Of a stretch of DNA of 51,000 bases, positions 1 through 51,000 are shown in pieces; position 1 is the stretch's first letter; every line of letters begins with the position of its first letter. The notes under the pieces are model-generated. The model ran no database searches. It was not told where the DNA came from and saw only the letters and a program-made list of their open reading frames with translations. The DNA comes from Acidobacteriota bacterium (GTDB lineage Bacteria > Acidobacteriota > Terriglobia > 2-12-FULL-54-10), in NCBI GenBank assembly GCA_009691245.1, contig SHUM01000022.1, forward strand, positions 1-51,000. The letters are read 5' to 3'. Made by a program: the position numbers and the translations under genes.

Positions 1-27
1 GGCACGATCGGCAATTTCAGCGACCGT

Positions 28-64
28 CGAGCGTGCCCACTCCCTCGCGGTCGGGGCTCTGATG
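28..64. repeat. Single arm of a palindromic intergenic repeat
   Basis: This stretch contains the words ccctcgcggtcggggctctg, which closely match one arm of the perfect inverted repeat at 33019-33107. Only one arm lies inside the window; the partner may lie left of position 1. It sits just downstream of the minus-strand ACT-domain gene, so it could act in transcription termination or be a mobile REP-like relic. Confidence 0.4.
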
Positions 65-79
65 GGGCATCTGCAAATA

Positions 80-631
80 CTAGGCGCGCTGGAGCAGCGA
101 GAACTCGATGTCGATGTTCTCGCGTTGTCCGATGGCGTCGAGTTCCTGGCGAAGATTGTGCAGGTTGACACGGGCGGGCACGGAGAGCCGCGCCTCCATG
201 CGGAAGATGGGGGTGCCGCTCATGGCGGCCTCTTCCGTTTTGGTTTCCAGCGATTCGATGTTGACGCCCAGCCGGCTCAGCACGGAACTCAGTTGATGAA
301 CCACGCCGGGATGATCCATACACGACGCCAGCAATCGACAGGGAAGCGCGGACTCCGACGCCGAGCGCGACGCCGGGTGTTTGCTGGTGAAGGCCAGCCC
401 GGCCTGCGCCGTCAGCGACGGGAACGAAGCGGCTACGCGTTGCAACGCGTCTTCCTTGCCGGTTACCAGCAGGATGATGGTGAACTCACCGCAGAAGACG
501 GCCATCTTGCTGTCCTCAATGTTGCAACCTTCCTTCAACAGGAACTGGCTGATCTGCTCGACCAGTCCGACACGGTCCGGACCGACCGCGGTTACAACCA
601 GATGTTCACGTTCGTAGGAATTGGGAGTCAT
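80..631 (-). CDS. Tandem ACT-domain protein, GcvR-like regulator
   Basis: A 183-residue protein built of two ACT-type regulatory modules. The first follows the opening LVVTAVGPDRVGLVEQIS and the second follows LLASCMDHPGVVHQLSSVLS near residue 95. This layout matches the glycine cleavage repressor (GcvR) group, cytoplasmic proteins that bind small ligands or partner proteins. There is no DNA-binding domain. The start at 631 is chosen because an AAGGGGAA ribosome-binding site lies just upstream; the reading frame continues farther up to 796 but runs through an inverted repeat and has no family similarity there. The gene stands alone, next to palindromic DNA. The family call is firm; the regulated target is unknown. 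Confidence 0.75.
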   Translation of the reverse strand: MTPNSYEREHLVVTAVGPDRVGLVEQISQFLLKEGCNIEDSKMAVFCGEFTIILLVTGKEDALQRVAASFPSLTAQAGLAFTSKHPASRSASESALPCRLLASCMDHPGVVHQLSSVLSRLGVNIESLETKTEEAAMSGTPIFRMEARLSVPARVNLHNLRQELDAIGQRENIDIEFSLLQRA

Positions 632-660
632 TAAATTTCCCCTTAGCAAATTTCCTGATG

Positions 661-787
661 ACGTATCCGAGCCGCGCCAGTTATGGCACGTCCCCGATGC
701 ACGAAAACCTGAATGCTCCTGGGCGCGGGACTTGGTCGCGCATCCGATCATCGTGGACGCGCCATAACTGGCGCGGCTCGGATACAC
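661..787. repeat. Palindromic repeat, family A (25-bp perfect arms)
   Basis: Arms at 663-687 and 761-785 are exact reverse complements of each other, around a 73-nt centre that is itself partly self-complementary. The arm core tccgagccgcg recurs at 11269, 22260, 34446, 36566 and 38202. The element fills the space between the ACT-domain gene and moeZ. Confidence 0.85.
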
Positions 788-802
788 AAACCACAAAACG
801 CT

Positions 803-1948
803 TTAGTACTTCGGCACCGACGGATCAACCTGATCGCTCCAGGCCAGGATGCCGCCCTTCAGATTCTTGATGCGTTGGAAGCCCACGGTCTTCAGGAAGT
901 CCACGGCCTTGCCGCTGCGCATGCCGCTCTTGCAATGCACGACCAGATCATCGGCGGGGTTCAACTCATTCACGCGCGCCTGCAACTGCCCGAGCGGAAT
1001 CAATCGTGAACCGGGAATCGTGCAGATATCCACCTCGTGCTGTTCGCGGACATCGAGCAACACAAACGATTCCTTGCGATCCATTCTACTTTTCAATTCC
1101 ACGGGCGTAAGTTCCCACTCGCTCGCCTCCGGGGCCGGAGGCGGCTCGGGATGGATGCCGCAGAACTGATCGTAGTCAATCAACGCATGAATGGTTGGGT
1201 TGGTCCCGCAGATCGGGCAATCGGGCGCCTTGCGCAACTTCAACTCGCGGAACTTCATCTCCAACGCATCAACCAGCAGCAGACGGCCCACCAGCGAATT
1301 ACCCTTGCCGATAATGAGCTTCACCACCTCCGTCGCCTGAATCACTCCAAGCAATCCAGGGAGAATGCCCAGCACTCCGCCCTCAGCGCAACTCGGAACC
1401 AGCCCCGGCGGCGGCGGCTCGGGATAGAGGCAGCGATAGCACGGGCCGTCCTTGGTGGCGAATACGGAGGCCTGGCCATCGAAGCGGAAGATGCTCGCGT
1501 AAACGTTGGGCTTGCCGGAGAGCACGCAGGCGTCATTGGTTAGATAGCGCGTGGGGAAGTTATCGGTGCCATCGGCGATGATGTCGTAGTCCTTAAAAAT
1601 ATTCAGCGCATTCGCGGAGGACAGCGCGACCTCATGCGTCTGCAATTCGATATGCGGATTCATGCCATGCAGGCGATCCTTGGCGCTGGCCAGTTTGGTG
1701 CGGCCCACGTCGGCGGTGCTATGCAGAATCTGGCGCTGCAGGTTGCTGAAATCGACCACATCAAAATCGACCAGACCCAACGTGCCCACTCCCGCGGCGG
1801 CCAGATACAATCCAAGGGGCGAGCCGAGGCCCCCTGCGCCGATGCACAGGACCTTGGCGCTTTTGAGCTTCAACTGCCCTTCCATGCCCACCTCGGGCAT
1901 GATCAGATGGCGGCTATAGCGTAAGACTTCGTCCTTTGAAAGTGACAT
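803..1948 (-). CDS. moeZ: Adenylyltransferase/sulfurtransferase with rhodanese domain (MoeZ type)
   Basis: Activates the C-terminal glycine of a ubiquitin-like sulfur carrier by adenylation and then loads it with sulfur. Residues 1 to about 250 form a ThiF/MoeB/E1-like domain with the nucleotide loop GAGGLGSPLG, and CxxC pairs (CYRC, CPIC) that fit the structural zinc site. A rhodanese domain follows from about residue 285, with the active-site loop CKSGMRSG. The start at 1948 has GAAGGA eight bases upstream; a TTG two codons earlier is too close to that site. It is the last gene of the cysM-mec-cysO-moeZ run, which points to CysO as the natural partner. Mycobacterial MoeZ does the same job for CysO. 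Strong family call; partner by inference. Confidence 0.9.
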   Translation of the reverse strand: MSLSKDEVLRYSRHLIMPEVGMEGQLKLKSAKVLCIGAGGLGSPLGLYLAAAGVGTLGLVDFDVVDFSNLQRQILHSTADVGRTKLASAKDRLHGMNPHIELQTHEVALSSANALNIFKDYDIIADGTDNFPTRYLTNDACVLSGKPNVYASIFRFDGQASVFATKDGPCYRCLYPEPPPPGLVPSCAEGGVLGILPGLLGVIQATEVVKLIIGKGNSLVGRLLLVDALEMKFRELKLRKAPDCPICGTNPTIHALIDYDQFCGIHPEPPPAPEASEWELTPVELKSRMDRKESFVLLDVREQHEVDICTIPGSRLIPLGQLQARVNELNPADDLVVHCKSGMRSGKAVDFLKTVGFQRIKNLKGGILAWSDQVDPSVPKY

Positions 1949-2003
1949 GTTCAATTTCCTTCAATTCTTTAGGGGGTTCAAAAAGGCGCGGCTCTTCAGA
2001 TAA

Positions 2004-2303
2004 CTAGCGACAGGCGGGCACAGGGGACGCGCCGCCGGCGATGGAAGGAATAATGCTCAATACGTCGTTGTCTTTCACCGGCGTCTGCTCCTTGCTGAGG
2101 TAGCGGATGTCTTCGTCATTCTTATAGATGTTCACGAAGCTGCGAAGTTTCCCCTCTTCAGTAAATAATTGCTTGCGCAGATCGCCATACTGCGCGGCAA
2201 GATTCTTAAAGGCTTCCTCGACGGTCGCGCCCTCAACGATCACAGTGTCGTTTTTCGCCGTATACTGCCGCAACGGCGTCGGGATGATGATCTTCACACC
2301 CAT
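2004..2303 (-). CDS. cysO: Sulfur-carrier protein, ThiS/MoaD fold (CysO type) with C-terminal tail
   Basis: A 99-residue ubiquitin-like carrier that would hold sulfur as a C-terminal thiocarboxylate for cysteine synthesis. It begins MGVKIIIPTPLRQYT and ends with the carrier signature IPSIAGG, but eight residues (ASPVPACR) follow the Gly-Gly. A mature carrier must end in Gly-Gly, so the tail should be removed before activation. The adjacent mec gene encodes a JAMM peptidase suited to this. Similar precursors with residues past Gly-Gly are known (QbsE/QbsD, HcyS/HcyD). The start at 2303 is set by GGAGGAG about seven bases upstream; the frame is open farther upstream without a better site. The alternative identity is a MoaD-like carrier, but the neighbours favour CysO. 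Confidence 0.88.
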   Translation of the reverse strand: MGVKIIIPTPLRQYTAKNDTVIVEGATVEEAFKNLAAQYGDLRKQLFTEEGKLRSFVNIYKNDEDIRYLSKEQTPVKDNDVLSIIPSIAGGASPVPACR

Positions 2304-2362
2304 TCCAGAACTCCTCCGAAACTTCAGGCCGCGACTGCCAACCCGCAACTATCATTAAACAA

Positions 2363-2833
2363 CTATGCCGGATCGTCCACAATGTTCAATTCAACAGGCA
2401 GAAACTGCGACATATCTTCGTTCAGTTGCCAGGCGGTCAGCTCGCGCGGCTCACCATTCGCAACAGCTAGAATAGCATAGATGAGGAAGGGATGGGCGTG
2501 GCGGCGGTCGAACTCAGAGGGGCGTGCGGGGTGATCGGGGTGGGAATGGAAATAGCAGATAATGTCGAGCCCGCGGCTGCGGGCTTCGCGGTCAACGCGG
2601 ATGAAATCCTGTGGGTCCACCAGCGTGCGATTGCGCGCGGAATCCTGCGGGCTGGTTTCGTAAGGATTGTCCTCGTAGCTTTCCCACACGTTGGGCATGG
2701 GCGCAAAGTCCGCCACCAGCATACATCCGTCGGACTCCTTGCCAATCAGCAGGCCCTGCCCTTCGCGCGGATAGGCAGCGATGGCGTGCTGGGCGATTTT
2801 TTCATATTGACTGCGCGGGATGCTTAACGACAT
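2363..2833 (-). CDS. mec: JAMM/MPN-domain metallopeptidase (Mec type)
   Basis: A 156-residue zinc peptidase of the JAB/MPN family. The metal motif is complete: the glutamate in PREGQGLLIG near residue 20, then HSHPDHPARPSEFD, which gives His-x-His, ten residues, Asp. In mycobacteria Mec cuts the CysO-cysteine adduct to release cysteine. Here the cysO product also carries a tail past Gly-Gly, so the enzyme may process both. The gene follows cysM by about 20 bases and precedes cysO by about 60. The ATG at 2833 gives the usual family N-terminus (SIPRSQYEKI); a GTG at 2851 would add six residues and neither has a strong ribosome-binding site. Confidence 0.88.
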   Translation of the reverse strand: MSLSIPRSQYEKIAQHAIAAYPREGQGLLIGKESDGCMLVADFAPMPNVWESYEDNPYETSPQDSARNRTLVDPQDFIRVDREARSRGLDIICYFHSHPDHPARPSEFDRRHAHPFLIYAILAVANGEPRELTAWQLNEDMSQFLPVELNIVDDPA

Positions 2834-2854
2834 AGAAAGTTGGTAGCCCACCGA

Positions 2855-3865
2855 TCATTCATTTGGTTCGTCCCAGAATCGCTCACTGAGATATTTATCA
2901 GCGGCGTCGGGAAAGATGGTAACAATTTTCGTTTGTTGTCGAACGGCAAGCGGTTCCTTTTCCAGCCGTGCGGCAATCTGAAAGCAGGCATCCAGCACCG
3001 CGCCGCATGAGATGCCCGCCAGCAGGCCTTCCTCGCGCGCCAACATCTTAACCCAGTGATACGCCCTCTCGGTGTCGATGGCCATGTCCTCATCGGCCAC
3101 TGTCGCGTCGTATATTCCCGGCACCATCGCTGTTTCGAGGTGCTTCATGCCTTCCAGACCGTGAATAGCCGAATCGGGCTGCACCGAGATGAGCTGGATC
3201 GCCGGATTGAACTCACGCAGGCGGCGGCTGGTGCCGATAAACGTTCCAGTCGTTCCGAGTCCCGCGACAAAATGAGTGATCTTGCCGTCGGTCTGGCGGA
3301 TAATTTCCGGTCCCGTTGTCTCGTAATGCGCGCGCCAGTTGGCGGGATTGTTGTACTGATCCGGGTAGAAATATTTTTCTGGATCGGCGGCGTACATCTG
3401 CTTGGCCATCTGCTGCGAGCCGTCGGTGGATAGATCGGGATCGGTCAGCACCATCTCCACGCCGTAGGCTTTTAAGATTTTTTTGCGCTCGGGACTGGCG
3501 TTGGCCGGCAGGCAGAGGCAGACCTTGTAGCCACGATTCGCGCCGATCATGGCGTAGGCGATGCCGGTATTTCCGCTGGTGGCGTCCAGGATCACTTTCC
3601 CCGGCTGCAGCGCTCCGCTCAGCTCGCCATCGCGGATCATGCTCCACGCGGCGCGATCCTTAACCGACCCACCGGGGTTGAACCACTCGGCCTTGACGGA
3701 TATCTCGATGGGAGCGAAGCGTTGAGCGATGCGCTCCAGTTTGATCAGGGGCGTATTGCCAATCAGGCGTAGCAGGGAGGTTTGCTCGCCTGGTCGCACT
3801 ACTTTAATATGTCCATCTATCTTGCTGGTCATGAACAGGTTATCTACTTTCAGATCGACACCCAC
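2855..3865 (-). CDS. cysM: PLP-dependent cysteine synthase (CysM type)
   Basis: A fold-type II PLP enzyme of the cysteine synthase/cystathionine beta-synthase family. Visible motifs are LIGNTPLIKLERI near the N-terminus, NPGGSVKDR with the PLP lysine, SGNTGIA for phosphate contact, the GLGTTGT loop and SCGA near the C-terminus. It makes cysteine from an activated serine and a sulfur donor. The company of cysO, mec and moeZ indicates that the donor is CysO thiocarboxylate rather than free sulfide, as with mycobacterial CysM, which uses O-phosphoserine. First gene of the operon. The GTG at 3865 is the longest start with a weak AGGG; an ATG at 3832 is an alternative. Confidence 0.88.
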   Translation of the reverse strand: MGVDLKVDNLFMTSKIDGHIKVVRPGEQTSLLRLIGNTPLIKLERIAQRFAPIEISVKAEWFNPGGSVKDRAAWSMIRDGELSGALQPGKVILDATSGNTGIAYAMIGANRGYKVCLCLPANASPERKKILKAYGVEMVLTDPDLSTDGSQQMAKQMYAADPEKYFYPDQYNNPANWRAHYETTGPEIIRQTDGKITHFVAGLGTTGTFIGTSRRLREFNPAIQLISVQPDSAIHGLEGMKHLETAMVPGIYDATVADEDMAIDTERAYHWVKMLAREEGLLAGISCGAVLDACFQIAARLEKEPLAVRQQTKIVTIFPDAADKYLSERFWDEPNE

Positions 3866-4097
3866 CAGCCCTAAATTAAGGTCGATACGGGGTCGGGTCC
3901 GCGATACACCAACAGGAGCAATTCTGCTCTTGCTTTGAAAAGAGATGATTGTAGCGTCCGGCTGGAAGCACTGTCAACGCTACCAGCCTGACTCCCGCGA
4001 TTCTGCTCTGTCCCTACTCGATTACGGTGCGATGGAACGGTGATCCATTTTAGGACTTTGAAAATCATCTATACTGAAACTAGCGCGGGAGGAACGT

Positions 4098-4304
4098 TTG
4101 AAGGCAACTTTGAAGCGGTGGGCAAAGATTATCGCTGGCATGGCAATGCTCCTGGCGGGCATCGCCGGGTGGCTGCTGCCGATTATTCCCGGCTGGGCAT
4201 TCTTCATCCCTGGCCTGATCTTGCTCAGCACCGAATTTCATTGGGCCCGCCGTCTACTGACATGGTTGAAAAGCAAGTTCCCCAAGCAGTCGTCCCAGCC
4301 GTAA
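4098..4304 (+). CDS. Small PGPGW-family membrane protein
   Basis: A 68-residue protein with a positively charged N-terminus (KATLKRWAK), two short hydrophobic segments split by the motif LPIIPGWAFFIPGL, and a basic tail. This matches the PGPGW family (PF09656) of small inner-membrane proteins of unknown role. The start is a TTG at 4098 preceded by GGGAGGAACGT; no ATG is available in frame near that site. The gene is divergent from cysM and ends shortly before the palindromic repeat at 4331. Confidence 0.75.
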   Translation: MKATLKRWAKIIAGMAMLLAGIAGWLLPIIPGWAFFIPGLILLSTEFHWARRLLTWLKSKFPKQSSQP

Positions 4305-4330
4305 TTCCTCGCTGAAAAACTATTTTCGTT

Positions 4331-4412
4331 GTCATTCCGAGCGCGGCGAGGAATCTGCTTTTGTCCCGAGCGGCGGAAGTCAAAGCAGATTCCTCGCTGC
4401 GCTCGGAATGAC
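4331..4412. repeat. Foldback repeat, family B
   Basis: Two near-complementary arms of about 30 bases (starting gtcattccgagcgcggcgag and ending ctgcgctcggaatgac) flank a 20-base centre. Related elements lie at 13601-13684, 19271-19375 and 21321-21400, with a single arm at 32161. It lies between convergent genes and could work as a bidirectional terminator. Confidence 0.85.
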
Positions 4413-4453
4413 AACGGAAGGACGATTCAGCAGGCCTGCTTATCAGAGGATTG

Positions 4454-5479
4454 CTAGCTGCCGCGCTCCGAACTCCACAACTTTAGATACGGCTGCAAAT
4501 CCTGCATGAGCTGTGCGAAGTCCGGCAGACGGAGCGACTGCGGTCCGTCGCTGAAAGCCTTCTCGGGATTGGGGTGGACCTCCACCATCAATCCGTCGGC
4601 GCCCGCCGCGATCGACGCCTTGCACATGGACGGAATCAATGACCGCTTGCCGGTGGCATGGCTGGGATCGACGATGACGGGCAGGTGCGTCAACTCCTGC
4701 AACACGGGCACGGCGGAGATGTCCAGCGTGTTGCGCGTGTAAGTCTCGAAGGTGCGGATGCCGCGCTCGCACAGAAACACGTTGGGGTTGCCGCTGGTTA
4801 CGATGTACTCGGCGGAGAGCAGAAATTCCTTGATCGTCGAGCTGAGGCCGCGCTTCAGCATCACCGGGCGGTTGATCTTGCCGACGCGCTTCAGCAGGTT
4901 GAAGTTCTGCATGTTGCGCGCGCCGATCTGCAAAATGTCGGAGTACTCGGCGACCAGGCTCACGTCCTCGGTGGACATCACTTCGGTGCAGACGGCCATG
5001 CCGGTCTTCTCGCGCGCGTTGGCCAGCAACTTCAACCCAACTTCCTCGAGGCCCTGGAAATCATAGGGCGAGGTGCGCGGCTTGAAAGCGCCCCCGCGCA
5101 GAATCTGCGCGCCAGCCTTCTTCACGGCAATAGCCGTCTCGAGAACCTGCTCCTCACTCTCCACCGAGCATGGTCCCGCGAAAATAATAAACTCTTTGCC
5201 GCCAAGGCCGTGCTTGCCCAGCTTGATCTCTGTCTTGCCGGGCTGCGACTCCTTGCTGACAAACTTGAATGGCTGGCTGATCGGCACGACCGACTCAACA
5301 CCGGGCGCCGCTGCGATGGACTCCATAACGGCCTCCTTGTTGCCTCCGCCGCCGATACCCCCAATGACGGTGCGCTCGGTGCCAACAATCGGATGAGACT
5401 TGTAGCCCAGCTCCTGTAACCGCTCGCAGACGTGATCAATCTCCTGCTTGCTGGCTCCGAGTTTCATCGAGATAATCAT
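4454..5479 (-). CDS. aroF: 3-deoxy-7-phosphoheptulonate (DAHP) synthase, AroA/KDPS-like type
   Basis: Catalyses the first step of the shikimate pathway, joining phosphoenolpyruvate and erythrose 4-phosphate. The 341-residue product has an N-terminal ferredoxin-like/ACT-like domain ([17 protein letters not shown], residues 1-70), as in the Thermotoga-type enzymes, then the KDPS-like barrel with [31 protein letters not shown] and [10 protein letters not shown]. The start at 5479 follows CGGAGGAACAAA. Upstream lie a promoter (5722-5751), an aromatic leader peptide (5612-5662) and an intrinsic terminator (5564-5585), which together look like transcription attenuation by aromatic amino acid supply. 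The N-terminal domain may add allosteric feedback control. Confidence 0.93.
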
Positions 5480-5563
5480 TTTGTTCCTCCGCGGGCCTCG
5501 GCGAAATAACCATTCCGGCCGGCCCGCATTCAAGTTTGTGGCAACAGTGTTGAAAATGAAAAA

Positions 5564-5585
5564 GCCCACTCGCTTTCGAGTGGGC
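5564..5585 (-). terminator. Attenuator-like intrinsic terminator upstream of aroF
   Basis: On the minus strand a perfect 9-bp stem (GCCCACTCG / CGAGTGGGC, 4-nt loop) is followed by TTTTTCATTTTC. It lies between the leader peptide stop (5612) and the aroF start (5479), so it would stop transcription before aroF. The 5' arm overlaps CGGCCCA (positions 5581-5587), which can pair instead with TGGGCCG inside the leader peptide codons (5616-5622). The two pairings exclude each other, as expected for terminator and antiterminator. Confidence 0.8.
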
Positions 5586-5611
5586 CGGGATTCTAACGCG
5601 CGGATACGCAG

Positions 5612-5662
5612 TTAGCGGCCCAGCCACCCCCGGTAAAAGTAAAATCGACGGGTATTCATCAT
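5612..5662 (-). CDS. Aromatic leader peptide of aroF (16 residues)
   Basis: A tiny reading frame, MMNTRRFYFYRGWLGR followed by TAA, with GGAG nine bases before the first ATG. It has Phe-Tyr-Phe-Tyr in a row and one Trp, all three aromatic end products of the pathway that aroF opens. It begins about 50 bases after the predicted transcription start and ends 27 bases before the terminator stem. Ribosome stalling on these codons when charged aromatic tRNAs are scarce would be expected to change folding downstream. The coding sequence, ribosome site and position are seen directly; the regulatory role is inferred from known amino acid attenuators. Confidence 0.78.
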   Translation of the reverse strand: MMNTRRFYFYRGWLGR

Positions 5663-5721
5663 TGTAACTGACTCCGGGCGCAAGCAACTTCGCGCTATGC
5701 CCTAAATGGGGCTGAATTAGC

Positions 5722-5751
5722 ATTTTACCGCCCGGAAATTGGGCTTGTCTA
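5722..5751 (-). promoter_or_regulatory. Predicted sigma-70-type promoter for aroF leader
   Basis: On the minus strand TAGACA (5751-5746) and TAAAAT (5727-5722) are spaced by 18 bases, each one mismatch from the consensus hexamers. The transcript would start near 5715, about 50 bases before the leader peptide. It starts immediately after the terminator of the upstream amidohydrolase gene. Confidence 0.6.
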
Positions 5752-5755
5752 GGAG

Positions 5756-5798
5756 AAAAAATGAGCCTGTTCCAGTTGATGCAATGGAACAGGCTCAT
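5756..5798 (-). terminator. Intrinsic terminator after the amidohydrolase gene
   Basis: A perfect 14-bp stem (5785-5798 with 5761-5774) with a 10-nt loop, followed on the minus strand by at least five T. It lies 33 bases past the stop of the amidohydrolase gene and isolates the aroF unit from it. Confidence 0.88.
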
Positions 5799-5830
5799 TG
5801 GTTAAGAGTTGCTAAGTCCGGCCTCGGAAA

Positions 5831-7750
5831 TTACTCCGTGGCGCCGACCTCCACGCTGAGGTCCAGGTTGACGTTAGTCTTGTAGGAAAACTTGATCTGC
5901 GGGCCGATCGCCGGTGTTCCGAGTTCCTTGGCATACTCCTCGCGCAGGGAAACGGTCTTGCCGCCGAGCACGGTCATCAGGGCATAGGCGGTGGGAATCT
6001 CCGCCTCGGGAATGGTCATGTAGTCCTTGTTGAAGACCACGAAGTCAGCGAACTTGCCGGGTTCGAGCGAACCGATCTCCTTCTCGCGCAGCACGTAGTA
6101 AGACGCCCAGATGGTGGTGGTCTTCAGCGCGCTGACACGGTCAATGGCTTCGCTCTTGGCGATGGCGTCGCCCTTGTCGTTCAGCCGGGAAATTTCCTTA
6201 TACAGGAACGTCAGTGGCGTAACGCCTTCGCCGCCGCCAAAGCCCAGGCCTTCAAACTCGGTAACGGGAATCACGCCGCCCTTGATGAGCGAGCCGAACG
6301 GCGAGATGCGGTTGGCCTTGTCGAGGCCGTAAACGGCCAGCCACGGCGTCGAGCGGTTGATGAAGTTCGGATTGCAGCTCAGGGTGATCCCGAGGTTCTT
6401 CATGCGGGGAATCTGATCCTGACGCGGATACATGCCGCAGTGATCCGACGACAGACGCTGCGAACGGACGAAGTCGAGCGTGATGTCGGGATTCTCCTTC
6501 ATCACGCGCTCCTGAATATCCATCACCAGGTCGAGGCCCTTGTCGCCGTAAAGGTGGTTGACCACGTAGCGATAGCGTGTGCGCATGGCGGCGTACACCG
6601 CTTTGTAGTAGCCGTTGCCTTCCTGAATGATGCAGTACTCCTGCGACTTGTATTGCGGCGGCGCTTCCATGGTGGTGCAGATAGACGGCGGGCCGGCGTC
6701 AATGCCGCCCAGCGTCATGCCCACGTTCCAGAAATACTTCGAGCCCAGTCCGGCCCAATCGCCCAAGCGCAGGAAGCAGCCCGGCGCGTCCGGCTCCACC
6801 TGATTGCAGTAGCGGTGCGAGAATCCCAGACGAATCGGCATGCGGTTTTCGCGGACCAGCTTCATGAAGGCAGGCATCTTGGACAGTCCCACAATGTGCG
6901 AGCTGTAGGTGGTGAATCCGCCGGCGGCCTGATGCGTCAAGGTGTCGGCGATCACGTTGGCCAGTTCGCCCAGGTGGTTGTCGAAATACTTGTCGGCGAT
7001 CAACGAGCGGCCAAACACCGTGGACATGGTGATGGCGTCTTTTTCATTCTGGTCGGTCGGCTCGACTTCATACATCTTCAAAAAGTCGTCGCGCGCCGCG
7101 GTGTTCAGCAGCCATGCGCCGGGACCGGCATTGACCAGCACGGGCATGGTGGGCGCCCAGCCATCAAGCTGCGGGCGCGTCAACTGCTTTTCGTTCAGGT
7201 ACGAGACGGCGTTCCCACCAGCGGCCGCGCCAGGCTGCGAGATGCCGATGACCGCCCATTGGCCGGGCTCGGGACGCGCCATCTGCTCCTTGATAACCAG
7301 CTCGATGCCCTTGGTGTAGTCGCTGTAGTTCTTGCCGGAAACCTGAAAATTCTTGGCGACCTTGTCGATGATGGCCGGATTTTCGCGTGCCCAGCGACCG
7401 ACCGCGCCGTCATGCAGATGGTTGTGGGCGTCAATGAAACCGGGCAGGACCGCGCGGCCCTTCACGTCCAGCTTGCGCGTGCTCGGACCCGCCATCACCA
7501 GAATTTCGGCGTTGGTTCCGAGCGCAAAAATGGTGTCGCCGCGCACGGCCATGGCCTGATGCGTGCGGCCGGAAGAGGCGTTGAGGGAGTGATCGTCCAT
7601 GCTGTAAATCTTCGCGTTGTGGACGATCATGTCGGGATAGGAAACAATTGAGGCGGGAACATTATTCAGCATCTGCTGCGCCTGCAAGCCCGCCGCAGTA
7701 ATGATCAGCAGGGACAGAGCCGTTCCCAGTAATCCGGTAATTCGTTTCAT
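5831..7750 (-). CDS. Exported amidohydrolase, YtcJ-like (Amidohydro_3)
   Basis: A 639-residue metal-dependent hydrolase. Residues 1-24 form a signal peptide (MKRITGLLGTALSLL, cleavage near GLQA-QQ), so it acts in the periplasm or outside. The mature enzyme starts with a small beta domain (MIVHNAKIYSMDD), then the metal motif DAHNHLHDG, and a C-terminal return to the beta domain (SLEPGKFADFVVFNKDY), the usual layout of the amidohydrolase superfamily. The substrate cannot be told; YtcJ-like proteins are mostly uncharacterised. The ATG at 7750 is used because GGAGG lies 11 bases before it and the signal peptide begins there; the ATG at 7759 is too close. The gene has its own terminator. Confidence 0.82.
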   Translation of the reverse strand: MKRITGLLGTALSLLIITAAGLQAQQMLNNVPASIVSYPDMIVHNAKIYSMDDHSLNASSGRTHQAMAVRGDTIFALGTNAEILVMAGPSTRKLDVKGRAVLPGFIDAHNHLHDGAVGRWARENPAIIDKVAKNFQVSGKNYSDYTKGIELVIKEQMARPEPGQWAVIGISQPGAAAGGNAVSYLNEKQLTRPQLDGWAPTMPVLVNAGPGAWLLNTAARDDFLKMYEVEPTDQNEKDAITMSTVFGRSLIADKYFDNHLGELANVIADTLTHQAAGGFTTYSSHIVGLSKMPAFMKLVRENRMPIRLGFSHRYCNQVEPDAPGCFLRLGDWAGLGSKYFWNVGMTLGGIDAGPPSICTTMEAPPQYKSQEYCIIQEGNGYYKAVYAAMRTRYRYVVNHLYGDKGLDLVMDIQERVMKENPDITLDFVRSQRLSSDHCGMYPRQDQIPRMKNLGITLSCNPNFINRSTPWLAVYGLDKANRISPFGSLIKGGVIPVTEFEGLGFGGGEGVTPLTFLYKEISRLNDKGDAIAKSEAIDRVSALKTTTIWASYYVLREKEIGSLEPGKFADFVVFNKDYMTIPEAEIPTAYALMTVLGGKTVSLREEYAKELGTPAIGPQIKFSYKTNVNLDLSVEVGATE

Positions 7751-7967
7751 TGCGTTCATGTCCTCCAAAGTTCGATCGTTAAATTCGTTGACGCGCTGGT
7801 TCGCCCGCTGCCGCGCGCAACTCCAGAAAATACTCAAAATGTTCCCCGCTGAGTTGGGCAGCCCGCCCCAATAGCCATTGATGATAGCTATCTAACAGAT
7901 GACCTATTCTATCCAGCCCCTGTGAATTGTCAATCGTGATTCACAATCACCCGCCCGCCCGGCGAAA

Positions 7968-8627
7968 CTACTGGGGACCAAGTGCCTTGGCGGCCTCGTT
8001 GAGGGCCTCGATAATCTGCTCATTAGTGGGCCGGACGCGGGCATCCACATCCGTGAATTTCCAGGCCACGCGACCGAGCGAGTCGATCACGAATGTCGCC
8101 GGGTGCGGAACAATGTAGCCTTCCGGGTTGGACTCGTTCTTGAACAGCTCGGGATTCAACTGCCCGTAGCGCGCGATCACGCGATGATCGGGATCGGCAA
8201 GCAGCGTGAAGTTCGGCGGCCCGCCCTGCTCCTTCGCCTGACGCGCCACCATCTTGGCCGCGCCCTCCACATCATCGGGACTCAGCGCCAATATAACCGT
8301 GGACTGATTCAACTCGCTATTCCCATCAAACAAATTTTTCAGCTGGCCCAGCTGCGTGGTGCATGCGCCTCACCAATGGCCGCGATACATCACCAGCACC
8401 ACATTCTTACCGCGGTACGCTGAAAGCTGGTGAACCTTGCCATTCTCATCCTGCAGATGGAAATCGGGAGCCGTATCGCCCGCCACCACGCGCCTCAAGT
8501 CAAAGGGCGACAAGAAGTAGCTATCCGCCGGACCCTCGACCGGCCCCAGCGCGGCCTGTGCCGTCGCCTTTTCGGCAGCGAGCAGCGGCGCCAGCATTAG
8601 TGCCAGCAGCAATCTTCGCAGAAACAT
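7968..8627 (-). CDS. Exported peroxiredoxin-like selenoprotein candidate (in-frame UGA)
   Basis: Reading through the TGA at 8370-8372 gives one 219-residue AhpC/TSA-Redoxin protein. Residues 1-24 form a signal peptide. The thioredoxin-fold core begins at GDTAPDFHLQDENG. The UGA is codon 86 in the context YRGHW-U-GAC-TTQL, exactly where homologues carry the peroxidatic cysteine of RGxWCxxC, and a resolving cysteine is kept at +3. The frame and the family similarity continue unbroken to SLGRVAWKF and the stop at 7968. A stem-loop at 8340-8354 sits where a bacterial SECIS should be. The start at 8627 follows GGAGGGGAATCC. The alternatives are a nonsense pseudogene or two proteins, but the downstream part has no suitable start. 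A second such gene is at 48144-49283. Confidence 0.85.
8340..8354 (-). promoter_or_regulatory. Candidate bacterial SECIS stem-loop
   Basis: In the mRNA, CAGCU and AGCUG pair across the 5-nt loop GGGCC. The loop occupies nucleotides 24-28 counted from the U of UGA, the distance seen for the E. coli fdhF SECIS loop. The candidate at 48971-48987 has its loop at the same distance and shares the GG start. SelB binding is inferred. Confidence 0.6.
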
Positions 8628-8876
8628 GGATTCCCCTCCTCAAGCAGGATGCGTTAATCAGGCACAAGCAAAGCACTCGCAGTCATTATAGGCAGCGCTA
8701 GAATGAATGCAACCCATAAATCACGCGATGCGAGTCACTCACGATTTCCAACTTTCCACTGCGCATCTGCCATCCGCGCGCCCAAGGCGTGGTATTCTTA
8801 TTATTAACGGCAGCATGGCAGACCCCTTCGACTGATGACGCCGCTCCGAACCGATTCCAAAGGATAGCAAAATATT

Positions 8877-10715
8877 ATGGCAACAACACCCTCGACTGCT
8901 CCCGCAGCCGAAATCCACCCGGCCCGCAACGAGACGATTCGCAACATCGCCATCATCGCGCACGTCGATCACGGCAAGACCACGCTGGTCGACGCCATGC
9001 TCCGGCAGAGCGGCATCTTCCGCGCCAATGAGGAACTGCAAGACCGCGTGATGGACTCGAACGACCTCGAACGCGAACGCGGCATCACCATTCTGGCCAA
9101 GACCACCGGCATCCGCTATCACGGAACCAAAATCAACATTGTCGACACGCCCGGCCACAGCGACTTCGGCGGCGAAGTCGAGCGCGCCCTGAAGATGGTG
9201 GACGGCGTCATGCTCCTGGTTGACGCCAGCGAAGGCCCTCTGCCGCAGACGCGCTACGTGCTGACCAAGGCGCTCGAGGCCAAGCTCCCGCAGATCGTGG
9301 TCATCAACAAGATCGACCGCCCCGACGCCCGCATCCCGGAAGTGCTGAACGAACTCTACGATCTTTTCATTGATCTGGACGCCACCGAGGAGCAGCTCGA
9401 TTTCCCCATCATCTACTCCAACGCCAAGGCCGGCGTGGCCCACGACAAACTGGACGATGGCTCGGAGAATCTGCAACCGCTGTTCGAGGCCATCGTGAAG
9501 AACATCCCGGTGCCCAAGGGCGTCCCGGAAAATATTCTGCAAATCCTGGTCGCCAATCTCGATTACAGCGACTACCTGGGCCGTCTGGCCATTGGCCGCG
9601 TCTTCGACGGCACGCTGCGCCTCGGCGACACCGTGGGCATCGTGAAGCTCGATGGGTCGCTGCAAAAAAACAAGATCACCAAACTATATTCCTTTGAAGG
9701 GCTAAACCGCGTTGAAGAGACCATGATGGGCCCCGGCGACATTCTGGCCGTAGCCGGAATTGAAGGCATCACCATCGGCGAGACCATCACTCATGCCGAT
9801 ACGCCGAAGCCGCTGCCGCTGATCACCATTGATGAACCGACCATCGCCATGACCTTCACCGTGAACACTTCGCCCTTCTCGGGACGCGAAGGTCAGTTTG
9901 TAACATCGCGCCACCTGCGCGACCGCCTCGACAAGGAACTGCTCACCAACGTCTCCATCAAAGTCGAGGAGGCCGGCGGCCCCGAGTCTTACAAAGTGAA
10001 GGGACGCGGCGAGCTGCAACTGGCCATCCTGATCGAGATGATGCGCCGCGAAGGATTCGAGCTGGCCGTGGGTAAGCCGGAGATTCTCACCAAGACCATC
10101 GGCGGAAAACTGCACGAGCCGCAGGAGATTCTGGAGATCGACTGCCCCGAAGCCTACCTCGGCGTGGTGATGGAGAAGATGGGCGTGCGCAAAGGCAAGA
10201 TGGAGAAGATGATCAACCACGGCTCCGGCCGCGTGCGCCTCGACTTCCTGATCCCCTCGCGCGGACTGTTCGGCTTCCGCAATGAGATTCTCACCGACAC
10301 GCGCGGCACGGCCATCCTGAACTCACTGTTCAACGGCTATATCGAATGGCAGGGCGACATCCCGACGCGCCCCACCGGCTCGATGATCGCCGACCGCGCC
10401 GGCAGGACCACCAGCTACGCCATCTACAATCTGCAGGAGCGCGGCGAAATTTTCGTCACGCCGGGCCTGGAGGTTTATCAAGGCCAGCTCGTCGGCGAGA
10501 ACGCCCGCGACAAGGACATGGACGTCAACATCATCAAGGAAAAGAAACTCACCAACATGCGCGCCTCGACATCCGACGAAGCCATCCGCCTGGTCCCGCC
10601 GAAGATCATGAACCTGGAGCGCGCCATCGAGTTCATCCGCGAAGACGAGCTGGTCGAGGTGACTCCAAAGTCCATCCGCCTGCGCAAGAAAATCCTGCAA
10701 GCCAACCAGCGCTAG
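8877..10715 (+). CDS. typA: Ribosome-binding GTPase TypA/BipA
   Basis: A 612-residue translational GTPase. The G domain shows AHVDHGKTT (P-loop), RGITI (switch I), DTPGH and NKID. EF-G-like beta-barrel and alpha-beta domains follow, and the BipA-specific C-terminal domain contains the GRASYQ-like loop region near the end. TypA binds the 70S ribosome and assists assembly and stress or low-temperature growth. The N-terminus has a 20-residue Ala/Pro/Thr-rich extension before [15 protein letters not shown], which is longer than usual. The ATG at 8877 has AAGGAT about 12 bases upstream. It is divergent from the selenoprotein candidate and has no operon partner. Confidence 0.95.
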
Positions 10716-10889
10716 GGCATTTTGATTTTGCGCGGGTAGCCACGTCAAGCGCATTTCTTGGCGCGGGTTTTCCCTTCGGGGCTTGCAACACAGCGATACC
10801 CTACCGCAGGACATTCCGCTCAACCCGCCCAAAACCCCGCGCTTGCGGCTGGCAAGCCGGATATGCCAAACCGGAAGCGGCGTGGCGTA

Positions 10890-11228
10890 TCATTCTGCTA
10901 TACGTCGCAGAACCCTGCGAAATTTGGAACGTCGCCACGCGCCCGAAGGACCGCAACGGTTTTGGCCTGTCGGTTTCCCAGGCTGATAGCGAAGCACGAC
11001 TGATCGAAAGTAAACTTACCCTGCTGCCCGACAACGAGCAGGTACATCGCGCACGGCGGCGCCTGGTGGTATCCTATGGCGTAATGGGCGTACAGGTACA
11101 CGATGCCCGCCTGGTCTCCGCCATGCATGTCCACGGCGTCACTCACCTGCTTACGCTCAACGAAACAGGATTTTACCCGCTATCCCGACATTACCGTCGT
11201 ACATCCACAAAAAGTGGCGCAGCCGTAA
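10890..11228 (+). pseudogene. Decayed PIN-domain (VapC-like) toxin fragment
   Basis: A fragment reading IWNVATRPKDRNGFGLS, then VSYGVMGVQVHDARLV and HGVTHLLTLNE looks like the middle and C-terminal part of a PIN-domain RNase toxin (the HDA and the late acidic residue are present). After TLNE the frame breaks near 11170; the expected ending DITVVHPQKVAQP continues in another frame to a stop at 11228. The N-terminal part with the first catalytic aspartate cannot be found in one frame, and there is no start codon with a ribosome site. No antitoxin is recognisable upstream. It is taken as a dead remnant. Confidence 0.6.
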
Positions 11229-11648
11229 TGCGAAAATCACACGGCCAAGACTGAATTGCGGAATGGTGTATCCGAGCCGCGGAACTCGGCGAGCAACTCG
11301 CCGCGGTCTACTCCATCGTCAAGCAGCTCATCAATAGCGGTGCAATAGGTCGCCGGGAAAACAAAAAACGCATCGGCGGCGCGATGGCTGACGAAGTAGA
11401 AACTAAGTAAAAGATTTCCCGCAGTAAAATTATGATGGGAACCGTCCCGCTTGTCCCCGTGTTTTGTGTTTGAACTTCTCCCTGATCCTCCGTTCTCCGC
11501 ATGCTGCCTCTGTGGTATATTAAGCGCCAGTTAGGGCCGTAGTATCCGGTTGTATCTTGAGCCCTTCCAATACTTGTGCCGCTCGGCACCGGTGCCAAGT
11601 GTTGATGGCTCGTAAGGCGCGAACCATATACAGTACAAGGAGTGAATC
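11229..11648. other. Intergenic stretch without a recognised gene
   Basis: This 420-base gap holds a single arm of the family A repeat (gtatccgagccgcg near 11269) and an open stretch of about 45 codons without a start codon that ends at 11410. Nothing else was recognised. It leads into the lower-GC block with nuclease genes. Confidence 0.5.
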
Positions 11649-12677
11649 ATGGTGGGCTTACCAGATAGACCCATACTGGAAACACCAATCGCTGTGGTCG
11701 ACTTGGAAACAACTGGTCTAAGCACCGCCGGAGACCGGATTATCGAAATCGCTATCGTCCGTGTTGAGCCTAACAAAGAACCTGAGCTCGTTCTAAATAC
11801 CCTCGTCAATCCCAACCGACAAGTTGCGGCAACGGAAATCCATGGAATTACCGATGCAGATGTAGTCGATGCACCAAGTTTCCGAGATATAGCTGGCAAT
11901 TTCCTAGCAGCAATCGGCGGTTGCGTGTTCGCATCATACAATGTCTACTTCGACGCAAAGTTCGCACAGAGTGAACTTGCTGCGGCTGGAGTGAACCGAT
12001 TCCCCCCCCTTACCTTTGTCTAATGTATTTGAGACCCATGCTTGGTTTAGGATCGAAGTGTTCATTGACAGATGCCTGCGTTAATCACGGGTTGGAGTAT
12101 CGGGTTGCCCACCGGGCTGCTGATGATGCGCTTGCGAGTGCCAAGCTTTGGCCGATATATAAAAAAAGCCTTGAGAGCTTGGGGATTACCACCTTCAGTC
12201 AACTGGCAGCCCGCAAGCCATATAAGTTTACAGCTAGTTTCAATGAGAAGTTTCTCGATGCTTCCTTTATGGGAGCGTATTCCGCTATCGACTCGTTTGA
12301 AACCTCGGGGCACATCGATTGCGCCCAGCACAACTGCATCTGCGCTCAGTTCCAGGCAGGAATTGATACAGGAGTATTGGGATACACTCACGGTTGTGTT
12401 ATCCGATCTTGAAATGACCAACGACGAAGTTCAGCATCTCAAGACCAAGAGGCACTCTCTGCAGCTCACGAATGAAGAACTGATGTGGCTCCATGCTAGA
12501 GCTTATGCTGGAATTCTTACGAACGCCTGCGTAGACAAACGCGTGACGACTGCTGAGGCGCATATGCTGCATCGTCTTTCAGGCGCGTTTCGAGAGATTG
12601 GGTGGGCTCCTGGAGACTCTCTCGAACCCGCAACCGGGTGGCGTGGGATCATGCACCGCTTGGGCAATAGTGGTTAA
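11649..12677 (+). pseudogene. DnaQ-like DEDD exonuclease gene with two frameshifts
   Basis: The first part (11649-12023) is an RNase T/DNA polymerase III epsilon-type exonuclease domain with AVVDLETTGLS, EIHGITDADV and the middle aspartate in NVYFDAKF. At 12021-12025 the frame stops in TAATG and the expected sequence goes on in the next frame (MYLRPMLGLGSKCSLTDAC, then HRAADDALASAKLW with the last DEDDh residues). Near 12290 a second shift leads to the frame with RQELIQEYWDTLTVVLSDLE and on to 12677. One missing base at each point would restore a single protein of about 340 residues. The TAATG junction could also allow translational coupling, but the second shift argues for a broken gene. Its GC is lower than that of the flanking genes, so it was probably acquired. 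Confidence 0.7.
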
Positions 12678-12726
12678 GCACGCGATGAATTCATCAGAGC
12701 ATTCTCAAAAGACAGCGGAGTCATAA

Positions 12727-13320
12727 ATGAATCAACCTCCATATAAAATTGTCTCCATCGCTCAAGGTACTTCTGAATGGCATGCGTGGAGGAGCCAAGG
12801 TATTGGTGCTTCAGATGCTCCTACCATTATGCGCGAGAACCCGTGGAAAACTCGCCAACAGCTTCTGACTGAAAAATTGAATGATCATCGTCAAAGCCCG
12901 AATGCTGCCATGGCGCGAGGCACTGCATTGGAACCAGAAGCCAGGAAATTCTATGAACGCAAAACAGGCAGAAAAGTTCGTCCCGCATGTCTCCAGAACA
13001 CTGACCTTGATTGGCTGCGGGCAAGTGTCGATGGGCTTAGTAACGATGAACAATCAATCGTAGAAATTAAGTGTGGCATTCGCGTATATGAGGAAACAGC
13101 CCTAAGCCGCCAGGTACCCGAACACTACTATGGACAACTGCAGCACATTCTTGCCGTGACTGGACTTTCCACAATTGATTTTTGGTGTTACCTACCAGGA
13201 CGACCGGATGTTCACATTGTCATCGAACGCGACAAGAAATATATTGAGTTATTGCTCCTCGAAGAACTTTCCTTCTGGCAAGAATTCCTTCGACAGAAAC
13301 GGCAAACGGGAAACTGTTGA
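12727..13320 (+). CDS. YqaJ-like viral recombinase family nuclease
   Basis: A 197-residue protein of the PD-(D/E)XK superfamily, YqaJ/lambda-exonuclease type. Visible motifs are GIGASDAPTIM near residue 27, the glutamate block GTALEPEARKFYE, LRASVDGLS with the metal-binding Asp, IVEIKCG with the Glu-x-Lys pair, and YYGQLQHILAVTG. Such nucleases digest linear double-stranded DNA 5' to 3' for phage or element recombination. The start at 12727 has GGAG seven bases upstream. It sits directly after the broken DEDD exonuclease and shares its lower GC, so both probably came in together on a phage or mobile element. No integrase or Redbeta/RecT partner is visible. Confidence 0.8.
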   Translation: MNQPPYKIVSIAQGTSEWHAWRSQGIGASDAPTIMRENPWKTRQQLLTEKLNDHRQSPNAAMARGTALEPEARKFYERKTGRKVRPACLQNTDLDWLRASVDGLSNDEQSIVEIKCGIRVYEETALSRQVPEHYYGQLQHILAVTGLSTIDFWCYLPGRPDVHIVIERDKKYIELLLLEELSFWQEFLRQKRQTGNC

Positions 13321-13442
13321 AAGGCGGGATGTATTTCTCGGATTGGACAGCAATCTGGTTCTGGCGCTGTGTATGCCTGGCGCGGATTGCTCGCGTGATC
13401 GCCGTTGACGGACCGCATCATGTGGCGCGGCGGGTTGCCTGG

Positions 13443-13466
13443 TGGGGCAGGCATTCCTGCCTGCCG
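13443..13466. repeat. 24-base element, inverted copy at 43154-43177
   Basis: The 24 bases here are the exact reverse complement of 43154-43177. The core ggcaggcattcctgcc is nearly palindromic. Identity over 24 bases 30 kb apart is well beyond chance and marks a dispersed repeat. Confidence 0.8.
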
Positions 13467-13600
13467 TCTTTGATTGATTGAAGGGGGACAGGCCGGAGGC
13501 TTGTCCCTACCTAGGATATTTCCGCTACCACGCGGAGCACCGGAGGGGCGACACATGAATAGCCCCGGGTGTGAACCTACGGTTACGGTCTGTTTGGTTT

Positions 13601-13684
13601 GTCATTCCGAGCGCAGCGAGGAATCTGTTTTGCGTCCAACCTTGCCAACCTAAAAAGCAGATTCCTCGCTGCGCTCGGAATGAC
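13601..13684. repeat. Foldback repeat, family B
   Basis: Arms beginning gtcattccgagcgcagcgag and ending cgctgcgctcggaatgac pair over about 30 bases around a short spacer. Near-identical to the element at 4331-4412 in the arms but not in the spacer. Confidence 0.85.
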
Positions 13685-13849
13685 AAACAATGGGAATTGT
13701 GGATCGCACGGATGCGGCGCGGGCCAAAAAAGATTCGGCGATACGCGGAAATTATCTAGAAAATTTTGGCGCGCTGGAATCTTTGGATAATTCCGCTAAT
13801 TTGTCGCGGTGCGACGCGGAATTTTGGTACTAAAGGCCACCGCATATTT

Positions 13850-13920
13850 GGTCAGAGTGGTCAAAACCGTAAACGTGTGTACTTTGGGCAGAGCCGACGA
13901 TTCCGCAAACTTGTCCGGCT
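13850..13920 (+). repeat. 71-base dispersed repeat, family E, copy 1
   Basis: Aligns without gaps to 43856-43926 at 54 of 71 positions (counted by eye). Both share ggtcagagtgg, actttgggcaga and the closing ggct. The conserved parts look the same at the level of one reading frame (GQSGQ..R..V.FGQ), yet no gene encloses either copy. Confidence 0.7.
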
Positions 13921-13968
13921 AAAAAGGAGTTCGGAATTGGGTCTTGCGGGCCTATCGCGTCCGCGAAA

Positions 13969-14006
13969 AATCCCACGGCGCGAACCGCGCTCACCGTGGC
14001 TACCCG
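13969..14006. repeat. Short palindrome, family G
   Basis: A ccacgg...ccgtgg inverted repeat followed by ctaccc. Similar elements lie at 26484-26514 and 42219-42257, where the arms are longer (ccacggca / tgccgtgg). Confidence 0.5.
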
Positions 14007-14041
14007 GATGCGAGGACCCTAGATGCCGCGACCTGAGATGC

Positions 14042-15130
14042 TCAACTTCGGGCGCGGGCGCCGTCTTGCGAGAGGGGACGCGACAAGGGACTCAGCAGGG
14101 GGCGCATGATGCTGAGGATCAGACGCTCCAGCAGCGCGCGCTCGTCGGGCGGACTGGAGCGCAGCGCGATGTCGGTGCGATAGGCCAAGCGCATGGCCCG
14201 CGCCAGATGCTTGGCGGAGAAGCCGCGCGCCTGGCGCAGCAGCTCGCCCATCTGATCCGGCGGCGCGGGAACCTTGCCCGTCCACAACACGCGCGAGGCC
14301 TGGCGCGGGTCGCGCACTTGGGCCTCCTTCAACAGCATCAACTGACGCAGATAGCGCACCACCTCTGCGGCCACCAGCGGCGCGTACTCGGACTGCTGAT
14401 GCAGTTCGGCAATCGTCTCAACAGCGCGGCGCGCGCTCGCTGATCCCACGGCGGCGGCCAGCGATCCGCCCGTGGGACCCGCGCCCGAGCCCAGCATCAG
14501 CGCGACATCGGCTTCACTGATCTCGGGCTGGCCATCGGCGTAAAGCGCCAGCGACTCGACCGCCGCGGCCATTCGGCCCATGTTGCGCTCGAGCAGCGTG
14601 ACGATTCGCTCGGCGACCTGCGCGTTGATCTTGACGCCGCGCTCGGTGGCCTGCTCGATGACGAAGCGCACTGCGTCATCCACGTCGGGCGCGACCAGCA
14701 ACACAGCATCGCAGAGCCCGTCCCAGGTCTCGATGCGCGACTTGGCCTTTTCCTTCTCGCGCCAGTCGCCGCTATCGGGATCGACATCGAGCATCTCGAA
14801 GACCAGCACGGCATCTGGGTTGGGACTCTTGAAATATTCGCCGAGCAACTCCTTGGCCTTGGCCCCGCCCGGCGCGCCGACATTGCGCACCAGAAGCAAC
14901 TGACGCGGCGCCCACAAGCTGCGTGATTGCGCCTGCCCGATGACTGCATCGAGCGAAGTCTGCTTCAGGTCCAGCTCGATTAATCCATTGCCATCCGCGG
15001 CCAGCCCCATCGCTTCGCGCAACGCAGCCCATATCCGGTCGCGCCAATAAACCTGTCGCCCGATCAGCGCGTAGCCGGGAGAGAGTTTCCCTTTGCGGAT
15101 ATTTTCGAGAACCCGTGATGCGGGAATCAT
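14042..15130 (-). CDS. holA: DNA polymerase III subunit delta
   Basis: The 362-residue delta subunit is the clamp-loader wrench that opens the sliding clamp. It shows the AAA+-like fold without a functional Walker motif: an N-terminal domain opening IPASRVLENIRKGKLSPGYALIG, the LLLVRNVG strand, the KAKSRIETWDG region, a lid-like helical domain (LLERNMGRMAAAVESLALYA) and a C-terminal collar domain (YLRQLMLLKEAQ). Length is normal for the family. The ATG at 15130 begins four bases after the lptE stop, so the pair is almost surely cotranscribed; this lptE-holA order is common in bacteria. It ends in Arg/Ser-rich sequence before the repeat-rich gap. Confidence 0.9.
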   Translation of the reverse strand: MIPASRVLENIRKGKLSPGYALIGRQVYWRDRIWAALREAMGLAADGNGLIELDLKQTSLDAVIGQAQSRSLWAPRQLLLVRNVGAPGGAKAKELLGEYFKSPNPDAVLVFEMLDVDPDSGDWREKEKAKSRIETWDGLCDAVLLVAPDVDDAVRFVIEQATERGVKINAQVAERIVTLLERNMGRMAAAVESLALYADGQPEISEADVALMLGSGAGPTGGSLAAAVGSASARRAVETIAELHQQSEYAPLVAAEVVRYLRQLMLLKEAQVRDPRQASRVLWTGKVPAPPDQMGELLRQARGFSAKHLARAMRLAYRTDIALRSSPPDERALLERLILSIMRPLLSPLSRPLSQDGARARS

Positions 15131-15134
15131 GGAA

Positions 15135-15680
15135 TTATTCCACGCCTTCCATAATCATGGTTACCAAGCTGGAGGCCATGCGGCGACTGAGGCGATACAT
15201 GGCCGGCTGATTCTCGCCGAAGTACACGGCGGGGTCCTGGCTGACTTCGTAAGGCTCGCGAAAAATCCAGTCGCTGGTTTCGAACAGCGTCGCACCCGAC
15301 CGGGCATCGGTCAGCGCAAGACGCATGCCGACGGTAAGCAGCACTTCGGTGGTGCGTCCGCTGCGCGGATCGAACGCCACGGGCGAAGTGTAGAATGCGG
15401 TCACCGCACCGCGCAGCACGGCGTCGCTACCCGCCGCCTCCGATTGTACGCGATAGGGCGAGCGCGTCAGAAAAGCCTGATGCACGGCGGAGGTCAGGCT
15501 CTGCTCAATGCGGAACCCGAGTGTTTCGTTCTCCAAAGGAAGGATAGCCAGCGACTGGACGTTGGCGGGAAGCCCGCGCGGAACGCCGTTCGAGACGCGG
15601 TATCCGCAGCCGGTGAAGACCGCGACGATCGTCACGAGAAAAATAGCGCAGAAGCGGGGAAACATACGGCGATCAGGCAT
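15135..15680 (-). CDS. lptE: LPS-assembly lipoprotein LptE
   Basis: A 181-residue outer-membrane lipoprotein that plugs and assists LptD in placing lipopolysaccharide on the cell surface. The N-terminus has a basic start, a hydrophobic run (FCAIFLVTIVAVF) and the lipobox FTGC near residue 25, followed by GYRVSNGVPRGLPANVQSLAILPLENET, typical for LptE. It shows that the organism has an LPS-type outer membrane. The ATG at 15680 overlaps the last eight bases of pssA; a longer open frame to 15776 lies inside pssA and has no support. It precedes holA by four bases. Confidence 0.85.
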   Translation of the reverse strand: MPDRRMFPRFCAIFLVTIVAVFTGCGYRVSNGVPRGLPANVQSLAILPLENETLGFRIEQSLTSAVHQAFLTRSPYRVQSEAAGSDAVLRGAVTAFYTSPVAFDPRSGRTTEVLLTVGMRLALTDARSGATLFETSDWIFREPYEVSQDPAVYFGENQPAMYRLSRRMASSLVTMIMEGVE

Positions 15681-16605
15681 TGTGCTCACGCGGAGAATGC
15701 TCAGGTTGCGGCAGATCGGACGTTGACGAATCCGCGATACCCAGCTTGCGCCGCCGCGCTTGAAGCAGTCTAGCAATAATCCCGCTTAACCAATAAGACG
15801 AAGCGATGAGCAGCAGCACTACATGCGAGTAGAACCAGATCATCCCGAACAATGTGCCAATTAGAATGACCATGACGAAGCCGCGACGGCGACGGAAATC
15901 GAGCCCCTTGAAGCTGTGATACCGCCATGTGGAGACCATCAGAGCGGAGGTGGCGCTCAGCAGCACCAGCCAGAACGGCACCCACATCGGAGTGCTCATC
16001 GGTATGCCGGAGTTGAAGTGGACGATGGCAGCCACGATGCCAGCCGACGCGGGCGTGGGCATGCCAATAAACTTACTGTGCTCCGGCTTTTCCGGACGCG
16101 CCGCCTGCTGAATGCTATGGGTATTGAACCGGGCCAGGCGCGCCGCGCTGCAAACGACAAACAGGAACGTAACCACCCACCCAGCCGATTCCAGCAACGG
16201 TGGCTCGGTGGCGCTGGTAACTCCGCCAACAGCGTGAATCCCCCAGGAGAAGGCGAGGAATGCCGGAGCGATGCCGAACGTAATGGTGTCGGCCAGCGAG
16301 TCCAACTCCTGACCAAAGGGGCTGGTGGTGCCCATCAGGCGGGCGATGCGCCCGTCGAGGCCGTCGAAAAGAACGGCGAAGCCGATGGCCTTGGCGGCAT
16401 TGTCGAAATGGGCGGCGGCCAAGCCCAGATCATTCATCAAAAACAGGCCGGCCTTGGAGACCTCCGTCAGCGCGTAGTATCCGCAGAAGATGTTGGCCAT
16501 GGTGAACAAGCTGGGAATAATGTATGCCCCACGGCGGATGGGCCGACGCCGCTGGGGATGGCCGCCAGCATCTGCGTGGGAACTTCGGTGAGAACTGCGC
16601 GACAT
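15673..16605 (-). CDS. pssA: CDP-diacylglycerol-serine O-phosphatidyltransferase
   Basis: Makes phosphatidylserine from CDP-diacylglycerol and serine in the inner membrane. The CDP-alcohol phosphotransferase motif DGLDGRIARLMGTTSPFG continues to ELDSLAD, giving the full D-G-x2-A-R-x8-G-x3-D-x3-D pattern at about residues 80-105. Several hydrophobic segments follow, and the C-terminus ends in a basic tail. The product is 310 residues. The ATG at 16605 follows GGAGGGAGCT; a TTG four codons earlier lies inside that site. Upstream psd and this gene form the two-step route to phosphatidylethanolamine; downstream it overlaps lptE. Confidence 0.92.
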   Translation of the reverse strand: MSRSSHRSSHADAGGHPQRRRPIRRGAYIIPSLFTMANIFCGYYALTEVSKAGLFLMNDLGLAAAHFDNAAKAIGFAVLFDGLDGRIARLMGTTSPFGQELDSLADTITFGIAPAFLAFSWGIHAVGGVTSATEPPLLESAGWVVTFLFVVCSAARLARFNTHSIQQAARPEKPEHSKFIGMPTPASAGIVAAIVHFNSGIPMSTPMWVPFWLVLLSATSALMVSTWRYHSFKGLDFRRRRGFVMVILIGTLFGMIWFYSHVVLLLIASSYWLSGIIARLLQARRRKLGIADSSTSDLPQPEHSPREHNA

Positions 16606-16708
16606 AGCTCCCTCCAATGCGGACTCGGTGAATTCGTTCGCTGGCTGCCCGTTACATAACCGCTACACAACCGTTACACAACAGGTTGAGCAACTTGGAT
16701 CGGCGCGA

Positions 16709-17326
16709 CTAGGGCTCCGCGATCAAACTCGCCGCGGCCCGCACACGATCTCCGACCTTTATCAGGAGCTTATAGGATGCGGGCAATTCCAGGTCCACGC
16801 GGGAGCCAAACTTGATCAGCCCGATGCGCTCGCCGCGCGCCACCGTATCGCCGACTTTCTTGTACGGGACAATGCGGCGCGCCACCAGTCCGGCGATCTG
16901 CTTCATGACCACATGGCCCTGCGGCGCGGTGTCTGAGGCATCAATCGTAATGGCGTTCTGCTCGTTCTCCGTGGAAGCCTCCGGAACGCTGGCCACCAGA
17001 AACTTTCCGCGGCGGTAGACCTGCTCGGTGATGCGTCCGGCTACCGGTGCGCGGTTGACGTGAACGTCAAACACATTCAGGAAAATGCTGATCTTCCAGC
17101 GGCGGCCCGTCGGGCTGTCAAACTGCCGCACATCCACCACCTTGCCGTCCGCAGGTGAAACCACGCCATTTCCTGGAGGTATGGGTCGCTCCGGATCGCG
17201 AAAGAAATTCAGCACGAACGCCGTCAGGAGCCACTCCGGGACTCCCCACATCCAGCCGCCCCAGTAAACCGCGAATCCGCTCAATCCCAGCAGTGCTATC
17301 GCGTAATAAATTCCGTCTCGAACCAT
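16709..17326 (-). CDS. psd: Phosphatidylserine decarboxylase, short (archaeal-like) type
   Basis: Converts phosphatidylserine to phosphatidylethanolamine. At 205 residues it belongs to the short class of proenzymes. An N-terminal hydrophobic hairpin (YYAIALLGLSGFAVYWGG) anchors it in the membrane. FFRDPERPIPPG, SPADGKVV, FLNVFDVHVNRAPVAG and the self-cleavage site IKFGSRVD near the C-terminus are all present; cleavage at Gly-Ser creates the pyruvoyl cofactor. The ATG at 17326 is the only reasonable start. It lies about 100 bases upstream of pssA on the same strand. Confidence 0.92.
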   Translation of the reverse strand: MVRDGIYYAIALLGLSGFAVYWGGWMWGVPEWLLTAFVLNFFRDPERPIPPGNGVVSPADGKVVDVRQFDSPTGRRWKISIFLNVFDVHVNRAPVAGRITEQVYRRGKFLVASVPEASTENEQNAITIDASDTAPQGHVVMKQIAGLVARRIVPYKKVGDTVARGERIGLIKFGSRVDLELPASYKLLIKVGDRVRAAASLIAEP

Positions 17327-17464
17327 GCTGAGCTGCCGCTTCCGCTTTCCGGGCCATCCGCGATTGCATTGCGCGCGGGGGCGAATCTATGCTTCATCCT
17401 ACTCAGCTAGTCTATCACCCGAAATGCTGCCGTGCGTCAATGGACTGAAACGGGGGTCCAAGCA

Positions 17465-17543
17465 GAGCGCGACCCCAAGGGGCGGACCCGTTCAACGAGT
17501 ACCAATGACCGTTGAACGGATTCGCCCCTTGCGGGTCGCGGCT
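17465..17543. repeat. Imperfect palindromic repeat
   Basis: Arms agcgcgaccccaaggggcgg and ccccttgcgggtcgcg pair with a few mismatches, and an inner perfect pair (cgttcaacg / cgttgaacg) closes the hairpin. It lies between psd and the DUF465 gene and resembles the family A elements in its gcgaccc words. Confidence 0.7.
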
Positions 17544-17563
17544 CGGCGTAGGCGATCCCTTGC

Positions 17564-17791
17564 CTATGCGGTCTGCAAGCGCCGGTGGAGAATATCTTCC
17601 ATGCGGTCCTTCAGGGAGAGCTTCAATTTCTTGATTCTGATTTCTTCGACTTGTTCGGCTTCCGTCAGATGGGGGCGGTCCATTAGTTCTTGCAACATGG
17701 ATTTACATCTAGAATGTTCGTGGAATAGGCGGGCGTATTCTGCGTCCTGCGCTAACAACTGCTCTTTAACTTCTTGTTCGTTGATTTGCAT
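17564..17791 (-). CDS. Small DUF465 (YdcH-like) protein
   Basis: A 75-residue, strongly charged, all-helical protein (INEQEVKEQLLAQDAEYARL, then LTEAEQVEEIRIKKLKLSLK) of the DUF465/YdcH family. These small coiled-coil proteins are common and have no settled function. The ATG at 17791 has AAGGAGGAAT upstream. It is on the same strand as tsaB-rimI upstream and psd downstream, but intergenic spaces on both sides suggest its own unit. Confidence 0.85.
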   Translation of the reverse strand: MQINEQEVKEQLLAQDAEYARLFHEHSRCKSMLQELMDRPHLTEAEQVEEIRIKKLKLSLKDRMEDILHRRLQTA

Positions 17792-17965
17792 TGATGCTCG
17801 ATTCCTCCTTCATGCCAGGTGGGATGAGGCTCGACGTCTCCAAACTACCACCGAACCATTCCAAATTCAAGAACATCGCCATGCAATATTTTGCGGGGGG
17901 AGGAGGGGGCAGGCGTTCTTTCTAACTGACTGATCCCCGGCGCGTCCAGCCACTCGATCTGCCAG

Positions 17966-18436
17966 TCAAGCTGGCGGCTTCTTCAGCGCCAGAATCAGGG
18001 CGTCCTCAACCGGGTTGCTGTAGTAGCCTCGCCGTATTCCTTGAGCGGAAAAGCCCAATTTTTGGTAAAGACCCCGCGCCGCCGCGTTGCTTTGCCGGAC
18101 TTCCAGAAACGCTCGCTCAGCGCCCAGCGCAAACGCTCTTTCTACTGCCGCAGCCACCAGCGCTCCGCCGATACCGCCGCGGCGCGCCGCGCCACTCACC
18201 GCCAGATTCAGTATTTCCGCTTCGCCCGCCACCACACGCGCGCAGATGAATCCCAGCAGTTCCCCGCCCGGCGCATCGGCGGTTGCCACCCACCCAAAAC
18301 CAGTCACTTGCGCTGAGCCCTGCCTGCTCAACAAATCGGCGTAGGCTTGCGCACTCCAATGCGCCGCGCCCGGAGAAGCCGCCGTCAATTCAGCGGCCGT
18401 GACGGCATCGGCAACGGACATGGCGCGCAATGGCAT
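17966..18436 (-). CDS. rimI: Ribosomal protein S18-alanine N-acetyltransferase-like GNAT
   Basis: A 156-residue GNAT acetyltransferase. The acetyl-CoA loop is RRGGIGGALV near residue 95, preceded by the AEILNLAVSG strand and followed by LEVRQSNAAARGLYQKLGF, the classic GNAT signature of RimI. RimI acetylates the N-terminal alanine of ribosomal protein S18. Its place directly downstream of tsaB (28-base gap) supports the assignment, since tsaB-rimI pairs are widespread. Two ATG codons in tandem (18439, 18436) follow AAGGAA; the frame open to 18757 overlaps tsaB and is not used. Confidence 0.85.
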   Translation of the reverse strand: MPLRAMSVADAVTAAELTAASPGAAHWSAQAYADLLSRQGSAQVTGFGWVATADAPGGELLGFICARVVAGEAEILNLAVSGAARRGGIGGALVAAAVERAFALGAERAFLEVRQSNAAARGLYQKLGFSAQGIRRGYYSNPVEDALILALKKPPA

Positions 18437-18464
18437 CATTTCCTTTACGGGCCTTCCAGACCTT

Positions 18465-19235
18465 CTATATATTCCTGAACAATTCGGCGTCCGAAGCACG
18501 GACATAGTTGGCGTCCACCGCCGCGGCGTCCACTCCACCGCCCCGGCGCAATCGGTCGATCCCCAAACGCGCCAGAGTATCCGCCATGCAATTAGGCGTG
18601 GCCACCAGCGAGGAACCAGGGAATCCCGCGGCAGTGATGGTGTCAGCCCAAAGGCCAATCTCTGGTGAGCAGATTCGCGGCATATTGTTAATGGATGCCG
18701 CGGGCAAGCTCCCGCAACGGTCCAACAGGTCACGCAGCGAACCGACTGTTTCCGCACCCACCAATTTCATTTGCTCTCCGGCTCTCTCGTAGATCGCGCC
18801 GAACACTTGCGCCCGGCGAGCGTCGAGGATGGGCACCCAAACCACCGGCGTGGCCGCGGCTGAATCAACAGAATCGGCCACCTCTTCAGCCGCACGGGCG
18901 ATCAGCTCCAGCGTGGAGACGGCCACCACCGGTTTGCCATGCACTTCGGCAAAGCCCTTCACCGCCGCCGCGCCCACGCGTATGGCCGTAAAGGAGCCGG
19001 GGCCAATCGAGACAGCGTAGCCTGCCATATCCGCCGTAGTCAGATGATGGCGTCCGAGCAAGCTGGCAATCTCATCGTGCAGCGCCGTGCCCGTCCGCTC
19101 GGACGATAGGCCGGCTTGCTCCAGCAGCTCATTGACACCCGCCCCATCCTTCTCTCGATAACATACGAGCGCGATGCTGCCGTGTCCTGAACTGGTTTCG
19201 ACCGCCAGTAGATATTGATCGTGTACGCTTGTCAT
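18465..19235 (-). CDS. tsaB: tRNA threonylcarbamoyladenosine biosynthesis protein TsaB
   Basis: TsaB is the scaffold partner of TsaD in making the t6A base of ANN-decoding tRNAs. It has the ASKHA-type fold: LLAVETSSGHGSIAL at the N-terminus, GPGSFTAIRVG near residue 75, GKPVVAVSTLE, and VWVPILDARRAQVF. The 256-residue length is near the family norm, and the C-terminus ends DANYVRASDAELF, the usual closing motif. Start at 19235 (ATG). It heads a two-gene unit with rimI, divergent from the site-2 protease gene; a family B-like foldback lies between them. Confidence 0.88.
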   Translation of the reverse strand: MTSVHDQYLLAVETSSGHGSIALVCYREKDGAGVNELLEQAGLSSERTGTALHDEIASLLGRHHLTTADMAGYAVSIGPGSFTAIRVGAAAVKGFAEVHGKPVVAVSTLELIARAAEEVADSVDSAAATPVVWVPILDARRAQVFGAIYERAGEQMKLVGAETVGSLRDLLDRCGSLPAASINNMPRICSPEIGLWADTITAAGFPGSSLVATPNCMADTLARLGIDRLRRGGGVDAAAVDANYVRASDAELFRNI

Positions 19236-19270
19236 TTAACTTCTTCCACACACGCCGCGTAATGGGGAGC

Positions 19271-19375
19271 TGTCGTCCTGAGCGCGGCGCCTGAGGACAG
19301 CGAAGTATATGCTTTGCATTCTTCGCTGGAGCAAAAGCAGATACTTCGTCGCTACGCTCCTCAGGAGGACATTTT
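19271..19375. repeat. Foldback repeat, divergent family B member
   Basis: gtcctgagcgcggcgcctgag pairs imperfectly with ctacgctcctcaggaggac across a centre of about 60 bases that contains its own shorter match (gcgaagtat / atacttcg). It lies between the divergent tsaB and site-2 protease genes. Confidence 0.65.
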
Positions 19376-19476
19376 CCAAACCGACCCACTACCACGCAAT
19401 TGTTCAATATACTCCGGATGGAAATGGGTGTGCTACCATTCCGGTTACACCCAAGGGTTGTACGCTAGGAGAATGA

Positions 19477-20142
19477 GTGGACCGCCAAGTCGTCGAAATC
19501 ATTTTTCAGATCATCGCTTTTCTGTTCGCCATCAGTGTTCATGAATCAGCGCACGCCTGGTCGGCGAGCTACTTCGGAGACGACACGGCGCGGCTGCTGG
19601 GGCGTATCTCGCTCAACCCCATCCGCCACATCGACCCCATCGGCACGGTGTTGATGCCGGTGATGGCCGCGGTCACCGGCGTCCCGCTGCTGGGCTGGGC
19701 CAAGCCCACTCCGGTGAACCCATTGCGCCTGCGCCACCGCGTGCGCGACAACATGCTGGTGGCCGCCGCCGGTCCGATCAGCAATTTCATGGTGGCCATC
19801 GCCGTGGTCATCGTCTATAAAACTTTGCTGCTGGCCACGGGAGGAAACATCGCGGAAGATTCGCTGCTCTATCCGCTGCTGCTCCTGCTGGATATGGCCT
19901 TGACGGTGAACGTGATCCTGGCCGTCTTTAACTTCCTGCCCATCCCGCCGCTCGATGGCAGCCATATTCTGGAGGGCCTGCTGCCGGATTCACTAAAGGA
20001 TGCCTATGCGTCGCTGCAACAATTCAGCTTCCTCATTCTAATCGCAGTCCTCATGTATGCGGACCTCTCCGTCGTCTATCGTCCCATCCTGGGCTTCTTT
20101 TATTTTCTGCTGCTGGCTGGCAATTCCCAGTTCGCGCTTTAG
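19477..20142 (+). CDS. Site-2 protease family (M50) membrane metalloprotease
   Basis: A 221-residue intramembrane zinc protease homologue. The HExxH motif is HESAHAW at about residue 22 within the first membrane helix, and the second metal motif is NFLPIPPLDG near residue 150. About five hydrophobic segments are visible, including NMLVAAAGPISNFMVAI. This short group (Rip3/YwhC-like, no PDZ or CBS domain) is common and its substrates are unknown. The GTG at 19477 is chosen because AGGAG sits five bases upstream; there is no in-frame ATG near it. It is followed by trpS on the same strand. Confidence 0.88.
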   Translation: MDRQVVEIIFQIIAFLFAISVHESAHAWSASYFGDDTARLLGRISLNPIRHIDPIGTVLMPVMAAVTGVPLLGWAKPTPVNPLRLRHRVRDNMLVAAAGPISNFMVAIAVVIVYKTLLLATGGNIAEDSLLYPLLLLLDMALTVNVILAVFNFLPIPPLDGSHILEGLLPDSLKDAYASLQQFSFLILIAVLMYADLSVVYRPILGFFYFLLLAGNSQFAL

Positions 20143-20245
20143 CCGCGACTCTATTCATCGTTATAATGTATGGTTACAATGTATGGGTACCCGCAACGCC
20201 ATGCAGGAATCAGATTTTTAGCTATCTCGGGAGAGACCTTTAGCC

Positions 20246-21301
20246 GTGCCGCCAGCCACACCCCTAGCCGTGCCACCGACGACGCCTGCTGTCCCGGCCG
20301 ACGCTCGTGTCTTGAGCGGACTGCGCCCCACTGGCAAAATTCACATCGGCCACCTGGTCGGCGCGCTTGCCAACTGGATTGAGCTGCAAAAGAAATACAA
20401 CTGCTATTTCTTCGTCGCCGACTGGCACGCGCTCACCACGCACTACGCCGACACCAGTGGGCTGCAGCAATTCATTCTGGACTCGGTAACGGACTATCTC
20501 GCCGTCGGAGTGGACCCTGCAAAGGCCGTGATATTCCAGCAATCGCGCGTGCCCGAGCACGCCGAACTGCACCTGCTGCTCTCTCTCATCACGCCGCTCG
20601 GCTGGCTGGAACGCACGCCCACCTACAAGGAGCAGCGCGAGAATATTCAGGACAAGGACCTCGGCACCTACGGCTTCCTCGGCTACCCTGTGCTGCAATC
20701 GGCGGACATATTGATTTACAAAGCCGGGTTCGTCCCGGTAGGCGCGGATCAGGTGGCGCACATCGAACTGACGCGTGAAATCTGCCGCCGCTTCGCCAAT
20801 TTCTACGGGCCGATTTTCCCCGAGCCGCAGCCTCTGCTGACGCCCACGCCACGCCTGCTGGGAACCGATGGCCGCAAGATGTCAAAGAGCTACGGCAACG
20901 CCATCTTCCTCAGCGACACGGAAACGGAGATTCGCGCCAAGGTTTCCAACATGCTGACCGACCCGGCGCGCCAGAGGCGCACTGATCCCGGCAACCCGGA
21001 CGTCTGCCCCGTCTTCGGACTCCACAAACTTTGCTCGCCCCAGGAGACCATAGACACGGTCAACACCGAATGCCGCCGCGCCGGCATCGGCTGCGTGGAT
21101 TGCAAGAAGCAGATGGCCGGGAATCTGGCGCAGTGGATCGCGCCCTTCACCGAGCGCCGCAACAAGATCGTGCAGCAGCCCGACCAGGTCTGGGACGTGC
21201 TGGAGCGGGGATCGCAGCGCGCGAGAGAGACCGCCGCGCAAACCATGGAAGAAGTTCGTGCAGCCATGAACCTGAAGCAACCGGCGCTCGACGCAAAGTA
21301 A
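20246..21301 (+). CDS. trpS: Tryptophan-tRNA ligase, Fe-S-motif type
   Basis: Charges tRNA-Trp. Class I synthetase motifs are KIHIGHLVGA near residue 33 (HIGH) and GRKMSKSYGN near residue 210 (KMSKS). The anticodon-side region holds four cysteines in the order C-x21-C-x6-C-x2-C (VCPVFGLHKL, then TECRRAGIGCVDCKK). Thermotoga TrpRS carries a [4Fe-4S] cluster on a nearly identical C-x22-C-x6-C-x2-C pattern, so this enzyme probably binds one too. A Pro/Ala-rich stretch of about 20 residues precedes the catalytic domain. Start is the GTG at 20246 with GGGAGAG ten bases upstream. The 351-residue length is normal. Confidence 0.92.
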   Translation: MPPATPLAVPPTTPAVPADARVLSGLRPTGKIHIGHLVGALANWIELQKKYNCYFFVADWHALTTHYADTSGLQQFILDSVTDYLAVGVDPAKAVIFQQSRVPEHAELHLLLSLITPLGWLERTPTYKEQRENIQDKDLGTYGFLGYPVLQSADILIYKAGFVPVGADQVAHIELTREICRRFANFYGPIFPEPQPLLTPTPRLLGTDGRKMSKSYGNAIFLSDTETEIRAKVSNMLTDPARQRRTDPGNPDVCPVFGLHKLCSPQETIDTVNTECRRAGIGCVDCKKQMAGNLAQWIAPFTERRNKIVQQPDQVWDVLERGSQRARETAAQTMEEVRAAMNLKQPALDAK

Positions 21302-21320
21302 CACCGAGTCCCCCAACCGT

Positions 21321-21400
21321 CGTCATCCCGAGCGCAGCGAGGGACCTGCTGTTCCGGCGCGACGAAGAACAGCAGTTCCCTCGCTGCGCTCGGGATGACG
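21321..21400. repeat. Foldback repeat, family B
   Basis: Arms beginning cgtcatcccgagcgcagcga and ending cgctgcgctcgggatgacg pair over about 30 bases. It lies between trpS and scpA on the same strand. Confidence 0.85.
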
Positions 21401-21466
21401 ACTAATTTGGGATGACGACTATTAGGTGAGCGAGAACAAGAAGCAAAACTCGATCGAAGAATAATC

Positions 21467-22249
21467 ATGGATTCATCGCTGAACATTAATATTGAGGCTT
21501 ACGCCGGGCCGCTGGACCTACTGCTGGACTTGATCCGCAAGCAGGAGATCAACATCTACGACATTCCCATCGCCACCATCACCGGGCAGTATCTCGAATA
21601 TGTTCACACCAACATCGAGAAGCTGGATACGGAAGTCGCGGGGGATTTTCTGGTGATGGCCGCCACGCTGATTCAGATCAAGTCGAAGATGCTGCTGCCT
21701 CCCGACCCCAATGAGGGCGACGAGGATGACGATCCGCGCAAGGAACTGGTCTATCAACTCCTGGAGCACGAAAAGTTCAAGCAGGCGGCGGCGATGTTGC
21801 AGCAGAAGCAGATTGTGCAGGCGGCAAGCTGGTCATCACCGGGGTTGCGCGAGTTCCTCTCCTCAGAGGATGGACCCGGCGACGAGCCCGACCTTGCTGT
21901 CTCACTGCACGATCTGGTGAAGGCCTTTCAGGCGGTGATTGATCGCGCCAAGGTTCGCCCACTGCTCGATATACCGGAAGAGCAGGTCAGCGTGGCCGAG
22001 ATGATGCGCACGCTCTGCGACCTGCTCGCCGCGCGCGCCACGCCGGTGCCGTTGAAGGAAGTTTTGGATGGACTGCGCTCGCGCGATGCGGCTGTGGCCA
22101 CCTTCCTCGCTCTGCTCGAACTGGTGCGACTGCAAGCCATCGCGGTACGCCAGAGCGAACTATTCGGCGAGATCGAGTTGCGCAAACACCGCCAGTTTTC
22201 CAATGCCGTCGCCAGTTTGCAGGAAGGCAGTGGCGGCGATTATCGCTGA
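21467..22249 (+). CDS. scpA: Segregation and condensation protein A
   Basis: The kleisin that bridges the SMC heads with ScpB in chromosome condensation. The 260-residue product shows the family opening YAGPLDLLLDLIRKQEINIYDIPI, then FLVMAATLIQIKSKMLLP near residue 65, an acidic linker with DPRKELVYQLLEHEKFK, and a C-terminal winged-helix part (TFLALLELVRLQAIAVRQSELFGEI). Start is the ATG at 21467; GATCGAAGAATAATC precedes it, a weak ribosome site. scpB follows about 100 bases downstream, separated by a single arm of the family A repeat. Confidence 0.93.
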   Translation: MDSSLNINIEAYAGPLDLLLDLIRKQEINIYDIPIATITGQYLEYVHTNIEKLDTEVAGDFLVMAATLIQIKSKMLLPPDPNEGDEDDDPRKELVYQLLEHEKFKQAAAMLQQKQIVQAASWSSPGLREFLSSEDGPGDEPDLAVSLHDLVKAFQAVIDRAKVRPLLDIPEEQVSVAEMMRTLCDLLAARATPVPLKEVLDGLRSRDAAVATFLALLELVRLQAIAVRQSELFGEIELRKHRQFSNAVASLQEGSGGDYR

Positions 22250-22257
22250 TGTTGTTC

Positions 22258-22290
22258 GTCCGAGCCGCGACAGTTATGGAGCGGTAACGG
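22258..22290. repeat. Single arm of family A repeat
   Basis: gtccgagccgcgacagttat matches the arms at 661-787 closely, but no second arm is visible before scpB. It occupies part of the short space between scpA and scpB. Confidence 0.55.
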
Positions 22291-22345
22291 TCGGCACACG
22301 TTGACCTAACTTTAAATCAGGAATTGGTGGAGACCGCAATACAGC

Positions 22346-23167
22346 ATGAGTGAGATGACTATGGAAGAATTGATGCCGGATAGCCAACAGAATGTGCCGG
22401 AGCAGACGCAGAGCGAAGCGGACGCTTCCTCCGCCGACCGCAGCCTGAAGTCCGCGATTGAGGCCATCATCTACGTCGCGAGCGAACCCGTCTCGGTCGA
22501 GCAGATCGCCAAGGCCGTCGATAACACGTCGGACGCGGGCGACATCGAGAAAGCGCGAGCCGCCGCGCGGACTGCCGTCATCCGGGCCATCGCGCAGCTT
22601 CAGCAGGAGTATCAGATTGACGCCCGCGGCATCGAGATCCGCGAGATCGCCGGCGGCTATAAGATGTTCACCAAGCCCGAGCATCATGACACGGTGCGCC
22701 GCTTCGTGAAAGGTCTCACGCCACCGCTGCGCCTGTCGATGGCGGCTCTGGAAACACTGGCCACCATCGCCTATCGCCAGCCGCTCACCGCGCCGGAAAT
22801 TCAAGCCGTGCGCGGCGTGCAGGGCACCGGCGTGCTGAAAACGCTGCTCGACCGCAAACTGATCCACACCGCCGGACGCAAGAACGTCATCGGCAAACCG
22901 ATCCTCTATAAGACAACCAAAGAGTTCCTCGTCCAGTTCGGACTGGGCAGCGTCTCTGACCTGCCCAGCATGGAGGAGTTCGAGGCCGTGCTGAAGGCGT
23001 CGTTTGGTGACGTCGGCGAGCCCACACTGCCTCTTGAAGAAAATGTTGACGGCGGATTCACGCGCGGCGAAGCCACTTCCGCGCGGGCCGATACCGACGA
23101 TTCCGATTCCGATACAAATCCGGAAGACCAGAACGATTCAGCAGATAGCGACTCCCATGCCTCTTGA
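22346..23167 (+). CDS. scpB: Segregation and condensation protein B
   Basis: ScpB dimers bind the ScpA kleisin in the SMC complex. Two winged-helix domains are seen: SAIEAIIYVASEPVSVEQIA from about residue 36, and LSMAALETLATIAYRQPLTA from about residue 130, followed by GRKNVIGKPILYKTTKEFL. The N-terminus (30 residues) and the C-terminus (about 45 residues, acidic, Asp/Ser-rich) are low-complexity extensions. The 273-residue product starts at the ATG at 22346. Its last 11 bases overlap the start of the rluB-like gene, indicating coupling. Confidence 0.92.
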   Translation: MSEMTMEELMPDSQQNVPEQTQSEADASSADRSLKSAIEAIIYVASEPVSVEQIAKAVDNTSDAGDIEKARAAARTAVIRAIAQLQQEYQIDARGIEIREIAGGYKMFTKPEHHDTVRRFVKGLTPPLRLSMAALETLATIAYRQPLTAPEIQAVRGVQGTGVLKTLLDRKLIHTAGRKNVIGKPILYKTTKEFLVQFGLGSVSDLPSMEEFEAVLKASFGDVGEPTLPLEENVDGGFTRGEATSARADTDDSDSDTNPEDQNDSADSDSHAS

Positions 23168-24695
23168 ACGTTTGCAAAAAATCATCGCCGCCGCCGGTGT
23201 GTGCTCCCGCCGCGCCGCCGAGGAACTCATCACCGCGGGCCGCGTCCGCGTGGACGGCGATATCGTCAACGAGCTGGGCGCGAAGGCTGACCCGGCCGTC
23301 TCGGAAATTATAGTGGACGGCAAGCCGCTGCGCCGCGCCGCCCCGCCCGTCTACTTGATGATGAACAAGCCGCGCGGCTGCGTAACCACCACGGATGACC
23401 CTGAGGGACGACCCACGGTAATGCAGTTCGTCTCGCGCATCAAAGAGCGGCTCTATCCAGTCGGTCGTCTCGACTTCCACAGCGAAGGCCTGCTGCTGTT
23501 CACCAACGACGGCGAGTTCGCCAACCGCATCCTGGCCACCGGCTACGGCATCAACAAAACTTACATGGCCAAGGTTCACGGCACGCCTTCGCCCGAGGCG
23601 CTCGCCAACCTGCGCAAGGGCATAATGATGGACGGCCGCCGCACTCTGCCCTCCGAGATTAGCGCGCTCCCGGCGCAAAGTCGCGGCGAAGACTGGCGCG
23701 AGCCAAACAAGAAACTGTATGCCGAGAAGGATGCGCGTCGAAATCCGCGCGCAGCAGCAGAGAAGTCCGAGAAGGACGACGGCAACCCGTGGTATGAAGT
23801 GATCCTGCAGGAAGGGCGGCAAAACCAAATCCGCCGCATGTTCGAGCTGGTGGGCCATCCCGTGCGCAAGCTGCGCCGGGTGCGCATCGGCCGCCTCAGC
23901 CTGGGTCTGCTGAAGCCCGGCGAAGTCCGCCACCTGATGCCCGGCGAAGTCCGCCAGCTCATGATGGGCGAAAAGAATCGCACCGCCAGCGCGCCTAAAT
24001 TTCCGCGCCCGCTTCGCGCAACATCAGCGGCACCGCGGCCATCCGCGCCGCCCAGGACCGCCACCCGCCCCTACGTCGGACGTCCAGCCGCCGCCCGCAC
24101 GTTTACACCCCGTCCCATGGGTGAGCGCCCGATGAGCGGCGCACGTCCGTTCAACACACGCCCGGCGCCATCACGTCCAACTGAAAATCGCCCAACCAGC
24201 GCGCCCCCATTCAACGATCGCCTGGCGCCATCACGTCCCACGGGCGATCGCCCAGCCAGTTCACGCCCGTTCGCATCGCGCCCCACCGGAGCACGGCCAA
24301 CCGGCACGCGTCCATTCAGCCCACGCCCGGATTCATTTCGTCCAACGGGAGCTCGGCCAACCGGCGCGCGTCCGTTCGCATCACGCCCAACGGGAGCACG
24401 CCCGACCAGCCCGCGTCCATTCAACGACCGCCCGGCTGCATCACGTCCAACTGGTGATCACCCAACCAGCTCACGCCCATTCGCATCACGCCCAACGGGA
24501 GCACGCCCGACCGGCGCGCGTCCGTTTGGGGCGCGCCCAACCAACCCACGTCTGGTTTCATCCGGCGCATCTGGCGCTCGGCCAACCGGCTCACGTCCGA
24601 CAGCGCCACCGCGCCGCCCGTCCGGTGGACCTGGTCGCCCGCCATCCCGCTCCGGTCCACCATCCCGTTCCGGCGCTCCGCGACGCCGTCCGTAG
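23157..24695 (+). CDS. rluB: RluB-like rRNA pseudouridine synthase with repetitive basic tail
   Basis: Residues 1-60 form an S4 RNA-binding domain (MPLERLQKIIAAAGVCSRRAAEELI). The pseudouridine synthase domain has the catalytic aspartate in VGRLDFHSEGLLLFTNDG and ends with EGRQNQIRRMFELVGHPVRKL. Such enzymes modify helix 89 of 23S rRNA. An insertion of about 50 residues (SRGEDWREPNKKLYAEKD) splits the domain. From about residue 280 to the end at 512 the protein is a disordered Arg/Pro/Thr/Ser tail made of units of 15-20 residues beginning RPF (RPFASRPTGARPT is repeated). The start at 23157 overlaps scpB; scpA-scpB-rluB order is conserved in many bacteria. Confidence 0.9.
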   Translation: MPLERLQKIIAAAGVCSRRAAEELITAGRVRVDGDIVNELGAKADPAVSEIIVDGKPLRRAAPPVYLMMNKPRGCVTTTDDPEGRPTVMQFVSRIKERLYPVGRLDFHSEGLLLFTNDGEFANRILATGYGINKTYMAKVHGTPSPEALANLRKGIMMDGRRTLPSEISALPAQSRGEDWREPNKKLYAEKDARRNPRAAAEKSEKDDGNPWYEVILQEGRQNQIRRMFELVGHPVRKLRRVRIGRLSLGLLKPGEVRHLMPGEVRQLMMGEKNRTASAPKFPRPLRATSAAPRPSAPPRTATRPYVGRPAAARTFTPRPMGERPMSGARPFNTRPAPSRPTENRPTSAPPFNDRLAPSRPTGDRPASSRPFASRPTGARPTGTRPFSPRPDSFRPTGARPTGARPFASRPTGARPTSPRPFNDRPAASRPTGDHPTSSRPFASRPTGARPTGARPFGARPTNPRLVSSGASGARPTGSRPTAPPRRPSGGPGRPPSRSGPPSRSGAPRRRP

Positions 24696-24711
24696 AATAT
24701 TTCATCTTCAT

Positions 24712-24912
24712 CCCCGCAGGGGATATACAGGATAGCCCGGGGCACCGCCCCCGGAACCTGTTTCATAAAACAATTCGACCCTGAAAGAGTCGCACTCTTG
24801 AAGCACCGGGCGCCTGAAAACCTTGTGCGACCCTTTCAGGGTCGAATCGTTTTTTGGGTACGCATCTTACCGGAGGCGGTGCCCCCGGCTATCCTGTATA
24901 TCCCCTGCGGGG
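24712..24912. repeat. 200-bp foldback element, family D, copy 1
   Basis: Outer arms (ccccgcaggggatatacagg at the left, cctgtatatcccctgcgggg at the right) are exact complements over 20 bases and continue with minor gaps. Inner arms at 24774-24795 and 24825-24846 pair almost perfectly (one mismatch). The same architecture and words occur at 35708-35910. It fills most of the gap between rluB and the VOC pseudogene. No transposase gene is inside. Confidence 0.88.
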
Positions 24913-25019
24913 AACTAACTGCGCGATGAACGTGATTTTTTAACTGCACCATTCTGGGACACGTGTAAAATACACGTGTCGGTGGCAGCCCCCAACGAAA
25001 ATCCAACTGGAGAGAAATC

Positions 25020-25454
25020 ATGGCACGCACCAGCACTTATCTAAATTTCCCACGCTAGACCGAAGCCGCGTTCAATTTCTACAAGTCCGTTTTCGGCAGC
25101 GAATTCATTGGCGGGATCATGCGATGGGGCGACATACCCGCGCAGCCCGGCGCGCCGCCGATGTCGGACACGGACAAGAAGCTCATCATGCACATCGAGC
25201 TGGCCATCACGGGCGGCCACGTCATCATGGGAACGGACTCTCCCGAGTCCATCGGCCCGGCGCTGAAGTTCGGCAACAACACCTACATCAATCTGGAACC
25301 AGACACTCGTGCCGAAACAGAACCTCTATTCAAGGCCCTGTCCGCCGACGGAAAAATCGGGATGCCCCTGCAGGAAATGTTTTGGGGAGCCTACTTCGGC
25401 TCCTGCACCGATAAATACGGCGTGCAATGGATGTTCAACTGCGTAGCAAAGTAG
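25020..25454 (+). pseudogene. VOC-family (PhnB-like) protein gene with in-frame amber codon
   Basis: The frame from the ATG at 25020 (TGGAGAGAAATC upstream) reads MARTSTYLNFPR, then TAG at 25056-25058, then TEAAFNFYKSVFG and on to the stop at 25454. The whole is a 144-codon vicinal-oxygen-chelate protein of the PhnB/YP_ family; the sequence YLNFPGNTEEAFNFY is typical, so the stop falls in the first structural element. After the TAG the next ATG is at 25119, too late for a complete fold. It is a nonsense mutant, a base-calling error, or a suppressed amber. TAG is a normal stop for many genes here, so genome-wide reassignment is unlikely. Confidence 0.7.
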
Positions 25455-25465
25455 CCCTAGCGGCC

Positions 25466-26161
25466 TCAGAGGAATTCGTTCCCAAGATGCACGTTTAGCG
25501 TATCGATGTCCTCCAGTAGAGAGGACATGTGATGAGCGAAGGATCGCAAGTTGACGAATTCGCTCTTATTGGAAGCAGGTTGTCCCTTTTTGTTGATGGG
25601 ATACCGAGAGACGAACGATGATTCATCAATCTCATCAAATTCATGAGCTGTAGCTACAATCTGCGGAAGCAGTTTCTGGAGCAGCACATCATCGCCGGGA
25701 AATAAGCGAGCAAGCAAGTTCTCGATGTTCTCCGCGAGGGGAACCAGTCTGTGCCGAGTTAGGCTGCTGTTAAAATTGTCGGCGTCATCGATCTCCGGGT
25801 TCTCCGTGGCCTTGTATATGGCATGTTTGAGGGAAAGCTCAAAGGCGTGTCGATAGAGAAAGATGACCGGATATGCCTCGAACTTCGAAAATCCGCGCCT
25901 ACGCAGTAGTGACCTTGTGAGAGTTTCTGCCGCTTTTCTATAACCATTCGCAAACACATTTAACGCTCCCTTGGGATCCCCGCAAAAGTAGAAGCCAAAT
26001 GTGCCGCGACCACCGCTCTTGTTATAGAAGCTCGTAATGCAGTTCTGCCTCGCCCCTAGGCATCCAACTTCATTCCACACTTGCGAACTCTCGCGGTCGT
26101 AACAGGCATCCGCAAGGCGGCGAGCAGCCGCGCCACGATTGTCGAGTAAGGCGATACTCAT
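25466..26161 (-). CDS. Uncharacterised protein
   Basis: A 231-residue soluble protein that I do not recognise. It contains a helical core with YPVIFLYRHAFELSLKHAIY near residue 110 and a C-terminal helical part (NLRSFAHHMSSLLEDIDTLN). The phrase FLYRHAxELxLK recurs in various bacterial hypothetical proteins, some of which are linked to the HEPN-like helical class, but no catalytic motif is clear. The gene has lower GC than its neighbours and no obvious ribosome-binding site before the ATG at 26161. It stands alone between the VOC pseudogene and a repeat-rich gap, so it is probably an acquired gene. Confidence 0.6.
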   Translation of the reverse strand: MSIALLDNRGAAARRLADACYDRESSQVWNEVGCLGARQNCITSFYNKSGGRGTFGFYFCGDPKGALNVFANGYRKAAETLTRSLLRRRGFSKFEAYPVIFLYRHAFELSLKHAIYKATENPEIDDADNFNSSLTRHRLVPLAENIENLLARLFPGDDVLLQKLLPQIVATAHEFDEIDESSFVSRYPINKKGQPASNKSEFVNLRSFAHHMSSLLEDIDTLNVHLGNEFL

Positions 26162-26205
26162 TATAGGACCAGAGGCAGTGGAGTAAGAACAATTCAGTGG
26201 GGTAC

Positions 26206-26427
26206 GTCAGGGCACGACTTCAGTCGTGCCGTAACGAGCGGCTGTAATCACGCTTCCGATCTGCCGAAGGCGGGAGCGCAGCGCCAGCGGAGCGACTTGA
26301 ATGAATTGCTCTTAAGTCCGAGCGTAGTGCAAAGTCCCGCTGTGGCTTCGCCTGCGCTTGGGCCTACGGCAGTAAGGAAAGGATTATCTTCCGCTTATTT
26401 TAGGCACGGTTGAAACCGTGCCCTGAC
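26206..26427. repeat. 220-bp foldback element, family H
   Basis: The ends gtcagggcacgacttcagtc and gaaaccgtgccctgac are complementary at their outer parts (gtcagggcacg / cgtgccctgac), and each end is itself a small hairpin (ggcacgac.. gtcgtgcc; ggcacggttgaaaccgtgcc). The centre contains no gene. It accounts for most of the 455-base gap between the hypothetical gene and aceE. Confidence 0.7.
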
Positions 26428-26483
26428 GAAGGCAAAAGCAGTCGGCGGAACAATCGGTCCATTTTCAAGCATACGAAAAAAAC

Positions 26484-26514
26484 CCACGGCACAAGAATCG
26501 TGCCGTGGCTACCA
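26484..26514. repeat. Short palindrome, family G
   Basis: ccacggcac and gtgccgtgg pair around the loop aagaatc, followed by ctacc. A close relative is at 42219-42257. It lies about 100 bases past the stop of aceE on the downstream side and could end its transcript, although no T-run follows. Confidence 0.65.
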
Positions 26515-26616
26515 TCAACCCTTTAAGATTCCAAATTGGCACTTAAAGGCTTAACTTCTTCCTGGAATTCGGCGGCCATTCAACGTATGGAATGCATTCA
26601 CAATGCGATCATCCCA

Positions 26617-29376
26617 CTACGCGATCATGGGGTTGGCTTTTTCAGGGTTGATGCCTAACTCGCCTACGGCTTTGGCTACTGTTTCGGCGGGGATGCGGCC
26701 GCACTTCGACAGCTCGTGCAGGGCGGAGAGGGTGATGGACTCGGCGTCCACCTCGAAGTGGCGGCGCAAGTGCTGGCGGTTGTCGCTGCGCCCGAAGCCG
26801 TCGGTGCCGAGCGAGTGCAGGCGCGTGCCCAGCCACGGCGTGATCTGGTCGGGGACGATCTTCATGTAATCGGTGGCCGCGATTACCGGGCCTTCGGTCG
26901 AATCGAGCAGCGTGTTGACGTAGGGCTTGCGCGGCGATTCCGCCGGGTGCAGAAGGTTCCAGTGCTCGCAGTCGAGCGCGTCGCGGCGCAGTAGGTTGAA
27001 GCTGGTTGCGCTCCATACGTCCGCCGACACCCCGTACTTCTCAGCGAGAATCTGCTGCGCGCGCAGCGCTTCGCGCAGGATGGGGCCGCTGCCCAGCAGT
27101 TGCACGCGCAGCGGGCTTCCCTTCTTACTCTCAGCGTCTTTATTCGCCACGGCTTCACCAGCCGCAGATGGCGCCGCGCGGAACATGTACAACCCGCGCA
27201 GAATGCCTTCGCGCACTCGCGTCTGCCCGCCAGGCTGATCGGCCGGCATGGGCGGCATGGCGTAGTTCTCGTTGTACATGGTGATGTAGTAGAAGATGTC
27301 TTCCTGATCGACATACATGCGCCGGATGCCGTCTTCCACGATGATCGCCGTCTCGTAGGCAAACGCGGGATCGTAGATTTGGCACGTCGGCACGGCGCTG
27401 GCCAGCACCGGCGTGTGGCCGTCCTGATGCTGCAAGCCCTCGCCGGCGAGCGTGGTGCGGCCCGCCGTGCCGCCCATCATGAAGCCCTTGCAGCGCGAAT
27501 CGGCGGCAGCCCAAATTAAGTCTCCGATGCGCTGAAATCCGAACATCGAGTAGTAGGAGAAAAATGGAATGGTGTTGATGCCGTGCGTGGCGTAGGCCGT
27601 GCCGGCGGCGATGAAGGAGGCCATCGACCCGGCCTCGGTGATGCCCTCCTCGAGAATCTGCCCGTTCTTGGCCTCGCGATAATAAAGATAAACGTCGGAA
27701 TCGACCGGCTCGTAGAGCTGGCCCTGGCTGGCGTAGATGCCCACGGAGCGGAACAGCGAATCCATGCCGAAGGTGCGCGCCTCGTCGGGGATGATGGGCA
27801 CGATGAGCTTACCCACGTTGGGATCGCGCAGCAGCAGCGTCAGCACGCGCACGAAGGCCATGGTGGTGGAAACTTCACGGCCACCGGAGCCTTCCGTGAA
27901 TTCCTTGAAGGTCTCGGCGGCGGGCGCGGTGATGGGCGTCGAGCGGACCTTGCGCTCGGGCAGGTAGCCGCCCAGCGCTTTGCGTCGCTCGTGCAGATAC
28001 TTGATCTCCTCGGTCTCATCCGAAGGCCGATAGAACGGCGTGTCCTCAATGTGCTGCTCGGAGATGGGAATATCGAAGCGCGAACGAAACTCCTTCAACT
28101 CCTCTTCATTCATCTTCTTTTGCTGATGGGTGATGTTGCGGCCTTCGCCAGCCTCGCCGAGGCCGTAGCCCTTGATGGTCTTGGCCAGAATCACGGTCGG
28201 CGTACCGGTGTGCTCGATGGCATTCTTGTACGCCGCGTAAACTTTTTCGGGATCGTGGCCGCCGCGGCGCAGCCGCTTGAGCTGCTCATCGCTCAGGAAC
28301 TTCACCATCTCGGCCAGCTCGGGATTTTTGCCGAAGAAATGCTCTCGCGTATAGCTGCCCGGCCGCACCGCGTAATTTTGGTAGTCGCCGTCCACGGCCT
28401 CTTCCATGCGCTGTTGCAGCAAGCCATTCGCATCGGCGGCGAGCAGCGGGTCCCAGTCATTACCCCACACGACTTTAATCACATGCCAGCCGGCGCCGCG
28501 GAAAGCGGCCTCGAGTTCCTGAATCACCTTGCCGTTGCCACGCACAGGACCGTCGAGCCGCTGCAAATTGCAGTTGACGACGAAGATCAAATTGTCGAGT
28601 TTTTCGCGCGCGGCGAGCGTGAGCGCGCCCATGGACTCCGGCTCGTCCGTCTCGCCGTCGCCGAGGTAGGCCCACACCTTGCGCTCGCCGCAACTGTGCA
28701 GTCCGCGATTTTCGAGATAGCGGTTGAAGCGCGCCTGATAAATTGCCGCGATGGGTCCGATGCCCATTGACACGGTGGGGAACTGCCAGAAGTTGGGCAT
28801 CAGCCAGGGATGCGGATACGAACTCAGCCCCGGTGTGGCACGCAACTCGTGGCGAAAATTTTCCAGATGCGAAACGTCCAGGCGGCCTTCCAGAAACGCG
28901 CGCGCATAAATGCCCGGTGAGGCATGGCCCTGGAAGTAAACCAGATCACCGCATCCCTCTTCATTGCAGGCATGAAAGAAATGGTTGAAGCCGACTTCGA
29001 GTAACGTCGCCAGCGACGCGTACGTAGAGATGTGTCCGCCGATGCCGGCATCCTCTTTATTGGCGCGCACCACCATGGCCAGCGCGTTCCAGCGGATCAA
29101 ACTTTTTATGCGGCGCTCCAGCTTGCGATTGCCTGGATAGGCCGGCTGATGGTCGCGGCGGATGGTGTTGACGTAAGGCGTGTTGGTGGCGAACTGGCGC
29201 GAGTAACCCTGATGACTCCAGAAACCGAGCAGGCTGGAGAGAATCTGCTGCACCGCCTCGGGACCTTCATCATCAAGAACTTCCTTGAGTGACTCGACCC
29301 ACTCGTGCAGCTCTTCCCGGCTCAACTGCGACTTCGCTTCTGAAATGCGGGCCGAGATCAATTGTTCGTCTGACAT
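26617..29376 (-). CDS. aceE: Pyruvate dehydrogenase E1 component, homodimeric type
   Basis: Thiamine-diphosphate enzyme that decarboxylates pyruvate and passes the acetyl group to the E2 lipoyl domain. The 919-residue product has the full AceE layout: N-terminal SHQGYSRQFATNTPYVNTI, HISTYASLATLLEVGFNHFF, the ThDP motif GDGETDEPESMGAL leading to NLIFVVNCNLQ, the middle EEGITEAGSMASFIAAGTAY and the C-terminal transketolase-like domain ending with DGFGRSDNRQHLRRHFEVDA. The ATG at 29376 has GGAGG about 11 bases upstream; the longer GTG start lies inside that site. No E2 or E3 gene is adjacent, so the complex partners must be encoded elsewhere. Confidence 0.95.
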   Translation of the reverse strand: MSDEQLISARISEAKSQLSREELHEWVESLKEVLDDEGPEAVQQILSSLLGFWSHQGYSRQFATNTPYVNTIRRDHQPAYPGNRKLERRIKSLIRWNALAMVVRANKEDAGIGGHISTYASLATLLEVGFNHFFHACNEEGCGDLVYFQGHASPGIYARAFLEGRLDVSHLENFRHELRATPGLSSYPHPWLMPNFWQFPTVSMGIGPIAAIYQARFNRYLENRGLHSCGERKVWAYLGDGETDEPESMGALTLAAREKLDNLIFVVNCNLQRLDGPVRGNGKVIQELEAAFRGAGWHVIKVVWGNDWDPLLAADANGLLQQRMEEAVDGDYQNYAVRPGSYTREHFFGKNPELAEMVKFLSDEQLKRLRRGGHDPEKVYAAYKNAIEHTGTPTVILAKTIKGYGLGEAGEGRNITHQQKKMNEEELKEFRSRFDIPISEQHIEDTPFYRPSDETEEIKYLHERRKALGGYLPERKVRSTPITAPAAETFKEFTEGSGGREVSTTMAFVRVLTLLLRDPNVGKLIVPIIPDEARTFGMDSLFRSVGIYASQGQLYEPVDSDVYLYYREAKNGQILEEGITEAGSMASFIAAGTAYATHGINTIPFFSYYSMFGFQRIGDLIWAAADSRCKGFMMGGTAGRTTLAGEGLQHQDGHTPVLASAVPTCQIYDPAFAYETAIIVEDGIRRMYVDQEDIFYYITMYNENYAMPPMPADQPGGQTRVREGILRGLYMFRAAPSAAGEAVANKDAESKKGSPLRVQLLGSGPILREALRAQQILAEKYGVSADVWSATSFNLLRRDALDCEHWNLLHPAESPRKPYVNTLLDSTEGPVIAATDYMKIVPDQITPWLGTRLHSLGTDGFGRSDNRQHLRRHFEVDAESITLSALHELSKCGRIPAETVAKAVGELGINPEKANPMIA

Positions 29377-29471
29377 GGAGCGAGCCACCTCCGGGGTGTG
29401 TGTTTCGCGAACGTAATCCCAATCGATTCCGCGTGCTCAGCCTTGGCCGGATTGCCTGACCGGCGGCCGGC

Positions 29472-30446
29472 CTAGCGCCCAAGCGGCGCGTTGGGATCGT
29501 AGAAATATCCAGTGCGCGTGCGCACGGTTAACTTGCCGCGCTGCTTCGATGTCGCGGTCACCTTCAGCGTGCGGAATCCGCGCGGCGTGCCCGGCGGCAC
29601 CTGGAAACCAAGCACGTACTGATTGCGAATGTCATGAGCGATCATCTGGCCGAGCAACTGCACCTGCTCCACGCCCTGCGGAAAGTAGGCGACACCGCCG
29701 GTAACCTTGGCCGCCTCGGTCAGAAATTTCTCGGCGTTGCGGCGGCGCGCGTTGGTCTCCTGGCTGAGCAAACCAATGGTGTAAACCGTCACATCGGACT
29801 TTTGCAACAGGGCCAGTAGCACCGGCAGCGTAATTTCGCTGGAATCGTCTTCGCCGTCCGTCAGCAGCACAATCACTTTCTTGTCGCGGTGCGCCTTCTT
29901 CATCTGCTCAACGCCCACGCGCAGCGCGTCCATCACCGCCGTACCGCCGAACAGGCGCGTGCGATTCAGCGCGCCTTCCACCTTGGCAAAGTCGTTGGTG
30001 AAACCCTGCACCAGATCGACGGTATCCTTGAAATCCACGTAAAATACTTCGTCCTGTTCGTTGCTGCCGCGCATCAGCTCGACCGCACCGGCCACGCTCT
30101 GCACGCGTTTGTCGATCATGCTGGCGCTGGAATCCATCACCAGGCCGAGCGACACGGGGACATCGCGATTGGTGAACTCGGAGAGCTGCACCGGCTTGCC
30201 ATCCTGAAACACCTGGAAGCTGTCGCGCCCCAGCCCGCTGACCAGCCGCCGCTTGCCGTCGAACACGGCCACGTTCAGCGTCACCAGATCAATGGAGGCG
30301 CGGAACAGCACGCCGCCGGCATCGTCGTCCAGCGGGGGCGGCGGAGGCATCTGCGCCAAGCTCCCGCGCGTTGCCAGGATTAAGATTGCGGCTGGTATGA
30401 AGGAGAGAATGCCACGGAGCCACCGCAGATTCCTAGAGTTCGCCAT
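29472..30446 (-). CDS. Exported VWFA-domain protein (acidobacterial TIGR03436 type)
   Basis: A 324-residue exported protein. Residues 1-31 form a signal peptide (ILSFIPAAILILATRGSLAQ). A short beta segment (FRASIDLVTLNVAVFDGKRRLVSGL) precedes the von Willebrand factor A domain, whose MIDAS metal site DSSASM is near residue 107, with the later LTDGEDDSSE acidic loop. The order and wording match the VWFA-related family that is expanded in Acidobacteria. Function is unknown; protein-protein or adhesion roles are usual for VWFA domains. The start at 30446 follows GAGGAT. It is about 100 bases upstream of aceE on the same strand. Confidence 0.85.
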   Translation of the reverse strand: MANSRNLRWLRGILSFIPAAILILATRGSLAQMPPPPPLDDDAGGVLFRASIDLVTLNVAVFDGKRRLVSGLGRDSFQVFQDGKPVQLSEFTNRDVPVSLGLVMDSSASMIDKRVQSVAGAVELMRGSNEQDEVFYVDFKDTVDLVQGFTNDFAKVEGALNRTRLFGGTAVMDALRVGVEQMKKAHRDKKVIVLLTDGEDDSSEITLPVLLALLQKSDVTVYTIGLLSQETNARRRNAEKFLTEAAKVTGGVAYFPQGVEQVQLLGQMIAHDIRNQYVLGFQVPPGTPRGFRTLKVTATSKQRGKLTVRTRTGYFYDPNAPLGR

Positions 30447-30623
30447 ATCCTCACTATTTTACAGCTTAATAAGAGATCGCGCAGTCAGTCATTTCAAAGT
30501 TTGCTATTGCCCATTTAGGCGCAAGGTCGCGGCTCTGTCACGCCATCTTTTTCACCCGCTGGAATCAGGGCATAATAGGTAGTTGCCGCACCGCAATTAA
30601 TTTTCACCAACAGGAGACACGCC

Positions 30624-32147
<1,524 letters not shown>

Positions 32148-32160
32148 TTATTTTTTACGT

Positions 32161-32196
32161 CGTCATCCTGAGCGCAGCGAAGGACCTGCTCTTAGA
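32161..32196. repeat. Single arm of family B repeat
   Basis: cgtcatcctgagcgcagcga followed by aggacctgctctta matches the left arm of the elements at 4331, 13601 and 21321. No right arm is visible. Confidence 0.6.
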
Positions 32197-32229
32197 ATTG
32201 ATTCCGTATGAGTGCATTCAGACCGCGCT

Positions 32230-32496
32230 AGCCCCGGCAGGGGCGGCAAGAAAGTAGCCCAGGGCGTAAGCCCTGGGTACAGATGCAATCGAGGGGTGAG
32301 CCCCGGTAGGGGCGACAGAACGCCGGCGAGCATGATATTCTGTCGCCCCTACTGGGCTTATATCGCAAACGCAACCTAATCCCAGGGCTCACGCCCTAGG
32401 CTAGATTCTTTCGCCCCTACGGGGCTTGTATCGCCTACGCAATTGATCCCCACGGCTTGCGCCGTGGGCTACTTTCTCGCCGCCCCTGCCGGGGCT
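32230..32496. repeat. 267-bp nested foldback element, family C
   Basis: Outer arms at 32230-32260 and 32466-32496 (agccccggcaggggcggc at one end, its complement at the other) pair almost perfectly. Inside lie several further hairpins with cccagggcgtaagccctggg and cgcccctac words, so the element could fold into a branched structure. It covers most of the 380-base gap between the fumarase and MOSC genes. No open reading frame inside looks real. Confidence 0.8.
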
Positions 32497-32529
32497 GTGC
32501 AATTGACGCTACGCTATGAGGTGTGTTCC

Positions 32530-33003
32530 ATGCTCACCCCAACTGTCCGACAAATCTTCATCGCCCCATCGGCCGACCAGCCGATGCAGGAAGTCTCTGA
32601 GGTGATGGCACTCGCGGGCAAGGGCTTGGAGGGCGACCGCTACGCGCTCGGCACCGGCACGTACTCGGCCTCGTCGCGCAACGTGAGACGCCACGCCACG
32701 CTGATCGCCTACGATGCCATCGAGACCGCGCGGCGCGCGGGCGGCGAATTCAATCCCAGCGAGACGCGCCGCAACATTGTGATCGAGGGCATCTCGGTCG
32801 CTGACATCAACGCGCTGGTGGGCAAGGCCTTCCGCCTCGGCGCGGCGCTGATGAAGGCCGTGGAAATTTGCGTGCCCTGCGAACGCCCTTCGCTGCTCTC
32901 GGGCAAATCCGCCTTCAAGGAAACGTTTGAGCAAAGCGGCGGTCTGCGTGTGGAGATTCTGGAAGACGGCCGAATCGCCCAAGGCGATGCGTTGCAAACT
33001 TAG
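32530..33003 (+). CDS. MOSC-domain protein
   Basis: A 157-residue protein of the MOSC family (molybdenum cofactor sulfurase C-terminal domain), a beta-barrel that carries sulfur or binds molybdenum cofactor. GLEGDRYALG near residue 36, ETRRNIVIEGI and EICVPCERPS with the conserved cysteine are the recognisable parts. The partner enzyme is unknown. The ATG at 32530 is the first in a frame free of the repeat; the frame open to 32443 lies within the foldback element. It is followed after 16 bases by the perfect palindrome at 33019. Confidence 0.82.
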   Translation: MLTPTVRQIFIAPSADQPMQEVSEVMALAGKGLEGDRYALGTGTYSASSRNVRRHATLIAYDAIETARRAGGEFNPSETRRNIVIEGISVADINALVGKAFRLGAALMKAVEICVPCERPSLLSGKSAFKETFEQSGGLRVEILEDGRIAQGDALQT

Positions 33004-33018
33004 AAAAATCCGCAGCGC

Positions 33019-33107
33019 GATCAGAGTCCCGACCGCAAGGGAGGGGGCAGGCTCAACCGCTGTCCGAACTCAGCCGTGCCCCCTCCCTTGCGGTCGGGAC
33101 TCTGATC
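33019..33107. repeat. Palindrome with 30-bp perfect arms, family A-related
   Basis: Arms 33019-33048 and 33078-33107 are exact complements (outer words gatcagagtcccgaccgcaa). The 29-base centre may form the loop. It lies between the MOSC gene and hom and ends 13 bases before the hom start, so it overlaps the hom leader. The left edge of the window carries a diverged single arm. Confidence 0.88.
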
Positions 33108-33120
33108 CGATGGGAGACCA

Positions 33121-34443
33121 ATGAAACCGGTGAATATTGCGATTGTGGGAATGGGCACGGTGGGCGGAGCAACCATCCACATTCTGGATGAGAACGCCGC
33201 GGAGCTGGAGCGCAAGCTGGGCTTCAAGCTGCATCTGCGCGTGGCGGCGAGTCTGGAAGTCGAGGCGCGCGCGGAGATCGACATGCCCGGCGGCAAGCGG
33301 CTCTTAACGCGCGACTGGCGCGAGGCCGTCGAACATCCAGAAGTGGACATCGTCGTCGAAGTGGTCGGCGGGACCAGCATCGCATACGAAGTGCAGAAGG
33401 CTGCGCTCGAACGCGGACGGCCCGTCGTCTCGGCGAACAAAGAGTTGCTCGGGCAGCGCGGCGCGGAGCTGGCGCAGATTGCTTACGATCACAAGACTTC
33501 GCTGCACATGGAGGCCAGCGCCGGCGGCGGCATCCCCATCCTGAACGCGCTGCGCGAGGGCATCGCGGCGGACCGCATCGAAGCCGTGTACGGAATCCTG
33601 AACGGCACTTGCAACTTCATCCTCACCGAGATTGAGAAGACCGGCGCACCGTTTGCATCCATTCTTGCCGAGGCGCAGAAACGCGGCTACGCCGAGGCCA
33701 AGCCGGAAGCCGACGTGGAGGGATACGACGCACGCTCGAAGCTGGCCATCGTCGCCAACTTCTGCTTCGGCGCGCGCGTGCCCACTGACGCCATCTATCG
33801 CCAGGGCATTACAAAAATCACTCCGACTGACTTCGCCTACGCGCATCGCCTCGGCTACACCATCCGCCTGATCGCGGCGGGCGCGCGCACTGGCGCCCAA
33901 GGAAATGACGACTTGTCATTGTATGTCCGCCCCGTGCTGGTGCCGCTGACGGCGATGCTGGCCAAGGTGCAGGGTTCGTATAACGCGATTTGGGTGAAGG
34001 GCAAGTACGGAGAAGACACCCTCTACTACGGGCGCGGCGCTGGCAAGCCGACGGGCGTGGCGGTCGTCTCCGACATCATGAGCGCGGCGCGCGATCTGCG
34101 CCACGGGTCGTCACTACGAGCCCCCGCCTTCGGCTATTGGGCTCCCCAGGAAATAGCCAAGGTTGGAATCGAGGCCGGCACGCGCCCCTATTTCCTGCGC
34201 TTTTTGGTCAAGGACGAAGTGGGCATCATCGCCAAGCTCGCCAACATCATCGCCGATGAGAAGATTAATATCGACGCGGTTTTCGAGGAGCCCAATCAGG
34301 ATGCCGACAACCTGGCATTCGTCATTTCAGTGAAGCCCACGTCCGAGACCGCTGTCAGCGCGGCGCTGGCCCGCATGGAAAAACTAAGTTTCCTGCGCGA
34401 GCCGCCGCTGGCTCTGCCGATGGAAAACATTCTTGCGGGGTGA
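33121..34443 (+). CDS. hom: Homoserine dehydrogenase with C-terminal ACT domain
   Basis: Reduces aspartate semialdehyde to homoserine on the way to threonine and methionine. The 440-residue product has the Rossmann loop IAIVGMGTVGGATI, the catalytic domain motifs SANKELLGQRG, EASAGGGIPI, GILNGTCNFILTEI and EGYDARSKLAIVANFCFG, and an ACT domain from about residue 355 (FLRFLVKDEVGIIAKLANII), which usually mediates threonine feedback. The ATG at 33121 follows GGGAGACCA. The stop lies within a palindromic repeat shared with the convergent nuclease gene. Confidence 0.93.
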   Translation: MKPVNIAIVGMGTVGGATIHILDENAAELERKLGFKLHLRVAASLEVEARAEIDMPGGKRLLTRDWREAVEHPEVDIVVEVVGGTSIAYEVQKAALERGRPVVSANKELLGQRGAELAQIAYDHKTSLHMEASAGGGIPILNALREGIAADRIEAVYGILNGTCNFILTEIEKTGAPFASILAEAQKRGYAEAKPEADVEGYDARSKLAIVANFCFGARVPTDAIYRQGITKITPTDFAYAHRLGYTIRLIAAGARTGAQGNDDLSLYVRPVLVPLTAMLAKVQGSYNAIWVKGKYGEDTLYYGRGAGKPTGVAVVSDIMSAARDLRHGSSLRAPAFGYWAPQEIAKVGIEAGTRPYFLRFLVKDEVGIIAKLANIIADEKINIDAVFEEPNQDADNLAFVISVKPTSETAVSAALARMEKLSFLREPPLALPMENILAG

Positions 34444-34533
34444 CAGAGCCGCGACAGTCAGGGAGCGGAGGTTGGGGTTTCGTCGCCCATCGCCAAAACC
34501 AACCCCCGCTCCCTGACGGTCGCGGCACTGTCA
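34441..34533. repeat. Palindrome between convergent genes, family A
   Basis: Arms starting tgacagagccgcgacagtca and ending tgacggtcgcggcactgtca pair over about 35 bases with few mismatches. The left end contains the hom stop codon and the right end the stop of the exonuclease gene, so the element exactly fills the space between two convergent genes and could stop both transcripts. Confidence 0.85.
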
Positions 34534-35154
34534 CATGCCGTACGCGCGCATGCGCTGATAGACGGCGCGGGTGAGGCGCACGTCGTCCATGCAATACTCG
34601 CGAATTTTGTCCCATTCGTTCGCGGCGCTCCAGCCGGCCACCTGCGCGCCGCTGCCCGTTTTGCCGGCGAAGCCCATGATCGCCGCCAGCGTGTCGAGCT
34701 TGGCTAATTTGCGCCGCCCCCAGTTCGACCACACCTGCTGCGTGTCGTACACATACGCCGTCGAGTACATCCGCAGATCGAACGACCGCGACGGCTTCAC
34801 TTTACAGATCACGCTGCGGCCCATAATGTAGGGCAGGTCAAAGCCCATCAGGTTGTGGCCAATCGCGTAATCGCCGGGCTGGATGGCCTTCCAGAAATTT
34901 TCAAGGATGCTCGACTCATCCGGCCCCGCCCAATTTAGCTCCTGACATTTATCTTCTGAGGAGTCCGCCGCCGCGCCGCGCTCGGATGCCGGTTTTCCTA
35001 TGGATAGGCCGATGCAGACGATGCGCCCGAACGACCAGTCGAGCGGCGTGTCGTCAATCCCGTTTTTCTCAAGCGACGGAACGCGCCGCACCAGCTCAGC
35101 CCAATGCGCTTTGTCGCATGGCGCGGTTTCAATATCGAGCACCACTTCTCTCAT
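34531..35154 (-). CDS. Predicted 3'-5' exonuclease, PolB-exonuclease-like (DEDDy)
   Basis: A 207-residue DnaQ-like nuclease. The acidic residues are found in VVLDIETAP (residues 4-12), GHNLMGFDLPYIMGRS and REYCMDDVRLT, where the Tyr and Asp of the last motif fit the DEDDy class. It matches the predicted exonuclease family related to the PolB proofreading domain (PF10108). Substrate and role are unknown. The start at 35154 follows GGGAGGAAAC; an open frame to 35238 has no support. It is divergent from the P-loop kinase gene with only 62 bases between the starts. Confidence 0.83.
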   Translation of the reverse strand: MREVVLDIETAPCDKAHWAELVRRVPSLEKNGIDDTPLDWSFGRIVCIGLSIGKPASERGAAADSSEDKCQELNWAGPDESSILENFWKAIQPGDYAIGHNLMGFDLPYIMGRSVICKVKPSRSFDLRMYSTAYVYDTQQVWSNWGRRKLAKLDTLAAIMGFAGKTGSGAQVAGWSAANEWDKIREYCMDDVRLTRAVYQRMRAYGM

Positions 35155-35216
35155 GTTTCCTCCCACCGAATTCATGCCGGTTGACTTGCGCTTCCATCGC
35201 ATGTTAATTAGCCGTG

Positions 35217-35678
35217 ATGAAGAATACAAGCCGTCCACCGGAGATCATACTCGCCGTGGGCTTGCCCGGCTCCGGCAAATCGACTTACTTCGCGCGGCGG
35301 AACATTCATCCGCTGTCGAGCGACACGCTGCGCCTGTTGCTGCTGGATGACGCCAAGGATCAGTCGAGCCCCGCCGTTATCTTCGCCGCGCTGCGCGCAC
35401 TGCTCCGCCAACGTGTGCAGCTCGGTCGCCGCCGCACGTATGTGGACGCGACATCGCTCACTCCGCGCGAGCGCCGCCCCTACATTCAGATCGCGCGGCG
35501 CTACGGCTGCGTGATGCGCGCGCTCTACTTCGACGTGCCGATAGAGGTGTGCCTCGCGAGCAATCGCCGCCGCGCAAGAAAAGTTCCAGAGAAAGCCATG
35601 CGCGAGATGGCGCTCAAGCTGGTGCGTCCAACAATTACAGAAGGCTTCTCGCGCATCACCGTGGTGCGTGGGGGATGA
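35217..35678 (+). CDS. P-loop ATP-binding protein, polynucleotide-kinase-like
   Basis: A 153-residue P-loop protein with Walker A GLPGSGKST near residue 16, then SSDTLRLLLLDD, a YVDATSLTPRERRPYI segment and ALYFDVPIEVCLASNRRR. The layout matches the AAA_33/polynucleotide kinase group that phosphorylates nucleic acid ends or small molecules. The substrate cannot be told. The ATG at 35217 is preceded by an in-frame GTG one codon earlier; neither has a clear ribosome-binding site. Its divergent neighbour is a nuclease, so a role in nucleic acid repair is possible but only inferred. Confidence 0.75.
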   Translation: MKNTSRPPEIILAVGLPGSGKSTYFARRNIHPLSSDTLRLLLLDDAKDQSSPAVIFAALRALLRQRVQLGRRRTYVDATSLTPRERRPYIQIARRYGCVMRALYFDVPIEVCLASNRRRARKVPEKAMREMALKLVRPTITEGFSRITVVRGG

Positions 35679-35707
35679 CACAATCCCGCACGATCTCCGC
35701 ACAAGCT

Positions 35708-35910
35708 CCCTGAAAGGGAGCCATAGAATAGCCGGGGGCAACGCCCCCGGAACATACGACAGAAAAGTCCGCCGACCCTGAAAGGGTCGCACCCTCATCA
35801 GAACTCTATCGGCTCGCGCGTCTGTACGACCCTTTCAGCGTCGTTTCACATTTTGTGGGGACGCATTCCGGAGGCGTTGCCCCCGGCTATTCTCTGCATC
35901 CCCTGCGGGG
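35708..35910. repeat. 200-bp foldback element, family D, copy 2
   Basis: Same design as 24712-24912: outer words agccgggggcaacgcc and ggcgttgcccccggct pair exactly, inner words cgaccctgaaagggtcgcac and gtacgaccctttcagcgtcg pair with few mismatches, and the right end closes with atcccctgcgggg. Spacer sequences differ between the two copies. It lies between the P-loop kinase gene and a convergent hypothetical gene. Confidence 0.85.
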
Positions 35911-35958
35911 ATGGGGCGCGAGCATGTGGAGGGGGTGCGCGGTGAAGATCCGGGAAAT

Positions 35959-36402
35959 CTAGAATGATTCGTGGCGCTTGCCGGGTTCGCGGCCTTCCAC
36001 GCGGTCGTAGTGATAGGACGACGACACTGTGCCGATCGCTTCGTTGTAGAGAGTCGTCATGCCCAACACGGCGCGCAGGTCGCGCTGAAATTCGTGTAGT
36101 GCCGTCAGCTCCACCGCGCGCGCCGGGACCGTGCATTCACCGGACTTCCAGAATTTCTGGTAGCCGCGATCCAGCAAATGCGCGACGGCTTCACCTGACG
36201 GGGTGCCGATCACCACACCGGGCTTGACGCGGAAGCGCGGCTGGCTTTCGGAACCCTGGCCGGAGACTTCGACGGTGGCTGAGCAGCCGTTGCGGCTCAC
36301 AGCCGTCGCACCGGAAACTTCGACGACAGCGAAGCCGGCGGCCTTCAATTGTTCCTTCCAATTGCTGGGGAGGCTCGCGGGAAGTTGTTTGCTCTTCTTC
36401 AT
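35959..36402 (-). CDS. Uncharacterised 147-residue protein
   Basis: I do not recognise this family. The product starts MKKSKQLPASLPSNWKEQLKA, has a beta-rich part with VVEVSGATAVSRNGCSATVEVSG, then GVVIGTPSGEAVAHLLDRGYQKFW and a helical end with TALHEFQRDLRAVLGMTTLYNEAIG. There is no signal peptide or membrane segment. The coding pattern and length suggest a real gene. The ATG at 36402 has only a weak upstream site. It overlaps the first base of the region leading to the CoA-binding protein gene, which is divergent. Confidence 0.6.
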   Translation of the reverse strand: MKKSKQLPASLPSNWKEQLKAAGFAVVEVSGATAVSRNGCSATVEVSGQGSESQPRFRVKPGVVIGTPSGEAVAHLLDRGYQKFWKSGECTVPARAVELTALHEFQRDLRAVLGMTTLYNEAIGTVSSSYHYDRVEGREPGKRHESF

Positions 36403-36593
36403 TGATTCAGGATCAGGGATTCCGGCTCAGGCGTGAGATTATCCGCGCGTTCATTGACGATGATAGCATGGAGATTGCTCCGGTGCCTGATCCGGCGCAG
36501 CGGGACGGTACGCGTGATACCGGCACATCGCGTTGCGTGGCATGGTGGCCGCTCCATGACTGTCGCGGCTCGGATCAAATCAATCGAGGAACC

Positions 36594-37067
36594 ATGTCCG
36601 ACCTGTCTTGCAGACTGCCGCAGTTCGATCCGCTGCAAAGCGGCGATGAAGAGTCGCGGCTGCGCGATATTCTACTCGCGGCGAAGACCATCGCCGTGGT
36701 GGGACTCTCGAGCGACGAACGACGCGCCAGCCACGGCGTTGCGGAGTATATGCAGAGCCAGGGCTATCGCATTATCCCCGTCAATCCAAATGAGCGCGCG
36801 GTGCTGGGCGAGAAATCCTACGCCACGCTCGAAGCGATTCCCTTCCCCATCGGCATCGTGGACATCTTCCGCCGCTCGGAATTTGTCGCGCCGTTTGTCG
36901 ACGCCGCCATTGCGCTGCGCGCCAAAGCCATCTGGATGCAGGAGAGCGTAGTCGATGAAGCCTCCGCGCAACGCGCCCGCGCCGCCGGTCTGGCCGTGGC
37001 CATGGACCGCTGCATATTGAAGGACCACATGCGCTGGAAACGCGAGAAGATTGCGTTGTCACGTTAA
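36594..37067 (+). CDS. CoA-binding domain protein, YccU-like
   Basis: A 157-residue protein with a single Rossmann-like CoA-binding domain: IAVVGLSSDERRASHGVAEY near residue 34, GYRIIPVNPNERAVLGEKSY, and AIWMQESVVDEASAQRARAAGL. This is the stand-alone YccU/YneT group, of unknown biochemical role. The ATG at 36594 follows GAGGAACC; the open frame upstream to 36402 runs through a family A repeat arm and is not used. The downstream exported beta-propeller gene starts about 75 bases after the stop. Confidence 0.85.
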   Translation: MSDLSCRLPQFDPLQSGDEESRLRDILLAAKTIAVVGLSSDERRASHGVAEYMQSQGYRIIPVNPNERAVLGEKSYATLEAIPFPIGIVDIFRRSEFVAPFVDAAIALRAKAIWMQESVVDEASAQRARAAGLAVAMDRCILKDHMRWKREKIALSR

Positions 37068-37142
37068 GCGATCCGGCGTACGCTTGTCCCTGTATGAGGC
37101 CGAGCCTGTCGGCTAATCTGTTCGCCAAAATCAGAGGGTCCC

Positions 37143-38192
37143 ATGAAAACATTTGCGCTGCTCGTCGTCCTGTCCGTGTTCGCGCCGCTGGCTTATTCAC
37201 AGAGCGGATACCATCTCACCAAAAAGGTCGCCCTACCCGGCGACGGTGGCTGGGACTATGTCAGCGTGGACAGCGTGAATCGGCGCCTCTATGTCTCGCA
37301 CGGCGTGCAGGTGGAAGTGCTCGACGCAGACACGGGCGCCATCGTCGGCAACATTCCCGCGCCGACGGTTGATCCCGCCGGCAAGCCGGTGGCGCAAAAT
37401 GTGCATGGCGCCGCCGTAGTGCCCGAGCTGGGCCGCGGCTTCACCACCAACGGTCGCGCCGCCACCATGACCATATTTGACCTGAAGACCTTGAAGATTA
37501 TTCAGGAAGTTCCCATCGCGCCTGGCCCGGACGGTTTTCTCTTCGATCCGGCTACGCGCCGTGTGTTTTCCTTCAGCCGCTCCTCCAAAAATGCCAGCGC
37601 GGTGAATGGCGCGGAAGGGACCGTCGCGAGAATACTCGATCTCGGCGGAGTGCCGGAAGCGGCGGCGGCGGATGGCAAGGGCAATGTGCTGATCACGATT
37701 CAGGATCAGGATCGCATCGTGAAATTTGACTCGAAGAAACTAGAGATTACCGACTCTTGGCCCGTGGCGCCCGCCTGCACGCAGCCCACCAGCATGGCCA
37801 TTGATCGCAAGAACTCGCGCCTGTTCGTCGGCTGCCGCGGCAAGCAGTTCATCGTCATGAACACGGAGACCGGAAAGGTGCTGACGACCCTGCCCATCGG
37901 ACAGGGTACCGATGCCGCGACGTATGATCCCGACACGCGCCTTATCTTTATCTCCAACGGCGAAGGCACGGTTACCATCATTCATCAGGAAACGCCGGAC
38001 AAGTACACCATCGTGGAAACGCTGAAGACCGAAGAGGGCGCCAAGACCATGGCACTCGATCTGAAGACGCACCGCATCTACGTCGCCACTGCCGATCGCT
38101 CCACGCCTCCCGCGCCTGCCCCCGGCGAGCAGCCAGCCGCGCGCGTGGTCGCCCCCGGCACCTTCCGCGTGCTCATGTACGATAAGAATTAA
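37143..38192 (+). CDS. Exported YncE-like beta-propeller protein
   Basis: A 349-residue protein with an N-terminal signal peptide (TFALLVVLSVFAPLAYSQS, cleavage near residue 20). The mature part consists of repeated blade motifs such as RRLYVSHGVQVEVLDADTG, RVFSFSRSS, SRLFVGCRGKQFIVMNTETG and HRIYVATADRS, typical of the seven-bladed YVTN/YncE propellers. A Pro/Ala-rich loop precedes the last blade. Such proteins are periplasmic or surface binding proteins; no partner is evident. The ATG at 37143 is preceded by AGAGGGTCCC. Confidence 0.82.
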   Translation: MKTFALLVVLSVFAPLAYSQSGYHLTKKVALPGDGGWDYVSVDSVNRRLYVSHGVQVEVLDADTGAIVGNIPAPTVDPAGKPVAQNVHGAAVVPELGRGFTTNGRAATMTIFDLKTLKIIQEVPIAPGPDGFLFDPATRRVFSFSRSSKNASAVNGAEGTVARILDLGGVPEAAAADGKGNVLITIQDQDRIVKFDSKKLEITDSWPVAPACTQPTSMAIDRKNSRLFVGCRGKQFIVMNTETGKVLTTLPIGQGTDAATYDPDTRLIFISNGEGTVTIIHQETPDKYTIVETLKTEEGAKTMALDLKTHRIYVATADRSTPPAPAPGEQPAARVVAPGTFRVLMYDKN

Positions 38193-38247
38193 GCGGCCAT
38201 CCGAGCCGCAACAGTGATGGAGCGGCTACCATGTTGAGCGAACGGAA

Positions 38248-39120
38248 TCACTCGCTCAATTCTTCGGCGGGGATGATGCCGATCTGGCCATTGGCCTCTT
38301 CGACGAGATGGCCGGCGGGGACTTCGTTGTCGTGGCCCATCACGCAGAGCCACTTCTCGCGCACCGCGCGCGGCAAGATACGCCGCTTGGTCTTGAGCGC
38401 CTCAGTCGGGTGCAGATCGTAGGCGGCGATCCATGCGTAATTAAAGTGATGACGAGTGGGAGTGAGATCGCCGAGGAACGCTACTTTCTGATCACCGGCT
38501 TGAATGAGTACGCCTTGTGTGTCAAGTGAGTGGCCGGGCAACACGAGTAACTCAATGCCCGGGATGATGAGTCTCTCGCCGTCGGTCAGCTCCCAGCGCG
38601 GCTCTTCCAGCGGAATGAAATCCTCCGGGAGAAAACTCCCCTGATCGCGCTGCGTGGTAAAAACCTGCGCGCGCTCCCACTCCTTGCGCTGCGACCAGTA
38701 GCGCGCATTGGGAAAAGTAGGGATGATCGCGCCATCAGGCCTGCTCCCATTCACGTCGCCCTCGCGAATGGTGTTCCAGCCGGCGTGATCAAAATGCAGA
38801 TGGCAGTTGACCACGTCAGTGATGTCCTCCGGCTTCACGCCCTTTGCGCGCAGATTATCGAGCAGCGTGAGCGGCTGCTCCACGCTGTAGCGGTCGCGGA
38901 ATTTGTCTGACTGCTTGTTGCCCTGCCCGCTGTCAATCAGGATGGTGCGCTTGCCGTCGCGCACCAGCAGACAGCGCACCGCCAGCCTCATGCGGTGGCG
39001 GTCGTCCACAGCGACACGCTTCTCCCAAATCGTGCGCGGGACCACGCCGAAGATCGATCCGGCGTCCAGCCAGAAGTGCCCGTCCATTACCATGTCAATC
39101 TGATAATCGCCAAGAATCAT
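38248..39120 (-). CDS. Metallo-beta-lactamase-fold hydrolase
   Basis: A 290-residue MBL-fold enzyme. The zinc motif is CHLHFDHAGW near residue 108, with later metal ligands in VLPGHSLDTQG and AFLGDLTPTRHH and a final His in VMGHDNEVP. The subgroup contains quorum-quenching lactonases and various hydrolases, so the substrate is open. The start at 39120 has no ribosome-binding site. A second copy of the first 29 codons, 790 bases upstream at 39911-39996, does have GGAGG. A toxin-antitoxin pair sits between the two copies, so this gene seems to have been parted from its native leader. Confidence 0.85.
   Translation of the reverse strand: MILGDYQIDMVMDGHFWLDAGSIFGVVPRTIWEKRVAVDDRHRMRLAVRCLLVRDGKRTILIDSGQGNKQSDKFRDRYSVEQPLTLLDNLRAKGVKPEDITDVVNCHLHFDHAGWNTIREGDVNGSRPDGAIIPTFPNARYWSQRKEWERAQVFTTQRDQGSFLPEDFIPLEEPRWELTDGERLIIPGIELLVLPGHSLDTQGVLIQAGDQKVAFLGDLTPTRHHFNYAWIAAYDLHPTEALKTKRRILPRAVREKWLCVMGHDNEVPAGHLVEEANGQIGIIPAEELSE
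39033..39120 (-). repeat. Direct repeat, left copy (start of hydrolase gene)
   Basis: These 88 bases, the first codons of the MBL-fold gene, recur in the same orientation at 39911-39996 with about ten differences. The two copies bracket the phd-relE pair. Confidence 0.85.
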
Positions 39121-39223
39121 GAGACAAGTCCAGAAGTCAGGAGTTAGAAGTCAGGAGACAGAAGTCCGCCCGAACCATTATCAAACTGAAGCGATGCTCG
39201 ATTCAATTGGATTAGCAGTCGCA

Positions 39224-39538
39224 TCAAAGAATTTCAACTGGGAAGATTGGCTTGCGCGCGCCGTGACGGATGTGTAGTATCCCGACCGACTTCTGCTTTT
39301 CGATCATGCGAAAGATGATGCGATAGACATGCGGCTTGCGTCCATAGAGCAACTGGCGGAGGCGGGTCGACTCAGGCGCACGCGGGCAGCGATTCGGTCG
39401 CTCCTCCAACGTGAGGATGGCCCTCTTGAGGCCGAGATACCAGCGCTGCGCCGCCGCTGAATGCCCTGCGTTGATCTCATCGAATAAGTAAGCGAGATCG
39501 CGCATGGCGCGCCTGGAAAGTTTAACCGCGTAAGCCAC
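39224..39538 (-). CDS. RelE/ParE-family toxin
   Basis: A 104-residue toxin of the RelE/ParE superfamily. It opens AYAVKLSRRAMRDLAYLFDEI, has the helical pair with YLGLKRAILTLEERPNRCPRAPE, and closes with HVYRIIFRMIEKQKSVGILHIRHGARKP, the usual ParE/RelE beta-sheet and terminal motif. It would inhibit translation or gyrase when released from its antitoxin. The start is a GTG at 39538 with GAGG six bases upstream; it overlaps the end of the antitoxin gene by 17 bases. The open frame farther upstream is antitoxin DNA in another frame. The module lies between two copies of the hydrolase gene start. Confidence 0.83.
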   Translation of the reverse strand: MAYAVKLSRRAMRDLAYLFDEINAGHSAAAQRWYLGLKRAILTLEERPNRCPRAPESTRLRQLLYGRKPHVYRIIFRMIEKQKSVGILHIRHGARKPIFPVEIL

Positions 39539-39812
39539 GGCTGGCCTCGAACGCGGCAAAGAATTCCCGCGCCGGAACCGATCTCCCCTTGCGTGCATCC
39601 TCAAGACCCTGACGGATGCCCTCCTCCGGGGAGACGCGCGCGGCGATATCGAGCAAGCGCTGATAAGCCTCGGCATCCTGCACGACGGCAGCCGCCTTGC
39701 CCTTGACGGTCAGGACCACGGGCCGCTTGCTCTTCTTGAGTTGCTTCATGAAGTCGCCCGACCGCCGCCGGAAAGTCGTGAGCGATTGAATGTCCTGGGT
39801 CAGATTCAGCAT
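39522..39812 (-). CDS. Phd/YefM-family antitoxin
   Basis: A 96-residue antitoxin. The N-terminal half (TQDIQSLTTFRRRSGDFMKQ, then RPVVLTVKGKAAAVVQDAEAYQRLLD) is the Phd/YefM DNA-binding and dimer fold; the C-terminal part (GIRQGLEDARKGRSVPAREFF) would wrap the toxin. The toxin gene overlaps its last 17 bases, the standard order. It should repress its own promoter upstream of 39812. A run of about 100 bases separates it from the truncated copy of the hydrolase gene start. Confidence 0.83.
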   Translation of the reverse strand: MLNLTQDIQSLTTFRRRSGDFMKQLKKSKRPVVLTVKGKAAAVVQDAEAYQRLLDIAARVSPEEGIRQGLEDARKGRSVPAREFFAAFEASRGLRG

Positions 39813-39910
39813 TCCCGCCTCCGCGCTAACATGATAGCACCTTTTTAGGTGCTTGATAGGTTATGCAACCAAAGATGGCGTGCTGATACGCAGTCTGCAA
39901 TCGAATCTTC

Positions 39911-39996
39911 CTGCGGGACAACGCCGAAGATCGATCCCGCGTCGAGCCAGAAGTGACCGTCCATTACCATGTCAATCTGATAATCGCCAGGAATCA
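39911..39996 (-). pseudogene. Truncated 5' copy of the MBL-fold hydrolase gene
   Basis: Starting at 39996 with CAGGAGGCCTTC just upstream, the frame reads MIPGDYQIDMVMDGHFWLDA and continues to GVVPQ, matching the first 28 residues of the gene at 39120, then diverges. It has the strong ribosome-binding site that the full gene lacks. It is most simply the original gene start left behind when the toxin-antitoxin cassette was inserted with a duplication. Confidence 0.8.
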
Positions 39997-40166
39997 TGAA
40001 GGCCTCCTGAGAAACTCTGAGCAAGCGGTCAGGAAACTGATTACGGCCTGAAGAGACAGAATATATCCAGCGGGGCAGCCAAGCAATCGGCATCCGTGAA
40101 CGCGGAGCCAGACTGGCTGGACATACGTACAGGAATACTGTACGCTTGATAGCAAGGAGGAACACC

Positions 40167-40454
40167 ATGCCGATCGAGACCACCTATACAAACTTGCGAG
40201 AAGGGCTGGCTGGTTTCCTGGACCGCGTAATTGATCAGCAGGAAGTTGTGATCATTCACCGCCGTGGCGCAAAGGATGTCGCGATGATACCGGCGGATGA
40301 ATTGTCCAGTCTCGCAGAGACGGCGCATTTGCTGCGTTCGCCAAGAAATGCCAAACGATTGCTGACAGCCCTGGCGCGAGCTGAAAAGAGAAAGCGCAAA
40401 CCAGAGACGCTTGGCAAGCTGCGGCGGGAGTTGGGGCTTGGCGAAACCGCTTGA
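40167..40454 (+). CDS. yefM: YefM-like antitoxin
   Basis: A 95-residue Phd/YefM antitoxin. It starts MPIETTYTNLREGLAGFLDRV, continues EVVIIHRRGAKDVAMIPADELSSL and AETAHLLRSPRNAKRLL, the usual YefM order, and ends in a basic charged tail. AAGGAGGAACACC before the ATG at 40167 is a strong ribosome site; an upstream in-frame start is not needed. The YoeB-like toxin gene overlaps its last 17 bases. The module is divergent from the phd-relE pair 350 bases to the left. Confidence 0.87.
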   Translation: MPIETTYTNLREGLAGFLDRVIDQQEVVIIHRRGAKDVAMIPADELSSLAETAHLLRSPRNAKRLLTALARAEKRKRKPETLGKLRRELGLGETA

Positions 40455-40710
40455 GCGCAAGGCTGTGTTCGTCGAAGAGTTCCGCGAGGACCTGCAGTAC
40501 TGGGTGAAAACAGACAGGCGTACGGCCTTGCGAATCCTGGAACTCGTCGAAGCGGTACTGCGCGATCCCTTCGCCGGCATCGGCAAGCCGGAGCCACTGA
40601 AGTTCGTTCTGGCAGGGTGCTGGTCGCGGCGGATTACCCAGGAACACCGTCTCGTTTATCGCGTCAGCGAAAAGCGAATCGATTTTCTCCAGGCCCGCTA
40701 TCACTACTGA
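40438..40710 (+). CDS. yoeB: YoeB-like mRNA interferase toxin
   Basis: A 90-residue RelE-superfamily toxin that cuts mRNA in the ribosomal A site. It has the YoeB hallmarks: FREDLQYWVKTDRRTALRIL, the near-invariant FAGIGKPEPLKF, then WSRRITQEHRLVYRV and the ending ARYHY, which supplies the catalytic His and Tyr. The start is a TTG at 40438 with GGGAG seven bases upstream; no ATG is available. An earlier TTG at 40411 has no such site. It overlaps the antitoxin by 17 bases. Confidence 0.87.
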   Translation: MAKPLERKAVFVEEFREDLQYWVKTDRRTALRILELVEAVLRDPFAGIGKPEPLKFVLAGCWSRRITQEHRLVYRVSEKRIDFLQARYHY

Positions 40711-40798
40711 CCCGCATGGAGATCCCGCCTGTTTCAGTCGAAAGTCCACTCGCCTAACGCTTCTGCCGTCTTGTTCAACTTGGAATGGTCGCGACAAA

Positions 40799-42079
40799 TT
40801 ACTTTGCCGGGGGGTTGGCTTCTGGTTTGGAACTGCCTCCTCGAAACAAATCGATAAAGCTCTGACTTGGCGCGGAATCCTTTCCGATATCCTGAAATAT
40901 GCGGAGCGGATCCCGTGCGAGAATTTCTATAGTCCGTTGTGCCATTAGCGTCATTGCAGTGTTTCCATCTTCAAGGTCAACATTCGCGAGATACGCCATG
41001 TGGTCTCGGTAGCCAGCGAAGGCCTTCGATGTCGCTTCTTTGAAGGCATAATCCTCTTGAACCATAAGGGTATTCACGTATTGTATGGCGGAGACCCAAC
41101 CAAGCCAAATCAAAGGGGCGCCAAGCGCCACTTTTTGCAGAATCTGTTGCCACAAAGGCGCTGCCATTGGGACTGGGTTTAGTTTTTGCAATTCAATCAA
41201 CTCATAGGAAAGAAATGTTAGGGACCCGATGCTTATAATGAAAACGGCCGCCCATGCGCGTTTGGCTATCTCCAATTGATGTACTCGCCCCGCAAACGCA
41301 GACGCAAGTCCCGCGCTTGCTCCCTTGGGAAGGAGATCGGCAATGAGTTGTTCCTGTTTCGTAGCTTTGATAATGATGGCATCGAGTTCAATTTTCTGCT
41401 TCGCTATTACTCCCGCTGTTTCCTCAGTTCCGGTTAGAAGCCCCGCTGCACTTGATTTGAGAGTCTCGAGCTGGGATGCGGATTCCTGTGTCTGGGAAAG
41501 TGCTTCCGCGGCTTTCACTTTGTGTCCCGTTGTAGCTGTTGCCCCTTCCTCTGCTTCCTTGCTCCAGCCATCAATCTGTGATTCGACCTCTCCCAAGCTT
41601 GCAATCCTTTGCTCAACCACTTCAAGTAGCTGCGATTTTGTGGCTAGTTCCCGTTGAGCAGTGCCTAAGAGTGCCAGCGCTTCAGAAAGTTGGGAAGCCA
41701 AATCGGCGACGAATGCTCTATCAGGCTGTGCTTCGGAGAATATCAAGTTGGTGTGAAGTGCAGAAATACATTGGTTGATCCCCGCGATAAAGGATGGGAA
41801 ATGTCCGAGCTCACCTCTCGAAAGTGCTTGAGCAGCGGCGGTTGCCCCTGCCAATGATGTGGCCGCCAAGGAGCGCGAAAGATGAAACCTGGGCGCAAAT
41901 CCGCTCCGGGCACGCGAACGGTCAAGCCAATGACCTATTGACCTAACCGCTTCGTCGAGTTGTTCAAGACTCACACCAGACAACTGTGCCTGATAAGCTG
42001 TGGGATTAGGCGCTAATTCCGCGCACGTTTTCTCCCAAGCCGCAAGGAGTTGTTGCTATTGATCTCTTATTGCATCCAT
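40799..42079 (-). CDS. Coiled-coil membrane protein, amber codon near start
   Basis: An uncharacterised protein of about 426 codons. From the ATG at 42079 (GAGG upstream) it reads MDAIRDQ, then TAG at 42056-42058, then QQLLAAWEKTCAELAPNPTA and on without break. If translation instead begins at the TTG at 41983, 394 residues remain. The middle (about 110-260) is Glu/Ala/Gln-rich coiled coil (TKSQLLEVVEQRIASLGEVE). Two membrane helices follow: AWAAVFIISIGSLTFLSYEL and VALGAPLIWLGWVSAIQYV. The C-terminal 100 residues are soluble. The GC is lower than that of the housekeeping genes. It is either a recent nonsense mutant, a suppressed amber, or started at a weak internal codon. I do not recognise the family. 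Confidence 0.5.
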
Positions 42080-42218
42080 CTTGAACCTCTATTCAGCACT
42101 ATACTCCATAGTTCCCCAACGAACTTGGACACCCTCCTAAAAAGACAACCGGAGTTTCACGCACCATGTAGGCGAATATACAGTCCCCCAATAGTGGTTT
42201 TTTGCTTTTGCGTGGAAC

Positions 42219-42257
42219 AAAATCCCACGGCATAACAAATCGTGCCGTGGCTACCCA
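42219..42257. repeat. Short palindrome, family G
   Basis: ccacggca and tgccgtgg pair around taacaaatcg, followed by ctaccc. Matches the element at 26484-26514. It covers the stop codon of the hicB-like gene. Confidence 0.6.
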
Positions 42258-42754
42258 GACCAATCTTCGCGGATGCCGGCGAGGGCGATGCGCAGGTCGC
42301 CATGGCGCTCGGGCGGGATGAGGCCGATCTTTTTGATGACCGCGATGGCGGTGGTGTAGAGGTCTATGGGGTCCGAGGTGCGGCGGCGTTCGAGCAGGCG
42401 CACGCGCCAGCCTTTGAAGGATGCAGAGGCGATGCGGCGCACGTCCACGCGCAGGCGCGGCGTGTTCAGCGAGCGCCGCACGGCGGCGGCGATTAAGTCG
42501 GCGAGAGGGGCGCGAGACGAAATCATCCCGGAAGGCATCCATGCGGCAACTTCGATCTCACGGGCAAGCGAGGAGGGCGGCGGAACTTCCAATCCGTCCT
42601 CACGCATACCGCGAATGTGAATCTCAATGGCTTCCCGGATCAGCCGTTCCGTTTCCTCGACCGTGTCTCCAGCCGCAACGCAGCCGGGCAGGTCCGGCAC
42701 ATAGGCGCTGCAATTGTTTTCCCCTTGTTCAATCAGCACGGCATATTTCTTCAT
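42251..42754 (-). CDS. hicB: HicB-like antitoxin fused by stop loss to an unknown segment
   Basis: Residues 1-71 are a complete short HicB-type antitoxin (KYAVLIEQGENNCSAYVPDL, GDTVEETERLIREAIEIHI, ending LAREIEVAA). Short HicB proteins of this group normally end here. Instead codon 72 is TGG (42539-42541), one base away from TGA, followed at once by an ATG and 95 more codons (MPSGMISSRAPLADLIAAAV ... LAGIREDW) that read like real protein of unknown family. The natural view is that a stop codon was lost and two genes were joined. The ATG at 42754 begins one base after the stop of the decayed hicA. Confidence 0.65.
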   Translation of the reverse strand: MKKYAVLIEQGENNCSAYVPDLPGCVAAGDTVEETERLIREAIEIHIRGMREDGLEVPPPSSLAREIEVAAWMPSGMISSRAPLADLIAAAVRRSLNTPRLRVDVRRIASASFKGWRVRLLERRRTSDPIDLYTTAIAVIKKIGLIPPERHGDLRIALAGIREDWSG

Positions 42755-42755
42755 G

Positions 42756-42951
42756 CTACTGCTCTCCTTCCAATCCCGCCTGCCGCAGAATACTCTTCAA
42801 AGTCTTCGGGTGCAGATCCTGGCCGGGATGTCCCGTGACCATCAACGCAGCCCTTCTTCACGGGATGCTTGTAGTGCCGGTGGCTGCCTTCCTGCCCGAT
42901 GGAGTACCAGCCATCGTTTTCAATCAGCCGCATCACATCCCGAATTTTCAT
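42756..42951 (-). pseudogene. hicA: HicA-like toxin gene with one-base frameshift
   Basis: The frame from 42951 gives a good HicA start (MKIRDVMRLIENDGWYSIGQ, then GSHRHYKHPVKKGCV with the catalytic His). After GCV one extra T shifts the frame. In the next frame the expected ending MVTGHPGQDLHPKTLKSILR and QAGLEGEQ appears, with a TAG at 42756-42758 directly before hicB. Removal of one base restores a normal 64-residue HicA. With the shift, the product ends in unrelated sequence, so the toxin is probably dead unless the base is a sequencing error. Confidence 0.75.
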
Positions 42952-43153
42952 GGCTCATTATATCGAGCCGGCGGCGCCGATGTTGCCGCCGTAATCTCAG
43001 TCCGTATCGCACGCATTCACTAGGGACAGATACGCAAGCAGATATTCCGTCTCACGTCTCCGAATAAAGGAGGGCGTGAAGAGTGCGCAAATCGGGCGCC
43101 CTGGTGAAGCCGAACGTGTCCGCTTGCTCACGCGCGCGGCTCTGTGCTCCGGA

Positions 43154-43177
43154 GGCAGGCAGGAATGCCTGCCCCAC
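43154..43177. repeat. 24-base element, inverted copy of 13443-13466
   Basis: Exact reverse complement of the element at 13443. It lies immediately beyond the stop codon of the minus-strand gene that ends at 43178. Confidence 0.8.
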
Positions 43178-43759
43178 TTACTTCTTCTCGGCGGCGTGGG
43201 CGCGGGCGGCTTCCATGCCCTTCAGCGTGGCTTCCAGTGCGCCGGGTGCGCGCTGCTCAAACCATATTTGCTGGCGCTCGGCCATCAGTTCCAGGTTGCG
43301 GACGTACAGGGGATTCTTGCGCGTCTCGCGAAATGCCGCGACGACTTTCTTCACGCGTATCCAGGTGAGCATGCCTTCCAGATTGGTCTCGAAGTAGAGG
43401 TCTTCGTCGATCATGCCGCGATTGACGATGGCCGCCACCATGTCCCAGTAAGTAATCACCTGGCGGTAGTGCGCGTTGGTCTCGCTGCCCAGCGGACAGA
43501 TTTCCAGAAAGCCCTTCAGGTCTTCCGCCCAAAAACTGGCCAGCAGCCAGGCGCGTCCCTTGCGCAGCTTCTCTTCGCGGCGCAGGTCGTAAATCTTGAT
43601 CAACAGTTCCGCGTTATGCGGTTCCAGACGAACCATATTTACCTCGTATGCGAAATCGGCGGAGTCATCGAATAGTTTTGAACCAAAATTTTCTGAATCC
43701 AAATTTTCCGAATCGTCCGAAGATTCAAAATTTACCAAATAATTACTTCCATTCATCAT
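43178..43759 (-). CDS. Conserved-looking hypothetical protein
   Basis: An approximately 193-residue protein not assigned to a family. The first 35 residues are acidic and repetitive (NFESSDDSENLDSENFGSKL), encoded by short direct repeats of ttttctgaatc-type words. The rest is a helical globular part with LLIKIYDLRREEKLRKGRAW, TYWDMVAAIVNRGMIDEDLY and ETNLEGMLTWIRVKKVVAAF, then NPLYVRNLELMAERQQIWFE and an Ala/Glu-rich helix. It could be an intracellular structural or regulatory protein; nothing in it suggests catalysis. Two ATG codons in tandem (43759, 43756) follow a weak site. It is on the same strand as serS, upstream of hicAB. Confidence 0.65.
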   Translation of the reverse strand: MMNGSNYLVNFESSDDSENLDSENFGSKLFDDSADFAYEVNMVRLEPHNAELLIKIYDLRREEKLRKGRAWLLASFWAEDLKGFLEICPLGSETNAHYRQVITYWDMVAAIVNRGMIDEDLYFETNLEGMLTWIRVKKVVAAFRETRKNPLYVRNLELMAERQQIWFEQRAPGALEATLKGMEAARAHAAEKK

Positions 43760-43855
43760 ACCCGACAGGTGCGAAGTGGCGGGAAAGCTGATCTGAAGTC
43801 CCCCCACCCCCCCGAACCCTCAACCCCGAATCCCCAATCCCCAGTTTGTCAATCT

Positions 43856-43926
43856 GGTCAGAGTGGCCAGCACCGTGAAAGTGTGCACTTTGGGCAGAAC
43901 CGCAAAAACCGACAATATGTCAGGCT
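43856..43926 (+). repeat. 71-base dispersed repeat, family E, copy 2
   Basis: Ungapped partner of 13850-13920 at 54 of 71 positions. Its last two bases overlap the serS stop codon region, so it abuts the gene end. No terminator T-run or stem is obvious. Confidence 0.7.
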
Positions 43927-45208
43927 ATTTTTTGAGTGCGGGAATGTGGTCGATTCCCCCGAAGTAGGGGCGCAGCGCCTCGGGGATTTCGATGCTGCCG
44001 TCCGCCTGCTGGTAGTTCTCGACGACGGCGATCCAGGACCGCCCGGTCGCCAGGCCGCTGCCGTTCAGGGTATGGACCAGCTCCGACTTGCCTTTCGTCC
44101 CGGTGCGGAAGCGGATGCCGGCGCGGCGCGCCTGGAAGCTCTCGAAGTTGCTGCAGGAGGAGATCTCGCGATACTCGTTCAGGCCCGGCAGCCACACTTC
44201 AATGTCATAGGTCTTGGCGCTGCCGAAGCCCATGTCGCCAGTACACAGGGCCATCACGCGGTAGGGCAGGCCGAGCTTCTGGAGCAGCGCCTCGGCGTTG
44301 CTGGTCAGCCGCTCCAGCTCGTCATAGGAGTGGTCGGGGTGCGCGAACTTCACCATCTCCACCTTCTGGAACTGGTGGTTGCGGAAGACGCCCTTCATGT
44401 CCTTGCCATAGGTGCCCGCCTCGCTGCGGAAGCACGGCGTGTAGGCCGCGAGGTTGATGGGAAGCTCGGCGGCGTCGAGCGTTTCACCACTGTAAAGATT
44501 GGTTACTGGCACTTCCGCGGTAGGGATGAGCCAGTAGTCGGAGCCCTCCAGCTTGAAGAGGTCATCGGCGAACTTCGGCAGTTGTCCCGTGCCGAACAGC
44601 GCCGCCGAGTTGACGATGGCGGGCGGCAGGACTTCGCGATAGCCGTGCTCGCGGGTGAGCGTGTCCAGGAAGAAGTTGGCCAGAGCTCGTTCCAGGCGCG
44701 CGCCGCCGTCCCAATAGACGCCGAAGCGAGCGCCGGCGATCTTCGCGCCGCGCTCCATGTCCAGGATGCCGAGCTGCTCGCCGAGTTCCCAGTGCGCCTT
44801 GGGCTTGAAGGCGAACTCACGCGGCGTGCCCCAGCGGCGAACTTCCACGTTGTCCGCTGCGGAGCGGCCCACGGGGACAGTCTCGTGAGGAACATTGGGA
44901 TAGGTGGTGAGTATCTCGCGCAACTCTTCGTCCACCTGCTTGACCTGATCATCGAGCAGCTTGATGCGGTCTGAGATACCGCCCATCTCCGCGATGATGG
45001 CGCTGGCGTCCTCGCCCTTCTTCTTGAGCGCGCCAATCTGATCGCCAGCCTTGTTGCGCTGGCTCTTGAGCAACTCGACTTCGGTGAGCAGGCGGCGGCG
45101 GCTGGAATCCACCTCGCGAAAACGGTCGAGGCGCAGCGCCGAGCCGCGTTCGGCCAGCTTGCGCTCAACCAGTTCGATATTATCCCTTACAAACGACAGG
45201 TCCAGCAT
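43925..45208 (-). CDS. serS: Serine-tRNA ligase
   Basis: Charges tRNA-Ser and, in selenoprotein makers, also tRNA-Sec. The 427-residue class II synthetase has the N-terminal tRNA-binding coiled coil (about residues 25-100, [20 protein letters not shown]), motif 2 in [20 protein letters not shown] and motif 3 in [20 protein letters not shown], with [11 protein letters not shown] between. Length is normal. The ATG at 45208 lies downstream of about 300 bases of noncoding DNA. The two selenoprotein candidates in this window would depend on this enzyme plus SelA, SelB, SelC and SelD, none of which is seen here. Confidence 0.95.
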
Positions 45209-45510
45209 GGGCTACGCACTCCGCGCACGGTGACTTTTTGGGCTTACGGGCATGGGCCCCAGACTCGGCCGGAAGCACCCTTGATAGCATTTCAACTAAT
45301 TCATAACAAAGGAACAAACCACAATATCCCACACTTATGGTATACTCTTCTACTTTGCTGTTGCTGAGGAAGTGCCACATTGCATGCAACCGAGTTAAGC
45401 TGTGGCTCATCTACTACATAGTAGCAGAACTGTAGAATGTTCGCTCCGCCCCGCCGGCAGAATTGGCGAGTAAGCAAGACGCCGGAGGGTTCGAGGAAGG
45501 ATGCACAAAA
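45209..45510. other. Divergent intergenic region
   Basis: About 300 bases between the divergent serS and the small gene at 45511. AT-rich words (ttatggtatactcttc) around 45334-45350 could be part of promoters for either side. I see no repeat, RNA gene or convincing reading frame. Confidence 0.45.
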
Positions 45511-45819
45511 ATGCGAACTGCCGCACGCAGTAAAACTGAAGCACGGGGAAAACCTGATGCACGAGGCCGCAAGGTAACCGCCATCCCGCGCAGTCATGGC
45601 CGCAAGAGCAAAGTCCCTGCCGCGTCGCTGCATAGCCAAGGCGTGGCCGTGTCTGTGGATGAGCGCGTCGAGGATTTGATCCGCCGCTACCCGGCGCTCG
45701 GACGCTCGCTTGGCGTACTGGTATTTGAAGGCAAGAAACGCATCCGCGATTTTCCGCCCGCCGAGCAACTGCGCATTCTGCGCATGGTGCTAGCGCTAAA
45801 GAAGGCCTCTGGGGGATAG
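45511..45819 (+). CDS. Small basic hypothetical protein
   Basis: A 102-residue protein of unknown function. The first 45 residues are Arg/Lys/Ala-rich and probably disordered (RTAARSKTEARGKPDARGRK). The C-terminal 55 residues look folded and helical (SVDERVEDLIRRYPALGRSL, then EQLRILRMVLALKK). The ATG at 45511 follows AAGGA at a good distance; an ATG at 45463 has no site. A strong terminator starts inside its last codons. Nucleic-acid binding is possible from the basic part but not shown. Confidence 0.7.
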   Translation: MRTAARSKTEARGKPDARGRKVTAIPRSHGRKSKVPAASLHSQGVAVSVDERVEDLIRRYPALGRSLGVLVFEGKKRIRDFPPAEQLRILRMVLALKKASGG

Positions 45820-45838
45820 ACATCCCCCAGTTTTTTTT
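45809..45838 (+). terminator. Strong intrinsic terminator
   Basis: A perfect 9-bp stem ctgggggat / atcccccag with a 4-base loop, followed by eight T. The stop codon of the small gene lies inside the stem and loop. Confidence 0.93.
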
Positions 45839-46013
45839 ATCCACTGTAACTTTTTACCACCAATCATATTGTTTCCTCCCCTGAAAATCTTGTATCCTGA
45901 TTAGCTGTGGTTGCGAACGGGGCGCGGTCTGCCACGATCCAAAGACACTGGAGCAGTCGCAAGACCACTTCAAACAAATCGGGCCGAGAAGCCCGCAGCA
46001 TCGAGGGGAGAAT

Positions 46014-46274
46014 ATGGCATACGTAATCGCTGAACCTTGTATTGGAACTAAAGACACGGCCTGTGTGGACGCCTGTCCGGTGGACTGCATTCATCCGAAG
46101 AAGGACGCGCCCGGCCATGCCGAGGCCACTCAGCTCTACATTGATCCGGCCGAGTGCATTGACTGCGGCGCATGCGTCCCGGTATGCCCGGTGACGGCCA
46201 TCTTCGCGCTGGACGAACTGCCCGAGAAGTGGAAGCACTTCACCGAGCTGAACGCCCAGTACTTCGCAAAGTAA
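46014..46274 (+). CDS. Ferredoxin, [3Fe-4S]/[4Fe-4S] type
   Basis: An 86-residue electron carrier with two cluster motifs. The N-terminal one reads CIGTKDTACVDACPVDCIHP (Cys-x7-Cys-x3-Cys-Pro and one more Cys), which fits a 7Fe ferredoxin, and the second is CIDCGACVPVCP, a standard [4Fe-4S] motif. FdxA-like proteins of this size serve many redox enzymes. GAGGGGAGAAT just upstream supports the ATG at 46014. It is a single gene after a strong terminator. Confidence 0.92.
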   Translation: MAYVIAEPCIGTKDTACVDACPVDCIHPKKDAPGHAEATQLYIDPAECIDCGACVPVCPVTAIFALDELPEKWKHFTELNAQYFAK

Positions 46275-46552
46275 GTTGGCGAAGTTTACTTCCCTGCTCG
46301 TATAGGTTGTGCGTTTCCTCTCTAGTAATTGGTCTAGTAATTGGCGGGAGTTTCGTATCCGAAGCTCCCGCCTCATTCCCATTCCTTCCTAAAGCCAGCC
46401 CGCACCAACTCCGCGCCAAAGCCTCCCCATACCATCCCGCCGCCGAACTCGGCTAGTACGTCCTATTCACAAATAAGGTCCTTTGATCCATTCCTGTATC
46501 AATTCAGTTGAACCAGAATCGAATTAGCAAGCATGATGGGAGGGAAATGATT

Positions 46553-46783
46553 ATGCGCCTCTGGTTTGATTGTTCGCACAAGAACACCACGTTTCCAATC
46601 ACTCTGCCTGATCACGCGCGCAAAGTGCCTGCGACGGTCAACGGGTCCGCGCACCGCACGTACATTGCGTGCCTCGACTGCGGCAGAGAGATTCCCTATA
46701 GCTGGGAAATGATGAAACCACTGCCGCGCCGGCTCGCTGCGCTCAAGGCCGTAGTGGCTAGCCAAATCCGAACTGCTGCCTGA
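46553..46783 (+). CDS. Small zinc-ribbon-like protein
   Basis: A 76-residue protein with CSHKNTTFPITLP near the N-terminus and IACLDCGREIPYSWEMMKPL in the middle. The two Cys/His clusters (C-x-H and C-x-x-C) could bind one zinc ion. Function is unknown; small proteins of this look are frequent in Acidobacteria. The ATG at 46553 has GGGAGGG eight bases upstream; the ATG at 46547 is too close to it. The gene stands alone with 250-280 bases of empty DNA on each side. Confidence 0.7.
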   Translation: MRLWFDCSHKNTTFPITLPDHARKVPATVNGSAHRTYIACLDCGREIPYSWEMMKPLPRRLAALKAVVASQIRTAA

Positions 46784-47030
46784 TTGCCAGTGGTGCTGGA
46801 GCGGAATTTGCCGTAATCCATCCCGCGATCAACCGTTGCGAGCCTCAACTCGATTGCTATCGGCCCCCTTACTCCCGTCTATAACTTGTTGCGCCCCTGC
46901 TCTGGAGAATCACGAACTGGCGGAGTTCCATATTGCGCTTAATGAGCAGCAAGCGTAATATTGAGGACGGGCAGGCGAAAGGCCACTTTCCCCGCTATCA
47001 TTTAATATTGATTCAGGACAGGAGAAGGAA

Positions 47031-48062
47031 ATGAAGATTCGGTATTCTCTCCGAGGGATGGTTCGCCTCGCATTGATCATGTTTTCAATTTATCAAATGC
47101 CGCTGCGGGCGCAGACACCAGCGAAAGTGCGCATCACCGCCAGCCTCAGCGACGTTTCCATCAACAAGATTCCCTTTATCGTCGCCGAGAACGAAGGGCT
47201 GTATGCCAAGTACGGACTGGAAGTGGTGATGACTCCGTTCAGCGCCAGCGCCGCGCGAGTCCACGGCGTGCCGGACAACGTGCCCAAGAGCGTGCGCGAC
47301 GCAGTCGTCGGTCCCAACATCTCGATCGGCGGCGGCGCGCCCGGCATGTGGGACAAAGCAATTTCATCGGAGCCCAACGACCGCGTGATCATCGGCACCA
47401 CGGATGACATCGTCCACTGGGACATCGTCGCGCAGCCGGAGTTCAAACGACTTGAGGACTTGAAGGGCAAGCGCTTCGCTATCTCCGGCCTGTCGGCCTG
47501 CACCGGCACCGTCGCGCTGGTCGTGGCCAAGCACATGGGCTGGGATCCGGTGCAGGACATGGCCATCCTGGAAGGCAACTACAGCATCACCCCGCTGCAG
47601 AAGCGCTGGACCGATGCGCTGATCGCCTACGAAGTCCCCCTGGCCATGGCTATGAAGGCGGGCTATAAGCCGCTCGACCTCGACATGCGCAAGTGGAATG
47701 AGAAGATTCCCTGCAACGGTATCTGGACATCGAAGTCATGGGCTCACGCCAACAAGGCCACCGTCATCGCCTATTTGAAGGCGGTTACCGAAGCCATCTC
47801 GATGATGAAGAAGGACAAGGAAGTGGCCTTCCGCGCCATCGCCAAATATTACGACTTCAAAGACCGCGAGCAGCAGCAGGTCATCTACAACGGCGCCAAG
47901 GAAATGCCGCGCAAACCGTATCCGTCCGTCGAGGGAATCAAGAACGCCATGAAGCTCTACGACGGCGCCGCCATGCGCCGCTTCAAGGCCGAGGACTTCT
48001 ACGACGACAGCTTCATGAAGGAGCTGGACCAAAGCGGCTTTATCGACAGCCTGTACAAGTAG
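47031..48062 (+). CDS. ABC-type substrate-binding protein, NMT1/THI5-like
   Basis: A 343-residue periplasmic binding protein. The first 27 residues form a signal peptide (MVRLALIMFSIYQMPLRAQT). VRITASLSDVSINKIPFIVAENEGLYAKYGLEV is the typical opening of the SsuA/TauA/THI5 group, followed by GGGAPGMWDKAIS, DLKGKRFAISGLSACTG and a helical C-terminal lobe. Members bind sulfonates, taurine, nitrate or pyrimidine-like compounds; the ligand cannot be told. No permease or ATPase gene is adjacent, and a terminator follows at once, so it is an orphan binding protein. The ATG at 47031 follows AGGAGAAGGAA. Confidence 0.85.
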   Translation: MKIRYSLRGMVRLALIMFSIYQMPLRAQTPAKVRITASLSDVSINKIPFIVAENEGLYAKYGLEVVMTPFSASAARVHGVPDNVPKSVRDAVVGPNISIGGGAPGMWDKAISSEPNDRVIIGTTDDIVHWDIVAQPEFKRLEDLKGKRFAISGLSACTGTVALVVAKHMGWDPVQDMAILEGNYSITPLQKRWTDALIAYEVPLAMAMKAGYKPLDLDMRKWNEKIPCNGIWTSKSWAHANKATVIAYLKAVTEAISMMKKDKEVAFRAIAKYYDFKDREQQQVIYNGAKEMPRKPYPSVEGIKNAMKLYDGAAMRRFKAEDFYDDSFMKELDQSGFIDSLYK

Positions 48063-48077
48063 GATTCCTAAAAGCGA

Positions 48078-48114
48078 ATGGGCGGGGCCGATCGGCTCCC
48101 GCCCATTTTTTTTT
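48078..48114 (+). terminator. Intrinsic terminator after the binding-protein gene
   Basis: atgggcggg pairs with cccgcccat around a short inner hairpin (gccgatcggc), followed by nine T. It is oriented for the plus-strand gene and lies 16 bases past its stop. Confidence 0.9.
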
Positions 48115-48143
48115 GCGCCAGGAATGCGCATCCGCCAGAACAA

Positions 48144-49283
48144 TTACTTGGCAAGTGTCGGCGGCTGGTGCTGGATTGGTTCGGGGACGCGGTCGCGGTC
48201 GAGCGGCTCCAGCTTGAAGGTGAACTCGACGGGCGCGGTTTGCGGCAGGTAGCATATCTTATCGTCGCAGGCCTGGTAGCGCAGCTTGCCGCGGACCTTC
48301 AGCGTCTTATCGCCATCCAGAATGGGCTTCAGGATCGACTCCGCCGCCAGCGTGATGTCCTGCGTCAGGCGGAACTTCGCTTCGTACACCGGGACGATCT
48401 CATTGATGGCCGGCAGCAGCAGCAGCTTGCCCTTGGGATAGTTCACGTCTTTCGCGACGTAGTTTGCAGACGCTTCGAGTTCCCACTTGATGGGGATGTA
48501 GTTCTTCACCTCCGGCGTGTAGACATGCATTTTCGGCGGCAGCACGAAGTCGGCGACCAGAGTCAGGCGCAGATTGGGTCGAACGACATCCGTGGTCGGA
48601 TAGTAGCGGACTTCCAGATAATCCGTCTTCACCACGGTCTCCCTGGTTCCTTCCACCGACCCGAATTCCTTTAACAGTATGGTCGGCGTCGTGTAGCGGT
48701 CCTGATAGCGGTCCTCGAAGTACTTCGACTTCACCGTGCCGCTCGCGTCCACGATGAACGTGCCGGGATACGGCACGCCCGCCCACAAGTGCCCTGCTGG
48801 CACGGCGGTGTTCAGTACGCCGAAAGCGCGGATGGCACTCGACTTCTCGTCGGCCAGCACGGGCAGCGTGATCTTCTGACGGCGCGCGAAGTCCTGCACA
48901 ATGGGCAACGTGTCATAAGTAAAGACCACGATTCCCAGTCCGCGCTTCTTAACTTCATCTGAATACTTTTGCAGCTCGACCAGCTGCGTCTTGCAGTACG
49001 GTCACCAATCGACCGAGCGCTGGAAGACGATCATGGCCCCGTTCGGCCCTACAACGGATTTGAAGTCGCGCGGCTTGCCCGTCTGATCCGGCACACTAAA
49101 GGCGGGAATCTTCTTGCCCACTGCGATGCCGGTGGAGACGGGGGGAGCTTCACGCCAGGCATCGCTTGGCTGGATCGCCTGTCCGGCGGAAGACTGTGCG
49201 AACGCCATGCCCGGCGAGATCGGCGCTAACAACGCCGCCAGCAAGGATATCCATCGAACAAGCCGTTTAGAGCCGTGTCGCAT
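48144..49283 (-). CDS. Exported redoxin selenoprotein candidate with DsbD-N-like domain
   Basis: Reading through the TGA at 49002-49004 gives one 379-residue protein. Residues 1-30 form a signal peptide. A thioredoxin/AhpC-TSA domain follows (GKKIPAFSVPDQTG), with the UGA as codon 94 in VDW-U-PYC-KTQL, the position of the first active-site cysteine of WCxxC; the second cysteine is intact. The fold continues through GIVVFTYDT, YPGTFIVDASG to about residue 200. The C-terminal half resembles the DsbD N-terminal/DsbC-corrector domain and has KLRYQACDDKICYLP with a cysteine pair. GGAGG six bases before the ATG at 49283 fixes the start. An ideal SECIS-like hairpin lies at 48971-48987. A periplasmic thiol-disulfide role is inferred. 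Confidence 0.88.
48971..48987 (-). promoter_or_regulatory. Candidate bacterial SECIS stem-loop
   Basis: In the mRNA, GCAGCU and AGCUGC form a perfect 6-bp stem with the loop GGUCG. The loop is at nucleotides 24-28 counted from the U of UGA. The E. coli fdhF SECIS has GGUCU in its loop at a similar distance, and the candidate at 8340-8354 has its loop at the identical position. Confidence 0.72.
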
Positions 49284-49389
49284 TGCGTTCCTCCGTAGTA
49301 ACCAAGAATCACTGCGAGGTTAGATTCCAATCCAACCGGCAGAGATGCAACGATGCCATTGAATGTTCGACCGCTGGACTCATCCGTCT

Positions 49390-51000
49390 TTAGCGCACCG
49401 CAATGGACACGGTGTTCGATTGCGCGCCGCCTATGCGGACTTCCACCGGAACCACATCGGCCGGAGCCACACTCGAGGGAACCTGCCCGTTGATCTGATA
49501 CAGCCCGAAGAATCCAGGCGCGAGTCCAGCGAAGCTTACCGGCGCGGAAATGCCCCCGATGGTCACGGCAATCAACGTGGTGATGGGCGAGAGTGGGCTG
49601 GACGGCGACGCGATGCCCGTCGGCGGCTGGTTGCCGACCGGACCAAGCCCAGTCGCATAGATGGTAATGAACTCACCGCGTCCAACGGGACGCGACCCGG
49701 AGAATGCTCCCAAGGGTGCGGCCAGCGAGGTGGTGTTGGCGATGACCGCCACCGCCTGCCCCGCCCCGGTCGAATTTGCCGTGAAGATGCCCGGCTGCGC
49801 GGCGGTGAGCGCCACCGGAATTACATTGCTGGCCACACCGGCAATGGTTACTTTCAACTCCGCCTGCGACAATCCGGCCAGCACCCAGGGAACCTGGAAG
49901 TTGATTTGCGTGGCGGTGGCGGCATACACCGGGGCGGTGATGCCGTTCGCCTGCACTAGCAACGAACCGGAGCTGCCGCCCGCAAGATTTAATCCGAAGA
50001 CGGTGGCGATGCCGCCCGGAGCCACCGGCGCGCCGCCGCGAAAGCTTGCGCCGTTGACCACCGTGCCGGAGAACAGCACCGGCGTTGTGGGCGAGCCTGC
50101 CGTCATCCGCGTAAGCAGCGCGTCGCGAAACCCGCCAGCAGGCTCTGGACTGAGCAATACTCGCGGCGTGCCACCAACGATGAACAATCCCCCTAGGCCA
50201 CCCAGTCCCAGCGCCGCTCCCGAGGCCACATCAGTCCCGTCGCTGCCGAACTGGCGCGTCCAAATCGCATTGCTGTTCAGATCGTACTTACGCGCAAAGG
50301 CATCTTCATTCGCGCCACCACCGCCCGCTTGTCCCGGCAGCGTGCCGAACACATTACCGACGATGTAAATCGAGGAGGCATCGAGCGCTAGCCCGGTGGC
50401 CAACACATCGCGTGTCGCGCTGAACTGGCGCGTCCAAACTACGTTGCCGCCATTATCGTAGCGGCGCGCAAACGCGTCGTAGCCGGGCGCGCTATTCTGC
50501 TCCGGCAGACGGCCACTGGTGGCTCCGCTGATGTATAAGCCCGTCGCATCGGCAGCGGCGGCAGCGGGAAACTCATTTCCATCCGTGCCAAACTGCCGTG
50601 CCCAGAGCAGGTTGCCGGCGGCATCGTACTTGCGCACGAAGACATCGTAGATGCCGCCGGCGAAGGTCTGATCCGGAAATCCGAAATCAGTTTCACCGAG
50701 CACGAAGATTCCCGTGGCGTTGGCGGCGACCGCGACTACATTGTCGAATCCACTTGTGCCGAATTGGCGCGTCCAAAGCAGCGTGCCGGCGGCGTCATAC
50801 TTGCGCAGATAGCCATCCCAGCCTGCCACGGGTATCTGACCGGGAAGAATTCCTGCGGTTGCGCCGCCAACGTAGATGCCCGTATCGTCCACGGCCAGCG
50901 CGTTGGCGCGATCATTATTCGGAGTACCCACAGTCGAGGCAATCCTGCGCGTCCATACCAGCGTGCCGCTGGGATCATAGCGGCTGATAAAACCATCGCG
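49390..51000 (-). CDS. SBBP-repeat protein with C-terminal TIGR03437 domain (partial)
   Basis: The gene enters from the right edge; the frame is open up to 51000, so the N-terminus is missing. The visible part has five or more beta-propeller-like repeats of about 55 residues with the pattern FVRKYDAAGNLLWARQFGT and GIYVGGATAG (SBBP repeats). From about 50100 down it becomes the domain that begins VVNGASFRGGAPVAPGGI, continues VFGLNLAGG and INFQVPWVLAG, and ends SNTVSIAVR, the TIGR03437 domain found in large paralogous sets in Solibacter-like Acidobacteria. It is probably secreted or surface-bound; its role is unknown. An internal start at 50931 is not convincing, because the repeats go on upstream. 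Confidence 0.85.
   Translation of the reverse strand, partial: RDGFISRYDPSGTLVWTRRIASTVGTPNNDRANALAVDDTGIYVGGATAGILPGQIPVAGWDGYLRKYDAAGTLLWTRQFGTSGFDNVVAVAANATGIFVLGETDFGFPDQTFAGGIYDVFVRKYDAAGNLLWARQFGTDGNEFPAAAAADATGLYISGATSGRLPEQNSAPGYDAFARRYDNGGNVVWTRQFSATRDVLATGLALDASSIYIVGNVFGTLPGQAGGGGANEDAFARKYDLNSNAIWTRQFGSDGTDVASGAALGLGGLGGLFIVGGTPRVLLSPEPAGGFRDALLTRMTAGSPTTPVLFSGTVVNGASFRGGAPVAPGGIATVFGLNLAGGSSGSLLVQANGITAPVYAATATQINFQVPWVLAGLSQAELKVTIAGVASNVIPVALTAAQPGIFTANSTGAGQAVAVIANTTSLAAPLGAFSGSRPVGRGEFITIYATGLGPVGNQPPTGIASPSSPLSPITTLIAVTIGGISAPVSFAGLAPGFFGLYQINGQVPSSVAPADVVPVEVRIGGAQSNTVSIAVR

Follow-up and report, generated by a model that had tools for sequence, protein, structure and literature searches.

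An Acidobacteriota redoxin gene with a predicted selenocysteine codon is fused to a DsbD/ScsB alpha domain

The alpha domain of DsbD (nDsbD) reduces the thioredoxin-fold proteins DsbC, CcmG, and DsbG (PMC7347389), and a chain of ScsB, TlpA, and PprX in Caulobacter reduces peroxides in the envelope (PMC5403849). A 2026 review of 119 selenoprotein families and subfamilies, which served as our comparison list, includes UxxC Prx-like and Redoxin proteins and the rhodanese/DsbD fusion-like protein TsoB (PMC13188914). A fusion of a redoxin with DsbD_N was absent from those 119 entries, none of the NCBIfam models (June 2026) fitted the protein described here above its cut-off, and no description of the fusion was found in open-licence papers, so that an earlier mention elsewhere is possible. 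An earlier note on this DNA had called the fusion unusual among described selenoproteins; this held for the literature but not for the phylum, as the fusion was common within Acidobacteriota.

The window, that is, the whole stretch of 51,000 nucleotides analysed, belongs to a genome of 3.43 Mb in 96 contigs, assigned to Acidobacteriota through named relatives and matching contigs. Its minus strand carried a frame of 379 codons running from ATG to TAA with one internal TGA, at codon 94, in the context FQRSVDWUPYCKTQLVELQ (Table 1). The TGA almost certainly encodes selenocysteine (Sec), and we classed the product as a selenoprotein of the UxxC redoxin kind to which a DsbD/ScsB alpha domain is fused, the latter being of the reductant-relay type. 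The in-frame TGA within VDW-U-PYC-KTQL and the ribosome-binding site, found 5 nt before the ATG, were present as the earlier note had read them, and the continuation of 285 residues past the TGA followed from the frame length and the position of codon 94. The N-terminus, where a putative signal peptide was placed, had low pLDDT in the AlphaFold2 model. One neighbour of the gene in the window encoded a substrate-binding protein of the NMT1-like type, the other a long protein without a Pfam match. Among 20 named loci, no partner gene was conserved near the fusion, and nothing conserved in their neighbourhoods linked it to CcdA or to a substrate.

Table 1. Mapped parts of the fusion gene, in window coordinates.
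Feature	Coordinates	Strand	Basis
Whole gene, Sec-redoxin/DsbD-alpha fusion, 379 aa, Sec read at 94, predicted exported	48144..49283	-	Sequence; Pfam
Ribosome-binding site GGAGGA	49289..49294	-	Sequence
N-terminal signal peptide (putative), residues 1-29	49197..49283	-	Read by eye: KR...LLAALLAP...AFAQ
AhpC-TSA/Redoxin domain, residues 55-194	48702..49121	-	Pfam; Foldseek to BcpB, AhpE, ResA
UGA codon 94, read as selenocysteine, first position of UxxC	49002..49004	-	Homologue frames; ResA/peroxiredoxin alignments
Cys97, invariant, proposed resolving partner of U94	48993..48995	-	42-member alignment
bSECIS hairpin GCAGCU-GGUCG-AGCUGC	48971..48987	-	Folding, -10.4 kcal/mol; homologue comparison
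DsbD_N (alpha) domain, residues 240-350, the genome's only one	48234..48566	-	Pfam; fold search
C339-x4-C344, invariant redox pair in the alpha domain	48252..48269	-	Alignment

Pfam searches of the read-through product returned AhpC-TSA at residues 55-185 (E 2.8e-26), Redoxin (5.3e-17), and, in the C-terminal half, DsbD_N (E 2.4e-9; 37.7 bits against a gathering score of 25), and both regions scored over the curated thresholds. AhpC-TSA was found in all 42 aligned members and DsbD_N in 40 at E 0.001, which confirmed in 40/42 the pairing of Redoxin with PF11412 that the sequence had suggested. Sixteen columns of the 42-member alignment were invariant, including W93, U94, C97, C339, and C344, and the last four of these were the sole Cys/Sec residues of the window protein. 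The C-terminal cysteine pair seen at first reading was present in KLRYQACDDKICYLP, with C339 and C344 inside the DsbD_N match; the accompanying comparison with DsbC did not stand, as the domain is a DsbD/ScsB alpha domain and not of the DsbC type.

Structure prediction with the 42-member alignment gave a pLDDT of 89.8 and a pTM of 0.84. Foldseek matched the N-terminal half to the folds of BcpB, AhpE, and ResA. The C-terminal half, modelled alone, reached a pLDDT of 91.7, and its sole fold match below E 0.001 was the N-terminal domain of Proteus mirabilis ScsB, a modest match at TM 0.53; a sequence search with the profile of this domain returned no relative of known structure. In alignments, U94 fell on the first Cys of the ResA-type CxxC and on the Thr of the peroxiredoxin TxxC, and C97 fell on the peroxidatic Cys of peroxiredoxins. 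These positions indicated a thioredoxin-type UxxC within an AhpC/TSA fold and not a canonical peroxiredoxin. The canonical PxxxTxxC/U active site was absent, Sec occupying the Thr position, and a PF00578 domain with UxxC was present, as in the Prx-like thiol:disulfide oxidoreductase. The fusion protein had neither the membrane domain PF02683 nor a gamma domain. Elsewhere in its genome, a single DsbD_TM was found, of the CcdA type and followed by a ResA-like thioredoxin (contig C55), with no other DsbD_N domain and no full DsbD.

We infer the export, substrate, and electron path of the fusion protein, and consider it fairly probable that the Sec redoxin is reduced by its own fused alpha domain, fed via CcdA and a ResA/TlpA-like thioredoxin. 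In the periplasm, U94 would attack a substrate, either a peroxide or a disulfide, and resolution by C97 would leave a Se-S bond. Through C339-C344, the fused alpha domain could then reduce the U94-C97 bond within the same molecule, and would itself be re-reduced by the CcdA-fed, membrane-anchored thioredoxin. The simplest electron order would run from CcdA to the ResA-like thioredoxin, the alpha domain, U94-C97, and finally the substrate, in effect a ScsB-TlpA-peroxiredoxin-like chain with its last relay fused onto the enzyme. The view that this is a selenoenzyme joining a Sec redoxin to a thiol-relay domain was upheld for the Sec site and for both domains, while its enzymatic role we still infer. 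If the mechanism is correct, one exported molecule would combine the Sec catalyst with its own electron donor. Exported selenoenzymes often have no known electron source; in this one, the likely donor domain would lie in the same chain.

The main rival to this mechanism is the reverse electron order, in which the UxxC redoxin would behave as a gamma-like domain, be reduced by CcdA, and pass electrons to an alpha domain serving outside clients. In DsbD, the thioredoxin-fold gamma domain does reduce alpha (PMC7347389), the domain set of the fusion corresponds to gamma plus alpha without the membrane part, and the genome has CcdA and lacks DsbD. Such a flow is nevertheless unlikely, as the redoxin half is of the AhpC/TSA (Bcp/AhpE-like) type and not a plain thioredoxin. 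Moreover, Sec normally sits at the substrate-attacking site and not in a relay. Alternatively, the alpha domain of the selenoprotein may serve solely for docking or in a copper-related role and pass no electrons to the redoxin. This would accord with the binding of copper(I) by ScsB and ScsC (PMC8900818) and with the existence of stand-alone DsbD_N proteins in Acidobacteriota, but the invariance of C339 and C344 in 42/42 aligned members argues against it and makes it quite unlikely.

A hallmark of selenoprotein genes was found at codon 94: the UGA lies in frame, and the homologues carry either UGA or Cys at that position. In a survey of 396 genomes of Acidobacteriota, full-length relatives occurred in approximately 51, mostly with an internal TGA. 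From these, 55 frames were extracted, 47 with TGA at the same codon and 8 with Cys, so that both versions of the fusion exist in the phylum; close homologues, rather than ending at the UGA, either read through it or had Cys in an unbroken frame. The retention of TGA at one codon in 47 homologous genes bore out the earlier judgement that chance mutation was very unlikely. The stretch around the TGA in the Sec genes read R-S-A-D-W-U-P-Y-C-K-T-Q-L-V-E-L, and the Sec forms spanned many Acidobacteriota families. The nearest relative found, at 60% identity (MEKX01000013.1, Acidobacteria bacterium RIFCSPLOWO2_12_FULL_54_10), was a Cys form, with one unbroken frame of 375 residues and Cys at the Sec position.

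A maximum-likelihood tree of the 55 members required at least seven changes between Sec and Cys. SelB scored above the cut-off in 27/29 Sec-form genomes versus 4/19 genomes in which only the Cys form was seen (Fisher p 4e-7), and the two Sec-form genomes without SelB above the cut-off both had tRNA-Sec. The Sec form thus goes with the Sec machinery, and the Cys form is mostly in genomes without it; one genome (G116) carried both forms together. A further scan of 84,980 species genomes covered Cys patterns only. Among its best 80 loci, the full-length fusions belonged to records whose titles name Acidobacteriota lineages and to one MAG, and relatives from Alpha- and Gammaproteobacteria and Opitutaceae matched the redoxin part only. 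The MAG is titled Bifidobacterium breve (CALQBJ020000168.1) and had a Cys form of the fusion on a contig that was probably mis-binned or mislabelled. Variants of the architecture were also seen, including a putative 772-residue frame joining FG-GAP repeats, a Sec redoxin, and DsbD_N (L051:1507-3822, minus strand) and, in other genomes of the phylum, three DsbD_N-like proteins that stand alone and contain YQACDDxxCY.

Decoding of UGA94 by SelB and tRNA-Sec, aided by a bSECIS hairpin just downstream, was strongly supported. The 6-bp stem (GCAGCU paired with AGCUGC) started about 15-17 nt after the UGA, at the 18th base counting from its U, and only 1 of 200 shuffles folded as well. Published criteria for bSECIS elements are a loop of 3-9 nt, a stem of 4-16 bp, G in the first two loop positions, a spacing of 16-37 nt, and an MFE of -7.5 or lower (PMC13188914). 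The element lay within all of them, with a 5-nt loop (GGUCG), six pairs, 20 nt from UGA to loop, and -10.4 kcal/mol, although a 42-nt fold from the UGA also had a rival structure of similar energy. An Rfam search of the element gave no meaningful match. This was expected, as Rfam is not known to include a general bSECIS model.

Comparison of the homologues showed that pairing in the stem followed the Sec codon. All 282 stem cells were paired in the 47 Sec genes (the hairpin being whole in every one) versus 32/48 in the 8 Cys genes, where it was usually disrupted, and slid controls reached at most 37.5% of cells. All six pairs were retained in just 2/21 Cys loci from named records, a set that overlaps the eight. 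Compensatory changes included G-C, C-G, and U-A at the base of the stem and a change from G-C to A-U in which CAA was matched by TTG; seven double-changed cells were observed versus 1.3 in shuffles. The loop GU was retained in 47/47 Sec genes versus 4/7 Cys genes. The QLVEL motif itself favours the stem; synonymous resampling gave an expected full stem in 18% on average (0.18 per gene) against the 47/47 observed, and the hairpin as a by-product of motif and codon bias was rejected. The product over 16 families, one gene each, was 6e-13, under an assumption of independence that is only roughly true. One Sec homologue had UHHC in place of UPYC and retained the hairpin. Two Cys-form genes, in genomes without SelB, had a complete SECIS-like stem, as if recently converted from Sec. 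With at least seven exchanges and decay of the hairpin after Sec loss, the family offers a good natural experiment on Sec retention.

The genome of the window was not one lacking Sec genes, as it contained tRNA-Sec (73 bits; ARAGORN anticodon tca), SelB (361 bits), SelA (552 bits), and SelD (358 bits), a complete machinery. The SelD gene (contig C9) had an in-frame TGA of its own, in AAG-U-ASKL. A second UGA redox gene lay in the window at 8028-8639 (minus strand), encoding a 204-residue AhpC-TSA redoxin, predicted to be exported, whose TGA lies in RGHW-U-GAC-TTQLGQL; 3' of the UGA, this gene has a CAGCUG-GGC-CAGCUG stretch of its own. A third (contig C20) was peroxiredoxin-like, FTGG-U-IREL, with Sec at the peroxidatic point.

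A plain stop at codon 94, whether by mutation or sequencing error in a truncated gene or pseudogene, would agree with the normal use of TGA at the ends of other window genes. It is extremely improbable and was ruled out by the same TGA in 47 genes, the conservation of the protein beyond it, the covarying hairpin, the full Sec machinery, and the exchange of Sec with Cys. A general reading of UGA as sense (code 4 or 25) has a negligible probability and was likewise ruled out, as 7/22 window genes stopped at TGA, indicating an unchanged standard code, and as SelB and tRNA-Sec were present.

With UGA94 read as selenocysteine, the fusion extends the selenoproteins of Acidobacteriota, which we found hardly described, by a conserved architecture present in multiple families; annotation that treats UGA as a stop will have broken the gene in two or missed it. 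We tentatively suggest that, in Acidobacteriota, a DsbD/ScsB alpha domain may have separated from its membrane protein to serve a selenoenzyme as an internal reductase, with CcdA supplying the electrons in cells that lack DsbD. If so, a fused pathway of envelope peroxide or disulfide reduction would have undergone repeated Sec/Cys swaps across the phylum.

Among known families, the Prx-like thiol:disulfide oxidoreductase (PF00578) and the "Redoxin family protein" (PF08534) share with the fusion the AhpC/TSA-Redoxin fold and Sec as the first residue of UxxC (PMC13188914, Table 1). By that table's description both are single-domain, whereas the fusion adds DsbD_N with its invariant Cys pair. The redoxin half also has relatives in Hyphomonadaceae, namely single-domain redoxins with WCPYC. 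The best NCBIfam match of the window redoxin was the SelL-related redox protein NF040769, at 47 bits against a cut-off of 120; this model was matched weakly by all 42 members and, unlike the fusion, is without DsbD_N. SelL proper has UxxU. TsoB (NF045694) is also a selenoprotein, and its name refers to a DsbD-like part, but it has a UxxxxU motif and a rhodanese-like domain and no redoxin. The likeness to DsbD and ScsB lies in a DsbD_N match above the gathering score, a Cys pair within it, and the ScsB N-terminal domain as best fold match; the difference is that the fusion, lacking a membrane (beta) or gamma domain, is joined instead to a Sec redoxin. The Caulobacter ScsB-TlpA-PprX system (Cho et al. 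2012, summarised in PMC5403849) similarly links an envelope peroxiredoxin with an alpha domain within a single reductive chain. There, going by that description of PprX, the partners are separate Cys-based proteins and ScsB is full length, whereas here the alpha domain and a Sec redoxin form a single protein.
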